DNA from: Candidatus Alloenteromonas pullistercoris
GTDB taxonomy: Bacteria; Bacillota_I; Bacilli_A; RFN20; CAG-826
NCBI GenBank assembly: GCA_017694295.1
Contig: JADINA010000039.1
Span: 1 to 64,000 of the forward strand
Reading direction: 5' to 3'
DNA: 64,000 bases
The notes under the pieces are model-generated. The model searched no databases and was not told the DNA's origin. It saw only the letters and a list, made by a program, of their open reading frames with translations. The translations under genes and the position numbers were made by a program. Of this stretch, positions 1 to 64,000 are shown in pieces (within the stretch, counting starts at the first letter, position 1; the number at the start of each line of letters is the position of its first letter).

Positions 1-1028
1 TCGGTGTACTCAAGCTCGGTGTTGTCCGAGCTCATCGAGGCGACGACGAAGGTGTCGGTGCTCTTGAGGCGGATGCGCTTATCCTCGTTTTGCCCGGAGG
101 CCAAAAGGGCCATCTTGCGGAAGATCTTCGCCCCAAAGCCGGTGAGGAGCACGACCAAATCCGTGTCCTTGTAACGGAGGATGTCGTCAAGCGAGGCGAA
201 GTTGTCGCGCGGGATGAGAAGCTCTCCGCACCCCTGCATGGCCTCAAGCGTCTCCTGGACGGAGGAATCGTAGCAGACGATGCGCTTCCTATTGGCGATG
301 GCGAGGCTTATGAGCTCGGAGACGTTGTATAGGTCGCTTGCGAAAATGGAGACGAACACGCGCCCCGGGGCGTTTTTGATGATGTCCTCGATCTTCGGGG
401 TGAGTTTGTATTGGGGGGCGGTGTAGCCAACGCGCTCGGCGTAGATGGATTCGCACATGAGAGCCAAAGTCGGGTGGTCGGCGATCTTCCCGAGGGCGTT
501 TAGGTCGCAAAGGTATGAGCCGTTGGCCGCGTTCTCGATGACGAAATCGCCGACGAAGACGACGTTGCCAAGGCTCGTCGAGATCGATATGCCTGAGCTC
601 CCGGCGATGTTATGGGCGGTTTGGAAGTAATTGATCGTCCGCCCGGCCACCTGGAAGGAGGAAGTCGGCTCGACGACGTGGAATTCGTACATCGAGGGGT
701 CCTTTTTGACGTGGCGGGTGAACATCTTGAGCATCTCGATGCTGACCTTGCTCCCGTAAATCGGGGCCGGGGCCGCTTGGTAGAGATAGGCGAGCCCGCC
801 CATCGCGTCGTCGTGGCCATGGGTTAGGAAATAGCCCTTTATCCGGCTTTTGTTGGCGACGAGGTAATCAAAACGCGGCATCACGTAATCGACGCCCGGC
901 ATCGTCTTGTCTGGCTCGCGGATGCCGCATTCGATGACGAAGAGGTCGCCGTCGACGTCGACGCAATAGCAGTCCTTCCCCTCCTCATCGAGTCCGCCCA
1001 AGGCGAATATCTTAACTTTGCTGTCCAT
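1..1028 (-). CDS. rnj: Ribonuclease J family metallo-beta-lactamase (3' end outside window)
   Basis: The visible 342 residues form the beta-lactamase part of an RNase J, which processes and degrades RNA from 5' ends and internally. The metal motif reads HGHDDAMGG, so the HxHxDH signature has lost its last histidine, as I recall for the weakly active B. subtilis J2 paralogue. A later GDF motif and a histidine in TAHNIAGSSG are present. The ATG at 1028 follows a GGAG ribosome binding site, and a TATAAT box lies at 1084-1089 upstream. The C-terminal part (beta-CASP remainder and C-terminal domain) lies beyond position 1. RNase J membership is firm; whether this is the active or the accessory paralogue is inferred from the motif alone. 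Confidence 0.88.
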   Translation of the reverse strand, partial: MDSKVKIFALGGLDEEGKDCYCVDVDGDLFVIECGIREPDKTMPGVDYVMPRFDYLVANKSRIKGYFLTHGHDDAMGGLAYLYQAAPAPIYGSKVSIEMLKMFTRHVKKDPSMYEFHVVEPTSSFQVAGRTINYFQTAHNIAGSSGISISTSLGNVVFVGDFVIENAANGSYLCDLNALGKIADHPTLALMCESIYAERVGYTAPQYKLTPKIEDIIKNAPGRVFVSIFASDLYNVSELISLAIANRKRIVCYDSSVQETLEAMQGCGELLIPRDNFASLDDILRYKDTDLVVLLTGFGAKIFRKMALLASGQNEDKRIRLKSTDTFVVASMSSDNTELEYT

Positions 1029-1119
1029 AATCAAGGCTCCGTAAAATCGCTTGTCACGCTGTTTAAACTTTGTTTACGCCCGAATTATACAAATGCCCCG
1101 GGGGTTTTGGAAGGGGCAA

Positions 1120-1659
1120 CTAGAAAGAAAGGGTCGAAATGGGCGAATAATCGGACAATCTGAGAATCGAGGCCTTCTTTGGGCTAAGCCAGGCGAAGCT
1201 CGGCTCCTGCCCCATCTTGGGGAAGGATATGGAGCCGGGGTTAAGCCAATAGGCCCCGGAGGCGGCTTTGAGCATATGGACGTGGGTATGCCCGAAAAGC
1301 AGCCACGATCCCTTGGAAAGGGAAATCGTCTTCTCGTTAATCAAATCGCCGTGGATGAGGTTGCATCGGCGCGAGTCGAGCTCGACGACCCGGCTATCCT
1401 CCAAGGGGAATTTAAGCAGCGACTCGTCGATGCGCGAATCGCAATTGCCCCGCACGCCGATGATTTTCTCGGCGTAAAGGTTAAGGATTTCGCAAACCGC
1501 CATCGGGTCGTAATCCTCAGGCACCCCGTTGCGGGGCCCGTTATAAAGGTAATCGCCCAAAAGGACGATTCGATCGGGCTTAAGGTCCTCAATGGCCTTT
1601 TGCAGACGCCTTGCCCTTTCTAGGCGGCCGTGGATATCGCTGGCGACGAGTATTTCCAT
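1120..1659 (-). CDS. YfcE/MJ0936-type metallophosphoesterase
   Basis: A 179-residue calcineurin-fold phosphoesterase. The motifs run in the expected order: DIHG near the N-terminus, LLGDY, GNCDS, a histidine in IHGD and GHTHVH, followed by NPGS, which is typical of the YfcE/MJ0936 branch. The length fits this small family, whose members hydrolyse phosphodiesters in vitro while their natural substrate is mostly unknown. The ATG has a GGAG site seven or eight bases upstream. It lies 18 bases behind the DUF1667 gene on the same strand, so it may be the last gene of the flavoprotein operon, although no functional link is evident. Confidence 0.88.
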   Translation of the reverse strand: MEILVASDIHGRLERARRLQKAIEDLKPDRIVLLGDYLYNGPRNGVPEDYDPMAVCEILNLYAEKIIGVRGNCDSRIDESLLKFPLEDSRVVELDSRRCNLIHGDLINEKTISLSKGSWLLFGHTHVHMLKAASGAYWLNPGSISFPKMGQEPSFAWLSPKKASILRLSDYSPISTLSF

Positions 1660-1677
1660 TGTTTTCTCCTGTATTGG

Positions 1678-2025
1678 CTAAATAAGTATATCGCAAGACG
1701 CGAGAAGGGGGATGCCGGTGTCGGCGAGGTCGGGGATGAGCACGTCCCCCTCGTGGATTGGGGCCTTTAGATGCAATAGGCGAATTTCCCCCAAGGCCTT
1801 TTCAATGCTCCCTTTCGGCAAGGGGGCGGTGGATTGGACGGGGATAACGTTGACGCAGCGCGAGTCGATGACCGCGGTCGAGGATAGGGCGCGGCGCGGG
1901 TCGGTGGCCTCTTGGATGGCATAGGCCTTCCCGCGGGGGCAGGAATGGCCCTCGACGTTAAGCGAATCGTCGATTCGCAAATGGCAGCCCCGGGGGCAGA
2001 TGATGCAGGTGAATTCGCGGGTCAT
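1678..2025 (-). CDS. DUF1667 cysteine-rich protein of a glycerol-3-phosphate dehydrogenase-like set
   Basis: This 115-residue protein opens with a Cys-rich stretch (CIICPRGC, then a further Cys in HSCPRGKAY) followed by a C-terminal domain containing IHEGDVLIPDL, matching DUF1667. The cysteines suggest an iron-sulfur or zinc site. In Bacillota, DUF1667 proteins are commonly encoded directly after two flavoproteins resembling GlpA and its partner, and that order is found here. Its start overlaps the preceding gene by ATGA, so the two are translationally coupled. An electron-transfer or accessory role in the flavoprotein complex is inferred from context. Confidence 0.85.
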   Translation of the reverse strand: MTREFTCIICPRGCHLRIDDSLNVEGHSCPRGKAYAIQEATDPRRALSSTAVIDSRCVNVIPVQSTAPLPKGSIEKALGEIRLLHLKAPIHEGDVLIPDLADTGIPLLASCDILI

Positions 2026-3281
2026 AGAATATCCTCTATTAGTATTTCGATAGATTTATGGTTGTTTGTTAGTATATTTCTAGCAATGTTTAAAATTTGA
2101 AGTTCGCTAGGAAAAATCGAATCTTTTTTGATGGTTTTAATAAGACAATCCCCATCTTTTATGACGATTTGGCATTTCGAATGCGGGCGCTTGGCCCTGA
2201 ACTTGATGGCGACCTTCTCATCGCCGTTTGGCCAAATATAGGACGGGATGGCGTAGCCAAGCGAACCCCCGGCGCGGACTTCGGTCGGCTCCCCCTCGTC
2301 AGAAAGCAGCCCAAGGGCGTGCTCGGCCGCCCTTTGCCCTGCTTCGAATCCCTCGAAATAGGCCTCATCGGCTAGGTCATGGACCTCGAGGGCGTTGCCG
2401 GCGCTATAAAGCCCCTTCACCGAGCTGCAAAGCCGATCGTCGACTTTGGCCCCGCGGCTAGGGCCGATCTTCGCCCCGCTGTTTTTCAGCAATCCGACGT
2501 TAGGCAATAAGCCGACGGAAAGAAGAAGCAAATCGCATTGTATCGTCTTTTCGCTGCCTGGTATCGGGCGCTTTTCCCCGTCGACCCGCGAGAGGACGAT
2601 CGATTCGAGCGAATCCGCCCCATTGACCTTGGTCACGGTGTGGCTTAGGTAAAGCGGAATCTGGAAATCGTCGAGGCATTGGGCCTTATTCCGGGCCAAC
2701 CCATTGCTATACGGCTCGATTTCGGCGACCCCAAGGACCTTTATCCCCTCCAAAGTAAGCCGCCTGGCCATGATGAGGCCGATATCCCCGGAGCCGAGGA
2801 TGAAGGCCCTACTGCCAAGCTTATAGCCGCCTTGGTTGATGTAAAGCTGGGCGAGCCCGGCGGGACAAACCCCGCTTGGGCGGGTCCCGGGAAGGCCGAT
2901 GGCCCCAGGACTTCTTTCCAAGCAGCCGGTCGCATAAACCACCGATTTGGCCTTAATGGCCTTAATCCCCTCGCGTGAGCTGGCGAGGGCGAGGAATCCG
3001 CCTTCGCTAGGCGAAAGCGAATAGACGAAAGTCGATAGATAGGCTGTTGCCGAGGTTTGGGATAGCTGCCTCTGCAAAGCCATGGCAAATCCCGGCCCGG
3101 TCAATTCGCTTCCAAACGCCTTGACCCCGAAGCCGGAATGGATGCACTGGTTGAGGATGCCGCCGATTCTTTCGAGACGGTCAAGCAAAATGACCTTCGC
3201 GCCCTTTTTTGAGGCGCTTACGGCCGCCCCGACCCCGGCAGCCCCGCCGCCGATGACAAGAACGTCGCAAACAAGGTTCAT
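2022..3281 (-). CDS. FAD/NAD(P)-binding oxidoreductase, second subunit of the GlpA-like set
   Basis: A 419-residue pyridine-nucleotide-disulfide-oxidoreductase-fold protein. It begins with a dinucleotide-binding motif (VIGGGAAGVGAA), carries a second nucleotide site (FILGSGDIGLIMARR) in the middle, and has the FAD-closing motif KGLYSAGNALE. I start it at the ATG at 3281 because the Rossmann motif follows directly and this ATG overlaps the preceding stop as ATGA; a longer reading frame upstream has no family support. Relatives occur beside GlpA-like dehydrogenases and pass electrons from the partner flavoprotein. The substrate is not proven by the sequence. Confidence 0.88.
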   Translation of the reverse strand: MNLVCDVLVIGGGAAGVGAAVSASKKGAKVILLDRLERIGGILNQCIHSGFGVKAFGSELTGPGFAMALQRQLSQTSATAYLSTFVYSLSPSEGGFLALASSREGIKAIKAKSVVYATGCLERSPGAIGLPGTRPSGVCPAGLAQLYINQGGYKLGSRAFILGSGDIGLIMARRLTLEGIKVLGVAEIEPYSNGLARNKAQCLDDFQIPLYLSHTVTKVNGADSLESIVLSRVDGEKRPIPGSEKTIQCDLLLLSVGLLPNVGLLKNSGAKIGPSRGAKVDDRLCSSVKGLYSAGNALEVHDLADEAYFEGFEAGQRAAEHALGLLSDEGEPTEVRAGGSLGYAIPSYIWPNGDEKVAIKFRAKRPHSKCQIVIKDGDCLIKTIKKDSIFPSELQILNIARNILTNNHKSIEILIEDIL

Positions 3282-4690
3282 CTTCTCTCCCCCTTGACGA
3301 TGAAGGAATCCCCGTCGCCATAGCGGACTTCCGTTACGCCGATTCCGTTGGCCTTTGCGATTTCCTGGAGCACCCGCATCTGGCAAAAGCCGCCTTGGCA
3401 TTTGCCAAACCCGGCCCTCGTCCTTTTCTTTAACCCCTTGACCGTGAGGCAGGGAAGGCTTCGATGCAAGGCGTCTTTTATCTCGCCGAGGCTTATTTTC
3501 TCGCAGCAGCAAACGATTTCCCCGTAATCGGGGTTTTCCCTTACCTTTTCTTCCCTTTCCCGCAAAGAAAGCGAGGAAAGGCGCAGGTAAGGCTTGACCT
3601 TCCCTTGCCAGCCCTCTTTCCTTTCCGCCTTCAAATAGGCGACTATCTCCTCGGATGCTTGGATGGCCAATGAAGGCGAGCTGGCAAGCCCTGGCGAATC
3701 GATGCCGTAAAACTCGTAATAGCCGGGCAAGGCCATCGAAAGGGAGAAATCCCCGCCTTTTGACTTGCTCCTTATCCCGGAGAAAACCCGGATCCTCTCG
3801 TTCATCGGGAGGGTTTTGACTAGCGTGGAGGCTTGGGTAGCAACGGAAGAGAGGGCTTCCGAATCGGTCGAAACATCGGGCTCATCGAGAGGCTCGGCGC
3901 TTGGGCCGACTAGGTAATTGCCGCTGGTGGTCGGGGTCACGAGGACCCCTTTGCCTTTTTGCGAAGGCAAGGGGAAAAGGACATGGTTGACGAAGCTCCC
4001 GAAATGGTCGAGGACATGGTATTGCCCCCTTGTTGGGAGCAGGTCGTCGCGCTTTAAACCAAGCAATCGGGAAATGCGGGCGCTATTGAGCCCGGAGGCG
4101 TTTACGAGGCAACGGCATTCGTATCTTTCGTTTCCGTCTTCCACCAAATAGCCAAAAGGCGTTTTCCCGATGTGTTTCGCCTCGATCCCGAATTTTATCC
4201 TCGCCCCGTTGTCGCAGGCGTTTTCCATCGCGTGGGCGACGAAAAGGAAGGGGTCGACGATGCCGGCTGACGGGCAAAACAAAGCCGCGAGGGCGTCATC
4301 TGATATGTTGGGCTCAATCTCGGCTAGCTCCTTTTTCAAGACGATGCTGGCCTCGACGCCGTTTTCCTTCGCCCTAAGGGCGAGGCTTCTAAGCGTTTCT
4401 ACGCCCTCTTCGTCGCAGGCGACGGTAAGTGAGCCGATTTGCCTAAAAGGGACGTCAAGATCGCGGCATAAGGCCGGGAAAAGGCGATTTCCGCGCACGT
4501 TATGGAAGGCTTTGTTGCTGCCCGGGAGGGGGTCATACCCGCTATGGACGATGCCGGAATTGGCCATCGAAGCCCCGTCTCCGACGTCATAGGCCTTTTC
4601 AAGGACAAGCAAAGAAAGGCCGTATTTCGACAGTTCGCGGGCCAAGCAGGCGCCAACCGCGCCCGCCCCGATTATGATGACGTCCCACAT
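3278..4690 (-). CDS. GlpA-like FAD-dependent dehydrogenase with C-terminal [2Fe-2S] BFD domain
   Basis: This 470-residue flavoprotein has an N-terminal DAO-type FAD site (IIGAGAVGACLARELS) and, near residues 395-460, a BFD-like domain with CCCEK and later GKCQGGFC cysteines expected to hold a [2Fe-2S] cluster. The architecture matches anaerobic glycerol-3-phosphate dehydrogenase-like enzymes, also seen in L-2-hydroxyglutarate oxidase relatives. It is the first gene of a set coupled by ATGA overlaps: dehydrogenase, FAD/NAD oxidoreductase, DUF1667. No glycerol kinase or facilitator gene is nearby, so oxidation of glycerol-3-phosphate is inferred. A perfect TATAAT lies only eight bases before the ATG, suggesting a leaderless transcript. 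Confidence 0.85.
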   Translation of the reverse strand: MWDVIIIGAGAVGACLARELSKYGLSLLVLEKAYDVGDGASMANSGIVHSGYDPLPGSNKAFHNVRGNRLFPALCRDLDVPFRQIGSLTVACDEEGVETLRSLALRAKENGVEASIVLKKELAEIEPNISDDALAALFCPSAGIVDPFLFVAHAMENACDNGARIKFGIEAKHIGKTPFGYLVEDGNERYECRCLVNASGLNSARISRLLGLKRDDLLPTRGQYHVLDHFGSFVNHVLFPLPSQKGKGVLVTPTTSGNYLVGPSAEPLDEPDVSTDSEALSSVATQASTLVKTLPMNERIRVFSGIRSKSKGGDFSLSMALPGYYEFYGIDSPGLASSPSLAIQASEEIVAYLKAERKEGWQGKVKPYLRLSSLSLREREEKVRENPDYGEIVCCCEKISLGEIKDALHRSLPCLTVKGLKKRTRAGFGKCQGGFCQMRVLQEIAKANGIGVTEVRYGDGDSFIVKGERR

Positions 4691-4698
4691 ACAAGGCC

Positions 4699-4704
4699 AT
4701 TATA
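4699..4704 (-). promoter_or_regulatory. -10 box of the GlpA-like operon, eight bases before the start codon
   Basis: A perfect TATAAT on the minus strand ends eight bases before the ATG at 4690. Transcription would start at, or within two bases of, the start codon. No ribosome binding site fits in that space. The -35 region is weak (TTGGAT at a 19-base spacing). Confidence 0.6.
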
Positions 4705-4730
4705 CACGGCCAAGAGGGCTTTTATCCAAA

Positions 4731-5915
4731 CTAGAGGGAGAGGATGCTTCCAGCGAATATGGGCATTCCCCGATAGCTTGAAACGAAATAGAAGGGGCGG
4801 TTGACGTCGAATTCAATCGGCTCGGGTCCGATTACGTCCCCCGCTTCCGGGAAGGCGGCGGTCACCGTCACCGATTTCCCGCTGACCCCCTTGGGGGCAA
4901 ACTCGAACTCGGTTTTCTGAAGGCAAATGACGCCTGTAAGCGGCAAACTCGTGACAAAACGCCCAAATAGCGGCGTTCGGATCCCAAATTGGGCTAAATA
5001 GGGCGTGTAATCGACTTGGCTGGTCAGCTTGAAATAGGGGACGTAGCCCTCTAAAAGGGTTGCTTTGGCGTTATCTTCGAATTCGTTGGCGGCCTCGGAA
5101 AGGCTTATCTCCTCTAGGCTCACCCCCTCATCGGGCAAGACGATGGTCATATCGGTCGCCGATATGGCAAAGCGCATCGCCTGAAAGCCCTCGCCGTCAT
5201 AATAACGATAAAGCCCGTCGATGGGTTGGCAATCGACCTCGTCAATCGATTCTCCATAATAGGAGGCGAACTCCCTCTTCACTATTCCCTCCTCCGGGCG
5301 CGAATCGATGAGGCTTACACCCGAATAGCAGGCGGCGGCCGCGTCGTAATCGCTTGGGATCTCGAACTCGGGCATTGGCATTTCCCTTCCGGAAAGCTCA
5401 TCGAGCACCGCCTGGGCATCGTCTTTATACGTCTTAAAGGAAGAGGAGATGTTCGAAATGCCAAGCTCGGCGAGATGACTCGCCTCCTCTTCGTTTACGG
5501 AAACGTTTCCCCCGATGGCCTGGAGGAAAGCAAAGCAGCGAAGCGAGCTGTTGTGGCCTTGTTCCCCGGGGCCGGTGGGTTCGCGCTTGAAATCGAAGTT
5601 AAGCGAGCGGACAAGCGAAAGATAGCCTTCCTCGTCTATCCCAAGCTCGCTTAACGTCCTTTCCGACCCATTGCTTGCCAAGGCCGTCCCGGCCAAGGAA
5701 AGGGCGAGGCCAAGCGGCGAATAAACGTAATTGCCGTCGTAGTTCGCCCCCATTTGGGCGTAATGAAGCGAAGTGGAGGCCAAAAGGCGGTTTTGGTCTA
5801 CCTCCGGAAGCTCCTGCAGCGGCTCAATATCGGTTAAAAAGCCCTTTGGCGAAGAGGGCGCGCAGCCGCAGATGAGCAATGCAAGCGGCAACAAGGCGAA
5901 TCTTTTAGTTTTCAT
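4731..5915 (-). CDS. Serpin-family lipoprotein (serine protease inhibitor)
   Basis: A 394-residue protein with a lipoprotein signal ending in the lipobox LICGC, so it should be anchored outside the membrane. The mature part looks like a serpin: NYVYSPLGLALSLAGTALAS matches the NFVFSPLS region, a hinge and reactive-loop region lies near residues 335-365 (GVSGKSVTVTAAFPEAG), and the C-terminal FDVNRPFYFVSSYRGMPIFAG matches the conserved serpin end. The reactive-site residue cannot be assigned confidently. Serpins trap serine or cysteine proteases irreversibly. In a host-associated bacterium a surface serpin could block host or competitor proteases. The ATG follows a good AAAGGAG site, and the gene appears monocistronic. 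Confidence 0.8.
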   Translation of the reverse strand: MKTKRFALLPLALLICGCAPSSPKGFLTDIEPLQELPEVDQNRLLASTSLHYAQMGANYDGNYVYSPLGLALSLAGTALASNGSERTLSELGIDEEGYLSLVRSLNFDFKREPTGPGEQGHNSSLRCFAFLQAIGGNVSVNEEEASHLAELGISNISSSFKTYKDDAQAVLDELSGREMPMPEFEIPSDYDAAAACYSGVSLIDSRPEEGIVKREFASYYGESIDEVDCQPIDGLYRYYDGEGFQAMRFAISATDMTIVLPDEGVSLEEISLSEAANEFEDNAKATLLEGYVPYFKLTSQVDYTPYLAQFGIRTPLFGRFVTSLPLTGVICLQKTEFEFAPKGVSGKSVTVTAAFPEAGDVIGPEPIEFDVNRPFYFVSSYRGMPIFAGSILSL

Positions 5916-5994
5916 GCGATCTCCTTTCGACTATTAGACGCGGCTAAGCCCCGGATTGTTGCAAAAAGGAGCCGGACAATCTATCTTTAGGCCG

Positions 5995-7029
5995 ATGGAT
6001 TGCAAACTCGACCGCTCCGCGATTGATTGGCTTAAGCGGATAATAAAGGCCGATGGAAGGGCCGAGGACCGCGACGCGGCCCTAAGCCGCCTCTACCGCG
6101 AATCGGAGAAGGGCTATTCGAGCCTGGAGAAGGCAATCGCCAAACTAGACGGGCAAAGCCAACGCTCCCTCAGGGGCGCAAGCTTCGTCCCACTTGACCC
6201 CGAACCCCTCTTCCACAACCCCTATTACGCCTTTCTCAAAAGCAACGAAAAGGCCCTGCGCGCGACTCGCGGCTTCGGTTTTTCCCACTACGAGGCCTAC
6301 CAGGCCTTCCTCCTCGATGAGATAAGCCTAGGCGAGGACTTCGAATCCTTCTCCCCGTCCGGCTATTATCGGGTTCGCGTCGATTACCCCATCTACCGGC
6401 TAGGCGGGAGCAACTGGATGGAGGTCATCCCCCATGAGATCAACACCATGGAAAAGGCCATCGGGAAGGCCCATGGCGATGTCTTGGTGATCGGGCTTGG
6501 GATCGGCTATTGCCTTTTCATGATGGCGATCAAGGAGGAGGTAAGGTCAGTGACCGTCATCGAAAAGGACGCAAAGCTCGTCGAATCTTTTTCCCAAACC
6601 CTCCTCCCCCTTTTCCCAAATAGGGGAAAGATAAGGATTCTGTCCGAGGACGCCTTCTCCTATCTGCCGAATATCCCCGACGGGTCATTTGACTATTGCT
6701 TCGCCGACATCTGGCGCGACGAGGTCGACGGGCTGCCAATGTACGGGAGGCTGCTAAGCTATATGAACAAGGCGAAGGAAAACGATTACTGGATTGAGAA
6801 GAGCCTGCTCCATTATCTGCGCCGCTACGCCATCGCCTTGCTCGAGGAGCAGGCCCTATTGGGCTATGATGACGCCGATTATAGGGATGAAAAAGGCCAA
6901 GGCGGGGTTTTTAGACGCCTCCATTTGGCTTTAAAAGGCGAAAAGATACAAACCACAGGCGACATCAAAGCCCTCCTCTCCGATTCTTCCTTGCGGGAAG
7001 TGGCGAGGAAGATGTTTTCCCCTCAATAG
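5995..7029 (+). CDS. SAM-dependent methyltransferase / spermidine-synthase-fold protein of unknown substrate
   Basis: About 344 residues. The core holds a class I SAM-binding site: VLVIGLGIGYC (motif I), VTVIEKD (the acidic residue after strand beta 2) and FDYCFADIWRDE (motif IV region). The spacing resembles spermidine synthase-like proteins. The N-terminal 140 residues are helical and charged without a recognised domain. I start at the ATG at 5995; a TTG at 5956 would add 13 residues and is not better supported by a ribosome binding site. The gene stands alone, divergent from the serpin gene. The reaction is not predictable, and polyamine synthesis should not be assumed. Confidence 0.65.
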   Translation: MDCKLDRSAIDWLKRIIKADGRAEDRDAALSRLYRESEKGYSSLEKAIAKLDGQSQRSLRGASFVPLDPEPLFHNPYYAFLKSNEKALRATRGFGFSHYEAYQAFLLDEISLGEDFESFSPSGYYRVRVDYPIYRLGGSNWMEVIPHEINTMEKAIGKAHGDVLVIGLGIGYCLFMMAIKEEVRSVTVIEKDAKLVESFSQTLLPLFPNRGKIRILSEDAFSYLPNIPDGSFDYCFADIWRDEVDGLPMYGRLLSYMNKAKENDYWIEKSLLHYLRRYAIALLEEQALLGYDDADYRDEKGQGGVFRRLHLALKGEKIQTTGDIKALLSDSSLREVARKMFSPQ

Positions 7030-7233
7030 AGAAAAGGCAAAAGAGGCCAAGAAACGGAATTTGCCTAAAAACAACAAACGTTTGCTTTTTTCTATTCTCC
7101 TTTGATAATGGAAATAGCCTTCCAGGGGAAGCGTTCCTTGACATTGGGCAAAGCCTAAACGCCGATAGGGCCGCTTTCCTTCCCCCGCTTATTTCAAGCG
7201 GAGCAAAAGGCAAAAAAGAAAGGAGGCACTTCC

Positions 7234-8028
7234 ATGAGAAAAGGCCTAAAGAACACCCTCATTCTCCTGCTCGCCCCGCTAATGGCGTCCTGCGCCATCT
7301 CCGGGCAAGGCTCCTCCTCCCCAGCCGGTTCGGAGAGCGAATCCTCCCTGACCGACGCCTCCTCGACGCCGCCCTCCCCCTCCAAGGAGGAGGCGATTGA
7401 GGAGCTGAAGGACTCCGCCGACCGCTTCATAGAGGGATATGGCTTCCTTTTGCTTGCCAGCGGCGAGGAGGCGACCGCCTACTCGACTTCCGGCGAGGAG
7501 CCGACGTGGCTATTCGACACACCGATGGGCGATTGGAGCGAGGACAAGTACAACATACTGACCCTCCACACGAGCCTGGAGGAGGTCATCGCCACCTTCG
7601 GCTTCCCCCGCTTCAACGGCCTCTCCGGGGTCGCCTCGGTCGATTACCTCGAGGACGGGGGCGATGTGTTCCGCCTCACCTTCAACTCCGACCTATTGCT
7701 CATCGAGAAGCAGCGGATCGACTATGCTGACGGCGAATGGCTTTGGGACCCCGATTCTCCGGCCACGATGAGCAGGGAGCAAAAACTGGAAATCCCCCTT
7801 TGGACGGAGATGACCGAGGTCGTCGAGGAATACGGGAAGCCGCTTTATCGCGAAATCGCCAACATCGACTACGCCGTCTATTCAAGCCCCGAGGAACCCA
7901 TCGGGAAGATATTGCTCCACCTCACCTTCACCCAAGGGCACATCTTCGCCTATGGGGGCTTCAACGAGGAGACCGACGACCCCGAGAGAGTGGAGATCCC
8001 GGATGTCCCGGATTGGCCGCTTGAATGA
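7234..8028 (+). CDS. Lipoprotein with two similar BamE/SmpA-like segments
   Basis: A 264-residue lipoprotein with lipobox LMASC, a Ser/Pro/Glu-rich linker to about residue 45, and a globular part. That part contains two related segments, TSLEEVIATFGFPRFN and TEMTEVVEEYGKPLYR, each followed by a beta strand pair. This layout resembles the EV..xxG.P pattern of SmpA/BamE-type small domains, but I claim only a similarity of pattern. An AGGAGG site precedes the ATG by seven bases. TTGACA at 7138-7143 could be a -35 box, but the -10 is poor. The gene ends in a strong shared terminator. Function is unknown; it acts at the outer face of the membrane. Confidence 0.7.
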   Translation: MRKGLKNTLILLLAPLMASCAISGQGSSSPAGSESESSLTDASSTPPSPSKEEAIEELKDSADRFIEGYGFLLLASGEEATAYSTSGEEPTWLFDTPMGDWSEDKYNILTLHTSLEEVIATFGFPRFNGLSGVASVDYLEDGGDVFRLTFNSDLLLIEKQRIDYADGEWLWDPDSPATMSREQKLEIPLWTEMTEVVEEYGKPLYREIANIDYAVYSSPEEPIGKILLHLTFTQGHIFAYGGFNEETDDPERVEIPDVPDWPLE

Positions 8029-8037
8029 GGGGACAGC

Positions 8038-8066
8038 AAAAACCGCCGAGCGATCGGCGGTTTCCC
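8038..8066. terminator. Bidirectional terminator between lipoprotein and kinase-like gene
   Basis: A ten-base-pair stem (AAACCGCCGA with TCGGCGGTTT) closes a GCGA loop. A-rich and T-rich flanks suit use from both strands, and the two genes converge here. Confidence 0.85.
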
Positions 8067-8072
8067 TTTTGG

Positions 8073-8711
8073 CTACTTGGATTTGGCCTTGGCCGTTTCC
8101 TTTTCTTCCTTTTGCCTTTCAAAGAGGTGGGCGATGAAGTCAACGACCCATTTGATGTCGGAGAAGGAGGTGTTGACGAGCAAATCGTAATTGGTCCAAT
8201 CGCCCCAATCCTTCCCGGTGACGAAGCGGTAATACTTCTTCCGCTGCTTGTCGATGCGCTTTATGGATTTGAGCAATTCCTTATCGCTTTTCCCGCTTTT
8301 CTCGCGCCCTTTGGTCCTGGCAAGGCGCGATTCCAAGGTCGCGAAGACGAAGATGCGGTATGGATGGAGGTCGCGAAGCAAATAATCGGCCGCCCGCCCG
8401 ATGATGATGCAATCGGATTTGAGCGCCAATTCGCGCATTATCTTGGCTTGCTCGCTTAAGACGTCGAGGGCCATCGACACCCCGGCATCCGGGGTCGGGT
8501 TGAGGGTCGAGCCGTAGCGGATCGGGAACAAAGGCACCGGGTCTTTCTCGCTCACCTCCTCCAAATACTCCTTTGAGTAATTGGTGTTGCGGATGAGCTC
8601 GTTGATTATCTCGTCGTCGTAATAGGCATAGCCGAGCCGCTCGGCGAGCCGCCTCCCGACTTCCCTTCCCCCAGAGCCGAATTCCCGTCCGATCGTGATG
8701 ATATGTGGCAT
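8073..8711 (-). CDS. Cytidylate kinase-like family protein
   Basis: A 212-residue P-loop kinase-like protein. It begins with ITIGREFGSGGREVGRRLAE, which is the cytidylate_kin_2 (PF13189) version of the phosphate-binding loop, followed by LGYAYYDDEII and later IIIGRAADYLL. The C-terminal tail is Lys/Glu rich. Members resemble cytidylate kinase, but their substrate is generally untested. A GGAGG site precedes the ATG. It is separated from pnp by a terminator, so it is probably expressed alone. Confidence 0.85.
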   Translation of the reverse strand: MPHIITIGREFGSGGREVGRRLAERLGYAYYDDEIINELIRNTNYSKEYLEEVSEKDPVPLFPIRYGSTLNPTPDAGVSMALDVLSEQAKIMRELALKSDCIIIGRAADYLLRDLHPYRIFVFATLESRLARTKGREKSGKSDKELLKSIKRIDKQRKKYYRFVTGKDWGDWTNYDLLVNTSFSDIKWVVDFIAHLFERQKEEKETAKAKSK

Positions 8712-8759
8712 AAGCGACCTCCTTTATTAATTTTGCCCTTAAATCGGCAAAAGGCAAGC

Positions 8760-8782
8760 GAAAAGGGCGGGGTTTCCCGCCC
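8760..8782 (-). terminator. Terminator of pnp
   Basis: A GGGCGGG stem pairs with CCCGCCC across a four-base loop. On the minus strand it is followed by TTTT, directly downstream of the pnp stop codon. Confidence 0.85.
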
Positions 8783-8793
8783 TATTTGTTGTT

Positions 8794-11007
8794 TTACCGG
8801 CGTCCGCCTTTTCCGCGGGGGCCGCCGTGGCCATGGTGGTCATGGTCGCCGCGGGGGCGCGAAGGCCTTTCGCTCCGCTCGACGTAGCCTTCCGGCTTCT
8901 CCTCGAACTCGCGGTGGCTCACCTTGACCTTGCCCTTCTCGTCGAGTCCGATGACGACGACCTTGAGGGTATCGCCGACCTTGACGGCCTTGGTGGCGTC
9001 CTCGACGTAATTCCAGCTTAGGCGCGAAACGTGGCAAAGCCCATCGGTGTCGCCGAAGAGGTTGACGAAGGCCCCGTATTCCTCGACCCGGGTCACCTTG
9101 CCCTCGAATATCTCGCCGACCTTGGCTTCCCTGACGATGTCGTCGATGATGGCCTTGGCCTTCTCGATCATCGCCTTGTCGCTATGGTAGATGGTGATGG
9201 TCCCATCCTCCTCGACGTCGATCTGGACGCCGCCGCAGTCGGCGATGATGGAGTTGATGACCTTCCCGCCTTGGCCGATGACGTCGCGGATCTTGTCGAC
9301 GTCGATCTTGAAGCTGACCATCTTGGGGGCGTATTTCGACACTTCCTTCCGCGGCTCGGGGATAACCTTGGCGATGGCCTCCCTGATCTCGGCCCGGGCT
9401 TTGTTGGCCTGGGCAAGGGCTTCGGAGAGGACTTCGCGGGTGACGCCGTGGATCTTGATGTCCATCTGGAGGGCGGTGAGGCCCTTGGCGGTGCCGGCGC
9501 ATTTGAAGTCCATGTCGCCGAAATGGTCCTCAAGCCCCTGGATGTCGGTGAGGATGGTGTAGGGGTGGGCTCCATCAAGCGGGCCCGAGGTGATGAGGCC
9601 CATGGCGATGCCGGAGACGATGCCCTTGATGGGGACGCCGGCAGCCATAAGCGACATGCAGTTGGCGCAGATGGAGGCTTGCGAGCTCGAGCCGTTGCTC
9701 TCGACGACGTCGGCGACGCAGCGGATGGTATAGGGGAATTCCTCTTCGCTAGGCAAAACGTAGCTTAAGGCCCTTTCGCCGAGCTTGCCATGGCCGATCT
9801 CCCGCCTTCCGGGGGCGCCCATCCTTCCGATCTCCCCGACCGAATAGGGCGGGAAGTTATAATGGTGCATGAAGCGGCGCTCGGTCTCGCCGGTCAGATC
9901 GTCGATGATCTGCTTATCCGATAGGGGGCCGAGGGTCGTGGTCCCGATGACCTGGGTTTGTCCGCGGGTGAACATGGCCGAGCCATGGGCCCTCGGAAGC
10001 AGGTCGACTTGGCAATCAAGCGGCCTGATCTCATCGACTTTCCGTCCATCGGGCCTGATCTTCTCCTCGGTGATGAGGCGGCGGACCTCGTCGGCCACCA
10101 TCTTCTCGAGGATGTCGTCGACCATGAGCATCGACATCTTGTGGTCGTGCTCATCCTCGTATTCGCGTGAATCGTAATCGTCCTTTATCTCTTTCTTCAA
10201 AGCGTCGATGGCGTCTTGCCTTTCGAGCTTGTCGAATATCGAGATGGCCTTGACCATCCTCTCCCCAATGCGGGAATGAATGTCCTCGACGATCTTCGCA
10301 TCGGGAGCGTAGAGATCGATGTGGCGCTTGGGCTTGCCGATCTCCTCGATGATTCTCTTCTGGAAGGCGCAAAGCTCCTTGATGGCCTCAAAGCCGAACA
10401 TGATGGCGTCGAGCATCTCCTCCTCGGGGACCTCAGCCGCCCCGGCCTCGACCATCATGATGGCGGACTCGGTGCCGGCAACCGCGAGGTTGATGTCGGA
10501 TTTGGCCATCTCCTCCTCGGTCGGATCGATGATGAGCTTGCCATCCACGCGGCCGACGTAAACCCCGGCCACCGGGCCGTCGAAGGGGATGTCGGAGGTG
10601 CATAGGGCCAAGGAGGCGCCGAGCATCCCGGTCATCTCCGGGGTGTTGTCGCGGTCGACGCTCATGACAGTGGCGACGATTTGGACCTCGTTGCGGAAGC
10701 CCTCGGCGAATAGGGGCCTTATCGGCCTATCGATGAGGCGGGCCGACAAGGTGGCGTGCTCGCTGGCGCGCCCTTCGCGGCGGAGGAAGCTGCCGGGGAT
10801 CTTGCCGGCGGCATATTGCTTTTCCTCGTAATTGACCGTCAGAGGGAAGAAATCCCCTTCCTTCGGCTCATCGGCGCAGCAGGCGGTCGCGAGGACGACC
10901 GTGTCGCCGAACCTAACCAAGACCGAGCCATCGGCCTGCTTGGCGATTTCGCCGGCTTCGACTTGCAGATGCCGTCCGGCGAATTCGGTTTCGAACACTT
11001 TCTTCAT
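8794..11007 (-). CDS. pnp: Polyribonucleotide nucleotidyltransferase (PNPase)
   Basis: This 737-residue protein degrades RNA 3' to 5' by phosphorolysis as a trimer in the degradosome. The order is complete: first RNase PH domain, helical linker, second RNase PH domain with MGAPGRREIGHG, a KH domain (IRDVIGQGGKVIN), and an S1 domain (GEIFEGKVTRVEEYGAFV). The tail after S1 is short and rich in Arg, Gly and His. The start is an ATG behind AAGGAAAC. A long upstream region on the same strand could form a hairpin (see the intergenic entry). In Bacillota pnp usually follows rpsO directly; here a plus-strand gene separates them. Confidence 0.97.
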   Translation of the reverse strand: MKKVFETEFAGRHLQVEAGEIAKQADGSVLVRFGDTVVLATACCADEPKEGDFFPLTVNYEEKQYAAGKIPGSFLRREGRASEHATLSARLIDRPIRPLFAEGFRNEVQIVATVMSVDRDNTPEMTGMLGASLALCTSDIPFDGPVAGVYVGRVDGKLIIDPTEEEMAKSDINLAVAGTESAIMMVEAGAAEVPEEEMLDAIMFGFEAIKELCAFQKRIIEEIGKPKRHIDLYAPDAKIVEDIHSRIGERMVKAISIFDKLERQDAIDALKKEIKDDYDSREYEDEHDHKMSMLMVDDILEKMVADEVRRLITEEKIRPDGRKVDEIRPLDCQVDLLPRAHGSAMFTRGQTQVIGTTTLGPLSDKQIIDDLTGETERRFMHHYNFPPYSVGEIGRMGAPGRREIGHGKLGERALSYVLPSEEEFPYTIRCVADVVESNGSSSQASICANCMSLMAAGVPIKGIVSGIAMGLITSGPLDGAHPYTILTDIQGLEDHFGDMDFKCAGTAKGLTALQMDIKIHGVTREVLSEALAQANKARAEIREAIAKVIPEPRKEVSKYAPKMVSFKIDVDKIRDVIGQGGKVINSIIADCGGVQIDVEEDGTITIYHSDKAMIEKAKAIIDDIVREAKVGEIFEGKVTRVEEYGAFVNLFGDTDGLCHVSRLSWNYVEDATKAVKVGDTLKVVVIGLDEKGKVKVSHREFEEKPEGYVERSERPSRPRGDHDHHGHGGPRGKGGRR

Positions 11008-11386
11008 TGTGTTTCCTTTTTCTCTCTTTCTGTTTCTTTCTTAAGCAAACGCGAATATGTTACCACCGCCCCCACTCCCCTTCCACAAGGAAAGAGAAAG
11101 GAACTTCCCGCAAGCGTGCCCACCAAGAGCTTGAAGGAGAACTGGCATACAAGGCGAACTATGGGCAAAGCCCAACCGTCGGCGGTTCCTCTTTCCTTAT
11201 CGCCTCGGCCCCGCCGAGGGCCTTCCCGCTCCGCATTCAGGCTGACCGGAGGCCACGGCTTGGGACGCCCTTTTCGTTTAGGGCTTCGGTTTATGGGGTC
11301 CGGCATAAGGAAAGAGTCCTGGACATCAAAAATACCAATGTTTTCTCCTAAAAGTGTTGTAAAGTAACACTAACTGGAGAAAATCA
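11008..11386. other. 379-base intergenic region: pnp leader with potential long hairpin, plus AbiEi control region
   Basis: I see no convincing gene here. A short reading frame on the minus strand has no start signal and an odd composition. Bases 11089-11104 can pair with 11185-11196, enclosing about 80 bases, to form a hairpin in the pnp leader. The last 45 bases hold the nested inverted repeat upstream of the AbiEi-like gene. Confidence 0.45.
11341..11383 (+). promoter_or_regulatory. Nested inverted repeat covering the ribosome binding site of the AbiEi-like gene
   Basis: TTTTCTCC (11341-11348) pairs with GGAGAAAA (11376-11383), and inside it AGTGTT (11353-11358) pairs with AACACT (11366-11371). 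The right outer arm contains the GGAG ribosome binding site. As DNA it could be an operator for the encoded protein; as RNA it could hide the site. AbiEi-type proteins are known to bind inverted repeats in their own promoters. Confidence 0.65.
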
Positions 11387-11974
11387 ATGGTAATCAGCAT
11401 CCAGCAACTGCTTGATAAGTACAAGGACTACGTCGATCCCAAGGGCAAGATCAGAAGAGACGTGGAATCCGGCAAGCTATTTCATATCGTCCGAGGCCTT
11501 TACGAGACGGATAGGAACGTCGATGGCTCCTATCTGGCCCAGTTCATATACGGCCCGTCCTATCTTTCCTTCGAATATGCCTTATCCAAATACGGCCTAA
11601 TACCCGAAGCCGTCTTTCGAACCTATACATGCGCGAGCTTCGGCAAAAGGCGGAGGAAGCATTACGCGAACGCGTTTGGCGATTACCTATATCGCGACGT
11701 CCCCAAGCGTGTCTACCCCTACGGGTTCAAGATCGTCGTCCAAGGCAACTACTGTTACCACATCGCCACGCCCGAAAAGGCCCTCTGCGACAAACTTTAC
11801 GCGGTTGAGCCGGTCGCCTCGATGAAGGCCTTCAAAGCCCTGCTTTTCGAAGACCTCCGGATCGACGAGGAGGAATTCGACAAGCTGGACAAGGTATTCA
11901 TCAGAAAGATCGCCCCGTTATACAAAAAGAGAAACCTCAACTGGCTAGCCAAGATGGTCGAAGAGGCATCCTAA
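11387..11974 (+). CDS. Orphan AbiEi-like protein (type IV toxin-antitoxin antitoxin family)
   Basis: A 195-residue protein matching the AbiEi antitoxin family. An N-terminal winged-helix-like part (about residues 1-45, ending in RGLYETD) is followed by the family signatures YGPSYLSFEYALSKYGLIPE and IATPEKALCDKLY. AbiEi proteins repress their own operon and neutralise the nucleotidyltransferase toxin AbiEii. No AbiEii gene follows; the next gene is rpsO on the other strand, with only a shared terminator between. It is therefore an orphan, perhaps a pure regulator or the remnant of a module. It sits as a lone plus-strand gene between pnp and rpsO. The ATG is preceded by a GGAG site inside an inverted repeat. 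Confidence 0.82.
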   Translation: MVISIQQLLDKYKDYVDPKGKIRRDVESGKLFHIVRGLYETDRNVDGSYLAQFIYGPSYLSFEYALSKYGLIPEAVFRTYTCASFGKRRRKHYANAFGDYLYRDVPKRVYPYGFKIVVQGNYCYHIATPEKALCDKLYAVEPVASMKAFKALLFEDLRIDEEEFDKLDKVFIRKIAPLYKKRNLNWLAKMVEEAS

Positions 11975-11991
11975 TTTGTCTTTAGTCAATT

Positions 11992-12016
11992 AAAAAACCC
12001 GCCGCAAGGGCGGGTG
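11992..12016 (-). terminator. Terminator of rpsO
   Basis: CCCGCC and GGGCGG arms close a short loop. On the minus strand a run of six T residues follows. Confidence 0.85.
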
Positions 12017-12030
12017 GAGGAAGCGTTATC

Positions 12031-12300
12031 TTACTTCCTGATTCCAAGCGAGGCGATGAGCTCGGCGTAGCGCTTCTCGTCGTTGCGGGCGAGATAATCG
12101 AGAAGGCTGCGGCGCTTGCCGACGAGGATGAGTAGGCTGCGGCGGCTCGCGGCGTCCCCGTGGTTGGCTTTCAGATGCTCGGTGAGGGCCTTGATGCGCG
12201 AGGTGAGCAAGGCGATCTGAACCTCGGCGGCGCCGGTGTCCTTCTCGTTCTTGCCGTACTTCTTGACGATGGCAAGGGTCTCTTCTTTGCTAAGGGCCAT
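12031..12300 (-). CDS. rpsO: 30S ribosomal protein S15
   Basis: An 89-residue protein of normal S15 length that binds 16S rRNA helices 20-22 early in 30S assembly. The signature TGAAEVQIALLTSRI is present, as is HGDAASRRSLLILVGKRR. The start at 12300 (MALSKEET) is set by length, homology and a GGAG site eight bases upstream; in-frame codons further upstream belong to the leader. The leader of about 90 bases could allow S15 autoregulation, but I did not identify a specific structure. Confidence 0.97.
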   Translation of the reverse strand: MALSKEETLAIVKKYGKNEKDTGAAEVQIALLTSRIKALTEHLKANHGDAASRRSLLILVGKRRSLLDYLARNDEKRYAELIASLGIRK

Positions 12301-12386
12301 GGTGTTCTCCTTTCCTTTTAACTTGGCATTGCCCGCGCCGCAAGCGGAGAATCTCTTCATGCAGGCCCAGGCAAGCTGCAACGCGT

Positions 12387-12415
12387 ATATTAGGGGAAAC
12401 GGCGAAGAAGCGCAA
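12387..12415 (-). promoter_or_regulatory. Promoter of rpsO
   Basis: On the minus strand TTGCGC (-35) and TAATAT (-10) are separated by 17 bases. The predicted start of transcription gives a leader of about 80 bases before the S15 ATG. Confidence 0.7.
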
Positions 12416-12445
12416 CATTTATCTTGCGCCTTTCCCTCCTTTTTC

Positions 12446-12474
12446 TTGCCTACGCCCACGCGCAAGCATAATAT
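12446..12474 (+). promoter_or_regulatory. Promoter of typA
   Basis: TTGCCT (12446-12451) and TAATAT (12469-12474) are 17 bases apart. A GGAGG ribosome binding site at 12493-12497 and the ATG at 12507 follow. Confidence 0.7.
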
Positions 12475-12506
12475 AGCAACCGGTTTTTACCCGGAGGCTG
12501 TCATTT

Positions 12507-14342
12507 ATGGATATGCGCAACATCGCGATCATCGCCCACGTCGATCACGGCAAGACGACGCTGGTCAACGCCCTACTCGCCAATTCGGGAGCCTTCCGGG
12601 CCAACGAGGCGGTCCTCGACCGGGCCATGGACTCCAACCCCCAGGAAAGGGAAAGGGGCATCACGATTTTGGCCAAGACGACCTCAATCGTCTATAAAGG
12701 GACGAAGATCAACATCGTCGACACCCCGGGGCACGCCGACTTCGGCGGCGAGGTCGAGCGGATCATGCACATGGTCGACGGCTGCCTATTGCTCGTCGAC
12801 GCGTTCGAGGGGACCATGCCCCAAACCCGCTTCGTGCTGAAAAACGCCATCGAGAACCACATTAAGCCGGTCGTCGTCATCAACAAGGTCGACCGCCCCA
12901 ACGCCGACCCCAAGAAGGCGGTCGATGAGGTGCTCGACCTCTTCATCGAGCTGGGCGCGAGCGACGACATGCTCGATTTCCCCGTCGTCTACGCCTCCGC
13001 CCTCAACGGCACCTCCTCCTACGATCCCGACCCATCGACCCAGCAAAAGGGGATGGACCCGATATTCGAGACCATCATAAAGGAAATCCCCGAGCCCGAT
13101 TGCGACCCTTCCGGGCCATTTAGGATGCAGCCGGCTTTGCTTGACTATAACGAATTCGTCGGGCGCATCGGCATCGGCACCATCCGCGGCGGCTCGGTCA
13201 AAGTCGGCGACACGGTAGCCGACATCTCCCCAAACGGCGAAAGCAAAACCTTCAAGGTCATGAAGCTTTATTCGTTTGAGGGGCTAAAAAGGGTCGAAGT
13301 CAGCAAGGCCGAATGCGGCGACATATGCGCGATCGCCGGCAACCCCGAGCTCAACGTCGGCGACACCATCGGAGCCGATCCAAGCGTCGAGCCCTTGCCG
13401 CCGTTACGCATCGACGAGCCGACCCTGCAAATGGAATTCGGCACCAACTCGAGCCCGCTTAGGGGGCAAGATGGCAAGTTCGTCACCGCCCGCGTCATCG
13501 AGGAAAGGCTTTACGAGGAGGTCCAGCGCGACGTCTCGCTCCGCTACAAGAGGATCCCCAACACCGAGACGTGGACCGTCTCCGGGCGCGGGGAGCTCCA
13601 CCTCTCCGTCCTCATCGAGGCGATGCGCCGGGAAGGCTATGAGCTTGAGGTCAGCAAGCCCCACGTCATCATAAGGGAAATCGACGGGGTCAAATGCGAG
13701 CCCTATGAGGACTTGCAGATCGACGTCCCGAGCGAATTCGTCGGGGACATCATGGATACCCTCGGCCAGCGTGGCGGACTAATGAGCGACATGATCGAAT
13801 CCAACGGCCAAACCCGCCTGGTTTACGTGATCCCCTCCAGAGGCCTATTGGGCTTCGTCTCCAACTTTTTGACCCTCACGAAAGGCTATGGCATCATCAA
13901 CCACACCTTTAAGGAATACCGGCCCGTCTACGCCCACTCGGTCGGGGAAAGGCCGCTTGGGGTGCTCGTAAGCGTCGATAAGGGCCAAGCCACCCCCTAT
14001 TCGATCGAGAAGGTCGAGGAGCACGGCACCATGTTCATCGCCCCCGGGGCCGTTTGCTACGAGGGGATGATCGTCGGGGAGCACCGCTACCCGGTCGACC
14101 TTGCCGTCAACGTCACGGCCGCCAAGCCCCAAACCAACGTCAGAAGCTCGACCAAAGACCAGACCGTCGTCTTGAAGGCCCCGCGGAAGATGACCCTCGA
14201 GGCCTGCCTCGACTACATCAACTCCGACGAATTGGTCGAGATAACCCCGACCGCCTTCCGGATGAGGAAGAGGATCCTCTCCACCCCGGAAAGGAAGAAA
14301 TTCGACGCCAAAAGGAAAGCCCAAGCCGAAGAGAACAAATAG
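12507..14342 (+). CDS. typA: Translational GTPase TypA/BipA
   Basis: A 611-residue ribosome-associated GTPase of normal length that helps 50S assembly and stress adaptation. G1 is AHVDHGKTT near residue 10, the switch II region is [15 protein letters not shown], and G4 is NKVDRP. After the G domain come an EF-Tu-like domain II, EF-G-like III and V domains ([20 protein letters not shown]), and the BipA-specific C-terminal domain ([11 protein letters not shown]). The start ATG lies nine bases after GGAGG; a second ATG two codons later is possible. It is a plus-strand gene inserted between minus-strand rpsO and ribF. Confidence 0.97.
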
Positions 14343-14343
14343 G

Positions 14344-14371
14344 AAAAAGCCCCGTCCGAAGCGGGGTTTTT
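14344..14371. terminator. Bidirectional terminator between typA and ribF
   Basis: A CCCCG stem pairs with CGGGG, with an A-run before and a T-run after. It lies between convergent typA and ribF and touches the ribF stop codon. Confidence 0.85.
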
Positions 14372-15267
14372 CAGTTCTTAAGCAATTCCTCAACCGCTTT
14401 TTTGTCGCTACTAAGCTGCTGCTTCAATTCGCCTAAAGAGGTGAATTTCCTCTCGTCACGTATGCGGTAAAGGAAATCGACGTAAACCGTTTTGCCATAA
14501 TCGTCGGTCCCCGAATAGCCAAGCAGATGAACCTCGACGTGGTTTTCGTGGGGGCCGTCGACGCTTGGGTTGTCCCCGACGTTGATCATCGCCTTATAGG
14601 GCATGCCCCCAAGGTAGCATATCCCCGCATAAACCCCCTCTTTTGGGAGGATATAGGGGAAATTGAGAGAAAGGTTAAGGGTCGGGAAGCCGATCTTCCT
14701 CCCGTTTTGGAGGCCTTTGACCGTCTTGCCGCGTATTTCATAGAGATGACCCAATAGGCCCCAGGCCTCTTTGGCCTTGCCTTCTATTAAAAGCCCCTTG
14801 ATCCGGCTAGTCGATATTTTGCCCTTTGAATCGGAAAGCAGCTTGCAGACGTAGGTTTTGTATTTTCGCTTAAGCAAGCCTACGTCCCCTTTTGCCCCAG
14901 CCCCAAAACGGAAGTCCTCCCCAACCACCAATGATTCGGGGGCGATTTTGTCGATGACCTCGGCTAGGAAGGATTCGGGGGGCATGGAGATGAAATCCCT
15001 ATCTGTCTTGACGATAAAGCAATAGTCGATCCCCATCGAGGCGGCGAACCGCTCCTTATCGTCTAGCCCCATCAAGGCCGGGCCGGGGGAAAGAAAGGAA
15101 GAGGGCGGGGGGTCAAAAAGGAGGACCCCGGAATACAATCCATGGAATTTGGCTTCCAAAAGAAGCCGTTGATGGCCTTTGTGGAAGCCGTCGAAATTGC
15201 CAAGGGCGAGGCTTAAGCCCTTTATCGGGGCTATGGCCTTCCCGATTTCGAGTTCAACCGTTTCCAT
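14371..15267 (-). CDS. ribF: Bifunctional riboflavin kinase / FAD synthetase
   Basis: This 298-residue enzyme makes FMN from riboflavin and then FAD. The N-terminal nucleotidyltransferase domain carries LALGNFDGFHKGHQRLL, and the C-terminal riboflavin kinase domain carries GRKIGFPTLNL and EVHLLGYSGTDDYGKTVYVDF. The length is typical. Its ATG overlaps the truB stop by one base (TGATG), so it is translated with truB. The truB-ribF pair is standard in Bacillota. Confidence 0.96.
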   Translation of the reverse strand: METVELEIGKAIAPIKGLSLALGNFDGFHKGHQRLLLEAKFHGLYSGVLLFDPPPSSFLSPGPALMGLDDKERFAASMGIDYCFIVKTDRDFISMPPESFLAEVIDKIAPESLVVGEDFRFGAGAKGDVGLLKRKYKTYVCKLLSDSKGKISTSRIKGLLIEGKAKEAWGLLGHLYEIRGKTVKGLQNGRKIGFPTLNLSLNFPYILPKEGVYAGICYLGGMPYKAMINVGDNPSVDGPHENHVEVHLLGYSGTDDYGKTVYVDFLYRIRDERKFTSLGELKQQLSSDKKAVEELLKN

Positions 15268-16106
15268 CAGAACAGCCCCCTTTCCGAGCGGTAGCTCTCC
15301 CCTTCTTTCCTATAGACCGCGACCGCTTCCCCTTCCCTGACGATCAAATACCTTTCCGCCTCGCCAATAAGGTTAAGCCTCTTCCCCTGCTTGGCCGACA
15401 AAACCATCGCCTCATCGGCCTCGATACGAGGCAAATCGACATAGGGGGTCGGGTCGATTGGGTTAAGGAAATTAGGCTTGGAGAAGGAGCGCGCGTCTTT
15501 TAGGGAAAACGGCCCGACCGCGACGCGGCGAAGCTTTTCCAAATGCCCCACGGCTCCGAGCTTCATCGCGATGTCCTCGCCCAAAACCCGGATGTAGGTC
15601 CCCTCGCTCACCTCGCAGCTGAAGTCGATCCGGTTGCCTTTATGGAGCAATAGGCGGATCGAGTAAACCTCGATGTCGCGTTCCTTCCTTTTCACCTGCT
15701 TCCCAAGCCGCGCCATCTTATAGGCGGGGACGCCGTCGGTCTTAAGGGCCGAATAAGCCGGGGAAAGCTGCTTGGAGCGGCCCAAGAAGGAAAAAAGGGC
15801 GGACTCGATGGCTTCCTGGGTGAGCTTCGGGGCTTCCCTTTCCTCGACGACGCGACCGGTTTTGTCGCCGGTGTCGGTCTTGCTACCGAGGATGAGACTT
15901 GCGATGTAGGTTTTCCTTTTTCCTCCAAGATAAGGCAAAAACTTCGTCCCCTGCCCGATGGCGACCACCAAAACCCCGGTCGCGAAGGGGTCGAGGGTCC
16001 CAAGATGCCCCACCTTCCGCGTAAGCGCCGTTTTCATGACGGCGTTATCGACGTCGCGGCTGGTCAGCCCCTCCGGTTTGTCTAAAATCAGGATCCCGCC
16101 GTTCAT
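15267..16106 (-). CDS. truB: tRNA pseudouridine-55 synthase
   Basis: A 279-residue enzyme that converts U55 of tRNA to pseudouridine. It begins MNGGILILDKPEGLTSRDV, equivalent to the B. subtilis start, and contains the catalytic aspartate motif GHLGTLDPFATGVL. A TTG at 16166 would extend it by 20 residues with no family support. The ATG at 16106 lies nine bases after a TATAAT box (16116-16121) with no ribosome binding site, so the mRNA may be leaderless or nearly so. It forms an operon with ribF. Confidence 0.95.
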   Translation of the reverse strand: MNGGILILDKPEGLTSRDVDNAVMKTALTRKVGHLGTLDPFATGVLVVAIGQGTKFLPYLGGKRKTYIASLILGSKTDTGDKTGRVVEEREAPKLTQEAIESALFSFLGRSKQLSPAYSALKTDGVPAYKMARLGKQVKRKERDIEVYSIRLLLHKGNRIDFSCEVSEGTYIRVLGEDIAMKLGAVGHLEKLRRVAVGPFSLKDARSFSKPNFLNPIDPTPYVDLPRIEADEAMVLSAKQGKRLNLIGEAERYLIVREGEAVAVYRKEGESYRSERGLF

Positions 16107-16115
16107 AGCCGGACC

Positions 16116-16121
16116 ATTATA
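16116..16121 (-). promoter_or_regulatory. -10 box of truB-ribF, nine bases before the start codon
   Basis: A perfect TATAAT on the minus strand with a plausible TTACCA 17 bases upstream. The predicted transcript would start within about three bases of the truB ATG. Confidence 0.6.
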
Positions 16122-16342
16122 AACCGGCGAAAAGATGTTGGTAAGGAAGATGAGGCGAAGGCTCAAATCAAAGAGACGATGGACGGATTGCTATAATCCA
16201 AATATGGCGTCGCGAAGGCCACCTTAACGGGTAAGCCATTCGCATATCCGATAGCCCCAAGCGAGACGACGCGGAAGGCAATCGCCCCATCGCCTTGGTC
16301 AAACACGGTCGCCGCGACGGAAAGTTCACTCGGCGCGAATGG

Positions 16343-16371
16343 TTGATACTTGCCCTTCCATTCCCCATAAT
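16343..16371 (+). promoter_or_regulatory. Promoter of the ttcA-like gene, close to the start codon
   Basis: TTGATA (16343-16348) and CATAAT (16366-16371) are 17 bases apart. The ATG at 16379 begins eight bases after the -10 box, so the transcript is predicted to be leaderless. Confidence 0.68.
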
Positions 16372-16378
16372 AGCCCCG

Positions 16379-17497
16379 ATGAAATACCTGCGACGCGTCT
16401 TGGCTTATATCCGGAAAGCCGATGAGAAATACGATTTGATCCAAAAAGGCGACCGGATCGTCATAGGCGTCAGCGGCGGCAAAGACTCCCTTTGCCTGCT
16501 CAAATCGCTTGCGATCTACGGATTTTTCGCCAATAAGGAATTCACCCTTTTGCCCGTCACCCTCGACCTCGGCTTCCCCGGCTTCGACCCAGAGCCCCTA
16601 AACGATTACGCCGCCTCGCTTGGGCTAAGCCTAATCGTTGAGGACTGCCATGACGTCTACGAGATACTTAGGATACAAAGCAAGGGGAAAAGGCTTCCCT
16701 GCTCGATCTGCTCGCGGATGAAGAAGGCGGCCATCAACGAGGTGGCCAATAGGCTGCAGGCCAACAAAGTGGCCTTCGCCCACCACGTCGACGACGCCAT
16801 CGAGACGGCCTTCATGAACCTCGTCCACGGGGGACGGGTCGCGACCTTCGAGCCGAAGATGCGCCTAGAAAGGGCCAACATCACCTTCATCCGCCCCCTA
16901 TGCGAATGCTTCGAGTCGGATTTATCGGGGATGGCAAAGGAGGAAAATCTGCCAGTCGCGGCTAGGGTTTGCCCAAACGACGGGGAAACCGAAAGGCAAT
17001 GGGCCAAGGATTGGCTTGGCAAGCTTTACGCTTCCCGCCCCGACGCCCATCTAAACGCCGCCAACGCCTTGAGCAACCTAGACTCGTTCAACCTCCCTAT
17101 GTCCCACCTCCGCTTCGGCTTGGGGGACGGGCTTTCCGTCGCTCCGTTATCAACGCCCGAGCTAGCCAACGAATACGCCGCTTTGTCGATCAAGAAGGGA
17201 TTGAAGCCCCTTTCTAACGGCCTAGAGACCTACGTGTTCCTCGATAAAGGCAAGGTGTTCGGGGCGGTGAGCTTTCTAATGGGCAAACTCGAAGCCGAGA
17301 TCAGGCTTTGCGAGTTCGACCAAAAACGCGAGGAAAAGGCCATTTGCTGCCTAATCAAGGCGATGGCGGAGGCCGCGTATCGGCGCAACCCCTTTACCTT
17401 CGTCTATTCGGCGAGGAACAAGAAAACCGCCCGGAAGGCCGGCTTCGTTTTGTCAAAGCGGCCCGGCGGGCGGCAGCTCCTAATCAAATCCAACTAG
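16379..17497 (+). CDS. TtcA/TilS-type PP-loop tRNA-modifying enzyme with C-terminal GNAT-like extension
   Basis: A 372-residue protein. Residues 1 to about 260 are a PP-loop ATPase of the TtcA type: VIGVSGGKDSLCLL for ATP, a PCSICSRMKK motif near residue 107 whose CxxC fits the TtcA iron-sulfur site, and HHVDDAIETAFMNL. TtcA thiolates tRNA cytidine 32. From about residue 275 there is an extra domain, with KVFGAVSFLMG and ARKAGFVL resembling strands and the C-terminal helix of GNAT acetyltransferases. That reading is from pattern only. Family members are usually near 250-310 residues. The gene lies on the plus strand between rbfA and truB and ends three bases from the rbfA stop. Confidence 0.78.
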   Translation: MKYLRRVLAYIRKADEKYDLIQKGDRIVIGVSGGKDSLCLLKSLAIYGFFANKEFTLLPVTLDLGFPGFDPEPLNDYAASLGLSLIVEDCHDVYEILRIQSKGKRLPCSICSRMKKAAINEVANRLQANKVAFAHHVDDAIETAFMNLVHGGRVATFEPKMRLERANITFIRPLCECFESDLSGMAKEENLPVAARVCPNDGETERQWAKDWLGKLYASRPDAHLNAANALSNLDSFNLPMSHLRFGLGDGLSVAPLSTPELANEYAALSIKKGLKPLSNGLETYVFLDKGKVFGAVSFLMGKLEAEIRLCEFDQKREEKAICCLIKAMAEAAYRRNPFTFVYSARNKKTARKAGFVLSKRPGGRQLLIKSN

Positions 17498-17500
17498 AGG

Positions 17501-17857
17501 CTATTTATTCAGCTTCCTGAGGTCGCTTTCCTCCTTTTGGAGCGCTTCCTCAAGCCGCTCGGCCTTTTTGAAGGAATCGTCGTAAAGGAAGGTGACCTTC
17601 GGGGCTTTGTATAGGTCAAGCCGGCTGGCGAGCCGCGACCTGACGAAGCCCTCGCTTTTCTTTAGCTCGGCTAGCGAGCTCCCCTCATGTCCAGAGGAGA
17701 AGAAGGTGACGTAGACCCGGGCCTCGGAGTAATCGGAGTTGACGACGACCTCGTTTATGGAGACGAGCCCGATCTTCGGGTTCTTTATCTCCTTCATGAC
17801 GATGTCGGCGATGTCTTTGGCGATGACGGCTTTTATCCGCCCGTTGCGGAGGGCCAT
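17501..17857 (-). CDS. rbfA: Ribosome-binding factor A
   Basis: A 118-residue KH-fold protein that helps mature the 5' end of 16S rRNA in 30S particles. VMKEIKNPKIGLVSINEVVVNSD is the typical RbfA core and the length is normal. It follows infB after six bases and closes the rimP-nusA-infB operon. It converges with the ttcA-like gene with almost no space and no visible terminator. Confidence 0.95.
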   Translation of the reverse strand: MALRNGRIKAVIAKDIADIVMKEIKNPKIGLVSINEVVVNSDYSEARVYVTFFSSGHEGSSLAELKKSEGFVRSRLASRLDLYKAPKVTFLYDDSFKKAERLEEALQKEESDLRKLNK

Positions 17858-17863
17858 GATCCC

Positions 17864-19711
17864 CTACTCTCCCTTCTCGACCAGCTCGAAGGCCTCGACC
17901 CGGTCGCCTTCCTTGATGTCGTTATAGCCTTCGATGGTGAGCCCGCATTCGTAGCCTTCCTTTACTTCCTTCACGTCGTCTTTGAAGCGCTTAAGCGAGG
18001 CGAGCTTCCCGTTGTAGATGACGATCCCGGAGCGCAGCAATCTGATTCGCGACCCGGCTTTGATGTATCCGGAGGTCACATAGCTCCCGCCGACGGTGCC
18101 GACGTGGGTGATCTTGTAAATGTGGCGGATCTCGGCCTCCCCGGTCACCTCCTCGACCTTCTCGACCTCGACCATCCCCTTAAGGGCGGCCTCCATCTCG
18201 TCGAGGAGCTCGTAGATGATGTTGTGGAGGCGGATCTCGACGTGGTTTTCCTCGGCCATCTGGCGGATTTTCGCATCCGGCCTCACCCCGAAGCCGAAGA
18301 TTATGGCGTGGGAGGCGCTGGCGAGCATGACGTCGGAGCCACTGATGGCCCCGGCGGAGGCGAGGAGCACGTGGATCTTGACCTTGTCGGTGCTCATCTT
18401 CTCCAAATTGGCCTTCAAGGCCTCGGCGGTGCCGTTGCTGTCGGATTTGACGATGACGTTGAGGTCCTTGACCTTGCCGGCGTTGACGAGGTTGTTCAAA
18501 TCGGCGAGGGAGAAGGCCGAATTGGAGCCGCGGAGCTCATTTTGCTTGGCCAGAGCCCTAGCCGAGGCGATGTCGCGGGCTTGCTTCTCCTCGGGGAAGG
18601 CCATAAAGCGGTCCCCGGCCGAGGGGACGGAGGAAAGCCCGATGACGGAAACCGGGGTGCTCGGGGTGGCGCTTTTAAGCACCGCCCGATGCTCGTTGGT
18701 CATCCGCCTTATCTTCCCATACGTCTCGCCGACGACCACGTAGTCCCCGGCGTTTAAGGTCCCGTTTTGCACGAGCAAAGTGGCCTTTGGCCCCTCTCCC
18801 TTATCAAGCTCAGACTCCAAAACCGTCCCGATGGCGTAGCGGCTCGGGTTGGCCTTAAGCTCAAGCATCTCGGCCTTGAGGGCGATGGCCTCGAGCAATT
18901 CGTCGATGCCCTGCTTTTGCTTGGCCGAGATGTTGACGGTCATGACGTCCCCGCCATAGGACTCGGCGATGACCTCGTGGGCCAATAGCTCCTCAAGCAC
19001 TTTGCGCGGGTTGGCCCCGGCCTTGTCGATCTTGTTGACGGCGACGATGATCGGGACCCCGGCCGCCTTGGCGTGGTCGATGGCCTCGATGGTTTGGGGC
19101 ATGACCCCGTCATCGGCCGCGACGACCAAGACGACGATGTCGGTCACCGAGGCGCCGCGGGCCCGCATGGCGGTGAAGGCGGCGTGGCCCGGGGTGTCGA
19201 TGAAGGTGATGCGCTTCCCGTTTATCTCGACCTGGTAGGCGCCGATCTCCTGGGAGATGCCCCCGGCTTCGCCGGCGGCGACGTTGGAGTGCCTTATGGC
19301 GTCTATCAGGGTGGTTTTTCCATGGTCGACGTGGCCCATGACGGTCACGACCGGGGGGCGCTCGCAAAGGCTATTGGGGTCGTCAACGATCTCAAGGTCC
19401 TCGAAATGGACGGCGTCGGCCACCTTTTCCTTTTTGAAGTCGTATCCGAACTCAAGGCAGACCATCCCGATGGCCTCGTCGTCGAGGGTTTGGTTGATGG
19501 TCACCATCTTCCCCTGGAGGAAAAGGCATTTGATGATCTCCGGGCTCGGGACGTCGATGGCCTTGGAAAGCTCGGCGACCGAAAGTGGCTTGGAATAGAC
19601 GAAGACACCGCCGTTGACATTGGCCCGCTCCTCCTTCCGCCCTTTGTAGGGGGTGAAGTTGCTAAGCCTCGCCGGGCGGGCGGGCTTCTTTTGGAAGTTT
19701 TTGTTTTTCAT
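17864..19711 (-). CDS. infB: Translation initiation factor IF-2 (short form)
   Basis: A 615-residue GTPase that delivers initiator tRNA to the 30S subunit. A short N-terminus with one IF2_N-like domain ([18 protein letters not shown]) leads to the G domain: [24 protein letters not shown] and NKIDK. Domains II, III and the C-terminal C1/C2 domains follow, ending with [22 protein letters not shown]. It lacks the long variable N-terminus of B. subtilis IF-2, as in Mollicutes and relatives. Its start overlaps the ylxQ stop by ATGA. Confidence 0.97.
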
Positions 19712-20013
19712 TGCGCTTTTTCTCCTTTCCGCAAAGCCAAGTAGAGGGCTTTGGCAGCCTTGGGGTCGACGATGCAGACCGCGCTAAGCCTCTCGCGGCC
19801 AAGGGCATAGCCAAGCTCGGCCTGGCTGGTTTCGCAAACCGGGCAGCCTTGCCTTTTGGCGTAGGATAGGGCCCGCTTGCGCGAATTCTCCGAGGCGTCG
19901 GAAGCCAATATGAGCAGCTTGGCAGGCGAAGCGAACATCGCCTCGCCAAACCGGAGCAGCCCGGCTTTGTTGTATAGCCCAAGGCGCTTAAGGGCGCTTT
20001 GGTCAAGGCGCAT
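19708..20013 (-). CDS. ylxQ: L7Ae-family RNA-binding protein YlxQ
   Basis: A 101-residue L7Ae/L30e-fold protein. The core KAGLLRFGEAMFASPAKLLILASDASENSRKR fits YlxQ, a K-turn-type RNA binder whose role in Bacillota is poorly defined. I start it at the ATG at 20013, which has a GGAGG site seven bases upstream and gives a normal length. It overlaps ylxR by 11 bases and infB by four, within the nusA-infB operon. Confidence 0.9.
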   Translation of the reverse strand: MRLDQSALKRLGLYNKAGLLRFGEAMFASPAKLLILASDASENSRKRALSYAKRQGCPVCETSQAELGYALGRERLSAVCIVDPKAAKALYLALRKGEKAQ

Positions 20014-20257
20014 CGGGGCACCTCCTAAGCAATTCGGCGTATAGGGGCGAATCGGGCAAGACGCCAAGCCGCTTTAGGGCGCTTAGTCCCTTTGCCGAGG
20101 TGAGGGCAGAATAGCGCGGATAGACGTAGGCCCCGCGCCCCTTTTCTGTACCGCTATCGTCGATATGGGGGGTGGGCAGCAGGCAAAGCCGGAGCAGGCT
20201 TCCCTTCTCCATCCTTTGCCTGGTGAGTATATCGGTTCTTACGCTATTTACCCGCAC
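20003..20257 (-). CDS. ylxR: YlxR (DUF448) protein, RnpM family
   Basis: An 84-residue basic protein with the DUF448 hallmark KGRGAYVYP and a C-terminal LYAELLRR helix. It begins at a GTG three bases after the nusA stop; an internal ATG 15 codons later (MEKGSLLR) is a possible alternative. YlxR binds RNase P RNA and has been named RnpM in B. subtilis, and it is almost always found between nusA and ylxQ. The N-terminal CV..R motif of many members is weak here. Confidence 0.88.
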   Translation of the reverse strand: MRVNSVRTDILTRQRMEKGSLLRLCLLPTPHIDDSGTEKGRGAYVYPRYSALTSAKGLSALKRLGVLPDSPLYAELLRRCPDAP

Positions 20258-20260
20258 CGC

Positions 20261-22036
20261 TTATTTCCCGTCGTCATCGTAGTAGCGGTCGTATTCGGCG
20301 AATTCCTCCTCGATGTCCTCGTCGGAATCGTCGTAATCGTCGACGTGGCCCTCCTCTTCCTCGATTTCGGAAAGCTCCTCATCGGTGTAGACGGGCATGG
20401 TCGGGACGACCGGGCTCGACTTAGCCTCGCGCTTGACCTCGTCCTCGGTGATCTTCCGGGGCCGCTTGGCCTTGGCGACCGGCTTGGTCTTCTTTTCCTT
20501 GGCCGACTCAAGCTCCTTCTCGAGGTCGGAGAGGGTGGTCGTGGTCTTGACGTCTTTGGGCTCGTTGGCCTCTTCTTCCGCCTTCTTCCCCTCCTGCATC
20601 GCCTTTAAGGCGGCTTCGGCCGGGTTGATGGCCTCGCTTGGGAAGTCGCTTGGGGTAACGCTGGCCTTGGGGGCGGGTTTCGGGGTTTCGATCTTGACCG
20701 GGGCCGCTTCTTTAACCGGCTCGGCCTGTTTTGCCTGTTCCGCCTTCTCCTGCTCGGCTAGCGCCTTGGCTTTCTTCTCCTCGGCTTCCTTGGCGGCCTC
20801 GCGGCGCTTGGCCATATCCTCCTCCATCTTCTTGGTGAGCTCGGCCTGGGCCTTGGCCTTCTTCTCCTCCTCGGCCCGCTTCACCCATTCCTCGGTCGGA
20901 ACGTATTGGAGTTTCTTGGCGATGGCCTCGGATTCGCCGATGAGCTCGATCTTATAGCCGGTGAGCTTCTCGGCGAGCTGCTTGTTGGTGTCCTTGCCGT
21001 TTTTCTGCTTCCGTAGCGACTCGTCTTTGACGATGACCTCGGCGAAGGGCCCCTCGGCGTCATCGGGATAGACGTTGGCCCCCAAGACGACGTCGGGCCG
21101 GCAGGCCTCGATGACGAATAGCCCCGGGTTCTCCGAGTAGTTGATGATGTCGATCTTCTCTTTGTTGTGGCCGTTGCTGCCAAGCTGGGTGACGATCTTC
21201 TGGATGCGCGAGCCGCCCTGCCCGATGCAGGCCCCGGTGGCGTCGACGTCCTCGTTGTTGGAGCTGACGGCGACTTTGCTCCGATACCCGGCTTTCCGGG
21301 CGATGGCCTTGATGACGACGGTCCCATCGTATATCTCGTGGATCTCTTCCTCGAAAAGGCGCTTAAGGAAGCCTTCCGAGCTGCGGGTGGCCTCGATTTG
21401 GGGGGCGCGCATGGGCTTGCCGTCGATCGGCGCGGCCGGGCGGACTTCCTGGATGTAAACCTTTATCTGGTCGCCGATGCGGAAGTACTCGTCGCCGATG
21501 AGTTCCTTCCTGGTGAGCTCGATGGTCGTCCTCCCGATGGAGATGGTCGTGGTCTTGTCGTCGCTTTTCTCGACCGTCCCGACCATCATCTCGCCGATGT
21601 GGTCCTTGTAGATGCGGTAAAGGGCGACCCGCTCGGCCTCGGCGAGCCGGGAACGGAAATTGTTCTTGACCGCCTTGGCCATGACCTTCGAGGCGTTTTC
21701 GAAATCGCAGGGGATGGCGTAATCGTCCCCGACTTTGTATTTGGGCTCAGCTAAGCCCTCATTGACCTCGTCGACCCCGACCTCGAGGTAATCGTCCTCG
21801 ACCTCGGCGACGACTTTCTTTATCTGGGCGAGGTCGACTTTGCCGGTTATGGGATCGATATGGCAGCTTACGACGGCGTCATCGCCGCCGCCAAGCTCCT
21901 TGACGTAGGCCCTTTCGGTCGCCTCCTCAAGGGCGTGCAAGACGTCCTCGTCGGTGAGCCCTTTGGCCTCGCTTAGGGCCTTGAGGGCCTCGATGAACGA
22001 CGGGCGCTCATCGACTGTTTGCTTTTTCCTTGGCAT
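20261..22036 (-). CDS. nusA: Transcription termination/antitermination factor NusA with long acidic-basic tail
   Basis: This 591-residue protein binds RNA polymerase and modulates pausing and termination. Residues 1-135 are the NusA N-terminal domain, followed by S1 (MMVGTVEKSDDKTTTISIG), KH1 and KH2 (GACIGQGGSRIQKI, then DAEGPFAEVIVKDE). From about residue 395 to the end there is a low-complexity tail. It is first Lys/Glu/Ala rich and probably coiled coil, then Pro rich, and ends in a strongly acidic stretch. Such extensions occur in Mollicutes and relatives and are absent from B. subtilis NusA (371 residues). The gene lies 17 bases after rimP. Confidence 0.96.
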   Translation of the reverse strand: MPRKKQTVDERPSFIEALKALSEAKGLTDEDVLHALEEATERAYVKELGGGDDAVVSCHIDPITGKVDLAQIKKVVAEVEDDYLEVGVDEVNEGLAEPKYKVGDDYAIPCDFENASKVMAKAVKNNFRSRLAEAERVALYRIYKDHIGEMMVGTVEKSDDKTTTISIGRTTIELTRKELIGDEYFRIGDQIKVYIQEVRPAAPIDGKPMRAPQIEATRSSEGFLKRLFEEEIHEIYDGTVVIKAIARKAGYRSKVAVSSNNEDVDATGACIGQGGSRIQKIVTQLGSNGHNKEKIDIINYSENPGLFVIEACRPDVVLGANVYPDDAEGPFAEVIVKDESLRKQKNGKDTNKQLAEKLTGYKIELIGESEAIAKKLQYVPTEEWVKRAEEEKKAKAQAELTKKMEEDMAKRREAAKEAEEKKAKALAEQEKAEQAKQAEPVKEAAPVKIETPKPAPKASVTPSDFPSEAINPAEAALKAMQEGKKAEEEANEPKDVKTTTTLSDLEKELESAKEKKTKPVAKAKRPRKITEDEVKREAKSSPVVPTMPVYTDEELSEIEEEEGHVDDYDDSDEDIEEEFAEYDRYYDDDGK

Positions 22037-22053
22037 GTTGTTTGCTCCTATTA

Positions 22054-22506
22054 TCAGAATTTGATGGCCAATCGGGCCTTATCGACGTCTTTTAGGGGGA
22101 TCGCGGCTTCCATTTTCCTCGCCTTATCCATGTAGGAGAGGAAGAGGGTTCCGTCTTCATAATGGGTTATCGTCCCCTCGAGGACGTTCTCCCCCTTATA
22201 TGGGGTGGACAGGTGGAGGTTCACATAGCTTCCCGCGTATTCGGGGAGGGCGGAAGGCTCAATCCGCTTCTCGGCCCCGGCGCTTGAGACGTCGAGGGTA
22301 TAGGGGCCGTCAATCGGGTCGGCTTTGTCCAAAAGGGCGGAAACCTCCTCCGACACCTTGACGATCTCCTCGAGCCCGATGGGCTGCTTATGGTCGACTT
22401 GGACGTAGAGGGTGCCTCCGCTTAGCCGAAGGGAATAAAGCGAATAGCCAAGCCCCTCAATGGACGGTCGCAGCAATTCGGCGATTTCCTTTTCCTTCTC
22501 TTCCAT
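22054..22506 (-). CDS. rimP: Ribosome maturation factor RimP
   Basis: A 150-residue protein needed for 30S maturation. It has the two-domain pattern with LGYSLYSLRLSGGTLYVQVD in the first domain and YTLDVSSAGAEKRI (the DVSSPG-like motif) at the junction. I start at the ATG at 22506, seven bases after AGGAGG; an upstream in-frame start would put that site inside the gene. It is the first gene of the rimP-nusA-ylxR-ylxQ-infB-rbfA operon. Confidence 0.94.
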   Translation of the reverse strand: MEEKEKEIAELLRPSIEGLGYSLYSLRLSGGTLYVQVDHKQPIGLEEIVKVSEEVSALLDKADPIDGPYTLDVSSAGAEKRIEPSALPEYAGSYVNLHLSTPYKGENVLEGTITHYEDGTLFLSYMDKARKMEAAIPLKDVDKARLAIKF

Positions 22507-22535
22507 CACACCGCCTCCTTTCGCCCCCAATCAAT

Positions 22536-22561
22536 AGAAAGGAGTGGCCTTCCGCCACTCC
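22536..22561 (-). terminator. Terminator downstream of the MATE gene
   Basis: GGAGTGGC and GCCACTCC arms with a five-base loop, followed on the minus strand by TTTCT. A second hairpin (TAGACGG with CCGTCTA) lies at 22613-22633, nearer the MATE stop. Confidence 0.75.
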
Positions 22562-22654
22562 TAAAGAATTTGGGGGAACGGAACCTCTATTGGGATTTCC
22601 GCATGGCTATTGTAGACGGAAAAAGGCCGTCTATCCATAGGCAATTTTTGACTT

Positions 22655-24067
22655 TCAGGATAGCCCCTCGGTGATGGAGCGCCTCTTCCACTTCCCCCTT
22701 TTCCAGCGGACGTAGAACATGATCGCCCTGATTATCTCGTCGAGCGCGGCCCCGATGAAGGCCCCGTAAACCCCGAGCTTGAAGACAAGGCAAAGCAAAG
22801 CCGAGACCCCGACGGTGCACACCCAGCTCGTCACCATCGAGCAGGAAACCGGGAAGAGGATGTCGCCGCTGGTCTCTAGCCCCTTGACGTAGACAAGGTT
22901 GGTGGCCCGCCCCTGGTCGAGGAAAACGTCGATGACCATGCAAAGAAGCGCCATTATCCCGATGGCGTGCAAACTTATGCCGGTTGGGTTGGATTCCGCG
23001 CTTGATTGGGCCGGAGCCAGAAGTGCCTGGAATATGGGGTAGGAAAGGCAAAGCAAAAGGATGGAGAGGAGGGCCGAGACGGTCCTGGCCATCGTGCCGA
23101 CGTCTTGGACGAGCCTTTCGGCCCCCTCCTTATCGCCTTTCCCGAGCAATTGCCCCTCGACCACCTGCATGGCCACCCCCGTCCCCTGGGCGAAAAGGTA
23201 GATGATGGAGGTGAAGGTAATTAAGTAGTTGCGGAGGTTTTGCTCAAGCACCCCGACCGAGAGGTTGATGATGACGGCGAGGACGAGCTGCGAGGCCTGA
23301 TAGGAAAGCGTTTCGCCCGCCGTCGGGAGGCCAATGCCAAGAAGCCGGCGAAGTATCGACCCGGGAAAGGGGCGGAGCAACTTAATGGAAAGCGAGGCCC
23401 CGACCGTCTTCTTATAGAAAACGTAGGAGGCGATTAAGGCCACTAGGCGCGATAAATCGGTGGAGATGGCGACGCCATAGAGCTTCTCCATCTCCGTAAG
23501 CCCGGGGATGCCGAAGATGAAGATGGCCCCGACGATGGCGTTGACCGCATTGCTTATGAAGGCGATGGCGGTCGGCGGGACCATCCGCTTATTGGCCCGC
23601 AGAAAGGAGGAGAATACGTTGGTGAGGGCTTGAAAGACGAAGCTTGGGGCGGTGAGGGCTAAGAAGGCCTTGGCGAAGGGGATGACGTTTTCCTTCACCC
23701 CCATCCAGGAGAACACGAAGAAGGAGAAGCCGAAGACGGCAAGGGCGACGATGACGCCTATTAAGAGGTTGAGGTAAAGCGAAAGGGGGTAGATTTTCTT
23801 GGCCGACTCATCGTCGCCTTTGCCAACGAGCTGACAAAGCAAAATAAGCGAGGAGGAGCTTAGGACCGAGAAAGAGACGAGGAAGATGTTGGCGATCTGG
23901 TTGGCCTGGCTCACCCCGTTGGAGGCTAAGGGGATCGGGGTAAGCAGGAACTGGGTGACATAGCCCATCGCCACCGAAAGGATGAGCTCGAGGAAGACGG
24001 GCACGGCCATTTTGACGATGGCTTTGTTGCGGGCGAAGGCGCCGATGATGGGAAGAGGCTTTTCCAT
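22655..24067 (-). CDS. MATE family efflux transporter
   Basis: A 470-residue membrane protein with about twelve hydrophobic segments arranged as two MatE repeats. Recognisable parts are MAVPVFLELILSVAMG in the first helix, ASNGVSQANQIANIF, and the mirror-image GIGLPTAGETLSYQ at the start of the second half. MATE proteins export cationic drugs or metabolites using sodium or proton gradients; the substrate is unknown. It has its own terminators on both sides and is probably monocistronic. Confidence 0.92.
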   Translation of the reverse strand: MEKPLPIIGAFARNKAIVKMAVPVFLELILSVAMGYVTQFLLTPIPLASNGVSQANQIANIFLVSFSVLSSSSLILLCQLVGKGDDESAKKIYPLSLYLNLLIGVIVALAVFGFSFFVFSWMGVKENVIPFAKAFLALTAPSFVFQALTNVFSSFLRANKRMVPPTAIAFISNAVNAIVGAIFIFGIPGLTEMEKLYGVAISTDLSRLVALIASYVFYKKTVGASLSIKLLRPFPGSILRRLLGIGLPTAGETLSYQASQLVLAVIINLSVGVLEQNLRNYLITFTSIIYLFAQGTGVAMQVVEGQLLGKGDKEGAERLVQDVGTMARTVSALLSILLLCLSYPIFQALLAPAQSSAESNPTGISLHAIGIMALLCMVIDVFLDQGRATNLVYVKGLETSGDILFPVSCSMVTSWVCTVGVSALLCLVFKLGVYGAFIGAALDEIIRAIMFYVRWKRGKWKRRSITEGLS

Positions 24068-24110
24068 ACCGTGGCAATGCTATGCTTATTCGTAGAATAA
24101 AACAAGATGG

Positions 24111-24130
24111 AAAAAGGCCGTTTTCGGGCC
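24111..24130 (-). terminator. Terminator of the degV-lipoprotein operon
   Basis: GGCC arms with a loop containing four A residues, followed on the minus strand by TTTTT, downstream of the lipoprotein gene. Confidence 0.65.
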
Positions 24131-24156
24131 AAAAAGCAAAAAAGTCGGATAAAGGC

Positions 24157-24621
24157 CTAGGAAGCGGAAAAGTCGCCTAGATGAAGCGAGGAATAAACCT
24201 CCAACGCCTCATCGTCGCTTGGCGCCTCGAAGCGGTTTGACCAATACTCTGGCAAAGGCAACTCGACCATCTCGAAATAGGCGTAGCGGCGTTCCTCCTG
24301 CTCAAATAGGGAAAGGATCTTCGCTAGGTCATCAAAGGGTACCGGGTTAGCCTCGAAGGCCGAGTTGACCTCGCTTGCCTCCTTGAAGCGGTTGGTCCCA
24401 CCGAGGATGATGCCATCGTGGGTGCCCCGCTCGACGTAAACCTCGATGCCCTTCATGGAGCCGCGAAGGGCCAAATATTCGCCATAGTTTGACTCAAGCG
24501 ATTCGACCTGCCCAAGCCCTAGCGGCTCCTCAAAAGGGTCGCTCGCCCCGCCGCAGGCGCTTAATGGGACGGCAAGAAGCAACCCCAAGCAGGCAATCGC
24601 CCTATTCATCCTTCTTCCCAT
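24157..24621 (-). CDS. Small lipoprotein of unknown function
   Basis: A 154-residue protein with an Arg-rich start, a hydrophobic stretch and lipobox LSAC followed by GG, so it should be a surface lipoprotein. I start at the ATG at 24621, six bases after GGAGG; a second ATG at 24609 is possible. The mature part is acidic and has no recognised domain. It overlaps the membrane-protein gene by 20 bases and is the last gene of the degV operon. Confidence 0.7.
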   Translation of the reverse strand: MGRRMNRAIACLGLLLAVPLSACGGASDPFEEPLGLGQVESLESNYGEYLALRGSMKGIEVYVERGTHDGIILGGTNRFKEASEVNSAFEANPVPFDDLAKILSLFEQEERRYAYFEMVELPLPEYWSNRFEAPSDDEALEVYSSLHLGDFSAS

Positions 24622-25534
24622 GGCCGTCCTCCTTTTTCTTCCTATAAATAGACGCGCCAAGGTCAAGCGAAGTCGCAAGTAGGCTGAAGGCAAGCAGCAA
24701 GCTTGGGCCCAAAAGGATGCTCCCCATGAAGTCGATGGGGAAGAAGGCGACCATCGAGAGGTTAAGCAAATAGGGGTTTGCGGAATAGGAAATGATGAAC
24801 CAAAGCGAAAAGAAGGCGGCTAAGCCAAGCAAGGCGGCATAGGCCAAAAGATGCTTTTTTAAGGGCAAGGGAGTTAGGTACATATAGACGACAAGCAAGG
24901 CGGAAAGAAGATAAATGGGCAAGACGTCGAAGGCATAGGGTGAGGAGGCCTCGAAGGAAAGGGAGGAAAGAAGAAGATCCCCAAGGAAATAAAGCGCGAT
25001 GAGGCACACAAAGCCCCGAAAAAGGCCATAAAGCAAGCCCCAAACCCCGACGAAATGGAATTTGACCTCACTTTTGCGCGATTTAAGCATCAAATAAGGG
25101 GAAAGCCCGCAATAAAGGAAGCCAAGCAAAAGGGCGTCAAGCGGGTAAACGGCCGTATATCGCCCATCCAATAGGGAATTGAGAGTCCCGTTTAAACAGA
25201 ATACGGCTATAAGCAAAACGGAAGCAAAGCCAAGGATGGCCATCGTTAGCCCAAAGGCGAAATAGAAACCCTTGGAGCGCGGCTTAACGTAAGCGAAATA
25301 GGAAAAGAAAAGGAGGGTCGGGAGGCCCAAAAGAAAGCAAACGTACCCGGGCGCGGCGGAGCCAAGATAGGCGAACCCGGAGCCGTAATCGTGGATGAGG
25401 AAGGTGAAGAAGAGGAAGAAATAGATGCTAGCGACCAAGGAAAGCAAAACGAGCCCCACCCCCTGGGCGAGGCGGATGCTATGGGAACGGCTGGCCTTTT
25501 GGGCCGCCATCTCCGCTTTGCTTAACCCGTCCAT
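24602..25534 (-). CDS. Polytopic membrane protein of unknown function
   Basis: A 310-residue protein with about eight hydrophobic helices, a short N-terminal cytoplasmic segment (MDGLSKAEMAAQKAS) and a Lys-rich C-terminus. No conserved family motif is recognised. It sits three bases after the phosphoesterase lipoprotein and overlaps the next lipoprotein, so it is co-expressed with two surface lipoproteins. Confidence 0.65.
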   Translation of the reverse strand: MDGLSKAEMAAQKASRSHSIRLAQGVGLVLLSLVASIYFFLFFTFLIHDYGSGFAYLGSAAPGYVCFLLGLPTLLFFSYFAYVKPRSKGFYFAFGLTMAILGFASVLLIAVFCLNGTLNSLLDGRYTAVYPLDALLLGFLYCGLSPYLMLKSRKSEVKFHFVGVWGLLYGLFRGFVCLIALYFLGDLLLSSLSFEASSPYAFDVLPIYLLSALLVVYMYLTPLPLKKHLLAYAALLGLAAFFSLWFIISYSANPYLLNLSMVAFFPIDFMGSILLGPSLLLAFSLLATSLDLGASIYRKKKEDGHGKKDE

Positions 25535-25537
25535 CCT

Positions 25538-26653
25538 CTATTCCCCCTCCGAAACCAGGCTTTGGAATATCGGCTCAAATCGATAGGAAGCCCCCGAGTA
25601 GTCGTTATCGTCCTCGTAATCGAGGTAAAGCCTATTTAAGCCTATTATCTCCCCGCGGCTATTTATGTCGATTATGTTGGCCCCAAGGTGGCCTTCTAGG
25701 TAGGTGCATCCCTCCCCCGATTTTAGCCCATAGCAAAGGGCGATCGCCTCATCGGGATCGCGAGAAGCCGAATAAAGGGCGCAGAAGTCGTTTTTGTGGT
25801 CATGTCCGACGAACATCGCCTTGGCCCCAAGCTCGCTGGCTTTATCGAAAAGCCCGGAATCCTCGTATCCGCAATAAACCCGGGTTTCCCCTAGCCCCGG
25901 CACCTCCCAGCTCTCCTCGCCCATGTCGCCGGAATAGTCGAATAGGGTCCCGGGGCAAGAGGGGTCATCCGAATATTCCCCAAGTTGGCCGCGGAGCCGA
26001 TAGGCGTATTCGTATTGCCATAGCCCGATGTGGAAGAAAAGCGATTGGGGGACGCGGTATCCGTCTTCCCTCTGTTGCTCTTCAACCATCTCTGCGTACC
26101 AGTCGATCTGGTCTTGGTGGATGACGTCGTAAGGGAGGGAGAGGCCGCTTGGGGAAAGCTTGTTGGAATCGAGGACGTAGAGGCTATGGACCCTTTTGCC
26201 GAGGTAAGTCAAATCGATGACGAAGTTCGATGCCCCGAAGACGTCGTCCCCGGGGTTATCTTTGTTGAGGCATTTGGGATAGCTTAACGCCAAGTCGGTC
26301 GGGTAGGAAAAGGGATAAAGCCCCTGCTCGTCGTGGTTGCCCCAGGCCAAGGCGAAATGGCTTAGATCGGATTCCTCGAGGGTATCGAGCAATTCGCGAT
26401 ACGTCTTCTTGTCGGCTAAAAGCACCTGATCCCCGGTGAGGATCACCATGTCGGCGTCGGAGAAATCGATTAGGGCGCTTAAATAGGCCTTCTCACGGCT
26501 TAAATCGCTATACATCCCCCAATGGCAGTCGGCCAGCTGGATGATGCGGATGCCGTCCTCGCCGATTTCCACAAAGCTTCGGTATTCGGGCGATTCGACT
26601 GCGCAGCCGGAAAGAAGGAAGGGCAAAAGCGATAAAGCGGCCTTCCCCTTCAT
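25538..26653 (-). CDS. Lipoprotein metallophosphoesterase
   Basis: A 371-residue protein with lipobox LLSGC and a calcineurin-like phosphoesterase domain. The metal motifs are in order: QLADCHWG, LTGDQ, WGNHDEQG, a histidine in FFHIGLWQ, and VGHDHKNDF. It should act outside the cell membrane on a phosphate ester or phosphodiester. The substrate is unknown; the pattern resembles purple-acid-phosphatase-like fungal and bacterial exported enzymes. It starts one base after the degV stop. Confidence 0.85.
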   Translation of the reverse strand: MKGKAALSLLPFLLSGCAVESPEYRSFVEIGEDGIRIIQLADCHWGMYSDLSREKAYLSALIDFSDADMVILTGDQVLLADKKTYRELLDTLEESDLSHFALAWGNHDEQGLYPFSYPTDLALSYPKCLNKDNPGDDVFGASNFVIDLTYLGKRVHSLYVLDSNKLSPSGLSLPYDVIHQDQIDWYAEMVEEQQREDGYRVPQSLFFHIGLWQYEYAYRLRGQLGEYSDDPSCPGTLFDYSGDMGEESWEVPGLGETRVYCGYEDSGLFDKASELGAKAMFVGHDHKNDFCALYSASRDPDEAIALCYGLKSGEGCTYLEGHLGANIIDINSRGEIIGLNRLYLDYEDDNDYSGASYRFEPIFQSLVSEGE

Positions 26654-26654
26654 G

Positions 26655-27512
26655 CTATTCCAAGGGGTGCTCCCCGTCGTTGAAATAAAGTATCCCGAGG
26701 CAATGGGGGCCGCAATGGCAGGAGATGGTGGCCCCGGCGGTGGTCGCGTAGACGCGGCGGAAGCCGGCCTGCTTAACCCGCTCCACCACGGCTTCGACGA
26801 CGTCCTCGGGGGCGGTCGAATAGGTGACGAAGCAAATCTCGCGGTCGGGGTTGTTGTATTCGGAAAGGGTGTCCTCGACGTAATTGAGGACGACCTTCTT
26901 CATCGGGCCGCGGTATTTCTTCCCCGGGCCCATCTTCCCGTCTTTGACGTAGATCTCGGGCTTTAGGCCAAGCAGGTTGGCCCCAAGCATGGCGAGGGCC
27001 GAGCAGCGGCCGCCCTTATAAAGATAATTGACCGACTCAAGGGAGAAGGAGGCCTGGTCGAAGGGGACGCGGGCGTTTAGCGCCTCGACTATCTCCTCGG
27101 GAGAGGCGCCTTTCTCGCGGAGGCGGCAGGCGTATTCGGCTTGCAACGCGATGCCGGTGGAAAGCGATTTGGTGTCGATGACGTCGACTTTCCCCTCGAA
27201 TTTATCGGCGGCGATCTTGGCATGCTCGCAAGAGGAGGAGATGCCTGAGCTAAGCGAGAAATGGATGACGTGGTCGTAATCGGCAAGAAGCGAGGCGAAG
27301 TATTCGCCATATTCGATTTCGTTGATGGCGCTGGTCTTGGGGAGCTGGCCCGATTCCTTGACGTAGGCGTAAAGGTCATCGGGGGTTATCTCCCCGTCAA
27401 GCCCGGTTTTGTCGCCGAGAATCAGGGTGAAGGGGATGGTCTTGATGTCCCATTCCCTTAAAAGCTCCTTCGGGAGATCGATCGTCGTCTCGGCCGAGAT
27501 GCATATTCTCAT
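26655..27512 (-). CDS. DegV family fatty-acid-binding protein
   Basis: A 285-residue DegV protein (FakB-like). The N-terminal lobe holds ISAETTIDLP and the family TSA motif (KTSAIN). The centre has SLSSGISSSCEHA and VIDTKSLSTG, which contribute the fatty-acid pocket, and CHCGPHCLGI is near the end. FakB proteins present fatty acids to the kinase FakA; no fakA is visible here. A TTACCC-16-TATAAT promoter and an AGGAG site precede it. Confidence 0.9.
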   Translation of the reverse strand: MRICISAETTIDLPKELLREWDIKTIPFTLILGDKTGLDGEITPDDLYAYVKESGQLPKTSAINEIEYGEYFASLLADYDHVIHFSLSSGISSSCEHAKIAADKFEGKVDVIDTKSLSTGIALQAEYACRLREKGASPEEIVEALNARVPFDQASFSLESVNYLYKGGRCSALAMLGANLLGLKPEIYVKDGKMGPGKKYRGPMKKVVLNYVEDTLSEYNNPDREICFVTYSTAPEDVVEAVVERVKQAGFRRVYATTAGATISCHCGPHCLGILYFNDGEHPLE

Positions 27513-27560
27513 TTTTGCTTTCTCCTATTAGATTAATGGGCATTAGCCCCAAACAAACAA

Positions 27561-27588
27561 ATTATAAAGGCAAAGGCGGTTTGGGTAA
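27561..27588 (-). promoter_or_regulatory. Promoter of the degV operon
   Basis: On the minus strand TTACCC and a perfect TATAAT are 16 bases apart. The ATG of degV lies about 48 bases after the -10 box, behind an AGGAG site. Confidence 0.65.
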
Positions 27589-27593
27589 AACGC

Positions 27594-28646
27594 CTATTTA
27601 CGGCCCTTATGGGGATACTTTTCGTATACGCGATGGTAATATTCCTCCCAAAGAGCCCGCACCCGCTCCTTGGAATAGTATTGGCTTAGCGATTCCGCCT
27701 TTTTGGCTAAATCGGCGTAATAGGAAAAATCGGAGGAAAGGCGCTTGATCTTTTCGTCGAAGCCATCGACATCATGGGCGCAGTCATAGTCGCCTAGGAG
27801 GATCTCCTTATACAAATCGAGGTCGCGAAGCAAAAACGGGACGCCGCAGGAGGCGGCTTCGAGTATGGCCATCGGGAAAAGCTCGGCGAAGCTCGGCATG
27901 AATAGAAGCGAGGCGGCGTTATACACCTCGTTCATCCCCTCCCTTTTGACGATGCCGAGGAATTTGACGTTATCCGGCGGGTTGTCCATCACCTTCTTTA
28001 GCTCTGAATACCCATCGGTCATCCGCCCGAAGCTAAAGCCCCCGGCCCATAGAAAAGTCAGATTTGGGTTGCGCCTAGCGCATTCGACAAAGTCAAGCAC
28101 CCCTTTCCTAGTCTGCACTTGCCCCACGCCCAAGACAACGAAGGCGTCCTTACTGATCCCAAGCTTCCCCCTTATGGCTTCCTTCTCTTCGCTTGGCAAA
28201 GGGTGGAAGGAGGCGGGGTCGACGTAATTGGGGATATAGGTGATCTTATCCTCGGCTATTCCAAGCTCCATCAACGGCTTTTTGTAAATCGGGTTGACGA
28301 CCACGATTTCATCGGCTTTCCTGTAGAAGCGGCGCACATAGGACTTGAAGATGGCGAATATCGGCTTTGGCAGTTTTATCGAGCCATCGAGGGTGTCGGG
28401 GAGGAAATGGACGTAGCAGACGTTGACCGTCTTTTTGCCCATGCGCAGGTAAAAGGTCGGGTTGACGGTGTGGACGTGGTTGATGTCGGCTTTGCCCTTA
28501 TCCCCTTTGCAAAGGACCCTAAGCCCCTTTATCCCCTTAACCAGGGCGACCTGCTCCAAATAGGCGGAGCCGACCCCCTGCCCTTCCACCGAGGTGGCGG
28601 CGGAAAGCATCCTGACGGTCAAAGTTTTGCTAGATTCGTTTGCCAT
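27594..28646 (-). CDS. Family 4 glycosyltransferase, possibly for membrane glycolipid
   Basis: A 350-residue GT-B enzyme of family GT4. The N-terminal lobe begins with MLSAATSVEGQGVGSAYLEQV. The C-terminal lobe has VLGVGQVQTRKG, the EX7E-type segment around FAELFPMAILEAASCG, and a C-terminal helix. The GQGVGSAY opening resembles glycolipid glucosyltransferases of low-GC Gram-positives that add a second glucose to diacylglycerol glycolipids. I put that forward only as a possibility. The gene lies directly after tRNA-Thr and its terminator. Confidence 0.85.
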   Translation of the reverse strand: MANESSKTLTVRMLSAATSVEGQGVGSAYLEQVALVKGIKGLRVLCKGDKGKADINHVHTVNPTFYLRMGKKTVNVCYVHFLPDTLDGSIKLPKPIFAIFKSYVRRFYRKADEIVVVNPIYKKPLMELGIAEDKITYIPNYVDPASFHPLPSEEKEAIRGKLGISKDAFVVLGVGQVQTRKGVLDFVECARRNPNLTFLWAGGFSFGRMTDGYSELKKVMDNPPDNVKFLGIVKREGMNEVYNAASLLFMPSFAELFPMAILEAASCGVPFLLRDLDLYKEILLGDYDCAHDVDGFDEKIKRLSSDFSYYADLAKKAESLSQYYSKERVRALWEEYYHRVYEKYPHKGRK

Positions 28647-28679
28647 ATGCGCTTAGTTTAGACCCCTTAAAGGCAAAGG

Positions 28680-28700
28680 AAAAGGCCGGTTTCCCGGCCT
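28680..28700 (-). terminator. Terminator of tRNA-Thr
   Basis: AGGCCGG and CCGGCCT arms with a short loop, followed on the minus strand by TTTTCC, just behind the tRNA 3' end. Confidence 0.8.
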
Positions 28701-28711
28701 AATGTCCTTGT

Positions 28712-28785
28712 TGGTGCCCTCACCCTTAGTCGAAAAGAGGTCTGATCCTTACCATGGATCCGTTCTACCGCTGAACTATGAGGGC
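28712..28785 (-). tRNA. tRNA-Thr (anticodon GGT)
   Basis: Read on the minus strand, the acceptor arms GCCCTCA and TGAGGGC pair fully and the CCA end is encoded. The D arm is GTTCAGCGGTAGAAC. The anticodon stem GATCC/GGATC holds the loop ATGGTAA, whose anticodon GGT reads threonine codon ACC. The T arm has loop TTCGACT. Total length is 74 bases including CCA. Confidence 0.93.
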
Positions 28786-28915
28786 GGTGCGGGGCTTTTG
28801 CCGCGCATTGCGTATTATAGGGAAGAGGGCAGGGGCAGGCAAGAGGGAGTTTTGCCTACTTTCGCTTTATCGATAAAAGGGGGAAAGCCGGCGCTAGGCA
28901 AAAGGCGAGGCCGCG

Positions 28916-28921
28916 TATAAA
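28916..28921 (+). promoter_or_regulatory. -10 box ten bases before the DUF1624-type gene
   Basis: TATAAA ends ten bases before the ATG at 28932, and no ribosome binding site lies between them. CGCGT and ACGCG repeats flank it (28912-28930). The -35 region is weak. Confidence 0.45.
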
Positions 28922-28931
28922 CTACACGCGT

Positions 28932-29771
28932 ATGCGTTCACTTAATAGGCAAAGCGGAAAGGAAAGGCGCGCTAAGCGCATCCCGGAGATCGATTTCCTC
29001 CGCGGCCTGGCCATCTTCTTAATGGTCCTTGACCACCTTTGCTTCGATTTGACGATGCTGCCGGGGCTAGTGAAGCAATTCGCCTCGAACTTCTCGATCA
29101 TCGGCAGCCATCCGCTTGATGGGTTATATAATCTTGGGTTTGCCATCGAAACCTCCCCCTGGCGCGACGCCGGGCACATCGTCTTCGTCGGTGTCTTCTG
29201 CCTTCTTAGCGGCATCTGCTGCACCTTCTCGCGGAACAACTGGAAGCGGACCGGGCTGCTTTTCCTTTTCGCCTGGATCATCAAAATCGCCTTCTTCCTC
29301 TTCGGCTATTACTCTGACGACCCCTCGATGTATATATATTTCGGGATGCTCGATAGCCTTTTCATCGCCCATCTGCTTTACACGATAAAGGAGCATTTCC
29401 TTAAGGACAAAGCCTATGACTTGGCCATCGGGCTCGCTTTCGTCTTCTTCACCCTCATGCTGACCAGCCCCTCCCCCTACTATCCAGATGGGCCGATCGA
29501 CGCGCTTAAGAACCTTTGGATGATGTTCATCGGGCAAGCCGCCGTCGGGGGCGATTACATCCACCCCCTCCCGGTCATCGCCTTGCTTTTCATCGGGGCC
29601 TTCCTCGGGAAGTGGCTCTATAGGGAAAGGCGAAGCTATGCGCCCTTTCTTAAGAAAGCCGAGCCCTTCCCCTTCTTCGGCCGCCATAGCGCCCTCATCT
29701 ATTTGATCCATCAGCCTATATTGGCCGCCATATTGCTTTGCGTCTGCCTCGGGCTTGGATACCGCATTTAA
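28932..29771 (+). CDS. Heparan-alpha-glucosaminide N-acetyltransferase-like membrane protein (DUF1624)
   Basis: A 279-residue polytopic membrane protein with about seven helices. RIPEIDFLRGLAIFLMVLDHL at the start matches the HGSNAT catalytic/DUF1624 family, with the conserved Arg and an Asp-His pair in the first helix; the last helix has HSALIYLIHQP. The human relative transfers acetyl groups across the lysosomal membrane; bacterial members are mostly untested and may acylate sugars or lipids. The next gene, 12 bases away, is an AMP-forming ligase, which could supply the activated acyl group. That pairing is an inference. Confidence 0.85.
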   Translation: MRSLNRQSGKERRAKRIPEIDFLRGLAIFLMVLDHLCFDLTMLPGLVKQFASNFSIIGSHPLDGLYNLGFAIETSPWRDAGHIVFVGVFCLLSGICCTFSRNNWKRTGLLFLFAWIIKIAFFLFGYYSDDPSMYIYFGMLDSLFIAHLLYTIKEHFLKDKAYDLAIGLAFVFFTLMLTSPSPYYPDGPIDALKNLWMMFIGQAAVGGDYIHPLPVIALLFIGAFLGKWLYRERRSYAPFLKKAEPFPFFGRHSALIYLIHQPILAAILLCVCLGLGYRI

Positions 29772-29783
29772 GAGGTATTAGGT

Positions 29784-31355
29784 ATGAAGATATACGATTT
29801 GTTGGAGAAAACCGCCCTTAGCCAGAGTAAGGAGGTGGCCTTGGTGTTCGAAAGGGCGAGGATAAGCTATGGGTCGCTGCTAACTCGGATACAGAAGGAC
29901 GCCGAGCGGCTTGCCGGGCTTGGGTTAGGCGAGGATGACGTCATCGCCATCAACCTCCCAAACTGCGTCGAGGCCGTGAGTTTGCTTTACGCCTGCGATT
30001 ACCTTGGGGCCATCGCCTACTTCATCCACCCCCTCACCCCCGATGAGCAGCTGCTTGGCTATTTGGAAAAAGCCAAGGCCAAGGCCCTATTTTGCCTTAA
30101 CATCGACGCCAAACGGATCGCTAGCAAGGCCAAATCCAAGGTCATCGGGGTCAACCCCTATTCCGACGGCAATGCTTTGATGAAATTGCTTTCTTTCCTT
30201 AAATCCGGGGTCTTGGGGAAAAAGGCCCTGACTAGACTAAGGAGAAAGAAGGCGAACCGCTCGGATAAGCCCGACCTCGCCCCATCGGTCTACCTCAATT
30301 CCGGGGGGACCAACGGGGAGCCTAAGGTCATCATGCTTTCCTCTTCCGCCATCGCCGACCTCTCCTCCAGGGGCTTTGACATCATCCCCATCAAAGACGG
30401 GCGGATGGCCAAGATGTACACCGTCATCCCCTTGTTCCATGGCTTTGGCTTAGCCATGGGCGTCTGCACCCCGCTTAACGCCGGGGGGCAAGTAGTCTTA
30501 GACCTCAAATTCCACCCCGAGAAGGCCATAAGGCGGATGAAAAACGGCGAGGCGACCGTCATCATCGGGGTCCCGGCCCTTTATAACGCCTTGCTCAATA
30601 ACCCCGGTTTTGTTGGGCCGGCCGCCAAAAACCTCATCGCCGCCTTCGTCGGGGGCGATTCGGTGACCGGGTCGCTGCTAAATCGCTTCGACAAGGCCTG
30701 TGCGATAAGTGGCGGGCATTGCCGCCTATTTGAGGGCTATGGCCTCACCGAGACGGTGACCGTCACCAACGTCAACACCGCCTTCGCTTCCAAGCCCGGG
30801 ACGGTCGGAAAACCTTTAAAAGGAATTGAGGAATTGATCGTCGACCCGGAGACCTTAAAGCCGCTAGAGCCAAACCAAAAAGGGGAGATACTCATTTCCG
30901 GCCCCACCTTAATGAACGGCTATTTCGGCGACGAGGAACTCACAAACAAGACCTTCGTCGAAATAAAGGGGAAACGCTACGTCAGGACCCGCGACCTCGG
31001 GAGCCTTGACGAAGAGGGCTATTTGACCTTCTATAGCCGGCTGCGCCGCGTCGCCAAGGTCAAGGGGGTCATGGTCTGCCCCGCCGATTTGGAGAGGGTT
31101 TGCCTGGAGGATGAGGCGATTTACGAATGCTATTGCTACGCCAAAAAAGACGAGGAGCTCGGGGAGGCGCTGCATTTGGCCTTGGTGAAAAACCGGGCTT
31201 CATCCGATTCCGATGACACCATCTTGGAAAGGCTATTCGCCAAGATAGAAAAGCAATTGCCGATTTACTATAAACCTAGAGGCGCCGTCTTCCTCGATAA
31301 GCTTCCCCGGACCAACGTCGGCAAAGTCGACGATGCGGCCTTCAAGGATAAATAG
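29784..31355 (+). CDS. AMP-forming acyl-CoA synthetase/ligase family protein
   Basis: A 523-residue ANL-superfamily enzyme that adenylates a carboxylic acid and passes it to CoA or a carrier. The motifs are in order: SGGTNGEPKVIMLS (phosphate-binding A3), FEGYGLTETVTVTN (A5), YVRTRDLGSLDEEGYLTFYSR (A7 and hinge), and NVGKVDDAA near the end carrying the catalytic lysine (A10). The acid substrate cannot be read from the sequence. It follows the DUF1624 gene by 12 bases and shares its transcript; a strong terminator follows. Confidence 0.9.
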   Translation: MKIYDLLEKTALSQSKEVALVFERARISYGSLLTRIQKDAERLAGLGLGEDDVIAINLPNCVEAVSLLYACDYLGAIAYFIHPLTPDEQLLGYLEKAKAKALFCLNIDAKRIASKAKSKVIGVNPYSDGNALMKLLSFLKSGVLGKKALTRLRRKKANRSDKPDLAPSVYLNSGGTNGEPKVIMLSSSAIADLSSRGFDIIPIKDGRMAKMYTVIPLFHGFGLAMGVCTPLNAGGQVVLDLKFHPEKAIRRMKNGEATVIIGVPALYNALLNNPGFVGPAAKNLIAAFVGGDSVTGSLLNRFDKACAISGGHCRLFEGYGLTETVTVTNVNTAFASKPGTVGKPLKGIEELIVDPETLKPLEPNQKGEILISGPTLMNGYFGDEELTNKTFVEIKGKRYVRTRDLGSLDEEGYLTFYSRLRRVAKVKGVMVCPADLERVCLEDEAIYECYCYAKKDEELGEALHLALVKNRASSDSDDTILERLFAKIEKQLPIYYKPRGAVFLDKLPRTNVGKVDDAAFKDK

Positions 31356-31376
31356 GAAAATATATAGGAAGCAAAG

Positions 31377-31411
31377 AAAAGGCGTGGTTTCGCTTGAAAT
31401 CCCGCCTTTTT
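31377..31411. terminator. Bidirectional terminator between the ligase gene and rimO
   Basis: AAAGGCG...CGCCTTT arms extended by GGTTTC/GAAATC pairing, with flanking A and T runs, lie between convergent genes. Confidence 0.85.
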
Positions 31412-31429
31412 GATTTTAAAAGGGTTTAC

Positions 31430-32710
31430 TTAAACCTCCACGCCGAATAGGTCGTAGGGCCCGCGGGAGGATATCCTCACCTTGGCGATGTCGCCGATTT
31501 CATGCATCTTAGGGGAATCCATGTAAACTCCCCCGTCGATGTCGTCTGGGGCGTTGTAGGCGGTGGAAAGCAAATAGCCTTTATCCGATTTGCCGATCAC
31601 CATCCCCTCAAGCACCTGCCCGATCCGGGCTTTATTAAGCTGCTCGGAGATCTCGGCTTGGCATTCCATTAACCGGTCCCGGCGCCTTTCCTTTTCCCTT
31701 TCGTCGACCTGATTGGGGAGGGAATAGGCGGCGGTCCCCTCCTCGCGGGAATAGGCAAAGCAGCCCATGTGGTCGAAGCGCTGCTTTTTCAGGAAGTCGA
31801 TGGTCTCCTCGACGTCCTCTTCGCTTTCCCCGGGGAAGCCGGCGATGAGGGTGGTCCTGATGACGGCGTCAGGGCAACGATGCCTAATGTAGGCGAATAG
31901 GTCTTCCATCTCCTTTTTGCCCCCATGGCGGTTCATAAGGCGGAGGAGCTTGTCGGAGGCGCTTTGGATGGGGATGTCGAAATAGTGGCAAATCACCCGG
32001 CTATCGGCTATGAGGTCGATTAGTTCCTTGCTTATCTCGCTAGGGTAAAGGTAAAGGAGGCGAATCGAATAAAAGCCTAGGCCCTCAAGCGCCCTAAGAA
32101 GGTCGACGATATCGGGCTTTTTGTGAGGGAAATCGCTCCCGTAGACGGTCGTGTCCTGCGAGATGATCGATATTTCCCTAACATCGCGGCTAAGCAATGA
32201 CTTCGCCTCCTCAATAATTTCCTCAAAGGGCCTTGAGGCAAAGCGGCCCCTAATATAGGGGATGGCGCAGAATGAGCAGAAATTGTCGCATCCCTCCGAT
32301 ATCTTCAAATAGGCGGTATGGGGGATGGTGGTCAACACCCGGCTTTGCATCCTTATCGGGGAAAACGATTCCCCGGTGAGCTCGGTTAGGATCTTGGGCA
32401 GCTCGTTATAGTCTTTAATCGGGATGAGGCGATCGATCTCGGGGATCTCCTTTTTGATGTCCTCGAGGTAGCGGGTGGCGAGGCAGCCGCAGACGACGAG
32501 CTTGGCTTTCGGGTTAGAGGCGGCGCAATCGAGGATGACGCCGATCGACTCCTTCTTCGCCGAGAGGATGAAGGCACAGGTGTTGATGAGGATGAGGTCG
32601 GCCCCCTTGGCCGAATCGACGACCCTCGTCCCCTTAGGGAAGCAAGAGAGGATCATCTCGGTGTCGATGCGGTTTTTGGCGCAGCCAAGGGTAACGCAAT
32701 ATAGCTTCAT
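31430..32710 (-). CDS. rimO: Ribosomal protein S12 methylthiotransferase RimO
   Basis: A 426-residue radical-SAM enzyme that adds a methylthio group to an aspartate of S12. The N-terminal UPF0004 domain has VTLGCAKNRIDTE with its cluster cysteines (also NTCAF and VCGCLA). The radical SAM motif is CDNFCSFCAIP. A TRAM domain closes the protein. RimO and MiaB are similar; the opening LGCAKNRIDTE and the DFGVG-like ending favour RimO. Its ATG overlaps the malQ stop (ATGA). Confidence 0.93.
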   Translation of the reverse strand: MKLYCVTLGCAKNRIDTEMILSCFPKGTRVVDSAKGADLILINTCAFILSAKKESIGVILDCAASNPKAKLVVCGCLATRYLEDIKKEIPEIDRLIPIKDYNELPKILTELTGESFSPIRMQSRVLTTIPHTAYLKISEGCDNFCSFCAIPYIRGRFASRPFEEIIEEAKSLLSRDVREISIISQDTTVYGSDFPHKKPDIVDLLRALEGLGFYSIRLLYLYPSEISKELIDLIADSRVICHYFDIPIQSASDKLLRLMNRHGGKKEMEDLFAYIRHRCPDAVIRTTLIAGFPGESEEDVEETIDFLKKQRFDHMGCFAYSREEGTAAYSLPNQVDEREKERRRDRLMECQAEISEQLNKARIGQVLEGMVIGKSDKGYLLSTAYNAPDDIDGGVYMDSPKMHEIGDIAKVRISSRGPYDLFGVEV

Positions 32711-34197
32711 TTGGCGTCCCGCTTGGCTTTTTTTAGCTTCGGGAGCAATCCCTCAATCCTAGAGCAAAGCGCGGAGAGGGAATCAAGGCGCCAGGTCCAG
32801 TTGACGTCGTCGACGATGCCAGGCACGTTAAGCCTGGCCTCCGTCCCAAGGCCGAGGATGTCCTGGGCCGAGAGGATGGCAAAGCGCCCTTCTTTATTAA
32901 GGCAATAGGATATGAGGGCGTCGACGATGTCCAAATCGTGGCAGCCGTGCTCAGTCAAAGCCTTCCGCCAGCTTTCCTGCTGAGACGAGGGCAAGGAGGC
33001 GAAATAGCCGCGGGCGGTGTCGTTATCGTGGGTGCCGATGTAGCAAACCGAGTTGGCGGAGTCGTAGCCGGGCTTTTTCGCGATGGCGTCGTCATCGAAG
33101 GTGAACTCAATGACGTTCATCCCCGGGAAGTTGTAATGGTCGCGAAGCGTCAAAACCTCAGGGCGAAGATCGCCTAGATCCTCGGCGATGATCTTGATCT
33201 CTGGATGGTCTTTAAGCAGGCGATCGAACAAAGCATATCCGGGGGCCTCGATCCATTCCCCCTCGATGGCGGTTGGGCAGGAGGCGGGTATCTTCCAATA
33301 GGTGTCGAAGGCCCTAAAGTGGTCGAGGCGGATGTAATCGTAAATCTTGGAGTTGCGGACGATCCGGTTGATGATGAAGGCGAAATCGGTCGCCACCAGT
33401 TTATCCCAATCATAGATCGGGTTGCCCCAGCGCTGCCCGGTGGCGGAGAAATAATCGGGCGGAACGCCGGCGATGAAGGTCGGCTGCTTGCTGGAGGGAT
33501 CAAGCAGGAAGCTATCCTGGCTCGCCCAGACGTCGCAGGAATCGAAGCCGACGTAGAAGGGGATGTCGCCGATGATCTCGATGTTCTTAGAAAGCGCGTA
33601 GGCATGGAGCTTGCCCCATTGCCGATAAAGGGTCATCTGCAGCCAAACCTCGAAATCGTAGTCCTCTTTGTCCTTCCCCGCGAACGGCTTCCTTCCCTTT
33701 ATCCAATCGCGGTCGGCCCAGTTGTCCCAGCTGCGCTCGTCGCGGCGCTTGAACATCATGAAGGCGGCGAAGTCCTTTATCCAAGGCTCCTTTTCTTTGA
33801 ATTCCTCTAGGCAAGAAGGGTCTTTTTCCATCTGCGCCTCAAAGGCCTTATGAAGAAGCGGGAGCTTGTATTCCCGGCTCCTTTCGTAGCTCACCTTCCC
33901 CGGGGTCGGCTCAAACGGGGGGAGGTGGTCGAGGTAGCCTTCCTCGGCTAGGTCGAACAGATCGACGTAAAGCTCATCCATGGCGAAGCTCGAAAACGGC
34001 TGATAGGGGGAATGGCCGTAGCCAAGCGGGTTGAGCGGCAATATCTGCCAAAGGGTGAAGCCGCCTTTATGCAATGAATCGACGAAGTCGTAGGCGTCTT
34101 TTCCGAAGTCCCCGACCCCATGGGCGCCCGGAAGCGAGGCGACGGGGAGCAAGACGCCCGCCCTCCTTGCGGCGACACTGAATTTGATTTGGCTCAT
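32707..34197 (-). CDS. malQ: 4-alpha-glucanotransferase (amylomaltase)
   Basis: A 496-residue GH77 enzyme that transfers alpha-1,4-glucan segments and so recycles maltodextrins to glucose and longer glucans. VLLPVASLPGAHGVGDFG at the N-terminus, WQILPLNPLGYGHSPYQPFSSFA, the nucleophile region DYIRLDHFRAF, the acid/base region IAEDLG and IGTHDNDTARGYF are all present. I start at the ATG at 34197; an upstream TTG is less likely. rimO follows by ATGA overlap, an unrelated partner. No maltose phosphorylase or glucan phosphorylase is visible. Confidence 0.95.
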   Translation of the reverse strand: MSQIKFSVAARRAGVLLPVASLPGAHGVGDFGKDAYDFVDSLHKGGFTLWQILPLNPLGYGHSPYQPFSSFAMDELYVDLFDLAEEGYLDHLPPFEPTPGKVSYERSREYKLPLLHKAFEAQMEKDPSCLEEFKEKEPWIKDFAAFMMFKRRDERSWDNWADRDWIKGRKPFAGKDKEDYDFEVWLQMTLYRQWGKLHAYALSKNIEIIGDIPFYVGFDSCDVWASQDSFLLDPSSKQPTFIAGVPPDYFSATGQRWGNPIYDWDKLVATDFAFIINRIVRNSKIYDYIRLDHFRAFDTYWKIPASCPTAIEGEWIEAPGYALFDRLLKDHPEIKIIAEDLGDLRPEVLTLRDHYNFPGMNVIEFTFDDDAIAKKPGYDSANSVCYIGTHDNDTARGYFASLPSSQQESWRKALTEHGCHDLDIVDALISYCLNKEGRFAILSAQDILGLGTEARLNVPGIVDDVNWTWRLDSLSALCSRIEGLLPKLKKAKRDAK

Positions 34198-34274
34198 AGC
34201 TATTTGCTTTTCCTTTCTTTTTTCCAAAATTGAGGCCGAAGCCTTATAACCGATTTAAATGATAGCACCGTCTT

Positions 34275-35168
34275 CTATTTCCATAAATGCCCGCCGCTTG
34301 CTTTCCTTAGCCGCCTTTTTTGCTTAAGCAAGGCCCAATCGGATTTGAAGCGGAGGTAATCGAAGGGATAGGCGAAAGCCGGGCCCAATAAAGCCGTAAG
34401 CAGCGACACCGGGATGAAGAGGTAGACGACCGGGACGAAGCGGATCTCCCCGGCGTAGCGGTAAGTCATGAGAATCGGCGGCAAATAGGGATAAAGCCAG
34501 CCGAGGACGGGATCAAGGATATGCCCCGGGCCCATGGTGAAGGAGGAGTTGAAGTATTTGTTCTCAACGTCGATGAACTCCAGCCAGCTTTGGTGGTAGA
34601 GGGTTAGGTTGAGGAATAGGCCGTTAAAGAAGATGATGGCCTGCACGAAGCAAAACATGAGCGGCATCGCCCAAAGGCGGTGGTAGTTAAGCTTATGGAA
34701 GCCCTCGCGCACCATGACGATCGCGACTATAAGCAAAGGGGCGTGGCAGGAGTAGAAGCGGAAGCACTCAAGCACCCCATCGAGGCTATGGAGATCGATG
34801 CCGACTAGCGAAGTCGGGTAAATGAGGATCACCAAAGTCGAGATTATCCCCATGTAATACATGTAGTCTTTCGCGTATTTCCCGCCCCATTTCCAAAGAA
34901 ACGGCTCGGCGATGACCAAGACGGCGCATAGGTTCTCCCCCGTCGAGCGGGCCAACGCATAAGGCCATTCGGCGGCGTAGAAGGGGTTAAGCTGCTTAAG
35001 AAAATGGAGGGCGAAGTTGACCCAGAGGATGATGGAGACGAACTTCTCGGAGAAGGCCTTGCCGGCGAGGTGGCAGATCTGCACGCATATTATGACGAAA
35101 ACCGCCGTCGCCAAAAGGCAATAGACGAACGGGAAATTCGCGAATTCGACGCCGAGCGGGCCGGGCAT
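34275..35168 (-). CDS. YwaF/TMEM164-like (TIGR02206) membrane protein
   Basis: A 297-residue protein with six or seven hydrophobic helices and a basic C-terminus. Internal histidines and aromatic residues (LHFLKQLNPFYAAEWPYALARSTGENLCAVL, given here only as position about residues 54-84) fit the YwaF/TIGR02206 group, which resembles eukaryotic TMEM164. Function in bacteria is not established. It starts one base after the galK stop and so is the last gene of the gal operon. A link to galactose or to glycolipid made from it is conjecture. Confidence 0.7.
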   Translation of the reverse strand: MPGPLGVEFANFPFVYCLLATAVFVIICVQICHLAGKAFSEKFVSIILWVNFALHFLKQLNPFYAAEWPYALARSTGENLCAVLVIAEPFLWKWGGKYAKDYMYYMGIISTLVILIYPTSLVGIDLHSLDGVLECFRFYSCHAPLLIVAIVMVREGFHKLNYHRLWAMPLMFCFVQAIIFFNGLFLNLTLYHQSWLEFIDVENKYFNSSFTMGPGHILDPVLGWLYPYLPPILMTYRYAGEIRFVPVVYLFIPVSLLTALLGPAFAYPFDYLRFKSDWALLKQKRRLRKASGGHLWK

Positions 35169-35169
35169 G

Positions 35170-36342
35170 CTATTTCACCCGCCTAGGCCCCCCGACGGCC
35201 ATCTCGGCCTCTTTGACGAGCTCGGCCCCATAGTAACTGCGGGCCGCCTTCAAGAACAAAGGCAGGTCGCGGGGGTAGAGGAAGGCGATGACGCTGCCGG
35301 CGAAGCCCCCGCCCATGATGCGGATCGCCCCTTGCCCGAGGAAGGGGCGGAGGCGGTCGATCGCCTCTTGGGGCGAATGAGGGTAATGGAGGGGGACCAT
35401 GGTGTTTTGTAACAGCTTCTCGCTGCTATACCCGGATTCGTTGATGAGGCGGAGGAAAGTGGCGACGTCTTTGCGCTTAACGGCCTGCCTCGCCTCCTCA
35501 ACCCGGCGGTTCTCTTGATAGAAATGGGTGGCGCGCAGCTTGGCGATCTCGCTTACGCCCTCAGTTGGCATAGAGACCGCGGAGAAGAACTCCTCGGGCG
35601 AGACGTCGCGGAGATAACGCTTCCCGAACATCTTTTCGGCGACGTCAAACATATCCTGGCTTATTGAGGCGTAATGGGGGGTGAGCCCGGCGTGGGAGCC
35701 ACCGGAATTGATCAAAACCGGATGCAATGGGAAGCCCCACTCCAGCGGCTCGACCGTTGGCTCGTTTGGGTCAAGGAAATCAACGTAGCAAAGCCCGCCA
35801 TAGCAGGCCCCGATCTGGTCTAGTAGCCCGCAAGGCTTCCCGAAATAGGCGTTTTCGGCGTATTGGCTTATCTTGGCCATATTAAGCGGATCGAGGGCGT
35901 TGCCGTTATAAAGGTCATCGACGATCTTGGCGATGAGCGATTCGAAGCAAGCCGAGCTCGAGACCCCGGCCCCGCGGAAGATGTCGGATTCGAGGTAGGC
36001 CTCAAATCCCCCGAGCTTATACCCAAGCTCCCTCATCTTCGCCATCACCCCCTTGGCGAGGGAAAGCGAACTATGGGATTCGGCGGGGTTGGGGCTAAGG
36101 TCGCCAAGCAAATCGAAGCTCGCCTCGCGATACCCTTTGGAGACGATCCTCACCCGGTCGTCATAGGTTTGCCTGACGGCGGCCACCGTCCCCATGTCGA
36201 CGCCGGAAAGAATGCAAAGCCCATGGTTGTGGTCGGTGTGGTTGCCGATTATCTCCATCCGGCCATGAGCCGAATAAAGGCGGTCGGGGTCAAGGAAAAA
36301 ATGGCGCTTGAACCCTTCCCAAACTTGCTTTTCGTCGATCAT
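35170..36342 (-). CDS. galK: Galactokinase
   Basis: A 390-residue GHMP kinase that phosphorylates galactose at C1 in the Leloir pathway. The galactose-binding signature GRMEIIGNHTDHNHG, the ATP loop GAGVSSSACFE and the C-terminal GGGFAGSVIAF motif are intact. Its length is normal. The ATG overlaps the galT stop by ATGA. Confidence 0.96.
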   Translation of the reverse strand: MIDEKQVWEGFKRHFFLDPDRLYSAHGRMEIIGNHTDHNHGLCILSGVDMGTVAAVRQTYDDRVRIVSKGYREASFDLLGDLSPNPAESHSSLSLAKGVMAKMRELGYKLGGFEAYLESDIFRGAGVSSSACFESLIAKIVDDLYNGNALDPLNMAKISQYAENAYFGKPCGLLDQIGACYGGLCYVDFLDPNEPTVEPLEWGFPLHPVLINSGGSHAGLTPHYASISQDMFDVAEKMFGKRYLRDVSPEEFFSAVSMPTEGVSEIAKLRATHFYQENRRVEEARQAVKRKDVATFLRLINESGYSSEKLLQNTMVPLHYPHSPQEAIDRLRPFLGQGAIRIMGGGFAGSVIAFLYPRDLPLFLKAARSYYGAELVKEAEMAVGGPRRVK

Positions 36343-37844
36343 TGGCGATATCCCTCCAGCGCTTTGGCTATGAATGCGTCTAGGCCCTTTTGGCCTTTTT
36401 CGTTGTCCTTGAATACGGCGACGTCGGAAAGTATCCGGCGGCAGACTAATGCCAAATACGATTCGACGCTTTGCCCGTTTCGAAGGTGTTCCAACAATGG
36501 CTCAAACCCGGATAAATCGGGGTAAAGCGAGATGGCTTGGGCGTCGCCTAGCCCCTTGGCCACGGCATCCTTGGCCTCCTCGGTTTGCCTTTTTAGCCGG
36601 CCAGGCAAGACGAAATAGCCGGCCGCCTCGATGAGACCGATGCCCTCTTTCTTAACGTGGTGGCTTTCCGGGTGGGCGTGGAAGATGCCGTCGGGGTATT
36701 TATCGTCGCAGCGGTTGTTGCGCAAAATGAGGAAGAGGCGGTATTCGCCGTCGACTTGCCTCGCTATCGGGGTGACGGTGTTATGGCGTGTCTCCCCATC
36801 GAAGGGAATGATGAGGTTATCCTCATCCGCATAGTCGCGCCATGCCTCGAAAATGGCAGAGGCCAGCTTTGCGACTTTGTCTTTGCTTTTGCCCCTAAGT
36901 ATCAAGGCGGTGTCGTAGAAATCGGCCTGCTCGAGGGTGACTTCTCCTTCTAAATAGGCTTTCCTCGCCTTCGCTTTCAATAAGGGAAGAAGATGGGCCC
37001 CGCCTTGGAAATGCTCGTGGTCGAGTATCGAGCCCCCGACGATGGGGAGGTCGGCGTTGGAGCCGAGGAAGTAATGCGGGAAGAGGGTGACGAAATCAAG
37101 CAGGCAGCGGAATATGTGCTCCCCCATCCCCATCGGGTAATGGGAGGAGGCGAAGACGATGCAATGCTCCGGGTAATAGACGTAAGGGGAGTATTGGAGG
37201 AAATAGTCCTCCCCGTCAAGCGAAAGCGGGATGTAGCGGATATTCCCCCTCGCCGGATGCTTGGGATTCCCTTTGTAGCCGATGTTTTCCTTGCACAAAA
37301 GGCATTTGGGGTAGCCTTTCGACTTGAAGGTGAGCAATTTGGCGATCGCCTTGTTGTCCTTCTCCGGCTTGGAGAGGTTGATCGATATCTCTAGCGGCGA
37401 GCCTTTGGCAAAATCAAAGGGGAAGACGATGTTGCGGTCGACCCGGGTTTTGGCGATGTATTGGTTAGCGATGGAAAGGGAGTAGAGGAAATCCGTGGCC
37501 TGCTTGGGATGGCCTTTCTTTATCTTATCCAGGCAATAGGCGGCGACTTCGTTTGGGGAGGGGGAAAGTAGCCCTAGGCAATAGGCGGCGATGCGCTCCG
37601 CCTCGCCCTCCTCCTTCCCGGAGTCGACTAGCGCCTCGATAAGCGGATCGACTAGCGGATCGGGGACGGAAAGGCTTTTTATTTCCTTTTCGTCGATCTC
37701 CCCTTCATAGGGGGCATCAAGCCCAAGCTCGCGTAGCAGCAGGTTTTCCTTATAGATGGCATCAAGCCCAGATAGCCCCAAATGGGCCTTGGCATAGCAA
37801 AGCAACTTTCCGGCAGCAAGCGAAAGCCTCTCCTCGACGTTCAT
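36339..37844 (-). CDS. galT: UDP-glucose--hexose-1-phosphate uridylyltransferase, class II
   Basis: A 501-residue enzyme exchanging UMP between UDP-glucose and galactose-1-phosphate. Its length and sequence match the class II GalT of Bacillota, not the shorter E. coli type; DHEHFQGGAH is the expected histidine-rich catalytic segment near residue 275. It overlaps galM upstream and galK downstream by four bases each, so the operon reads galM-galT-galK. No galE is found in the window. Confidence 0.95.
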   Translation of the reverse strand: MNVEERLSLAAGKLLCYAKAHLGLSGLDAIYKENLLLRELGLDAPYEGEIDEKEIKSLSVPDPLVDPLIEALVDSGKEEGEAERIAAYCLGLLSPSPNEVAAYCLDKIKKGHPKQATDFLYSLSIANQYIAKTRVDRNIVFPFDFAKGSPLEISINLSKPEKDNKAIAKLLTFKSKGYPKCLLCKENIGYKGNPKHPARGNIRYIPLSLDGEDYFLQYSPYVYYPEHCIVFASSHYPMGMGEHIFRCLLDFVTLFPHYFLGSNADLPIVGGSILDHEHFQGGAHLLPLLKAKARKAYLEGEVTLEQADFYDTALILRGKSKDKVAKLASAIFEAWRDYADEDNLIIPFDGETRHNTVTPIARQVDGEYRLFLILRNNRCDDKYPDGIFHAHPESHHVKKEGIGLIEAAGYFVLPGRLKRQTEEAKDAVAKGLGDAQAISLYPDLSGFEPLLEHLRNGQSVESYLALVCRRILSDVAVFKDNEKGQKGLDAFIAKALEGYRQ

Positions 37845-38830
37845 TTTCCTTCCTCCGGAATCTCAAAGAAGCGGTAGCAATTGGTTTGGACGTCCTTTTC
37901 CCCGGCTTTGACGATAAACGAGTCGAAGCGGTCGCTCCGCTTGACCGGCTCGCAGGTGAAGGAGGCGTAGCGCCCATCCTTCCGTCCCGAGGCATAAGTA
38001 AGCGAGGATGGGGAATTGGAGGTGAAAACCTGGACGGCGGGGGCGCTCGTCAACATCTTCATCCCAAACCTCCGGCCCCTGGCCTCGAATTCCCCAATCG
38101 GCCCATCGAAGACGAAGGCGTGGTCATAGCCTTTTAGCCGCGGGTTAGCTTGCAATTCGGGGGCAAGGATATCGCGGGTGACGCGCTTAAAGCGTCGGAA
38201 ATCCAAAGCCGGGCTCACCGGCTTGACCCCCAAGGGAAGCAGCTCCCCGTCATAATAGGCGGCAAATGAGGCGTTTATCCGGAAAGAGATGTTTTCTAGC
38301 CCCGTCTCGCCCAAATCGAAGTAAAGGTGGTTGGTGAGGTTAAGCGGGGAGTCGCGTTTGGGAGTGGAGACGTAAACCAAGTCGAACCCGGGCACGCCGG
38401 AAGTCACGGTGTAGACGGCGTGAATGTCGACTTCCCCCGGATAGCTTTCCGCGTCGGGGGAAAAGGGGAAGGAGAAAATCACGCACACCTTCTTTTCGTC
38501 TTGCCGGATTTTATAATCCCACCTTTTGAAGGATAAGGCGATGGAGGAGGAATGGAGGCTATTGGCCCCTTCGTTGGCCTCAAGGCGATACTGCTTTCCG
38601 CCTAGCTCGTACCTCGCCCCCTTTATCCGCCCGGCCACCGGGGCGATGGTCCGCCCGAAATAGCCTTTGCATAGGCGATAGGAGAAGGCGTTGGCGGACA
38701 TCTCCTCGCCTTTAAACCGGATCGAATCAACCCCGGCCCCGACGTCGCTTAAGGTCAAACCAAAACAAGAGGATGGATCCTCGATCGCGATGCTAACGTG
38801 GCCAGATCCGCTTTCGACTTTCACTTCCAT
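37841..38830 (-). CDS. galM: Aldose 1-epimerase (mutarotase)
   Basis: A 329-residue beta-sandwich epimerase that interconverts beta- and alpha-galactose. The family features RTIAPVAGRIKGARYEL near residue 60, LTNHLYFDLGE (catalytic His) and the late Glu region are present. It is the first gene of the galM-galT-galK operon. A palindromic promoter lies about 40-50 bases upstream, and a GGGAG site precedes the ATG. Confidence 0.93.
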   Translation of the reverse strand: MEVKVESGSGHVSIAIEDPSSCFGLTLSDVGAGVDSIRFKGEEMSANAFSYRLCKGYFGRTIAPVAGRIKGARYELGGKQYRLEANEGANSLHSSSIALSFKRWDYKIRQDEKKVCVIFSFPFSPDAESYPGEVDIHAVYTVTSGVPGFDLVYVSTPKRDSPLNLTNHLYFDLGETGLENISFRINASFAAYYDGELLPLGVKPVSPALDFRRFKRVTRDILAPELQANPRLKGYDHAFVFDGPIGEFEARGRRFGMKMLTSAPAVQVFTSNSPSSLTYASGRKDGRYASFTCEPVKRSDRFDSFIVKAGEKDVQTNCYRFFEIPEEGK

Positions 38831-38867
38831 AACAACTAAACTCCCGGGCTAAGCCCTCGTCCATTGG

Positions 38868-38883
38868 CTAGATTATAATCTAG
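38868..38883 (-). promoter_or_regulatory. Palindromic operator over the -10 box of the gal operon
   Basis: CTAGATTATAATCTAG is a perfect 16-base palindrome, and its centre supplies TATAAT on the minus strand (38872-38877). A repressor bound here would block the promoter of galM-galT-galK. No repressor gene is next to it. Confidence 0.65.
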
Positions 38884-38963
38884 AGGGCGAAGACAAGGGA
38901 AGATAAAGATGGCGGGGAGCTTGCTTTTTTTGCCCCTAGCGCCCTTTCATGGGGAAAAGGGGT

Positions 38964-40547
38964 TTAGAGGAAGGGGGCGATGATGCGCAATATCGCCCAA
39001 TAATACTTGTTCTTCCTTTCCAAGAAGGCGTAACGCTCCTTGGTTATGAGCTCGCTTTTCTCGATGCTTTGCAGGTAATCCTGCCTCATCTTGGCAATCG
39101 AGGGGTCGCCGAAAAGCAAGGTCCCGTTCTCGAAGTGGAGGTAAAGGCTCCTATAATCGAGGTTGATGGTGCCGACGCTGCCGACGGAGTCATCGACGAT
39201 GAACATCTTCTCGTGGACGAATCCCGGGGTGAACTCGTATATCCTCACCCCCGCCTCCATAAGCGGCCCGTAATAGCTTCTGGTCAAATTGAAGACCGCC
39301 TTCTTATCCGGGATATGGGGAAGGAGCAACCTGACGTCGACCCCGCTTTTGGCGGCTTGGCAGATGGCGTTTTGCATCTCCTCGTCTATCAATAAGTAGG
39401 GGGTGGCCATGTAAAGGCGATGCTTGGCCGAGTTTATAAGGGAAAGGTAAACCCTCTCCCCGACCGCCTCCCCGTCGAAAGGCATGTCGAAATAAGGCAA
39501 GACGAAGCCCTCGCCTTTGGGCAATCCGCCGATCTCATCGGCATAGACGGAAGAGGCATAAGGGGCCTTGTCGAAAGAAGAGAAGCCCCCCTCTTTCGCC
39601 CCAATCGCCCCATAGGTCGAAAGGAAGGCGTAGGTATAGGCCTCAACCGCCTCGCCCTTGACCATGATCCCGTTATCCTTCCAAACCCCGAATCGTTCCT
39701 TCCTGTTAATGTATTCGTCGGCCAGATTGAAGCCGCCGGTGAAGGCGGTGTGGCCGTCGATGATGAGCATCTTCCGGTGGTCGCGGTTGTTTTGGCGGAC
39801 GTCGAGGAAAGGACGGAAGCGGTTAAACGGCTTGGCCTTTATGCCATAGCGCGCCATCTCGGAGGCAAAATCGCTAGGAAGGGTCGTGAGGCACCCGACG
39901 TCGTCATAGACGATGCGGACGTCGACGCCTTGGCTTGCCTTCTCCTTCATAATCTCGAGCATCGAGGAGAAGAAGGCCCCCTCCCTCTCGATTATGAAAA
40001 ACTCAAGGAAGATGTAGTGTTTGGCCTTTTTAAGCTCTTCAAGCAAAGGCTCGAAAAGGTCGTCCCCAAGCGGGTAATAGGTAACCTGGCTATGGCCATG
40101 GGGGGCGAAGCCATGGACGTTATAAAGGTAATTGGCGATGCCTTGGTATTCCCCAAAGCGGGCAAGGAACTCGCCCCATTGTTCCTTCTCTATCGGGGTT
40201 TTGAGGGAGTCGCGGAGCTTATGGCTTTGCTCGAGGCGGAAGCGCTTGCTGTTTTGCTTGTTGCCGAAGATGAGGTAGAGGAAGCCCCCAATGCCCGGGA
40301 GAAGAAGGATGACGAGCACCCAGGAAAGGCGATAGGCCGAGGGGGAGGTGGAGTTATAGGCCAATAGGCCGAGCACCGCCCCGAAGGCGTAGACGGCGAC
40401 GATGGCGAAAAGGGAATAGGCCGGGGAGACGCCGCTCCAATCGCTTAGCCAAAGGAAGAAAAGGAAGAGCCCGGCGAATTGGCATAGGATCAAAAACCCG
40501 ATGATGGCCTTGGGCCAAAACCCTTTGCTAAGCAGTTTCTTGATCAT
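38964..40547 (-). CDS. cls: Cardiolipin synthase
   Basis: A 527-residue phospholipase-D-family membrane enzyme that condenses two phosphatidylglycerols. Two N-terminal helices plus a third hydrophobic segment precede two HKD motifs, NRDHRKMLIIDG near residue 256 and FVHEKMFIVDD near residue 448. Both are complete. It overlaps the preceding small gene by 20 bases and ends the transporter operon. Confidence 0.93.
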   Translation of the reverse strand: MIKKLLSKGFWPKAIIGFLILCQFAGLFLFFLWLSDWSGVSPAYSLFAIVAVYAFGAVLGLLAYNSTSPSAYRLSWVLVILLLPGIGGFLYLIFGNKQNSKRFRLEQSHKLRDSLKTPIEKEQWGEFLARFGEYQGIANYLYNVHGFAPHGHSQVTYYPLGDDLFEPLLEELKKAKHYIFLEFFIIEREGAFFSSMLEIMKEKASQGVDVRIVYDDVGCLTTLPSDFASEMARYGIKAKPFNRFRPFLDVRQNNRDHRKMLIIDGHTAFTGGFNLADEYINRKERFGVWKDNGIMVKGEAVEAYTYAFLSTYGAIGAKEGGFSSFDKAPYASSVYADEIGGLPKGEGFVLPYFDMPFDGEAVGERVYLSLINSAKHRLYMATPYLLIDEEMQNAICQAAKSGVDVRLLLPHIPDKKAVFNLTRSYYGPLMEAGVRIYEFTPGFVHEKMFIVDDSVGSVGTINLDYRSLYLHFENGTLLFGDPSIAKMRQDYLQSIEKSELITKERYAFLERKNKYYWAILRIIAPFL

Positions 40548-41022
40548 CGTCCCTTTCGCCTAGCATAGAGGCGGCCAAATATAGCCGGCGATAGCCGCAT
40601 TCATAACGGGAAAGCGCCTTGATGGCGCGGATGTTTTCCCGTCTTTCCCCTTGCTTGCTTAGCCTCTTGATGAGCCCGCGATATCCCTTTTCGTCGTCGG
40701 GGGAAAGGGGATGGACGCGGGTTTCCCCAAGCAATAACGGCTTGAAGGCAAGACAAAGGCGGAGCAAAACCCGGGAGGCGGGGTCAATAAGCAAGCTATC
40801 CGATTCGTCCTGATTGAAATAGTGAAGCCCCCCAAAAGGAAGGGGGAGGCGCTCAAAGGCCCCGGTAATCGTGACCTCCCCAAGGTCAGGGAGATTGACT
40901 GAGACGGAATTGGCGTAAAAAAGGGAGCCGCTCTCAAAATAGGGAAGCAAGGCAAACCCGCCTTTTCCCTTCTTAAGCAAAAAGCCCTTTCCGTCAGAAA
41001 TGGCTAAGACGCGCTTGCCCAT
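40528..41022 (-). CDS. Conserved-context protein of unknown function (164 aa)
   Basis: No family is recognised. The protein starts MGKRVLAISDGKGFLLKKGKGG at 41022, behind GAGAGG, has a beta-rich first half and a basic helical second half (residues 110-150), and ends acidic. It has no signal peptide or membrane helix. Overlaps of 19 and 20 bases with its neighbours show it is translated with the phospholipase-C-like protein and cardiolipin synthase, so a role near membrane lipids is conceivable but unproven. Confidence 0.65.
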   Translation of the reverse strand: MGKRVLAISDGKGFLLKKGKGGFALLPYFESGSLFYANSVSVNLPDLGEVTITGAFERLPLPFGGLHYFNQDESDSLLIDPASRVLLRLCLAFKPLLLGETRVHPLSPDDEKGYRGLIKRLSKQGERRENIRAIKALSRYECGYRRLYLAASMLGERDDDQETA

Positions 41023-41936
41023 GGCTTTGACCTCTCTATCCCTTTGGGGATATTGCGGAAGCATATCGAATAGGCTTTTTTGGAGTGCCCTTTGGCGTCG
41101 CCGTCATGATCGAGGGCGAAGTAGGCAGAGGCGTCGAGCCCGTTTTTCAGCCGGGAAAAGATGGCCTCGAATTTGAATTTGGCCTCGCTAAGCAACTCAA
41201 GGTAGGACTTATCGTCCTCCCTCCCCGAGGAGGGATGGATCCATTTGGCCTTGGATTTGTTTAAGCAGTCGATTTCCTCATCGGCTTTGGAGGCGAAAAG
41301 AGGATAGGACATGGAATAGCCAAGCGAATTCTCCCCCATAAGCCGGAGAAGGGGCCGCTTTAAGGGCAAGCAAGAGGTCAAAAAGGTCTGAGTTGCGCAG
41401 AAATCGGCGTAGGAGGAGAGGAAGGCGCCTTCGCCGATGAGCCCGCTTTCGGCCCAAAGGCGGTCGATCTTCTTTAGCGCCCCGCTTCCGATCCTTAGCC
41501 CCCAAACCCGTCCCCGGGTTTTGTCTAGTTGCCTTAGCCTTCTATCCAGCAGCGCCTCAAAGCGGCCATGGCTGGCCTTGGTAAAGCCCTTTAGCCCCCC
41601 GCCTAGCTCAAACCCAGAACGGTAAAAGATATAGGGGTGAGCGGTCGAGTCGAGGCAATAATGGAGGATGAGGCCATAGACGTAGGAAGAAAGCTCGGTA
41701 TCGTCTTCGCACTCTGCAAGGAAGGAGGAATATAGGGCGTAGGAATCGGCGTGATGGAGGGCCTCCCCGCATTCGTTGGCCTCCTTGGCCCCTTGTTTTC
41801 CCTGCCAAGGCAAGGTGCCCCGGTATAGGAAGGGGTCTGGGCCTTGCGAGCCCAGGCGAAAACAAGGCAAATCGAGGTCGAGGTGGAGGGAAGCCACCTC
41901 GAGGGCAAGGCGGTCATGGGAATAGCAGGCCGGCAT
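41004..41936 (-). CDS. Zinc-dependent phospholipase C-like protein
   Basis: A 310-residue protein resembling the zinc-dependent phospholipase C/S1-P1 nuclease fold (Zn_dep_PLPC). LGSQGPDPFLY near residue 29 and GLILHYCLDSTAHPYIFY near residue 88 carry the expected Asp and His ligands, and HGRFEALLDRRL follows. No signal peptide is seen, so unlike secreted toxins it should stay in the cytoplasm. Such intracellular relatives are common in Bacillota and their substrate is unknown. It follows the transporter gene by five bases. Confidence 0.8.
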   Translation of the reverse strand: MPACYSHDRLALEVASLHLDLDLPCFRLGSQGPDPFLYRGTLPWQGKQGAKEANECGEALHHADSYALYSSFLAECEDDTELSSYVYGLILHYCLDSTAHPYIFYRSGFELGGGLKGFTKASHGRFEALLDRRLRQLDKTRGRVWGLRIGSGALKKIDRLWAESGLIGEGAFLSSYADFCATQTFLTSCLPLKRPLLRLMGENSLGYSMSYPLFASKADEEIDCLNKSKAKWIHPSSGREDDKSYLELLSEAKFKFEAIFSRLKNGLDASAYFALDHDGDAKGHSKKAYSICFRNIPKGIERSKPWASAS

Positions 41937-41941
41937 CTTGG

Positions 41942-43378
41942 TTAATCCTGATCGAGGGCCTCCAAGCCCTTCTTCACCTTGGTTTTGCGGTTATGGGCGT
42001 TTTTGACGAATAGGAAGGTGATGGCCGCCACCGCGACGGCGATGAGGGCGTATAGGGGCAAGAAGGAGAAGCTAAGCCCGGGGATGAGGATAAGCAACCC
42101 GAATAGGCATGGGGTGATGGTTTGGGCCGCCATCGAGGAGGCGTAGTAGTAGCCGGTGAAGGCCCCGACCTTCTTCGAGTTGCAAAGCTCGACGACCATC
42201 GGGTAGGAATTGACGTGGACGAGGCTGAAGCCGAAGCCTTTAAGCACCCAGACGATGTACATGTAGACGGGAAGGGGGTTGGTGGTCCCAGGTTCGGGGG
42301 TCGCCACCGGGATCGAATAGGAGCAGATGACCCAAAGCAATAGCCCGGCGACGACGATTAGCAAGCCAGACATCACCGTCCACTTCCTCCCGATCCAGGA
42401 GGCGAGATAGCCGCCGGCGAGGAAGCCAAGCACCGAGGCGACGCCGCCGACGATGGTGACGACGGAGGAAAGGTTGGTGCCGCATTGGAGCCAATAATAG
42501 GTGTAGTTGCTTAGGAAGGTGTTGATGCCATTATCGGCCATGAACCAGAGGAACTCGGCGACCAGGATTAGCCAAAGCATGATCTTGTTGCCTTTGGTCA
42601 TCGGGGCGTCGTCATCGACTTTGTCTTCAGTCTCCCCATCTCTTTCGCCCCAGGCCAGTTCCTCTGCGAGGTCGCGGGAGAGCTTATTCTCCTTGACCGT
42701 TAAGGCGAGGACGAGGCAGGAGACGATAAGAAGGGCCGAGGCCACCAAGAAGGGGGTCTCGATGACCCAGATGTTGTTGAAGGCGTTTTCGGCCCCCTTG
42801 ATGGGGAGGCCGCCTTTGCCTAGGTAATCGCTTAATACGAGGAACATGGCAAGGAAAGTCGCGCAGGCCCCGCCGAGGTAGCCCATAATGTTGATGATGC
42901 CGTTGGCTTTCGAGCGGAACGGCTTCGGGGTGAGGTCGGGCATGAGGGCGACGGCCGGGTTGCGGTACATCATGGCGAAGAAGACGACGATCGCCATGAC
43001 GCATATAAGGCCGGCTAGGCTATGGTAATGGAAGGCGACGGGGATGAAGGGGAAGGCGACGGCGCACACCAAAGTCCCAATCAATATATAGGGCATCCTT
43101 TTGCCGATTTTGGTGTGGGTTTTGTCGCTTAGCCGCCCGAAGATGGGAAGCAGCACCAAGGCCGCCAGATTGTCGAGGGCCATGACCATGCCGACAAGGT
43201 ATTGGACCTCCTCGGCCTCATCGGCCCCAAGGGCCTCCTGGAGCAATTCGGTGAGCATCGGCGAGCAATACGAATCGTATACCTGCCAAAGAAGCAAGAT
43301 GCCGAAGAAGGCGAAGCCGATGAGGAAAGTCCGTTTGTAGTTTAGCTTATACGGGGGTTTGCTTTGGGTGTTTTCCAT
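41942..43378 (-). CDS. SLC45/GPH-like MFS sugar transporter
   Basis: A 478-residue protein with about twelve helices, of the group containing glycoside-pentoside-hexuronide cation symporters and SLC45 sucrose/maltose transporters. The MFS loop GRLSDKTHTKIGKRMPYI lies between helices 2 and 3, a clear RSKANGIINIMGY segment follows, and a long central loop separates the halves. The substrate is probably a sugar or glycoside. It is the first gene of an operon with three lipid-related or unknown genes; the promoter carries a palindrome. Confidence 0.87.
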   Translation of the reverse strand: MENTQSKPPYKLNYKRTFLIGFAFFGILLLWQVYDSYCSPMLTELLQEALGADEAEEVQYLVGMVMALDNLAALVLLPIFGRLSDKTHTKIGKRMPYILIGTLVCAVAFPFIPVAFHYHSLAGLICVMAIVVFFAMMYRNPAVALMPDLTPKPFRSKANGIINIMGYLGGACATFLAMFLVLSDYLGKGGLPIKGAENAFNNIWVIETPFLVASALLIVSCLVLALTVKENKLSRDLAEELAWGERDGETEDKVDDDAPMTKGNKIMLWLILVAEFLWFMADNGINTFLSNYTYYWLQCGTNLSSVVTIVGGVASVLGFLAGGYLASWIGRKWTVMSGLLIVVAGLLLWVICSYSIPVATPEPGTTNPLPVYMYIVWVLKGFGFSLVHVNSYPMVVELCNSKKVGAFTGYYYASSMAAQTITPCLFGLLILIPGLSFSFLPLYALIAVAVAAITFLFVKNAHNRKTKVKKGLEALDQD

Positions 43379-43390
43379 TGGTTATTTTCC

Positions 43391-43404
43391 CTTGACGCGT
43401 CAAG
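43391..43404 (-). promoter_or_regulatory. Palindromic operator at the sugar-transporter promoter
   Basis: CTTGACGCGTCAAG is a perfect 14-base palindrome placed just downstream of the -10 box and before the start codon, a typical repressor position. Its CG-centred form suits a LacI-type regulator, which is a guess. Confidence 0.65.
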
Positions 43405-43407
43405 CGA

Positions 43408-43436
43408 ATTCTAAACCCTCGCTAGGCGTTTGGGAA
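43408..43436 (-). promoter_or_regulatory. Promoter of the sugar-transporter operon
   Basis: On the minus strand TTCCCA and TAGAAT are 17 bases apart. The palindrome at 43391-43404 covers the likely transcription start. Confidence 0.6.
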
Positions 43437-43456
43437 GGCGGGATGTGGTCTTTTGC

Positions 43457-45535
43457 CTAATTCGCGGCTTTGCGCATCGCCTTCCTTTGCCTCCTTTTGC
43501 CTTCGTTCCTTTCCCTTGCCAAATCCAGCCTATCCCCAATATAGGAGAGAAGGCGGTCGGCAAGGCAAAGATAAAAGGAGCCGGGGGAAAGAAACTCGGG
43601 GAAGAGGAAAAAGGAAAGGAAAAGCAAGAAAAGAAGGAGAAAGCAAAGGTGGGCGAAGCCACTATAAGAGGAGACAAGGCAAAATCCAAGGGGGAGGCAG
43701 AGCAGGAAAAGGAAGGCAAAGGAGCCAGTCGCCTTAAGAAAGGCAAAAAGGAGCATTTTCCAATCGGGTTTAGCGAAGAAAATGGCAAAAAGGGCGAATG
43801 AAAGCATGAAGGCAAAAGAGCAAATGGCCACCCAAAGCGAGGGGAAGAAGGCACTAAGCAGCCCAAAAAGGGCGTATCCAAGAAGCGGGACAAAGACCAA
43901 ATAGCCCCACTTGCCCGCCTTCCCCTGAATCGAAAGGGCAAATAAAAGCAAAAGCAAGGAAAGGGTATTGCCCAAAAGAGGGTAAACAAAGCCCTTATCC
44001 GAAAAGGCGAATAGCCCGATGGGCAAGGCGATGGCGAATATCGCCGCAAGGGCGAGGGAAAATCCATAAGTCCAGCCGCCGCGTAGAAGCGGGATGCGCT
44101 CGGCAGGCGAATACCCCTTTGCCTTCGCCCCGCCTTTTAGCAAGCTCAAAACCGGAAGGAAGATGAAAAGAAGGGAGAGGTAGCCTTTAACGTCGGGGAT
44201 CAAAAAGGAGGTCGATTCGTTGATGCCGTGGACGGAGATGGCGAGGAAGGAAAGAAGGGAACAATAGGCGATATTGCGATCAGCCTTGAAGGCCTTAATG
44301 AGCCAAATCACGTAGCAAACGATAAAGAAAAGATAGATGAGGCAGCGTAACGCCCCGCCCGAGCAAAGCAGATGGATCGGGCCGTTATGGACGAAGAACA
44401 TGTTGTTTAGCGAGGTGGCCCCGGTGTCGAACATGGCGCTTAAAAGGTGGCCGAGGTTATATTCCCCGACGCCAAAAAGGAAGCGGATGGGGTCGTCTTT
44501 AAGCATGTTGACCGCCCCAAAGTATATGTCGCGGCGCGACAAAATGGTCGGGCCGGAGGAGAACTGTAGCGAATCGAGGAAGTTGCGGGCGAACCGGCTT
44601 AAGACGTCCTCCCCGCCGAAAACCTCGAAATAGCCAAGCAAAAAAAGCGTAACCGGCAAAAGGATGGAAAGCGATAAGGCCAGGCAATCGCGAAGCGGAT
44701 GCCGCTTTAATGTCAAGGCGAAGCGAAAAACCCCAAAGGCGGCGATGACGGCGATCGCGATGAGGATCGAGGTCTTCGAGACGACAAAGAATAGCTCGAC
44801 CAAAAAGAAACAAAGCAATACGTAGTTTAGGAAGAAGGGGCGCTTGGAATGGAGGTAGCAAAGGGCGAGGCAGCCAAACACCAGGCACGTCCCGAAGGTG
44901 TTGCGGTTGTAGAAGAAGCTTTCGGGCACGAGGTCGGAGTCCAGCGCCTTCTCGCTATGGAAATACTGGGCATAGGCCTCCGGCTCCTTGAAGAAGGAAT
45001 AAAGGCAGGCGAAGAAGGCGACGAAAACGACCCCAAAGAAAAAGAAATTGAGGGAATAGCCGCCTTTTAGGCAGGAAGGCAAGACGGCGAAAAGCAAATA
45101 GAAATAGGCGCAGCCAAGGAGGTAACTCAGGATGTAGCGGACCCTATCCGAAAGAGCAAGGGCGTAGGAATACTGGGTGGCGGTCCCGTCTAGATGGACG
45201 GTGAAGCCGCTGACTTCCGAGGGGAAGACGAGCAAGGCCACTAGGTTGCCAAGGAACAAAAGCGAAACGGCGAGTAAAACCGGCCAATTGAGCTTCGGCC
45301 TCGCGTATTTGTAGGCGGCTAGGCAAAAAAGGGCGATCGAAAGGACTGAGGCGGCATAGCAAAGCCCATACTCAATTGGGTCCATGCTCAAGTGGTTTGG
45401 CTCGTTGAAGAAGGCGATGGCCTCCGAGCAATACGCCCCTAGGCAAATAGAGAGCAGAAACAGCCCGGCAAGCAGGAAAGGCGGCGCATTCCGTGACCTT
45501 CCCAAGCCGAATATCGAAGCGAGTTTTGCGGGCAT
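43457..45535 (-). CDS. O-antigen ligase / polymerase-like membrane protein
   Basis: A 692-residue protein with about sixteen hydrophobic helices. The central part has FFYNRNTFGTCLVFG, a periplasmic-type loop with RRDIYFGAVNMLKDDPIRFLFGVG and FVHNGPIHLLCSGG, the pattern of Wzy/WaaL (Wzy_C) proteins that join or polymerise glycans on the outer membrane face. The C-terminal 200 residues add more helices and a basic tail. No other glycan-assembly genes are adjacent. I use the ATG at 45535 because a TATAAT box (45543-45548) overlaps the ATG at 45544, implying a leaderless mRNA. Confidence 0.78.
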   Translation of the reverse strand: MPAKLASIFGLGRSRNAPPFLLAGLFLLSICLGAYCSEAIAFFNEPNHLSMDPIEYGLCYAASVLSIALFCLAAYKYARPKLNWPVLLAVSLLFLGNLVALLVFPSEVSGFTVHLDGTATQYSYALALSDRVRYILSYLLGCAYFYLLFAVLPSCLKGGYSLNFFFFGVVFVAFFACLYSFFKEPEAYAQYFHSEKALDSDLVPESFFYNRNTFGTCLVFGCLALCYLHSKRPFFLNYVLLCFFLVELFFVVSKTSILIAIAVIAAFGVFRFALTLKRHPLRDCLALSLSILLPVTLFLLGYFEVFGGEDVLSRFARNFLDSLQFSSGPTILSRRDIYFGAVNMLKDDPIRFLFGVGEYNLGHLLSAMFDTGATSLNNMFFVHNGPIHLLCSGGALRCLIYLFFIVCYVIWLIKAFKADRNIAYCSLLSFLAISVHGINESTSFLIPDVKGYLSLLFIFLPVLSLLKGGAKAKGYSPAERIPLLRGGWTYGFSLALAAIFAIALPIGLFAFSDKGFVYPLLGNTLSLLLLLFALSIQGKAGKWGYLVFVPLLGYALFGLLSAFFPSLWVAICSFAFMLSFALFAIFFAKPDWKMLLFAFLKATGSFAFLFLLCLPLGFCLVSSYSGFAHLCFLLLFLLFLSFFLFPEFLSPGSFYLCLADRLLSYIGDRLDLARERNEGKRRQRKAMRKAAN

Positions 45536-45542
45536 ATTGCGC

Positions 45543-45548
45543 ATTATA
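45543..45548 (-). promoter_or_regulatory. -10 box of the O-antigen-ligase-like gene, seven bases before the start codon
   Basis: A perfect TATAAT on the minus strand lies seven bases before the ATG at 45535. Transcription would begin at the start codon. The -35 region is poor. Confidence 0.55.
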
Positions 45549-45579
45549 TACGCCTAACGCGATAAAGGGTAGGAAGCAT

Positions 45580-45607
45580 AAAAAAGCCGCCCTCTTGCGG
45601 GGGCGGC
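45580..45607 (-). terminator. Terminator of the TasA-like gene
   Basis: GCCGCCC and GGGCGGC arms close a short loop and are followed on the minus strand by six T residues. Confidence 0.87.
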
Positions 45608-45633
45608 CATTTGCCGAAAGGCGAAGTCGGATA

Positions 45634-46545
45634 TTAGGCGCCGACGTAGGTGTCGAGGCCGGTGAAGCCTAGGACGACGTTGACGAGCCCGCCGTTGGCG
45701 GCGTCGGAGATGGCACAGGTACCTTCGAGCCAGATGGCGCAGGTGAGGTAGATGCTCTCGCCGCCTTTGATGGTCCCAACATAGGTCGAGACGTCGGTGG
45801 TGTTAGCCTCAACTCCTTTGCCGTCTTGATCCTCGATTGAGGGGATGGTGGCGATGGTCGAGTAGAAGTTCTCGGCGTCCGGTTCGGAATAGGTGGCAAG
45901 GGTTCCAGCGTCATCGACATACTTGTCATCGACGTCGCTGAGGTTGTCGTTGTTCATGAAGACGAGGTTCCCGGCCGAGGTGAGGTCGGTCATGGCGTGG
46001 GTGCCGGTCGCGGAAGCCTGCTTGGCGATGGCGACCCGAATCCAATCGGCCATGGCCTTGTCTTCGCTGTCATCGCTTTGGACCGGGTTGATCCGGGTGT
46101 TTTCCGGATCGAGGTAGACGTCAAGCGAGCCGATGCCTGATTCGGCGGTGTTGGTGATGGTCAGCGAGAACTGGACGAACCCGGTGTCGCCATTGTATGC
46201 GACATAGCCATCCGGGGTGTTGTCATCGCTGAAGGAGGAATTGCCGGAGGAGACGTAATCGGAATAGAAATAGGTCCCGTCTTTCGAGGAGAGGTCGATG
46301 AGGGGAGCGGACCCGAAGTTGGCGGTGGCCGAGGCGGTCCCGTTGCCGGTGGCCTCGTTTATCCCTTTGGGGTTGCCGATTGAGATCGCGAGGCTGCCGT
46401 TGGGGTTTTTGGCGGTGATGTTGCTGATGGAGGCGCTCGCGCTGCGGGAGGTGGTGAACCAGGCGTAGGTGGCGGTGGCCCCAGCGGCGACGGTGCCGAC
46501 GGTCAAGGCGCTGAGGGCGACGAGAAGTTTGCTTTTGGTTTTCAT
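45634..46545 (-). CDS. TasA/camelysin-type exported protein with SipW-type leader
   Basis: A 303-residue exported protein. The N-terminus is a SipW-type signal (MKTKSKLLVALSAL..., ending ATATYAWFTTSRSA), which in Bacillus marks TasA/CalY fibre subunits cut by SipW. The mature part is Gly/Ser/Thr/Asn rich and beta-type, with IWLEGTC near the C-terminus, a motif shared with two neighbouring proteins. There is no sorting signal or C-terminal helix, so it may be secreted or assembled into fibres. I start at the ATG at 46545, behind AAAGGA. It is transcribed away from the rest of the locus and has its own terminator. A small leader hairpin (CGGCT/AGCCG) lies at 46567-46582. Confidence 0.82.
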   Translation of the reverse strand: MKTKSKLLVALSALTVGTVAAGATATYAWFTTSRSASASISNITAKNPNGSLAISIGNPKGINEATGNGTASATANFGSAPLIDLSSKDGTYFYSDYVSSGNSSFSDDNTPDGYVAYNGDTGFVQFSLTITNTAESGIGSLDVYLDPENTRINPVQSDDSEDKAMADWIRVAIAKQASATGTHAMTDLTSAGNLVFMNNDNLSDVDDKYVDDAGTLATYSEPDAENFYSTIATIPSIEDQDGKGVEANTTDVSTYVGTIKGGESIYLTCAIWLEGTCAISDAANGGLVNVVLGFTGLDTYVGA

Positions 46546-46855
46546 GAAAAAGAAATCCTTTCGTTTTCGGCTCAAAATAGCCGGTGCGTCGGGATTCCAA
46601 TGGCTTTAACGTAACAACGCTAAATATGTTTGGGCAATGCTCCGCAAGTCCGGCTTTGGGCGAGCCGCTTCCTTGTTCGGCGAGGCTATGATACTAGGGG
46701 GAGGGAGGTTAATCAAGAGGGCAGTCAACAAAAATCGGCCTTCGCGCGGGCAAAGAACAAAGAAATGCCAAGCGTCGGCGAAACAATCTTTTTCTATTTA
46801 TCAGTTCGCCCCTTTGCTATAATTCGACCGAAACAAATGCTTTGAGGCCGGGAAG
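46546..46855. other. 310-base divergent intergenic region
   Basis: This holds the leader and promoter of the TasA-like gene on the minus strand and an extended -10 promoter for the small membrane protein on the plus strand. No gene or riboswitch is visible in it; short reading frames here have no supporting features. Confidence 0.6.
46816..46823 (+). promoter_or_regulatory. Extended -10 promoter of the small membrane protein gene
   Basis: TTGCTATAAT contains TGn followed by a perfect TATAAT (46818-46823), an extended -10 element that can work without a good -35 box. Confidence 0.65.
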
Positions 46856-47242
46856 ATGGATAGGAAAAAGAAAATAACGCTGGCGGCGATCGGGGCGGTT
46901 AAGGCCGCGATCATCGTCTTCGGGCTCGTGGTGTCGATAATCGTCATCGCCACCTACATTTCCCCCGAGGAAAGCGGGGACTACCTGACGCAGAACGTCG
47001 CCGAGAACGGCCCGTTCATCGGCTGGCTGCAAAATAACCCCACCCCATTCTTCCTGCTCATAGTATTGCCACTATTGATAATCTTGGCCGCCGACATCGT
47101 CTATTTGGTCTATTTCGCCCTCAAGCGCGAATCCAAGCTAAGTGAGAAAGAACGCGACGCGATCGCCGAGAAAGCCAAAGAAGAGGCGAGGGCCGAATTG
47201 CTTAAGGAACTAGGCGAGGAGGAAAAAGGGCAAGGCAAGTAA
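46856..47242 (+). CDS. Small two-helix membrane protein
   Basis: A 128-residue protein with a basic start, a first helix (about residues 8-32), an outside loop of some 30 residues, a second helix (about 60-85), and a charged Glu/Lys-rich cytoplasmic tail likely to form a helix. No family is recognised. It is expressed from its own promoter and ends in a terminator just before the riboswitch-controlled operon. Its position at the head of the export locus suggests, without proving, a part in it. Confidence 0.65.
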   Translation: MDRKKKITLAAIGAVKAAIIVFGLVVSIIVIATYISPEESGDYLTQNVAENGPFIGWLQNNPTPFFLLIVLPLLIILAADIVYLVYFALKRESKLSEKERDAIAEKAKEEARAELLKELGEEEKGQGK

Positions 47243-47264
47243 GCCCCACCCCAGCTAACCTTTA

Positions 47265-47295
47265 GGCGCCTCCCCTATGGGGAAGACGCTTTTTT
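47265..47295 (+). terminator. Terminator after the small membrane protein gene
   Basis: An imperfect hairpin (GCG..TCCCC with GGGGA..CGC) is followed by six T residues at 47290-47295. Confidence 0.7.
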
Positions 47296-47296
47296 C

Positions 47297-47324
47297 TTGA
47301 CATGCCCGCCTCCTCGCCTACAAA
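47297..47324 (+). promoter_or_regulatory. Promoter of the first riboswitch-controlled operon
   Basis: A perfect TTGACA (47297-47302) and TACAAA (47319-47324) are 16 bases apart. The predicted transcription start is near 47331, where the riboswitch begins. Confidence 0.75.
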
Positions 47325-47330
47325 ATAGCC

Positions 47331-47413
47331 GCGTGAAAAGCAAAGCCAGGGAAACCTGGCGGCGCAAAACTAAAGGGCCTACCCCGAATCGGAACGGCAG
47401 CCAGTTACCCCGG
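47331..47413 (+). ncRNA. Cyclic-di-GMP-I (GEMM) riboswitch
   Basis: The GEMM-I layout is visible. GCAAAG leads into a CCAGG/CCTGG stem capped by a GAAA tetraloop (47346-47359), then the conserved core with GCGCAAAACTAAAGGGCCT (47362-47380) containing the tetraloop receptor side. A second hairpin around CCGAATCGG and the closing GGCAGCCAG...TTACC strand follow. The core of 20 bases at 47361-47380 is identical to that of the second copy at 56554-56573. GEMM-I elements bind cyclic-di-GMP. About 155 bases, including a CGAAGC/GCTTCG hairpin, separate it from the TTG start of the first gene. Whether it turns expression on or off is not clear from the sequence. Confidence 0.88.
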
Positions 47414-47570
47414 AAGGAAGCGAAGCCGAGCTTCGTGGGCAACTGAGCGCGGTCTAGCCTCTTTCCCGATAAGGGCTGAAGGCCTTTTTCCCCGGAAAAG
47501 CGATTCCAATGGTATGTCCGGGGAGGATGCCGAGCGCGGATAATGTCCGCGGCCTGGAGGTTTTTTCGCT

Positions 47571-48548
47571 TTGGCCAAGGAAGACAAAATCAAAAAGCCG
47601 AAGGAGAAGAAGCCACGCAAGCAAGGCAAAGGCGAGAGCCTGCCGAAGATCGACGCCCCGGGGATGCTTGGTCAAAGCACGCCGGAGAAAGTCGCCAAAA
47701 GGCATAGGCGCCGCACCATCGCCGCTTTCGTGGCCTCGATAAGCTCCGCGGTTTTGATCGCATTATCGATCATCGCCTTTTTGGGCCGGGTTTCCGGCAA
47801 TTTCACCGTGACCATCGACCCCCGGGACTACACCAACCGCCTGACCCTGAGTCAAGGGATAGACGGATCGCGCACGCCGACGTTATTAGGCTCTGGCATC
47901 GAAAACGCCAAGCCGATCGCCGCAAGCGAGGTGTTCCGCTACCTCGAAAACGAGGTCTACCCGCTTCCGAAACAAGAGGCGGAGGGCTCGCATAACTACG
48001 AGGTCGGCGAGGGCGAGGAGCGAAGCGCCTACGCCATGGTCTACACCTTCTACCTCCACAACCAAACCGACGAAGAGCTGCCCTACCGGCATAGCTTCTT
48101 CATCGAGAGTTACAGCTCCCCGACCAACGACGCGCTTGAGCCATATGAGTATCTGCGCATCGCCCTTTACGTAAACGAGCCCGCCTCCTTCCCCGGGGAC
48201 GAGGAAACGCACGAAAAGGAAATATATGGGCTGGAATCGAATTACCCGGGCACGGGCGAGGGGGAAAACGACACGCGTGAATGCGTCTCCTCCTTCACTG
48301 GCCCAGTCGATGAAGACGGCAACCCGATAACCCGCTACCCCCGCACCGATTCGGGGGAGGAGAGTAGCGGCTATTGCACCCCCTTCATCGACTCCACCGG
48401 CCACATAATCGACGAAACCAGGACCATCCTCCCGCTGCAGACGCTCCGCTACACGGTCGTCGCCTGGCTTGAGGGCTTCGACCCCGAATGCCGGGGAAAG
48501 GCCCCCGAGGGGGCTTCCATGACTTTCCGGATGGAGTTCGACGCCTGA
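47571..48548 (+). CDS. Membrane-anchored extracellular protein of the SipW/TasA-type locus
   Basis: A 325-residue protein. A very basic cytoplasmic start (residues 1-50, rich in Lys) is followed by one helix (about 50-72) and an outside beta-rich domain. The C-terminal VVAWLEGFDPECRG matches the WLEG segment found in TasA-type proteins. It begins at a TTG with GGAGG ten bases upstream, the only sensible start. The ATYAWF cleavage motif is absent, so it may remain anchored and act as a base protein. It is the first gene after the first cyclic-di-GMP riboswitch, and its stop overlaps the next start by one base. Confidence 0.72.
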   Translation: MAKEDKIKKPKEKKPRKQGKGESLPKIDAPGMLGQSTPEKVAKRHRRRTIAAFVASISSAVLIALSIIAFLGRVSGNFTVTIDPRDYTNRLTLSQGIDGSRTPTLLGSGIENAKPIAASEVFRYLENEVYPLPKQEAEGSHNYEVGEGEERSAYAMVYTFYLHNQTDEELPYRHSFFIESYSSPTNDALEPYEYLRIALYVNEPASFPGDEETHEKEIYGLESNYPGTGEGENDTRECVSSFTGPVDEDGNPITRYPRTDSGEESSGYCTPFIDSTGHIIDETRTILPLQTLRYTVVAWLEGFDPECRGKAPEGASMTFRMEFDA

Positions 48549-49600
48549 TGGATAGTGACCTCAAGACGATAAAGAGCCTCCTTCTTTTAGGGGCCTCCGC
48601 CTTCATTTTCGCCCTAACCGGGGCCGGGGTCGCGACCTATGCCTTCTTCGACATATCGGAGGGGGCGAAGGTCAGCCACCTCGAATTCGGCGTCGATGGG
48701 GGCGGGTCGTTGCTGCTTGGGTTAAAGGAAAACCTAAGCGGCGATATAACCTATTACCAAGAAGTCGACGACGAAACGCTCTCCCGCCATTACCCGAGCT
48801 ACTCCCCGGGTGCCTCCTTGTCCCCGGTGTCCTCGATGATGCGGGACAGCTGGCTTCTCCCCTCCTTCGACCTAAATACCGGCTTCCCGGTGTTTTACGG
48901 GGATTATGGGGAATACGACGACCCAACCTCGCCCCGCGTCGCCAGGCAAGGCTATATCCAGTTCGAGGCCTATTTCCTTTCTGACGAAGACGGCTACCTC
49001 TACCTAGGTCAAGACACGGGGATAACCCCGCTAGAGGAGGAAAACCGGGCAAAAGAAGAGGAGAAAGAGCTCCCCGATGGGACGCTAGACAAGGTTGTCG
49101 AGGGGGTGAGAGTCTCCTTCCTCTCCTGCCTTGGCTATCAGATCCTCGATTGCCGCGGCGGGGAGAAGGCGACCTACGCCGGGCCGCTTGACATAAACGG
49201 GGACGGTTATCGGGAAATAGATTCCTCCGGGAGGGAAATACTCTATGGAGAATATGAGGGTGAGCCGGTATTCGGCGAACCGCTATCCGAAGAGGCCATA
49301 AACCCGGACGGAACCAAAAGCGCTAAGGGGAGCCGACCGCTACTTGAAGAGGAATCGGCGCAAAACGGATTGACGTTTGCCAAGGAAGAGAGCAAGACGC
49401 TTGAAGAGCTTACCAACCCAGGCACCACATCGACCGTCTCCGCCGCCCCGATAGCCAAGCTAAGCGCCAACGTCCCGGAAAGGACGGTCATCACCATCTA
49501 CCTCGAGGGATGGGATAAGGAGGTCAACGACCTCGTCGAGGACGGATCGTTCTCGCTTAAGCTCGAGTTCAACGCATTGCTAATGCCTTTATCGGCATAA
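48548..49600 (+). CDS. Exported protein with SipW-type leader (ATYAFF) and WLEG-like C-terminus
   Basis: A 350-residue exported protein. The leader KSLLLLGASAFIFALTGAGVATYAFF is of the SipW-dependent kind (helix about residues 9-32, cut expected near ATYAFF). The mature domain is acidic and probably beta-rich, with a Lys/Glu insertion near residue 170. The end, TIYLEGWDKEVNDL followed by FSLKLEFN, matches the WLEG motif of its neighbours. The ATG overlaps the upstream stop as TGATG. A likely structural or minor fibre subunit. Confidence 0.72.
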   Translation: MDSDLKTIKSLLLLGASAFIFALTGAGVATYAFFDISEGAKVSHLEFGVDGGGSLLLGLKENLSGDITYYQEVDDETLSRHYPSYSPGASLSPVSSMMRDSWLLPSFDLNTGFPVFYGDYGEYDDPTSPRVARQGYIQFEAYFLSDEDGYLYLGQDTGITPLEEENRAKEEEKELPDGTLDKVVEGVRVSFLSCLGYQILDCRGGEKATYAGPLDINGDGYREIDSSGREILYGEYEGEPVFGEPLSEEAINPDGTKSAKGSRPLLEEESAQNGLTFAKEESKTLEELTNPGTTSTVSAAPIAKLSANVPERTVITIYLEGWDKEVNDLVEDGSFSLKLEFNALLMPLSA

Positions 49601-49618
49601 AGGAAAGGGAGGAAGGAC

Positions 49619-51166
49619 ATGACCGCTTACTTCGATTACCTGAAGCACATGATAATTGAGTTTTTCACCAACTTTGGGCTGTTTTTCTACGACGTCTTTG
49701 CCGGGCCTTGGAAAAGGGTGCCCGCCGAGATCGACTACTACAACTCCCTTTATGCCAACTACTCCCCCGACTTCGGGGCGGGCGGATGGTTCTTCTTCGT
49801 CCTTTTCCTCCTTCTTTTGCTAGCCGCGCTGGCCGCTTTCGGATACCTTATATACTACCTTATCACCAAATACGTACATTTTAGGGCCAAAACCGAGGAC
49901 GTAGGCAAATACCGGAGCGAGATTGAGCGGCTCAACCTCGAGCTTTACCACGCGATATCCGAAAAGGACCGGGTCCTCGGGCTTCAGGTCGCCTCCTTAT
50001 CCGGTATCGCGCCCGTCTCTGAGGCAGGGAGCGCCAAAACCGAGAAAAAGGAAGAGGAAGGCGAAAAAGACGAAAGGCGCTTCCCCAAGCTTGCCAACGT
50101 CGACGCCGAATACCTCACCCCGATGCCGGCCACCAGGTTGCCAGATGACGCCGAGGGCATCGGCTTAAAGGGCATTTGCGAGCGCTTCCGCCTTTTCTGC
50201 GCCTCCCAGCTCGGCCTTTATTACACCATCGACACGATGCGCGAGTTCATCGCCTCGATCGGGACGAGCAAGATCATCATCCTCGAGGGCATCTCCGGCA
50301 CCGGCAAAACCTCCTTGCCCTACGCGTTTGGCCGCTTTTTGAAGCATAACGCCACCATCTGCTCGGTCCAGCCAAGCTGGCATGACCGCTCCGAGCTACT
50401 CGGCTATTACAACGACTTCACCCACCGCTTCACCGAGACCGAGTTCCTGCGGGCCGTATACGAGGCGACTTACCGCGACGACCTTTCCGTCATCGTCCTC
50501 GACGAGATGAACCTCGCCCGCATCGAATACTATTTCGCCGAGTTCCTCTCAATCATGGAAATGCCTAACGTCAGCGAGTGGAACATCTCGCTTGTCGCGG
50601 CCCCAAGGGAGGATGACCCGCGCCACCTTAACGAGGGGAGGCTCCTAATCCCGCAAAACATCGTCTTCGTCGGCACAGCCAATAACGACGACTCGACCTT
50701 CACCATCACCGACAAGGTCTACGACCGCTCGATGTCGCTTTTCTTCGACAACAAGGGCATCGCCTTCGAATCGGAATTCACCGAGGCCTGCCCCCTCCCC
50801 TACGACTATCTTTCCTCCCTTTTCGCCAAAGCCAAGGTCGATTACCCGCTTTCGGCGAAGACCCGGGAGAGGTTTGAGCAGCTAGACAGCTTCGTCATCG
50901 CCAAGTTCAAGCTGGCCTTCGGCAACCGCATACTCCGCCAGCTTGAATCCTTCGTCCCCTGCTATTGCGCCTGCGGCGGGACCGAGCTAGAGGCCGTCGA
51001 CTACATGTTTGAGTCGAAGATACTCAAGAAGTTCGAGGTTTTGAACGTCTCCTTCCTCCGCGATGAGCTGCTTGAGCTCGATACCGAGCTAAGCAAGCTT
51101 TTCGGCAAAGGGGAGTTCAAGCGGAGCAAAGCCAAGATAAGGGGGTTCCTCAAGCAGGTGTCCTGA
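49619..51166 (+). CDS. Membrane-anchored McrB-like AAA+ ATPase
   Basis: A 515-residue protein. Two N-terminal hydrophobic regions (near residues 15-30 and 57-85) anchor it, then a charged linker leads to an AAA+ domain from about residue 185. Walker A is EGISGTGKTS (near 224), Walker B is VIVLDEMNLARIEYYFAEFL (near 291), and the sensor/arginine-finger region is GTANNDDSTF...DKVYDRSM (near 355). The DEMNLARxEYYF block is diagnostic of the McrB/MoxR-like clade. McrB is normally a soluble nuclease motor; a membrane anchor and a setting among exported proteins suggest a different job, such as assembling or remodelling a membrane complex. AGGAAGG precedes the ATG. Confidence 0.85.
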   Translation: MTAYFDYLKHMIIEFFTNFGLFFYDVFAGPWKRVPAEIDYYNSLYANYSPDFGAGGWFFFVLFLLLLLAALAAFGYLIYYLITKYVHFRAKTEDVGKYRSEIERLNLELYHAISEKDRVLGLQVASLSGIAPVSEAGSAKTEKKEEEGEKDERRFPKLANVDAEYLTPMPATRLPDDAEGIGLKGICERFRLFCASQLGLYYTIDTMREFIASIGTSKIIILEGISGTGKTSLPYAFGRFLKHNATICSVQPSWHDRSELLGYYNDFTHRFTETEFLRAVYEATYRDDLSVIVLDEMNLARIEYYFAEFLSIMEMPNVSEWNISLVAAPREDDPRHLNEGRLLIPQNIVFVGTANNDDSTFTITDKVYDRSMSLFFDNKGIAFESEFTEACPLPYDYLSSLFAKAKVDYPLSAKTRERFEQLDSFVIAKFKLAFGNRILRQLESFVPCYCACGGTELEAVDYMFESKILKKFEVLNVSFLRDELLELDTELSKLFGKGEFKRSKAKIRGFLKQVS

Positions 51167-51175
51167 TAGAAAACC

Positions 51176-53329
51176 ATGGCTGGGCGTCATTCGTTGCAAT
51201 TGGCCGGGAGGGCCTACTTCAAGAAGCTGGAGTCGCTACTAAAGACTTCAAAGTCTTTCGAAGCGCTCAAAAACACCCTCCAAGGCGAGAAAAGCACCTA
51301 CATCGCCCAGAAGAGCCGCCTTGAGGAGAAGACGCTGGACGACACCTTCATCATCGAGCTCGAGAAGGGGGTGGCCGCCATCGAGAAGATCACCCGCAAC
51401 CCCCGCAGCTTCATAAAAGACGAAGACGTCGTGGTTGAGGCGGGAAGGGCGAAGCGGATATCCTCAAGGACGGTTAGCCACTTGGCCTCCCACACCCAAT
51501 TCGTCCATTCCGTCGACGAGAAGGGCAACGTCACCCCCGAGAAGCTGCTCGTCCCCGAATCCGACATCGACTATTGGATTTACGAGAACAGGTTTTTGAT
51601 GACCCTCATCAACAAAGCCTCAGTGTTCGTCGAGAAGCGCTTCCTCTTCGTCAAAGACCATGGCGAGACCCGCGATTCCGAGGTGTTGCTCCTGCATACC
51701 CTTTCCGAGGTTGCCGGGGTGAGGTTTGAAGTCGACACCCGGGTCAAGGTTAGCGCCTTAAGCAAAGACGGCGGGCAGGCGGAGAAAAACGACAGGCTAT
51801 TGCTGCGCTTAGCCAAGCTGCGCGAGCGGCTCGCCTTCCTTTCCTCCTCGCCCTTCATGCAGCTGATGAGGGGCGCCAAAAGCGTCGCCAACCCAATCCA
51901 CCCGACCAACCTCCTCGTCAAGCACCCCGACTACAAAAAGGCCCTTCGCCTTTGGAAGTTCATCGATTCGTATAAAGAGCTTGGCATCTCCTATTCGGTT
52001 AGCGAATCGAACAAGAAGTTCAAAGAGGATTACGTAACGAAGCTCATGGCCTTGCTTTCGGAGTCGATATTGACCCTAGAGGCCAACCTTATCGAGAAAG
52101 ACGAGATCAAGCCCAAGAAAAAGAAAAAGAAGATCGTCCCGAAGGTCATCTTCTCCCTTGAGGACGAGACTTTCTACGACGGCCGTTTCCTCTATGACCA
52201 ATTCCCGATGGAAGAAAGGGAAAGGACCACCCCGATGTCCCCGACCGAGGAGGAGGCGAGGCAATACCGCGAGCAGTTCGAAAGGAAGATCAAATCCGAT
52301 CGGGCCAAGCGGGCCATCGTCGAGGCCGAGATCGAAAGGGCCAAGGAAAAAGACGTCGAGGAGGAGGCCAAAGCGAGAAGAAGGGAGCAGGAAAAGCGGA
52401 GGCAAGAAGAGGAACGCCAAGCCGCGGTAAGAAGGCTTGAGCTCGAAAGAGCCAAGCTCGAGGCCGAGAAGAAGAGCCTTGAGGACATAAGAAACCGGGA
52501 AAAGGAGGAGCTTGAGAAGCTCCGCCTCACCAGGATCGAGGTATTCCGCCTCGGACGAAGCGACAGAGGGCCTTTGGACATGCCCTCGGCCGACAGCACC
52601 CCCTACCCCGACCAAAAGCCCTATGAGCGGCCCGGCGGACTCATCATGGCCGATGACTCCGGATTGCCCGAAGGCATTGTTGAGGAAGAGGATAAGCCAA
52701 GCATCGTCGAGGGCATCGACATCGAAGAGCAAGGCGAGGCCATCCCCACTTTCGAGGTGGGCATTGAAAAGGCAAGCGAAACCCCCAATATAGAGGAAAA
52801 TAAACAAGGGGCCATAAAAGAGCCAAAAACCGAAGAAAAGGAAAGCAAGCTCAAGGCAAAACAAAAGAAGGCGGCGCCCAAGGCGAAAAAAGCCCCAAGC
52901 AAGGACAAGGAAAAGCCGGAAAAGAGCGAAAAGAAGCGGAAACCCACCAAAAAGGCGGTAAAGAAGGAAATAGATAAGGAAAAGGAAAATGAGGTTACCA
53001 AGCCCGTTCCTTTGCCTATTGAATCCGATAATGAACAAAAGAGGATAGAGGCGGAAAAGAAAGAAGAGAAGCCTATAGAGCCAGCTGAGCCAAGCCCCGC
53101 GCCCAAGGAAGAGGAAAAGGCAGCGGAGTCTAGCAAAGAGGAAAGCAAAGCCGTGCCGCCTAAGCGGAAAAAAGGCAAAGCCGCCAGGAAAGCCAAGAAG
53201 GATGAGGAGAGGGCGAAGAAGGAAGAGGAAGAGAGGCAAACGCCCCACTTCACCACCCTCAAAACCCGTTCCAAACGCGGCGGGCGGAGCTTTGTCAAGG
53301 ACTACGCGAAAAACCGGAGGAAGGGATAG
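51176..53329 (+). CDS. DUF2357-like protein with long Lys/Glu-rich tail, partner of the McrB-like ATPase
   Basis: A 717-residue soluble protein. The first 330 residues resemble DUF2357: WIYENRFLMTLINKASVFVEKRF near residue 138 and NPIHPTNLLVKHPDYKKALRLW near residue 240 are its typical segments. DUF2357 proteins are usual partners of McrB-type ATPases and often carry a C-terminal nuclease. Here residues 370-490 are a charged coiled coil, and the remainder to 717 is repetitive Lys/Glu/Pro/Ala sequence; no nuclease motif is visible. It starts ten bases after the ATPase gene, with a weak ribosome binding site. A structural or scaffold role is inferred. Confidence 0.72.
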   Translation: MAGRHSLQLAGRAYFKKLESLLKTSKSFEALKNTLQGEKSTYIAQKSRLEEKTLDDTFIIELEKGVAAIEKITRNPRSFIKDEDVVVEAGRAKRISSRTVSHLASHTQFVHSVDEKGNVTPEKLLVPESDIDYWIYENRFLMTLINKASVFVEKRFLFVKDHGETRDSEVLLLHTLSEVAGVRFEVDTRVKVSALSKDGGQAEKNDRLLLRLAKLRERLAFLSSSPFMQLMRGAKSVANPIHPTNLLVKHPDYKKALRLWKFIDSYKELGISYSVSESNKKFKEDYVTKLMALLSESILTLEANLIEKDEIKPKKKKKKIVPKVIFSLEDETFYDGRFLYDQFPMEERERTTPMSPTEEEARQYREQFERKIKSDRAKRAIVEAEIERAKEKDVEEEAKARRREQEKRRQEEERQAAVRRLELERAKLEAEKKSLEDIRNREKEELEKLRLTRIEVFRLGRSDRGPLDMPSADSTPYPDQKPYERPGGLIMADDSGLPEGIVEEEDKPSIVEGIDIEEQGEAIPTFEVGIEKASETPNIEENKQGAIKEPKTEEKESKLKAKQKKAAPKAKKAPSKDKEKPEKSEKKRKPTKKAVKKEIDKEKENEVTKPVPLPIESDNEQKRIEAEKKEEKPIEPAEPSPAPKEEEKAAESSKEESKAVPPKRKKGKAARKAKKDEERAKKEEEERQTPHFTTLKTRSKRGGRSFVKDYAKNRRKG

Positions 53330-53332
53330 CAG

Positions 53333-54160
53333 ATGGTTAGGAAATGGGCCTCGCGCCTAGTCACCCTCTTCCTCCTCCTTTTGGTGGGCTTTGTCGGCTA
53401 TTGCCAGGTGTCGATGGTCGTGACGATGAACAAAAACTATGGGGTCCCGAGCGTCTTCGGCTACTCCTTCCTCTACGTCGCCACCGACTCGATGGAGGGC
53501 GACCTCCCCGACTCCCTCCCCGTCGGCACCGGCATCGTCATCCAAGACGTCGACCCCCATTCGATCGCCCCCGGGGACGTCATCACCTTCTATTATCCGG
53601 CCATCAAGGCCCCCGACACCCACCGAGTCCATGAGATAACCGAGGACGAAGACGGACATTTAACCTTCTACACCCGCGGCGACAACCTTAACGCCCAGCT
53701 GTCCAACGGGCAATGGGACGAAAACTATAGGGAAATCGTCCCCCAGGAGCATTACATCGGCAAGGTCGTTAGCCACTCCAAGGCCTTCGGCATCTTCCTC
53801 ACCTACGTCTCCCCCCAAGTGCCAAGCGACCACAACCACGCCAGGTGGCTTTTCCCCCTGCTCGTCATCTTGCCACTCGCCATCTGCGCCGCCATCACCA
53901 TCGCCTCGACGGTGAGGCAGCTTCGCAAGGAGAAAAAAGAGGAAAAGGCTGCTTTGCTTAAGGCGATGGAGGAAGAGGGCATCGACCAAACCGACGAGTC
54001 GCAGGTTTTCTCCTTTGAAGAGAAGTGGCGCTTCAAAAAGGAACTCCGCGAGCAATATGCGGAAGAAAAGGAAAAAGAGAGGAAGAGGCTGCTTAAAGAC
54101 ATGAAAAGGAAAAGGAAAAGCGAGGCCGAGGGGCCTATAATCAGGGAGGAAAAGCAATGA
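53333..54160 (+). CDS. SipW-type signal peptidase I
   Basis: A 275-residue membrane protease. An N-terminal helix (about 8-30) leads to the catalytic domain with Ser53 in ATDSMEG and His97 in DTHRVHEI, then YTRGDNLNAQ. The His in place of the usual Lys defines the ER-type/SipW class, which in Bacillus processes TasA and TapA. A second helix (about 178-198) and a long charged cytoplasmic tail follow, longer than in SipW. It should cut the ATYAWF-type leaders encoded around it. GGAGG precedes the ATG, and the stop overlaps the next gene (ATGA). Confidence 0.9.
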   Translation: MVRKWASRLVTLFLLLLVGFVGYCQVSMVVTMNKNYGVPSVFGYSFLYVATDSMEGDLPDSLPVGTGIVIQDVDPHSIAPGDVITFYYPAIKAPDTHRVHEITEDEDGHLTFYTRGDNLNAQLSNGQWDENYREIVPQEHYIGKVVSHSKAFGIFLTYVSPQVPSDHNHARWLFPLLVILPLAICAAITIASTVRQLRKEKKEEKAALLKAMEEEGIDQTDESQVFSFEEKWRFKKELREQYAEEKEKERKRLLKDMKRKRKSEAEGPIIREEKQ

Positions 54161-55734
54161 GGAAAAGCATCATGGCCTATAGCGGCCTACTAGTCGCCTC
54201 CCTCTTCCTTTTGGGGCTAAACATCGGCTTCCTCCTTTTCATCCTCCTCATCCCCCTTTCCAGGGGCGAGGCGGTTGAAGGCGATAGGCTCGCCGCCTGC
54301 CTTTCCCTTTCCCTTACCGAGGTCGTCTTCGTCTTCCTTTCGGCCTTCTTCCTCCACCGCCGCCTAGTCTTGGGGCGGAAAAGGGAATTCCTGCTTGGAA
54401 GGTTTGGGGAAGCTAACGACATCTTGCTGGAATCGGAGATGGCCAAAGCCTTCGATCGCCTTAAGGGGGAAGGCAAGCAAAAACGCTTCGCCGTCGCCCT
54501 CAACATCCTCGGGCCCGATAGCCAAATGCTTTCCTCCTTCCAAGACGAGGTCAGGAGGAAAACCCTCCGTTTCGTCTATAACTGCCTTAAAGTCAATTTC
54601 CCCCTCGACCCAATCGGGATAAACGAGTCAAACGAGTTCCTCCTCGCCCACCTAGACGAGGACATGGAGGGCTTTTCCGCCGAGCTTCGCCGCTTCGCCT
54701 CCGGGCTAAGCGACTACTTCTCCCATAGCGGAGCCATCCCCTTTGCCACCATCCTCTTCGGCTTAAGCCAAAAGGGGGCGGAGGAAGGCAAGGCGGGGGT
54801 CGCCGCCTTCGAGGAGGCCGAATACGCCCTCCGCCACAACTCCAAAGCCCGCCTTAGCGGCGACGTCCTCCCCTTTAGCCACGACCTCATCGACCAAGAC
54901 GCCTCGATCCATTGGCTCGATCAAGACTTGGCGGGCGCGATAAACCGAGGCGAGTTCATCGTCTATTACCAAGGCAAAGTCGATTTGAAGACCGGCTCCT
55001 TCTACGGGGCCGAGGCCCTCATCAGGTGGAAGCACCCCCACCGCGGCATCCTCCCCCCAAGCGTCTTCGTCCCCTATTGCGAATCTAGCGGCAAAATCGT
55101 CGAGATCGACCATTTCGTCTTCAAATCGGTTTGCAAGACGCTTTCGAAATGGAAGGAAGACCCCGCCCTATGCCGCCTCATCGTCTCAGTCAACCTCTCC
55201 CGCCGCACCGTCTACGACCCCGATCTTCTTCCCTTTTTGGCCAAGACGACCGCTGAATACGGGGTCGACCCAAGCCAAATGGAAATCGAGCTGACCGAAT
55301 CGCTCGCGGCCGAGAACCTCGTCTTCATCTCCTCGGTCATCAGGAAGATAAAGGCGATGGGCTTCAAGACAAGCATCGACGACTTCGGCATCGGCTATTC
55401 CTCCCTTTCGGCGTTAAAGTCGATCCCCTATGACGTCTTGAAGATCGACAAGACCTTCATCGACGACATCGAGATCGGCGGCAAGTCGAAGGCGATGGTG
55501 AGCTCGATCGTGAGCTTGGTGCACGCCCTGGGGATGAAAGTCATCGCCGAGAGGGCCGAGTCGATGAGCCAGGTCGCCATCCTCTCCACCCTCGGGGTCG
55601 ACGCCGTCCAGGGCTATTACTTCTCCCGCCCCGTCGACCGGGCCCGCTTCGAGGTGCTCATAAACGAGGACAACAGGCGGAAGAAAGAGGAAAAAGCGAA
55701 GAAGAAGGAAAGCGCGAAGGAGGCAAAGGCATGA
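54157..55734 (+). CDS. Cyclic-di-GMP phosphodiesterase (membrane, degenerate GGDEF plus EAL)
   Basis: A 525-residue protein. Two N-terminal helices (about 6-30 and 45-68) are followed by a degenerate GGDEF-like domain (about 90-255) with no GGDEF motif, then an EAL domain (about 265-510). The EAL motifs look active: EALIRW (near 286), SVNLS (344), ELTES (377), DDFGIGYSS (408), KIDKTF (429), a Glu-bearing AERAES where AEGVE is usual, and QGYYFSRP (485). It should hydrolyse cyclic-di-GMP, the ligand of the two riboswitches in the same locus, and could therefore set their state. Start and stop overlap neighbours by ATGA. Confidence 0.88.
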   Translation: MRKSIMAYSGLLVASLFLLGLNIGFLLFILLIPLSRGEAVEGDRLAACLSLSLTEVVFVFLSAFFLHRRLVLGRKREFLLGRFGEANDILLESEMAKAFDRLKGEGKQKRFAVALNILGPDSQMLSSFQDEVRRKTLRFVYNCLKVNFPLDPIGINESNEFLLAHLDEDMEGFSAELRRFASGLSDYFSHSGAIPFATILFGLSQKGAEEGKAGVAAFEEAEYALRHNSKARLSGDVLPFSHDLIDQDASIHWLDQDLAGAINRGEFIVYYQGKVDLKTGSFYGAEALIRWKHPHRGILPPSVFVPYCESSGKIVEIDHFVFKSVCKTLSKWKEDPALCRLIVSVNLSRRTVYDPDLLPFLAKTTAEYGVDPSQMEIELTESLAAENLVFISSVIRKIKAMGFKTSIDDFGIGYSSLSALKSIPYDVLKIDKTFIDDIEIGGKSKAMVSSIVSLVHALGMKVIAERAESMSQVAILSTLGVDAVQGYYFSRPVDRARFEVLINEDNRRKKEEKAKKKESAKEAKA

Positions 55735-56450
55735 TTCTCATCATCGGCGAAAACGAAGACGCCATCCTCTATCTGCGTTCCCGCCTTGTCGACGAGCGTA
55801 AGGAAGTCGTCTTCCCCTCGCTCCAGGTATATCGGGGAAGGATGGGCAACGAGGAGGCGGCCATCGCCTCAATCGGCATCGGGCTCCCATTAGTCGCCAT
55901 AAACGTCGATAACCTGCTTCGGAAATACGAGCCCTACTTGGTTTTCAACGTCGGCTCCGTCGGGGCGATTAAGCCCTCCCTCCACCAAGGGGACGTCTTG
56001 ATCGCGGAACGTTATTACGCCCATGGCATCGACTATTCCGGGGACGGGAAAAACGTATACGGGCAGCTAAACGGCCTTCCGCCCTTCTTCGTCGCCGACA
56101 TGGGGCTATGCGCAAGCGCCGAGAAGGCGGCCTACGAGATCGGGGGACATTACGTCGAGAGGGGGTCGCTTCTTTCCTCCGACATCAGGATCTACGACGA
56201 TAAGCCGGTTTTTGACGATCTGCAAAGGCGCTTTGCCGGCAATTCGCGCCTCACCTGCCTCGATAACTGCTCCTACGCCATCGCGCTTTCTTGCTACTTG
56301 CATAACGCCTCCTTGCTAACCGTCAAATCCGTCAACTACGAATCGGGGGAGGAGTCGCAGCGGCTCAACTTCCGCCGCAAGGGGCTTGAGCTCATGCCCT
56401 TCGTCGGCAAAGTCGTCTCGGCGGTGTTGCTCCGCAACTCCAAAATCTAG
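55731..56450 (+). CDS. MTA/SAH-nucleosidase-like phosphorylase family protein
   Basis: A 239-residue protein of the PNP/UDP-phosphorylase superfamily. FNVGSVGAIKPSLHQGDVLIAERYYAHGID matches the core of MTA/SAH nucleosidase (the GSAGG and GD(V)(V) region; listed as residues 66-95), and VKSVNYESGEE stands where the purine-ribose site Glu and Asp lie. Several active-site positions differ from mtnN, so the substrate is uncertain. It is ATGA-coupled to the phosphodiesterase gene, an unusual place for a housekeeping enzyme, and could act on a nucleotide signal or its product. The stop is followed by a new promoter. Confidence 0.72.
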   Translation: MILIIGENEDAILYLRSRLVDERKEVVFPSLQVYRGRMGNEEAAIASIGIGLPLVAINVDNLLRKYEPYLVFNVGSVGAIKPSLHQGDVLIAERYYAHGIDYSGDGKNVYGQLNGLPPFFVADMGLCASAEKAAYEIGGHYVERGSLLSSDIRIYDDKPVFDDLQRRFAGNSRLTCLDNCSYAIALSCYLHNASLLTVKSVNYESGEESQRLNFRRKGLELMPFVGKVVSAVLLRNSKI

Positions 56451-56490
56451 CCTCCCCGAGGTCTTGCCCTTTATATGAAATATAAAAGTG

Positions 56491-56518
56491 TTGCCAAGCG
56501 CCGGCAAACTTGTAAAAT
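56491..56518 (+). promoter_or_regulatory. Promoter of the second riboswitch-controlled operon
   Basis: TTGCCA (56491-56496) and TAAAAT (56513-56518) are 16 bases apart. Transcription should begin at about 56525, the first base pair of the riboswitch. Confidence 0.75.
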
Positions 56519-56523
56519 AGACC

Positions 56524-56604
56524 TTGTCAAAGGCAAACTTAGGGCGACCTAGGGGCGCAAAACTAAAGGGCCTCACGCAGGCAGCCAGCTACCGCAAATG
56601 ACAA
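56524..56604 (+). ncRNA. Cyclic-di-GMP-I (GEMM) riboswitch abutting a start codon
   Basis: TTGTCA (56524-56529) pairs with TGACAA (56599-56604) as the closing stem. Inside are CTTAGG/CCTAGG with a GCGA tetraloop (56538-56553), the core GGCGCAAAACTAAAGGGCCT (56554-56573, identical to the other copy), a GCCT/AGGC hairpin with loop CACGC, and GCAGCCAGC-TACC. The ATG of the next gene is at 56606, one base after the closing stem, and no ribosome binding site lies outside the aptamer. Ligand binding would stabilise the stem next to the start codon, so direct control of translation is plausible. Confidence 0.9.
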
Positions 56605-56605
56605 C

Positions 56606-59581
56606 ATGGACAGCCGGCAGAAAGCGCATAAAAGCCCAAAGGGGGCGAAAACCGCCCTCTTTTTCGCCTGCCTTGCCTCCTTCTTCTCCCTTACCCTTGG
56701 GCTAGGCGGAGTTACCTTAGCCGCCTATTTAAACGCCGTCGAGGCCAAGGAAAACGCCATCCTCGACTTCAATGACCTTAGCTCCTACTTCGCCAGGGTC
56801 GAGGAAAACGATGGCGAAAGGGTTTTCCACCTTAATGACGAAACCCATCTTCAAAACCTGCAAAGGCTCGTTTCCATCGGTTTGTTTGGCCCTAGCGACA
56901 CCTTCGTCCTCGATAACGACATCTCCTGCACCGGCACACTTTACCCAATCGGGACCGACGACATGCCCTTCGACTCCACCTTCAACGGCAACGGCCACGT
57001 CATCTCCAATTTGCACGTCATATGCGCGGATGGGCGCGACGCCGGGCTTTTCGGCTACACCTCGATCAACTCCAGCGTCAAAAATCTCATCCTAAGCGCC
57101 CCAAAAATCGAGGTGACCGCAAATTCCAACGATTTCAACGACGACGGGAAAGGCATATCGGGCTCCCCCATAGAGAAGACCTATGGCCCGTTGGCGTCCC
57201 TTATGCCGGAAATCAACTTCGTTAGCCAGGATAACATGGCCGTCGACGGCAGGATAAACGTCAAAAATGGGACCCAACCCGGGCAGACCGCCGTCATCAC
57301 GGGTTTCCCCGATAGCCTAAGCTCCGGGGAAGCCGAGGTCGAAATACTTTACGAATCCAGCGACGAAAACCTATTAACGCTTACCCAAACCACCGACGGC
57401 TACCAGGCCGAGTGCAAACCCAACCCCGAATCCAACGCCCCGAACTTCGACCTTTACCCGGTAACGGTCGACGCCAAGGCGCAATACGAGGTTAACGGGG
57501 TGTTCGGCTATTACGTGCTTGAGCGTTACCAGTTCAACATCCTCGGCAACGGCAACGTCTCGACCGCCGTGACCGAGATAGACGACCCCGACGACGAAAG
57601 CGACAATCCGGTCCAGATAACCGTCCATTCCGGGGCGTTTAAGACCATCCACCCCGATTACGATGAGCATAACCTCAACGTCGGCTTCTTCATCGGCCAT
57701 TGCGACGGCTCGGCCAACCACCTCGGCCTTTACGGGGGCAACACCAACTCAACCGGCCAAAACGGGACCATCGTCATCAACTCCGACTCCCGCGTAAGCG
57801 CCTATTCGGCCAGGACGCTAATCGGCAAGACCAGGAAAGACAACCCGGTCGACGCCTCCGCCGGGGACACGATGAACATCATCTACGATTACCGTGGGGC
57901 CATCAACGGCACCCCCGACCAAAACGGGCTCATCCACGATTTCGAGCTGAAGGTTAAAGACTACGAATACGGGCATGCAAACTTTGGATCGGGCTATGGC
58001 TTTGGCTCATCGATTAGCGACTACTCCAATAACGGCAGCCCCGATCAGCCGGTGACCGATTCCGATTCCCTCAAGCAGCAGCAAAACGCCGAAACCATGA
58101 CCGAAAACGTCGTGACCAACCCATCGATGAGGGAATACTCCTCCTTCTACCCGGGTACCAACCAAACGCTTGCCGACTCCACCACCGAGGCCTATAAGCC
58201 ATCCTCAAGCAACTGGGAGGTCGGGGAATACTCCGATAACGCCGACACCGCCGAAAGCGATCCCGGCAGCTTCAACGCCCAGGTCATAGACGGCGGCCTT
58301 GGTGCCGGGACGTGGACGAAGCTAAACGAATTCATCAAGCAATATTGGTTCCTGGGGACTTATACTTACCATCATCAGCTTCGCCTAACTCGGGGATACA
58401 ACATCAACAACGGCTTCAAGATCTGGTCGACCAAAAACCTTTCGCCGATCTTCACCGAGAACCTCTTCTACATTAATTTCCATGTCTCCTACGTCGCGAC
58501 CCGCAAAAAGGGGACGGCCGAGAACCAAAATAGCTTTCAGATACTGTTCAATTCCTACAACCCAGAGGTCCGGGGCTATGACAAATGGTCGTTGGGAGAT
58601 TTAGTCGGCTACAATCCCTACCCCGATGAATGGACGTCCTCTTATTTGCAATACCTTTTCTGGCAGGACCTATCCAACCCCCAAAACGTCGACTTCACCG
58701 ACGGCGGCCAGCTCAATGCGCTATATAACCCTGCCGACCATCCGATCATCGACGACGGCAAGCTCCATAGCGACGTCATCACCTTGACCATCGACCAGCA
58801 AAACGGCACTTGGTGGAGCAACGCGTTCCAGTCGATCCGTAATTGGTGGAAAGATCTTTGGAACGGGGGAAGCGAGGAGCAAACCGAAAACCGCGAGGCC
58901 CGTTACCCGATGTTCGCCTTCGGCATGGGATCCAACGTCCGCCCCAATGGCGGAATCTATGCCTCCGAGGACCATCAATCAACCGCGAATTACTACGCCG
59001 ACTTGATTTATGATGAAAACCAGCAGACATATCAAAATTCGCGCTTCGTCAACTCCGCGGTTCCCGGAAGCACGATCGCCGACTTAAGGGGAACCCGCCT
59101 ATTTGACTCCGATAACGGCGCCTACCAAACCTATGCCCCGTCGGGAAGCAGCGAGGAAGGCTGGGTCGGGACAGCTTTTGGCAGCGGCAACCACTATAAC
59201 GACAGCGTGCGAGGATATTACAACAATCAGGAACGCGGCTATTTCAATTCCTACTTCAAGGTCGAAAACGGCACCAAGCTTTACATCCGCGACTTCCAGA
59301 TCACCTTCACCAACCGGCTTGGCAACACCGAGGACATCATCTACAAAGTCGACTTCGTCCCAAACACCGACCTAGGCTTCGACGAGAACTCGCAAACCTG
59401 GAACGCCTGGCCGGACGATAGCAACGTCCAGATCGGCTTTAACATGGAAAAAACCGACGGCGGGGTCAATTTCCGCTTCTACAGGGACAATAGCAACAAC
59501 GTCTACGGTTATTACAGCAACGCCGCCTATTCGCTTACCAACAACTCCGGATACGACGACGCGATTTTGGCGCAGGGGTAA
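56606..59581 (+). CDS. Large secreted surface protein with GLUG-like N-terminal repeat
   Basis: A 991-residue exported protein. The leader (helix about residues 18-38) ends in TLAAYLNAVEAKEN, a variant of the ATYAWF leader. Residues 90-160 have FNGNGHVISNLHV and AGLFGYTSINSSVKNLIL, a GLUG-type beta-helix pattern seen in adhesins. The rest is Asn/Gly/Ser/Tyr rich with no clear domain and two short Trp-rich stretches near residue 745. There is no LPxTG motif or C-terminal helix. It begins directly after the second riboswitch; no other start codon nearby is plausible. Probably the main surface product of this unit. Confidence 0.72.
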   Translation: MDSRQKAHKSPKGAKTALFFACLASFFSLTLGLGGVTLAAYLNAVEAKENAILDFNDLSSYFARVEENDGERVFHLNDETHLQNLQRLVSIGLFGPSDTFVLDNDISCTGTLYPIGTDDMPFDSTFNGNGHVISNLHVICADGRDAGLFGYTSINSSVKNLILSAPKIEVTANSNDFNDDGKGISGSPIEKTYGPLASLMPEINFVSQDNMAVDGRINVKNGTQPGQTAVITGFPDSLSSGEAEVEILYESSDENLLTLTQTTDGYQAECKPNPESNAPNFDLYPVTVDAKAQYEVNGVFGYYVLERYQFNILGNGNVSTAVTEIDDPDDESDNPVQITVHSGAFKTIHPDYDEHNLNVGFFIGHCDGSANHLGLYGGNTNSTGQNGTIVINSDSRVSAYSARTLIGKTRKDNPVDASAGDTMNIIYDYRGAINGTPDQNGLIHDFELKVKDYEYGHANFGSGYGFGSSISDYSNNGSPDQPVTDSDSLKQQQNAETMTENVVTNPSMREYSSFYPGTNQTLADSTTEAYKPSSSNWEVGEYSDNADTAESDPGSFNAQVIDGGLGAGTWTKLNEFIKQYWFLGTYTYHHQLRLTRGYNINNGFKIWSTKNLSPIFTENLFYINFHVSYVATRKKGTAENQNSFQILFNSYNPEVRGYDKWSLGDLVGYNPYPDEWTSSYLQYLFWQDLSNPQNVDFTDGGQLNALYNPADHPIIDDGKLHSDVITLTIDQQNGTWWSNAFQSIRNWWKDLWNGGSEEQTENREARYPMFAFGMGSNVRPNGGIYASEDHQSTANYYADLIYDENQQTYQNSRFVNSAVPGSTIADLRGTRLFDSDNGAYQTYAPSGSSEEGWVGTAFGSGNHYNDSVRGYYNNQERGYFNSYFKVENGTKLYIRDFQITFTNRLGNTEDIIYKVDFVPNTDLGFDENSQTWNAWPDDSNVQIGFNMEKTDGGVNFRFYRDNSNNVYGYYSNAAYSLTNNSGYDDAILAQG

Positions 59582-59586
59582 AGGCG

Positions 59587-60537
59587 ATGGGCAAAGGCAA
59601 AAGGAACCTCATAATCTCAATCGCGGCCTCATTGCTCGCGACCTTTTCCCTTTCTGTTGCGACCTACGCCTGGTTTTTGACAAGCCTCAAGGCCAACCCC
59701 GAGCAGCTCATCCTCAATAGCGGAGTCTCCTCCGTCTACGTCGACATGATGGGCTATGCCTGCTCGCTTCGCGGCAACCCCTCTTCCTCCACCTCTGGGC
59801 AAATAAGCGAGCCCAACGGCCTTTCGATCGACCGAAGCGGGGACATCGAAGTCTACGGCGGCACCCAATCGACCTCGACCGCCACCGTCCACGCCTCCTT
59901 CCTCACCCAGATAGACACCTACGACTACCTAAGCCTTTCCCAAGGCGAAGTCGGGCTGAGCCGGGACTATCTGCCCCGGGTTTACCTCGCCCTTCAATAC
60001 TCCCAGGATAACGTGGGAGGGTATGTAAGAGCCTATCTAGGCGAACTAAACGAGGCGGGAGACGGCTTGACGGGGAGCTTAAGCATAACGATGGGCGACC
60101 AAGCGCTTTCTGGCTACCTTCGGGTCGCCAATAAGCTCGAAAGCGCCCAATCCATCGCCGCTTCCGGACAAAGCGACATGATCGACTATTACGATACCGG
60201 ATCCCTCTCCTTCCCCGCTTCATGGGAAGGCGTCCTCGCCTCAGAGGCCTCTCCGCTTTATTCCTCCTCTAGCGAGCCGGCCCAGCTTTATGTGCCGGCG
60301 CTACAAACCCAGCTTGGCGGGGAGCTTTGCTATTCGGTGGGGTCGCTACTGGAGATCTCGGTCGACCCGTTCCAGTTCTATTCCGCCCTCCTTTCCATTT
60401 CCGCCTCCAACCCATTGGAGGTTTCTAAGATCGCGATATCCTTCTCCTTCTCGCTCTACCTTACCTATTCCAACGCCCCCTTTGAGTCGTCCCCGGGGGT
60501 CGAATACCCGATAATCAGCTTGGAGGAAGGGGCATGA
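59587..60537 (+). CDS. Exported protein with SipW-type leader (ATYAWF)
   Basis: A 316-residue exported protein. The leader LIISIAASLLATFSLSVATYAWF is a clear SipW/TasA-type signal ending near residue 30. The mature part is Ser/Tyr/Leu rich with alternating hydrophobic residues, typical of beta-sandwich fibre subunits, and no cysteine-rich or sorting motif. It starts five bases after the large surface protein gene, and its stop overlaps the next start (ATGA). A likely fibre subunit or cap; no family is recognised beyond the leader. Confidence 0.75.
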   Translation: MGKGKRNLIISIAASLLATFSLSVATYAWFLTSLKANPEQLILNSGVSSVYVDMMGYACSLRGNPSSSTSGQISEPNGLSIDRSGDIEVYGGTQSTSTATVHASFLTQIDTYDYLSLSQGEVGLSRDYLPRVYLALQYSQDNVGGYVRAYLGELNEAGDGLTGSLSITMGDQALSGYLRVANKLESAQSIAASGQSDMIDYYDTGSLSFPASWEGVLASEASPLYSSSSEPAQLYVPALQTQLGGELCYSVGSLLEISVDPFQFYSALLSISASNPLEVSKIAISFSFSLYLTYSNAPFESSPGVEYPIISLEEGA

Positions 60538-61484
60538 AAGGCAAGTTCTCCAAGTCGCTCATATTGCTTTGCCTGCCCCCGCTAAGCTGCCTTGGGGCTT
60601 TAGGCGTCGCGACCTACGCCTGGTTTTCCTCCTTCAGGTCGGCCGAGGCCAACGTCAACAGCATCCGCGTGGAGGCCCCCGGATTCGACGAATACGGCCT
60701 TTATTGCCTATCCATCAACAAACCCGCGGGAGCCGAGGTTTATTCCGGATACCCCGATTACGCCTCCTTAGACGACGGCTCAAAGGCGAGCCGGATCTCG
60801 GGAAACGGCGACTTCATCGAGATAACCGATGGGTCGGAGGCCGCCTTGATGGAGGATATGTTCCCCCTATCGTGCTTCACCTTCGCCTTGTTCTTAGGCG
60901 AATCCGACTTCACCTCGTTCCAAATCGGCATCGAAACCTCCTCCTCGCCTTCCGCCTCCAATTACGTTGAGGTCATAAGGGGCGGGCAAGCGACCTACGA
61001 AAGGGTCGTCCTCGCCGGGGCCATCGACGTCTATTCGAAAACCATCCCCCTAGCGGAGGGGGAATACGCCCCCGGGGCCTTGAATCTAAGCGAGTCGACC
61101 ATCGCGAAGGTCAATTCCTTCATCACGACCGAGATGGGGGCGCTTGGAAGCTACCCCAACGTCACTAGGGAGGACCGCTTCGCCTTTAGCCAAAGCGAGG
61201 AGCAGGAGCCGGTTTCCTCTTCCCCCTACCGCCTTAATCGCGCCCTCACTGACGACGTCATAACCCAAGGGGCCGATTATCTAGTCCTATTCACCGTCGA
61301 GTTCTCCGACCTGCCCTCGACCCACATGTCGCCTTTATCTAACGTCGAAGGCGGGATCGAGGGAGCGTCTTATTGGCGTTATGACGAGTCCAGCAACCTT
61401 TCCACCGCCTATCAGGGGCTAAGCTTCGTTATTGATTCAGTTTCCGTCGTCGGCGGGTTTTTAAACGAAGGAGGCAGCATATGA
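60534..61484 (+). CDS. Exported protein with SipW-type leader (ATYAWF)
   Basis: A 316-residue protein of the same length as the one before it. Its leader ends GALGVATYAWFSSFRSAEA near residue 35, close to the TasA-type consensus. The mature part is acidic, Ser/Tyr rich and beta-type. The equal lengths and matching order suggest the two are diverged copies or paired subunits, although the mature parts look little alike by eye. It is coupled by ATGA overlaps on both sides. Confidence 0.75.
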   Translation: MKGKFSKSLILLCLPPLSCLGALGVATYAWFSSFRSAEANVNSIRVEAPGFDEYGLYCLSINKPAGAEVYSGYPDYASLDDGSKASRISGNGDFIEITDGSEAALMEDMFPLSCFTFALFLGESDFTSFQIGIETSSSPSASNYVEVIRGGQATYERVVLAGAIDVYSKTIPLAEGEYAPGALNLSESTIAKVNSFITTEMGALGSYPNVTREDRFAFSQSEEQEPVSSSPYRLNRALTDDVITQGADYLVLFTVEFSDLPSTHMSPLSNVEGGIEGASYWRYDESSNLSTAYQGLSFVIDSVSVVGGFLNEGGSI

Positions 61485-64000
61485 AAAGCAAAGATTGGCG
61501 CTTAAAAGCCATTTACATCGGGTTCGTCTCGCTTGGGATCGCCTATTTGGCCTCATTGATCGGCTCTGGGGCGACCGGCATGGGATTGGCCCTTGCCATT
61601 TCCTCCTCCATCGCCCTTTTCCTCTTCCTTTCCCTTTGCGGGCTGCTTCTTCTTTATAACGCGAAGAAAAGGGACGCCGAGGGGCGGATGAGGAAGGAGG
61701 TCATGGGCCAGCTCGACGATCTAAAGAAAGGGACGGCCAAGGTTTCGCCGCGCCGCTATGGCTTTTATGAGCTCGATTCCTTCCAAGAGGACATCAACTC
61801 CTTCATCGCCGCCTATTTAAGCTCCTCCCCCGATTCCGACGCCCCCTTGTATAAGGGCAAGCGCTACCTTTGCCCAAAAAGCGAATTCGAGGAGGCGATG
61901 CTCGAGGAGATAAAGCGAAACCGCAATTACCGCCAAGCCGTGCTCGCCATCGACATACTCGGCCCGGTAAACGAGCAGGCCAATGAAAAAGCCAAGGAAA
62001 CCATCTTCGCCGCCTTCCCATACGCCATGCTCTCCTTAAGGGAGCCAAGGGGCTATTACGCCTATATATACGACGCCGGCAGCGAATCCGAGTTCACCTC
62101 GCGGTGCCACCGCCTCCTTTCCGATTACGCCTACCAAAGCCAAGGGGGCGAGGAGGTTTCCTCCCTTCGCCTTGGCGGGGCCGTCTTCCCCCTTGTCCCG
62201 GCGGTCTCCCTCATCGATAGGGCCGAGAAAAGCCTGCAGGCGGAAGGGGATCTAAGCATCGATTCCGGGGACGGGGAGGCCTTTTTGCCCTCGCCGCGCT
62301 CCAACGAGGCGAGCCGGCGCAACATCAACCTCGCCAACTTCGAGAAGCTTTACCGCCAAACCCTGCTTTCCGATACAAGGGCGCGGCGCGAGCAGTCGAT
62401 CTCCAAATCCCTCGCCTATTTCCTTGAAAGCGAGGGTTTCGACATCGGGGGGGCGCTTGAGTATTCCCGGCTTGACGAGAGCTATCGCGTCTATTGCGAG
62501 CAAAAGGCGAAAGGGTGCGCCTGCGCCTCGTTTTCCTCCTTTGGCAAATCGATTCCGGCCAGTTGGCTCGATCCGGCCTTTGAATGCGCCAAAGCCGACT
62601 TCCCCCTTTACATCCGCTACCTCAAAGACGCCCCCAAGCCGGTGATGGCCTTGATGCAGTCGCTTGGGGCCGAATCGGCTTTGCTCGCCCCGATTATCTG
62701 GGAAGGGCGCAAATACGGCTTCCTTTATCTCCTAAGCTCCCATTCGAAGGATTTGACGCTCGAAGGCTTCGATAAGGCCCATAACCTCTATTCGATACTC
62801 TCCTCCTCCCTCATAGTCTCCCGCAACGTCGAGGAAGCGGGCGGGATGAGCAATCTGCTCGACCAGCTGGCCAAACGAAGCGACAAATACGTCTACTCCA
62901 TCGACGAGAAGACGTTCCAGATAAAGGAATGCACCGCCAACCTCGAGAAGCGTTTAGGGGGGAAGGCGAAGGGCAGGCTATGCCACGAGGCCTTCTTCAA
63001 TAGCCCCACCCCCTGCCTCAACTGCCCCATCCATTCCGGGACCAATAGCTGCATCATCTCCTCCATCTCGCCCAAGGAATCGACGGTTTCCCTGGTCAGC
63101 AAAAGCAAATCGGGGCTGGCGACCCTCATCATCGAGCCGGCCCAGAAAGCCCCCTCGGGGTCCTCGCTCGTCGACAAGGCCCTCATCATCCCCTCGCCCA
63201 AGGGCTTCCGGGCCATGCTTTCGCGCGAGCTTATCGAGAAGGAGGGCTTCATCCTCGCCTTCCGGCTCCTCGATTCTGGGCAGAAGCTGCTTGACAACCC
63301 CGCCGAATCCAACTCGACCATCCTCCTGCAGGTGCTTGAGAACCTCCAGATCACCCCATATTACGCCGACGCCTACCGCCTTGACGACGTGACCATCGCC
63401 ATTCGGCTTAGCGGGCTTACGACCAGAAGCGGCCTTTACAAGGCGGTGGAGACGATCCAATCCGCCATAAGCGAGCCGATATCACTTGGCGGAGAGCCCT
63501 ATACCCCCCATTACGCCTATTGCTCCGTCTCCTACCCAACCGAGGCCGGAAGCGGCGCCGACATGCTTTCCCTATTGAAGACCGAGCTTTCCCGCAGCGC
63601 TGAGTTCGGGGAAGGCTATTTGGCCGAGGTCGGGCGCAATAGCCTCCGCAAAGCTGGCAGAAGCGAGTATTTGATGGAGCTGCTTGAGGCGAGTTTGGAA
63701 AAAGACGCCGCAAGCTTCGGGCTCACCCCGATCGCCGAGACCTCGACCGGGAAGCCACGTTATTATGAGGCATTCTTGACCCTACTTGACGAAAACCGGC
63801 TTATAAGCTCCTCGGAGCTGAATAGCCTTCTAAAAGACGAGAAGATGAGGCGTGACCTCGATTTCTCCGTCCTCCGCGGGCTTGGGGCCCTTTATCGCGA
63901 TTACGGCAAAGGCCTAATGAAGGCCAGCGGGGTCCATTGCTTCTATTACCGGATGAAAGCGTCAAGCTTCCTTGACCCCTCCTTTGGGGAATTGCTTGAA
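61481..64000 (+). CDS. Multidomain sensor with degenerate GGDEF, GAF, PAS, GGDEF and EAL domains (3' end outside window)
   Basis: 840 residues are visible and the frame stays open to the end. Two helices (about 9-31 and 35-60) precede a degenerate GGDEF-like domain (about 80-260) sharing the IDILGP stretch with the phosphodiesterase above (NILGP). A GAF-like domain (about 300-450, IIWEGRKYGFLYLLSS), a PAS-like domain (about 465-555, with SPTPCLNCP), and a second GGDEF-like domain (about 575-725, YRLDDVTIAIRL where GGDEF should be) follow. The last part is an EAL-like start with YYEAFL in place of EAL. None of the signature residues is kept, so it probably binds or senses rather than makes or breaks cyclic-di-GMP. 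ATGA overlap with the gene before. Confidence 0.72.
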   Translation, partial: MKSKDWRLKAIYIGFVSLGIAYLASLIGSGATGMGLALAISSSIALFLFLSLCGLLLLYNAKKRDAEGRMRKEVMGQLDDLKKGTAKVSPRRYGFYELDSFQEDINSFIAAYLSSSPDSDAPLYKGKRYLCPKSEFEEAMLEEIKRNRNYRQAVLAIDILGPVNEQANEKAKETIFAAFPYAMLSLREPRGYYAYIYDAGSESEFTSRCHRLLSDYAYQSQGGEEVSSLRLGGAVFPLVPAVSLIDRAEKSLQAEGDLSIDSGDGEAFLPSPRSNEASRRNINLANFEKLYRQTLLSDTRARREQSISKSLAYFLESEGFDIGGALEYSRLDESYRVYCEQKAKGCACASFSSFGKSIPASWLDPAFECAKADFPLYIRYLKDAPKPVMALMQSLGAESALLAPIIWEGRKYGFLYLLSSHSKDLTLEGFDKAHNLYSILSSSLIVSRNVEEAGGMSNLLDQLAKRSDKYVYSIDEKTFQIKECTANLEKRLGGKAKGRLCHEAFFNSPTPCLNCPIHSGTNSCIISSISPKESTVSLVSKSKSGLATLIIEPAQKAPSGSSLVDKALIIPSPKGFRAMLSRELIEKEGFILAFRLLDSGQKLLDNPAESNSTILLQVLENLQITPYYADAYRLDDVTIAIRLSGLTTRSGLYKAVETIQSAISEPISLGGEPYTPHYAYCSVSYPTEAGSGADMLSLLKTELSRSAEFGEGYLAEVGRNSLRKAGRSEYLMELLEASLEKDAASFGLTPIAETSTGKPRYYEAFLTLLDENRLISSSELNSLLKDEKMRRDLDFSVLRGLGALYRDYGKGLMKASGVHCFYYRMKASSFLDPSFGELLE

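Follow-up and report, generated by a model that had tools for sequence, protein, structure and literature searches.

The gene at 11387–11974 of the window (the whole 64,000-nucleotide stretch of Candidatus Alloenteromonas pullistercoris DNA that was analysed) is a solo AbiEi that stems from an abiE operon and probably represses itself. It belongs to two known kinds, the orphan antitoxins and the AbiEi family, and loss of the toxin with retention of AbiEi is recurrent. The nested inverted repeat in front of the gene is the operator of this family, and comparison of upstream sequences shows that it is ancestral to the family as a whole and not specific to the window gene.

The window abiEi gene and its surroundings

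The following features were used in the analysis:
11337–11342, forward strand: AATGTT at the −35 position of the family (TTGATT in relatives), conserved TTG lost
11341–11358, forward strand: left operator arm, outer TTTTCTCC at 11341–11348 and inner AGTGTT at 11353–11358
11360–11365, forward strand: TAAAGT at the −10 position of the family, weakened (4/6 matches to TATAAT, the box of most pairs), 27 nt before the ATG
11366–11383, forward strand: right operator arm, inner AACACT at 11366–11371 and outer GGAGAAAA at 11376–11383
11376–11379, forward strand: ribosome-binding site GGAG within the right outer arm, 7 nt upstream of the start codon (ATG, 11387)
11387–11974, forward strand: abiEi, the gene proper, 195 aa (PADLOC, AlphaFold/Foldseek, conserved columns)
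11997–12015, reverse strand: stem of the intrinsic rpsO terminator, starting 23 bp past the stop codon of abiEi, towards which rpsO is transcribed

The gene was identified as AbiEi by PADLOC (PDLC02230, E 9.5e-63) and by its AlphaFold model (pLDDT 95), for which the top Foldseek matches in the PDB were 6y8q (S. agalactiae AbiEi, E 2.5e-5) and 1zel (Rv2827c). The predicted fold consists of an N-terminal wHTH and a C-terminal domain, and TM scores against these two structures were 0.43–0.51 across both domains. Pfam gave no match for the protein, NCBIfam TAA_AbiEi scored only 18.6 bits, under its cut-off of 150, and a search of the PDB by sequence returned no relative. Membership in the AbiEi family (type IV TA, COG5340-like) is nevertheless indicated by the profile, the two-domain fold and the inverted repeats over the gene's own promoter. 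An earlier note had claimed an AbiEi-like gene at 11341–11974; PADLOC and the structural matches confirm the assignment, and that span comprises the repeat (11341–11383) and the gene itself. None of the 44 positions conserved among paired AbiEi deviates in the window protein, and GC3 of the gene (0.72) is near host composition (0.65–0.86 in host genes). No close relative was found in sequence collections, the best match having 61% identity.

Both neighbours, pnp (8794–11007) and rpsO (12031–12300), lie on the reverse strand. The statement that no AbiEii follows was borne out, as rpsO is found on the opposite strand 57 bp past the abiEi stop codon with its terminator in between. The stem of this terminator in fact leaves no room for a toxin gene. 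The gene is situated 11 kb inside a 107-kb contig and its orphan state is therefore not an artefact of an assembly edge. With an intact antitoxin gene and no AbiEii nucleotidyltransferase gene downstream, the locus is that of an orphan antitoxin and not a complete abiE system. No toxin remnant was found at the locus, and a profile of the cognate toxin had no match in the window's assembly (86.7% complete). In several congeners that lack AbiEi at this place the rpsO–pnp spacing is 107–160 bp and pnp is intact.

The stretch 11060–11340 was considered as a repeated element and rejected on account of a single partial copy: the 65 bp at 11236–11301, between pnp and abiEi, recur with 77% identity at G000:C12:47250–47314. 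Elsewhere in the window, two c-di-GMP-I riboswitch aptamers (Rfam RF01051) were observed on the forward strand at 47329–47412 and 56522–56596, scoring 63 and 52.9 bits.

The operator and its distribution

The eight-base outer and six-base inner pairs described in the earlier note, with GGAG in the outer arm, were found letter for letter. Taken together they form a dyad with 18-nt arms, of which 14/18 positions are paired, and a 7-nt gap. When the 75 nt upstream of the gene were shuffled 1000 times, an equally good dyad arose once, and 6 of the 853 75-nt tiles across the window reached its score. Folded as RNA, the repeat gave −17.4 kcal/mol (z −4.3), and no Rfam family was matched at the site. 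In the window copy, the promoter hexamers, assigned by register with relatives, reached at best 6/12 matches compared to a mean of 9.3 in pairs, a value as low being found in only one of 119 pairs.

Arms of the window type also precede AbiEi in most paired relatives, the common pattern among the window's neighbours in the tree being TTGATTTtCTCC..AAGTnTGaTATAATnnAACTnnnTGGAGnAAAT. The centre of the dyad typically lies 23–26 nt before the ATG in scoring pairs and 25 nt before it in the window. Dyad symmetry in orphans was no better than in pairs, with mean scores of 10.1 in 19 orphans and 9.6 in 119 pairs (p 0.37). Promoters were weaker in orphans than in pairs (p 0.001), a difference that is only suggestive as relatedness was ignored in the test. 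In S. agalactiae, AbiEi binds the abiE operator and represses by itself, with no detectable role for the toxin (Dy 2014, PMC3985639). As the toxin is not needed for repression, a kept operator is expected wherever AbiEi itself is kept.

Further copies of the repeat, through which regulation in trans might take place, had been proposed as a check; none was found. At up to 3 mismatches there was no second full operator in the window's genome and none in the reversed control, chance expectation being estimated well below one, and matches to a looser inner palindrome stayed at control level. The same held for four genomes of a clade of solo AbiEi located at phoH, where nothing exceeded control level and the only perfect matches to the clade's inner motif lay at its own promoter. 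The search of the genome for AbiEii-like genes that had also been suggested returned one, intact, on the same contig (G000 C32, 94047–94745). Directly upstream this toxin has an AbiEi of its own, which belongs to another subfamily and has the palindrome ACAACCAT/ATGGTTGT around the −10, so that an AbiEii elsewhere under the same operator, which would have spoken against the earlier note, was not encountered. The two genes (L001 1459–2929) make up a second, complete abiE pair of a different subfamily. Their AbiEi has no significant similarity to that of the window and a different best PADLOC model, and their AbiEii is unlike the cognate toxin kind.

Toxin loss and selection on solo copies

A survey of 279 genomes of the order yielded 76 AbiEi matches. 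An intact toxin adjoins 49 of them, another 11 have a toxin that is partial or broken (in some cases because the contig ends there), and the other 16 have no toxin beside them. Removal of contig-end and fragment cases left 12 of the 16 as real orphans. Most of 80 further genome loci were pairs and 7 were orphans, which brought the orphan loci to 19; L172, which is paired and represents the G091 locus again, was excluded from these numbers. Changes between pair and orphan occurred at least 14 times on the tree, with orphans mostly on single tips. A broken toxin lies next to an open AbiEi in G109, G169, G171, G061 and G190, a short toxin remnant is left in G131 and L053, and the solo AbiEi of G055 carries an in-frame stop and is beginning to break. 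The cognate-toxin profile matched in 70 of the 279 genomes, and the survey held no full-length toxin without a neighbouring AbiEi match, that of G224 being partial. Outside these genomes, the same AbiEi was not found in phages; plasmids held distant relatives only (about 30–35% identity among the matches listed), and 9 relatives were found on viral contigs, 7 of them in pairs and 2 truncated where the contig ends. At L140 (2501–5585) a GmrSD_N/DUF262 gene of 607 aa lies between AbiEi and AbiEii, making this an interrupted or three-gene abiE operon.

Four congeners (G007, G020, G024 and G030) each carry a C-terminally extended solo AbiEi downstream of phoH (L054 2258–2941, L055, L056 2483–3172 and L058 2203–2886). 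A lysine-rich linker is found in these proteins, and their C-terminal tail is conserved as AKDAWDxLAxxRNKY. Between the copies of G024 and G030, dS was 0.31 and dN 0.01 (dN/dS 0.03), and all 50 bases before the ATG, operator included, were unchanged, while the neighbouring blocks, as far as 250 bp upstream, retained 44–45 of 50 (88–90% identical). A solo AbiEi and its operator can thus be maintained. The sister of the window AbiEi in the tree (support 99/98), L135, is likewise solo and intact, with 60% identity, and the two may have lost their toxins independently. For the window copy, the 44 of 44 conserved columns, the host-like composition and the solo sister are indirect signs that would fit maintenance. 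That solo AbiEi with private operators persist as vertically inherited lineages (the clade at phoH with its additional C-terminal tail; the window gene and L135), and are autoregulated genes that stand alone, have their own function and are not debris, is a tentative and rather doubtful proposition. If true, that function could be for example immunity to AbiEii-bearing elements or phages.

Function of the solo gene and comparison with known systems

The earlier note read the kept operator as a sign of a new regulatory use. The operator is indeed kept; the new use found no positive support, given that the genome holds no second operator copy and that its sole AbiEii comes with a different AbiEi and operator. 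A co-opted regulator of other genes in trans, or of the divergent pnp, is therefore improbable, even if purifying selection in the sister solo clade, retention of the operator while the promoter weakens, and the suggested action of M. tuberculosis Rv1044 outside its own operon (PMC7319586) are in its favour; the start of pnp is also 334 bp from the operator, and the congeners without AbiEi there keep that gene. A role of the window AbiEi as antitoxin to the AbiEii on its own contig is barely credible, as this toxin is of another kind and has a dissimilar AbiEi directly upstream under another palindrome. The −10 box of pairs is situated between the arms, mostly 24–28 nt ahead of the ATG. Transcripts should consequently start downstream of the left arm, which would stay untranscribed, so that a hairpin over the ribosome-binding site should not form; this points to a DNA site, and in S. 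agalactiae AbiEi has been proven to bind DNA arranged in the same way (PMC3985639). An mRNA hairpin hiding the ribosome-binding site is thus very unlikely, despite the strong predicted fold over GGAG, with some room left for an RNA role in the window since its −35 and −10 are weaker than those of relatives and transcription might start further upstream.

The account we favour, with confidence just short of even, is a maintained guard-type function as a stand-alone autoregulated antitoxin. A type IV abiE operon would have lost its AbiEii gene cleanly while AbiEi stayed. By analogy with S. agalactiae, for which autorepression (PMC3985639) and an antitoxic C-terminal domain have been published, AbiEi monomers would attach to double-stranded DNA at both halves of the nested repeat, cover the −35, −10, start site and ribosome-binding site, and shut off their own promoter, which would keep the amount of protein low and steady. 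Its C-terminal domain would still neutralise AbiEii, and the gene may be kept as a cheap, self-limiting guard against AbiEii arriving on mobile elements. Exposure is plausible, as intact AbiEii of the cognate kind is present in about a third of congeners. The weakened promoter hexamers count against the guard reading and would suit decay. A passive relic, in which the toxin was lost recently and AbiEi and operator are so far undecayed with no present function, is a real possibility, if clearly below even; the staged decay of toxins beside open AbiEi, the remnant in G131, the stop in G055 and the concentration of orphans on single tips all fit it. The undecayed window protein, the absence of a toxin remnant, the near-host GC3 and the intact solo sister do not. 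Minor options share the remaining probability. The window AbiEi may be largely an ordinary leftover that could still act as a guard. Across the family, intact abiE pairs, loci with a broken toxin and solo antitoxins make up a natural series with one operator throughout, and the family's strongly selected solo clade is a place to test directly the old question whether orphan antitoxins act.

Orphan antitoxins are known from a K. pneumoniae survey (PMC7192599) and, as AbiEi, from Mycoplasma mycoides (PMC8562856). In the accessible text of these reports they are toxin-less antitoxin genes like that of the window, proposed to be anti-addiction modules or remnants; retention of the operator and selection on solo genes, analysed here, are not addressed there. 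The type IV AbiEi of S. agalactiae (PMC3985639; 6y8q) shares the wHTH and C-terminal domain of the window protein, and its operator is like that of the window family in having short-centred inverted repeats over the −35, −10 and start site, where the S. agalactiae antitoxin alone represses. The two differ in that the S. agalactiae operator is built 23-3-23 and that of the window from 18-nt arms around a 7-nt centre, in 18% identity between the proteins in the fold alignment, and in the missing downstream AbiEii of the window. Rv2827c of M. tuberculosis (PMC7319586; 1zel) has the same fold as the window AbiEi and autorepresses via inverted repeats; it differs in having four repeats where the window has two, a larger C-terminal domain and its toxin, Rv2826c, still present.
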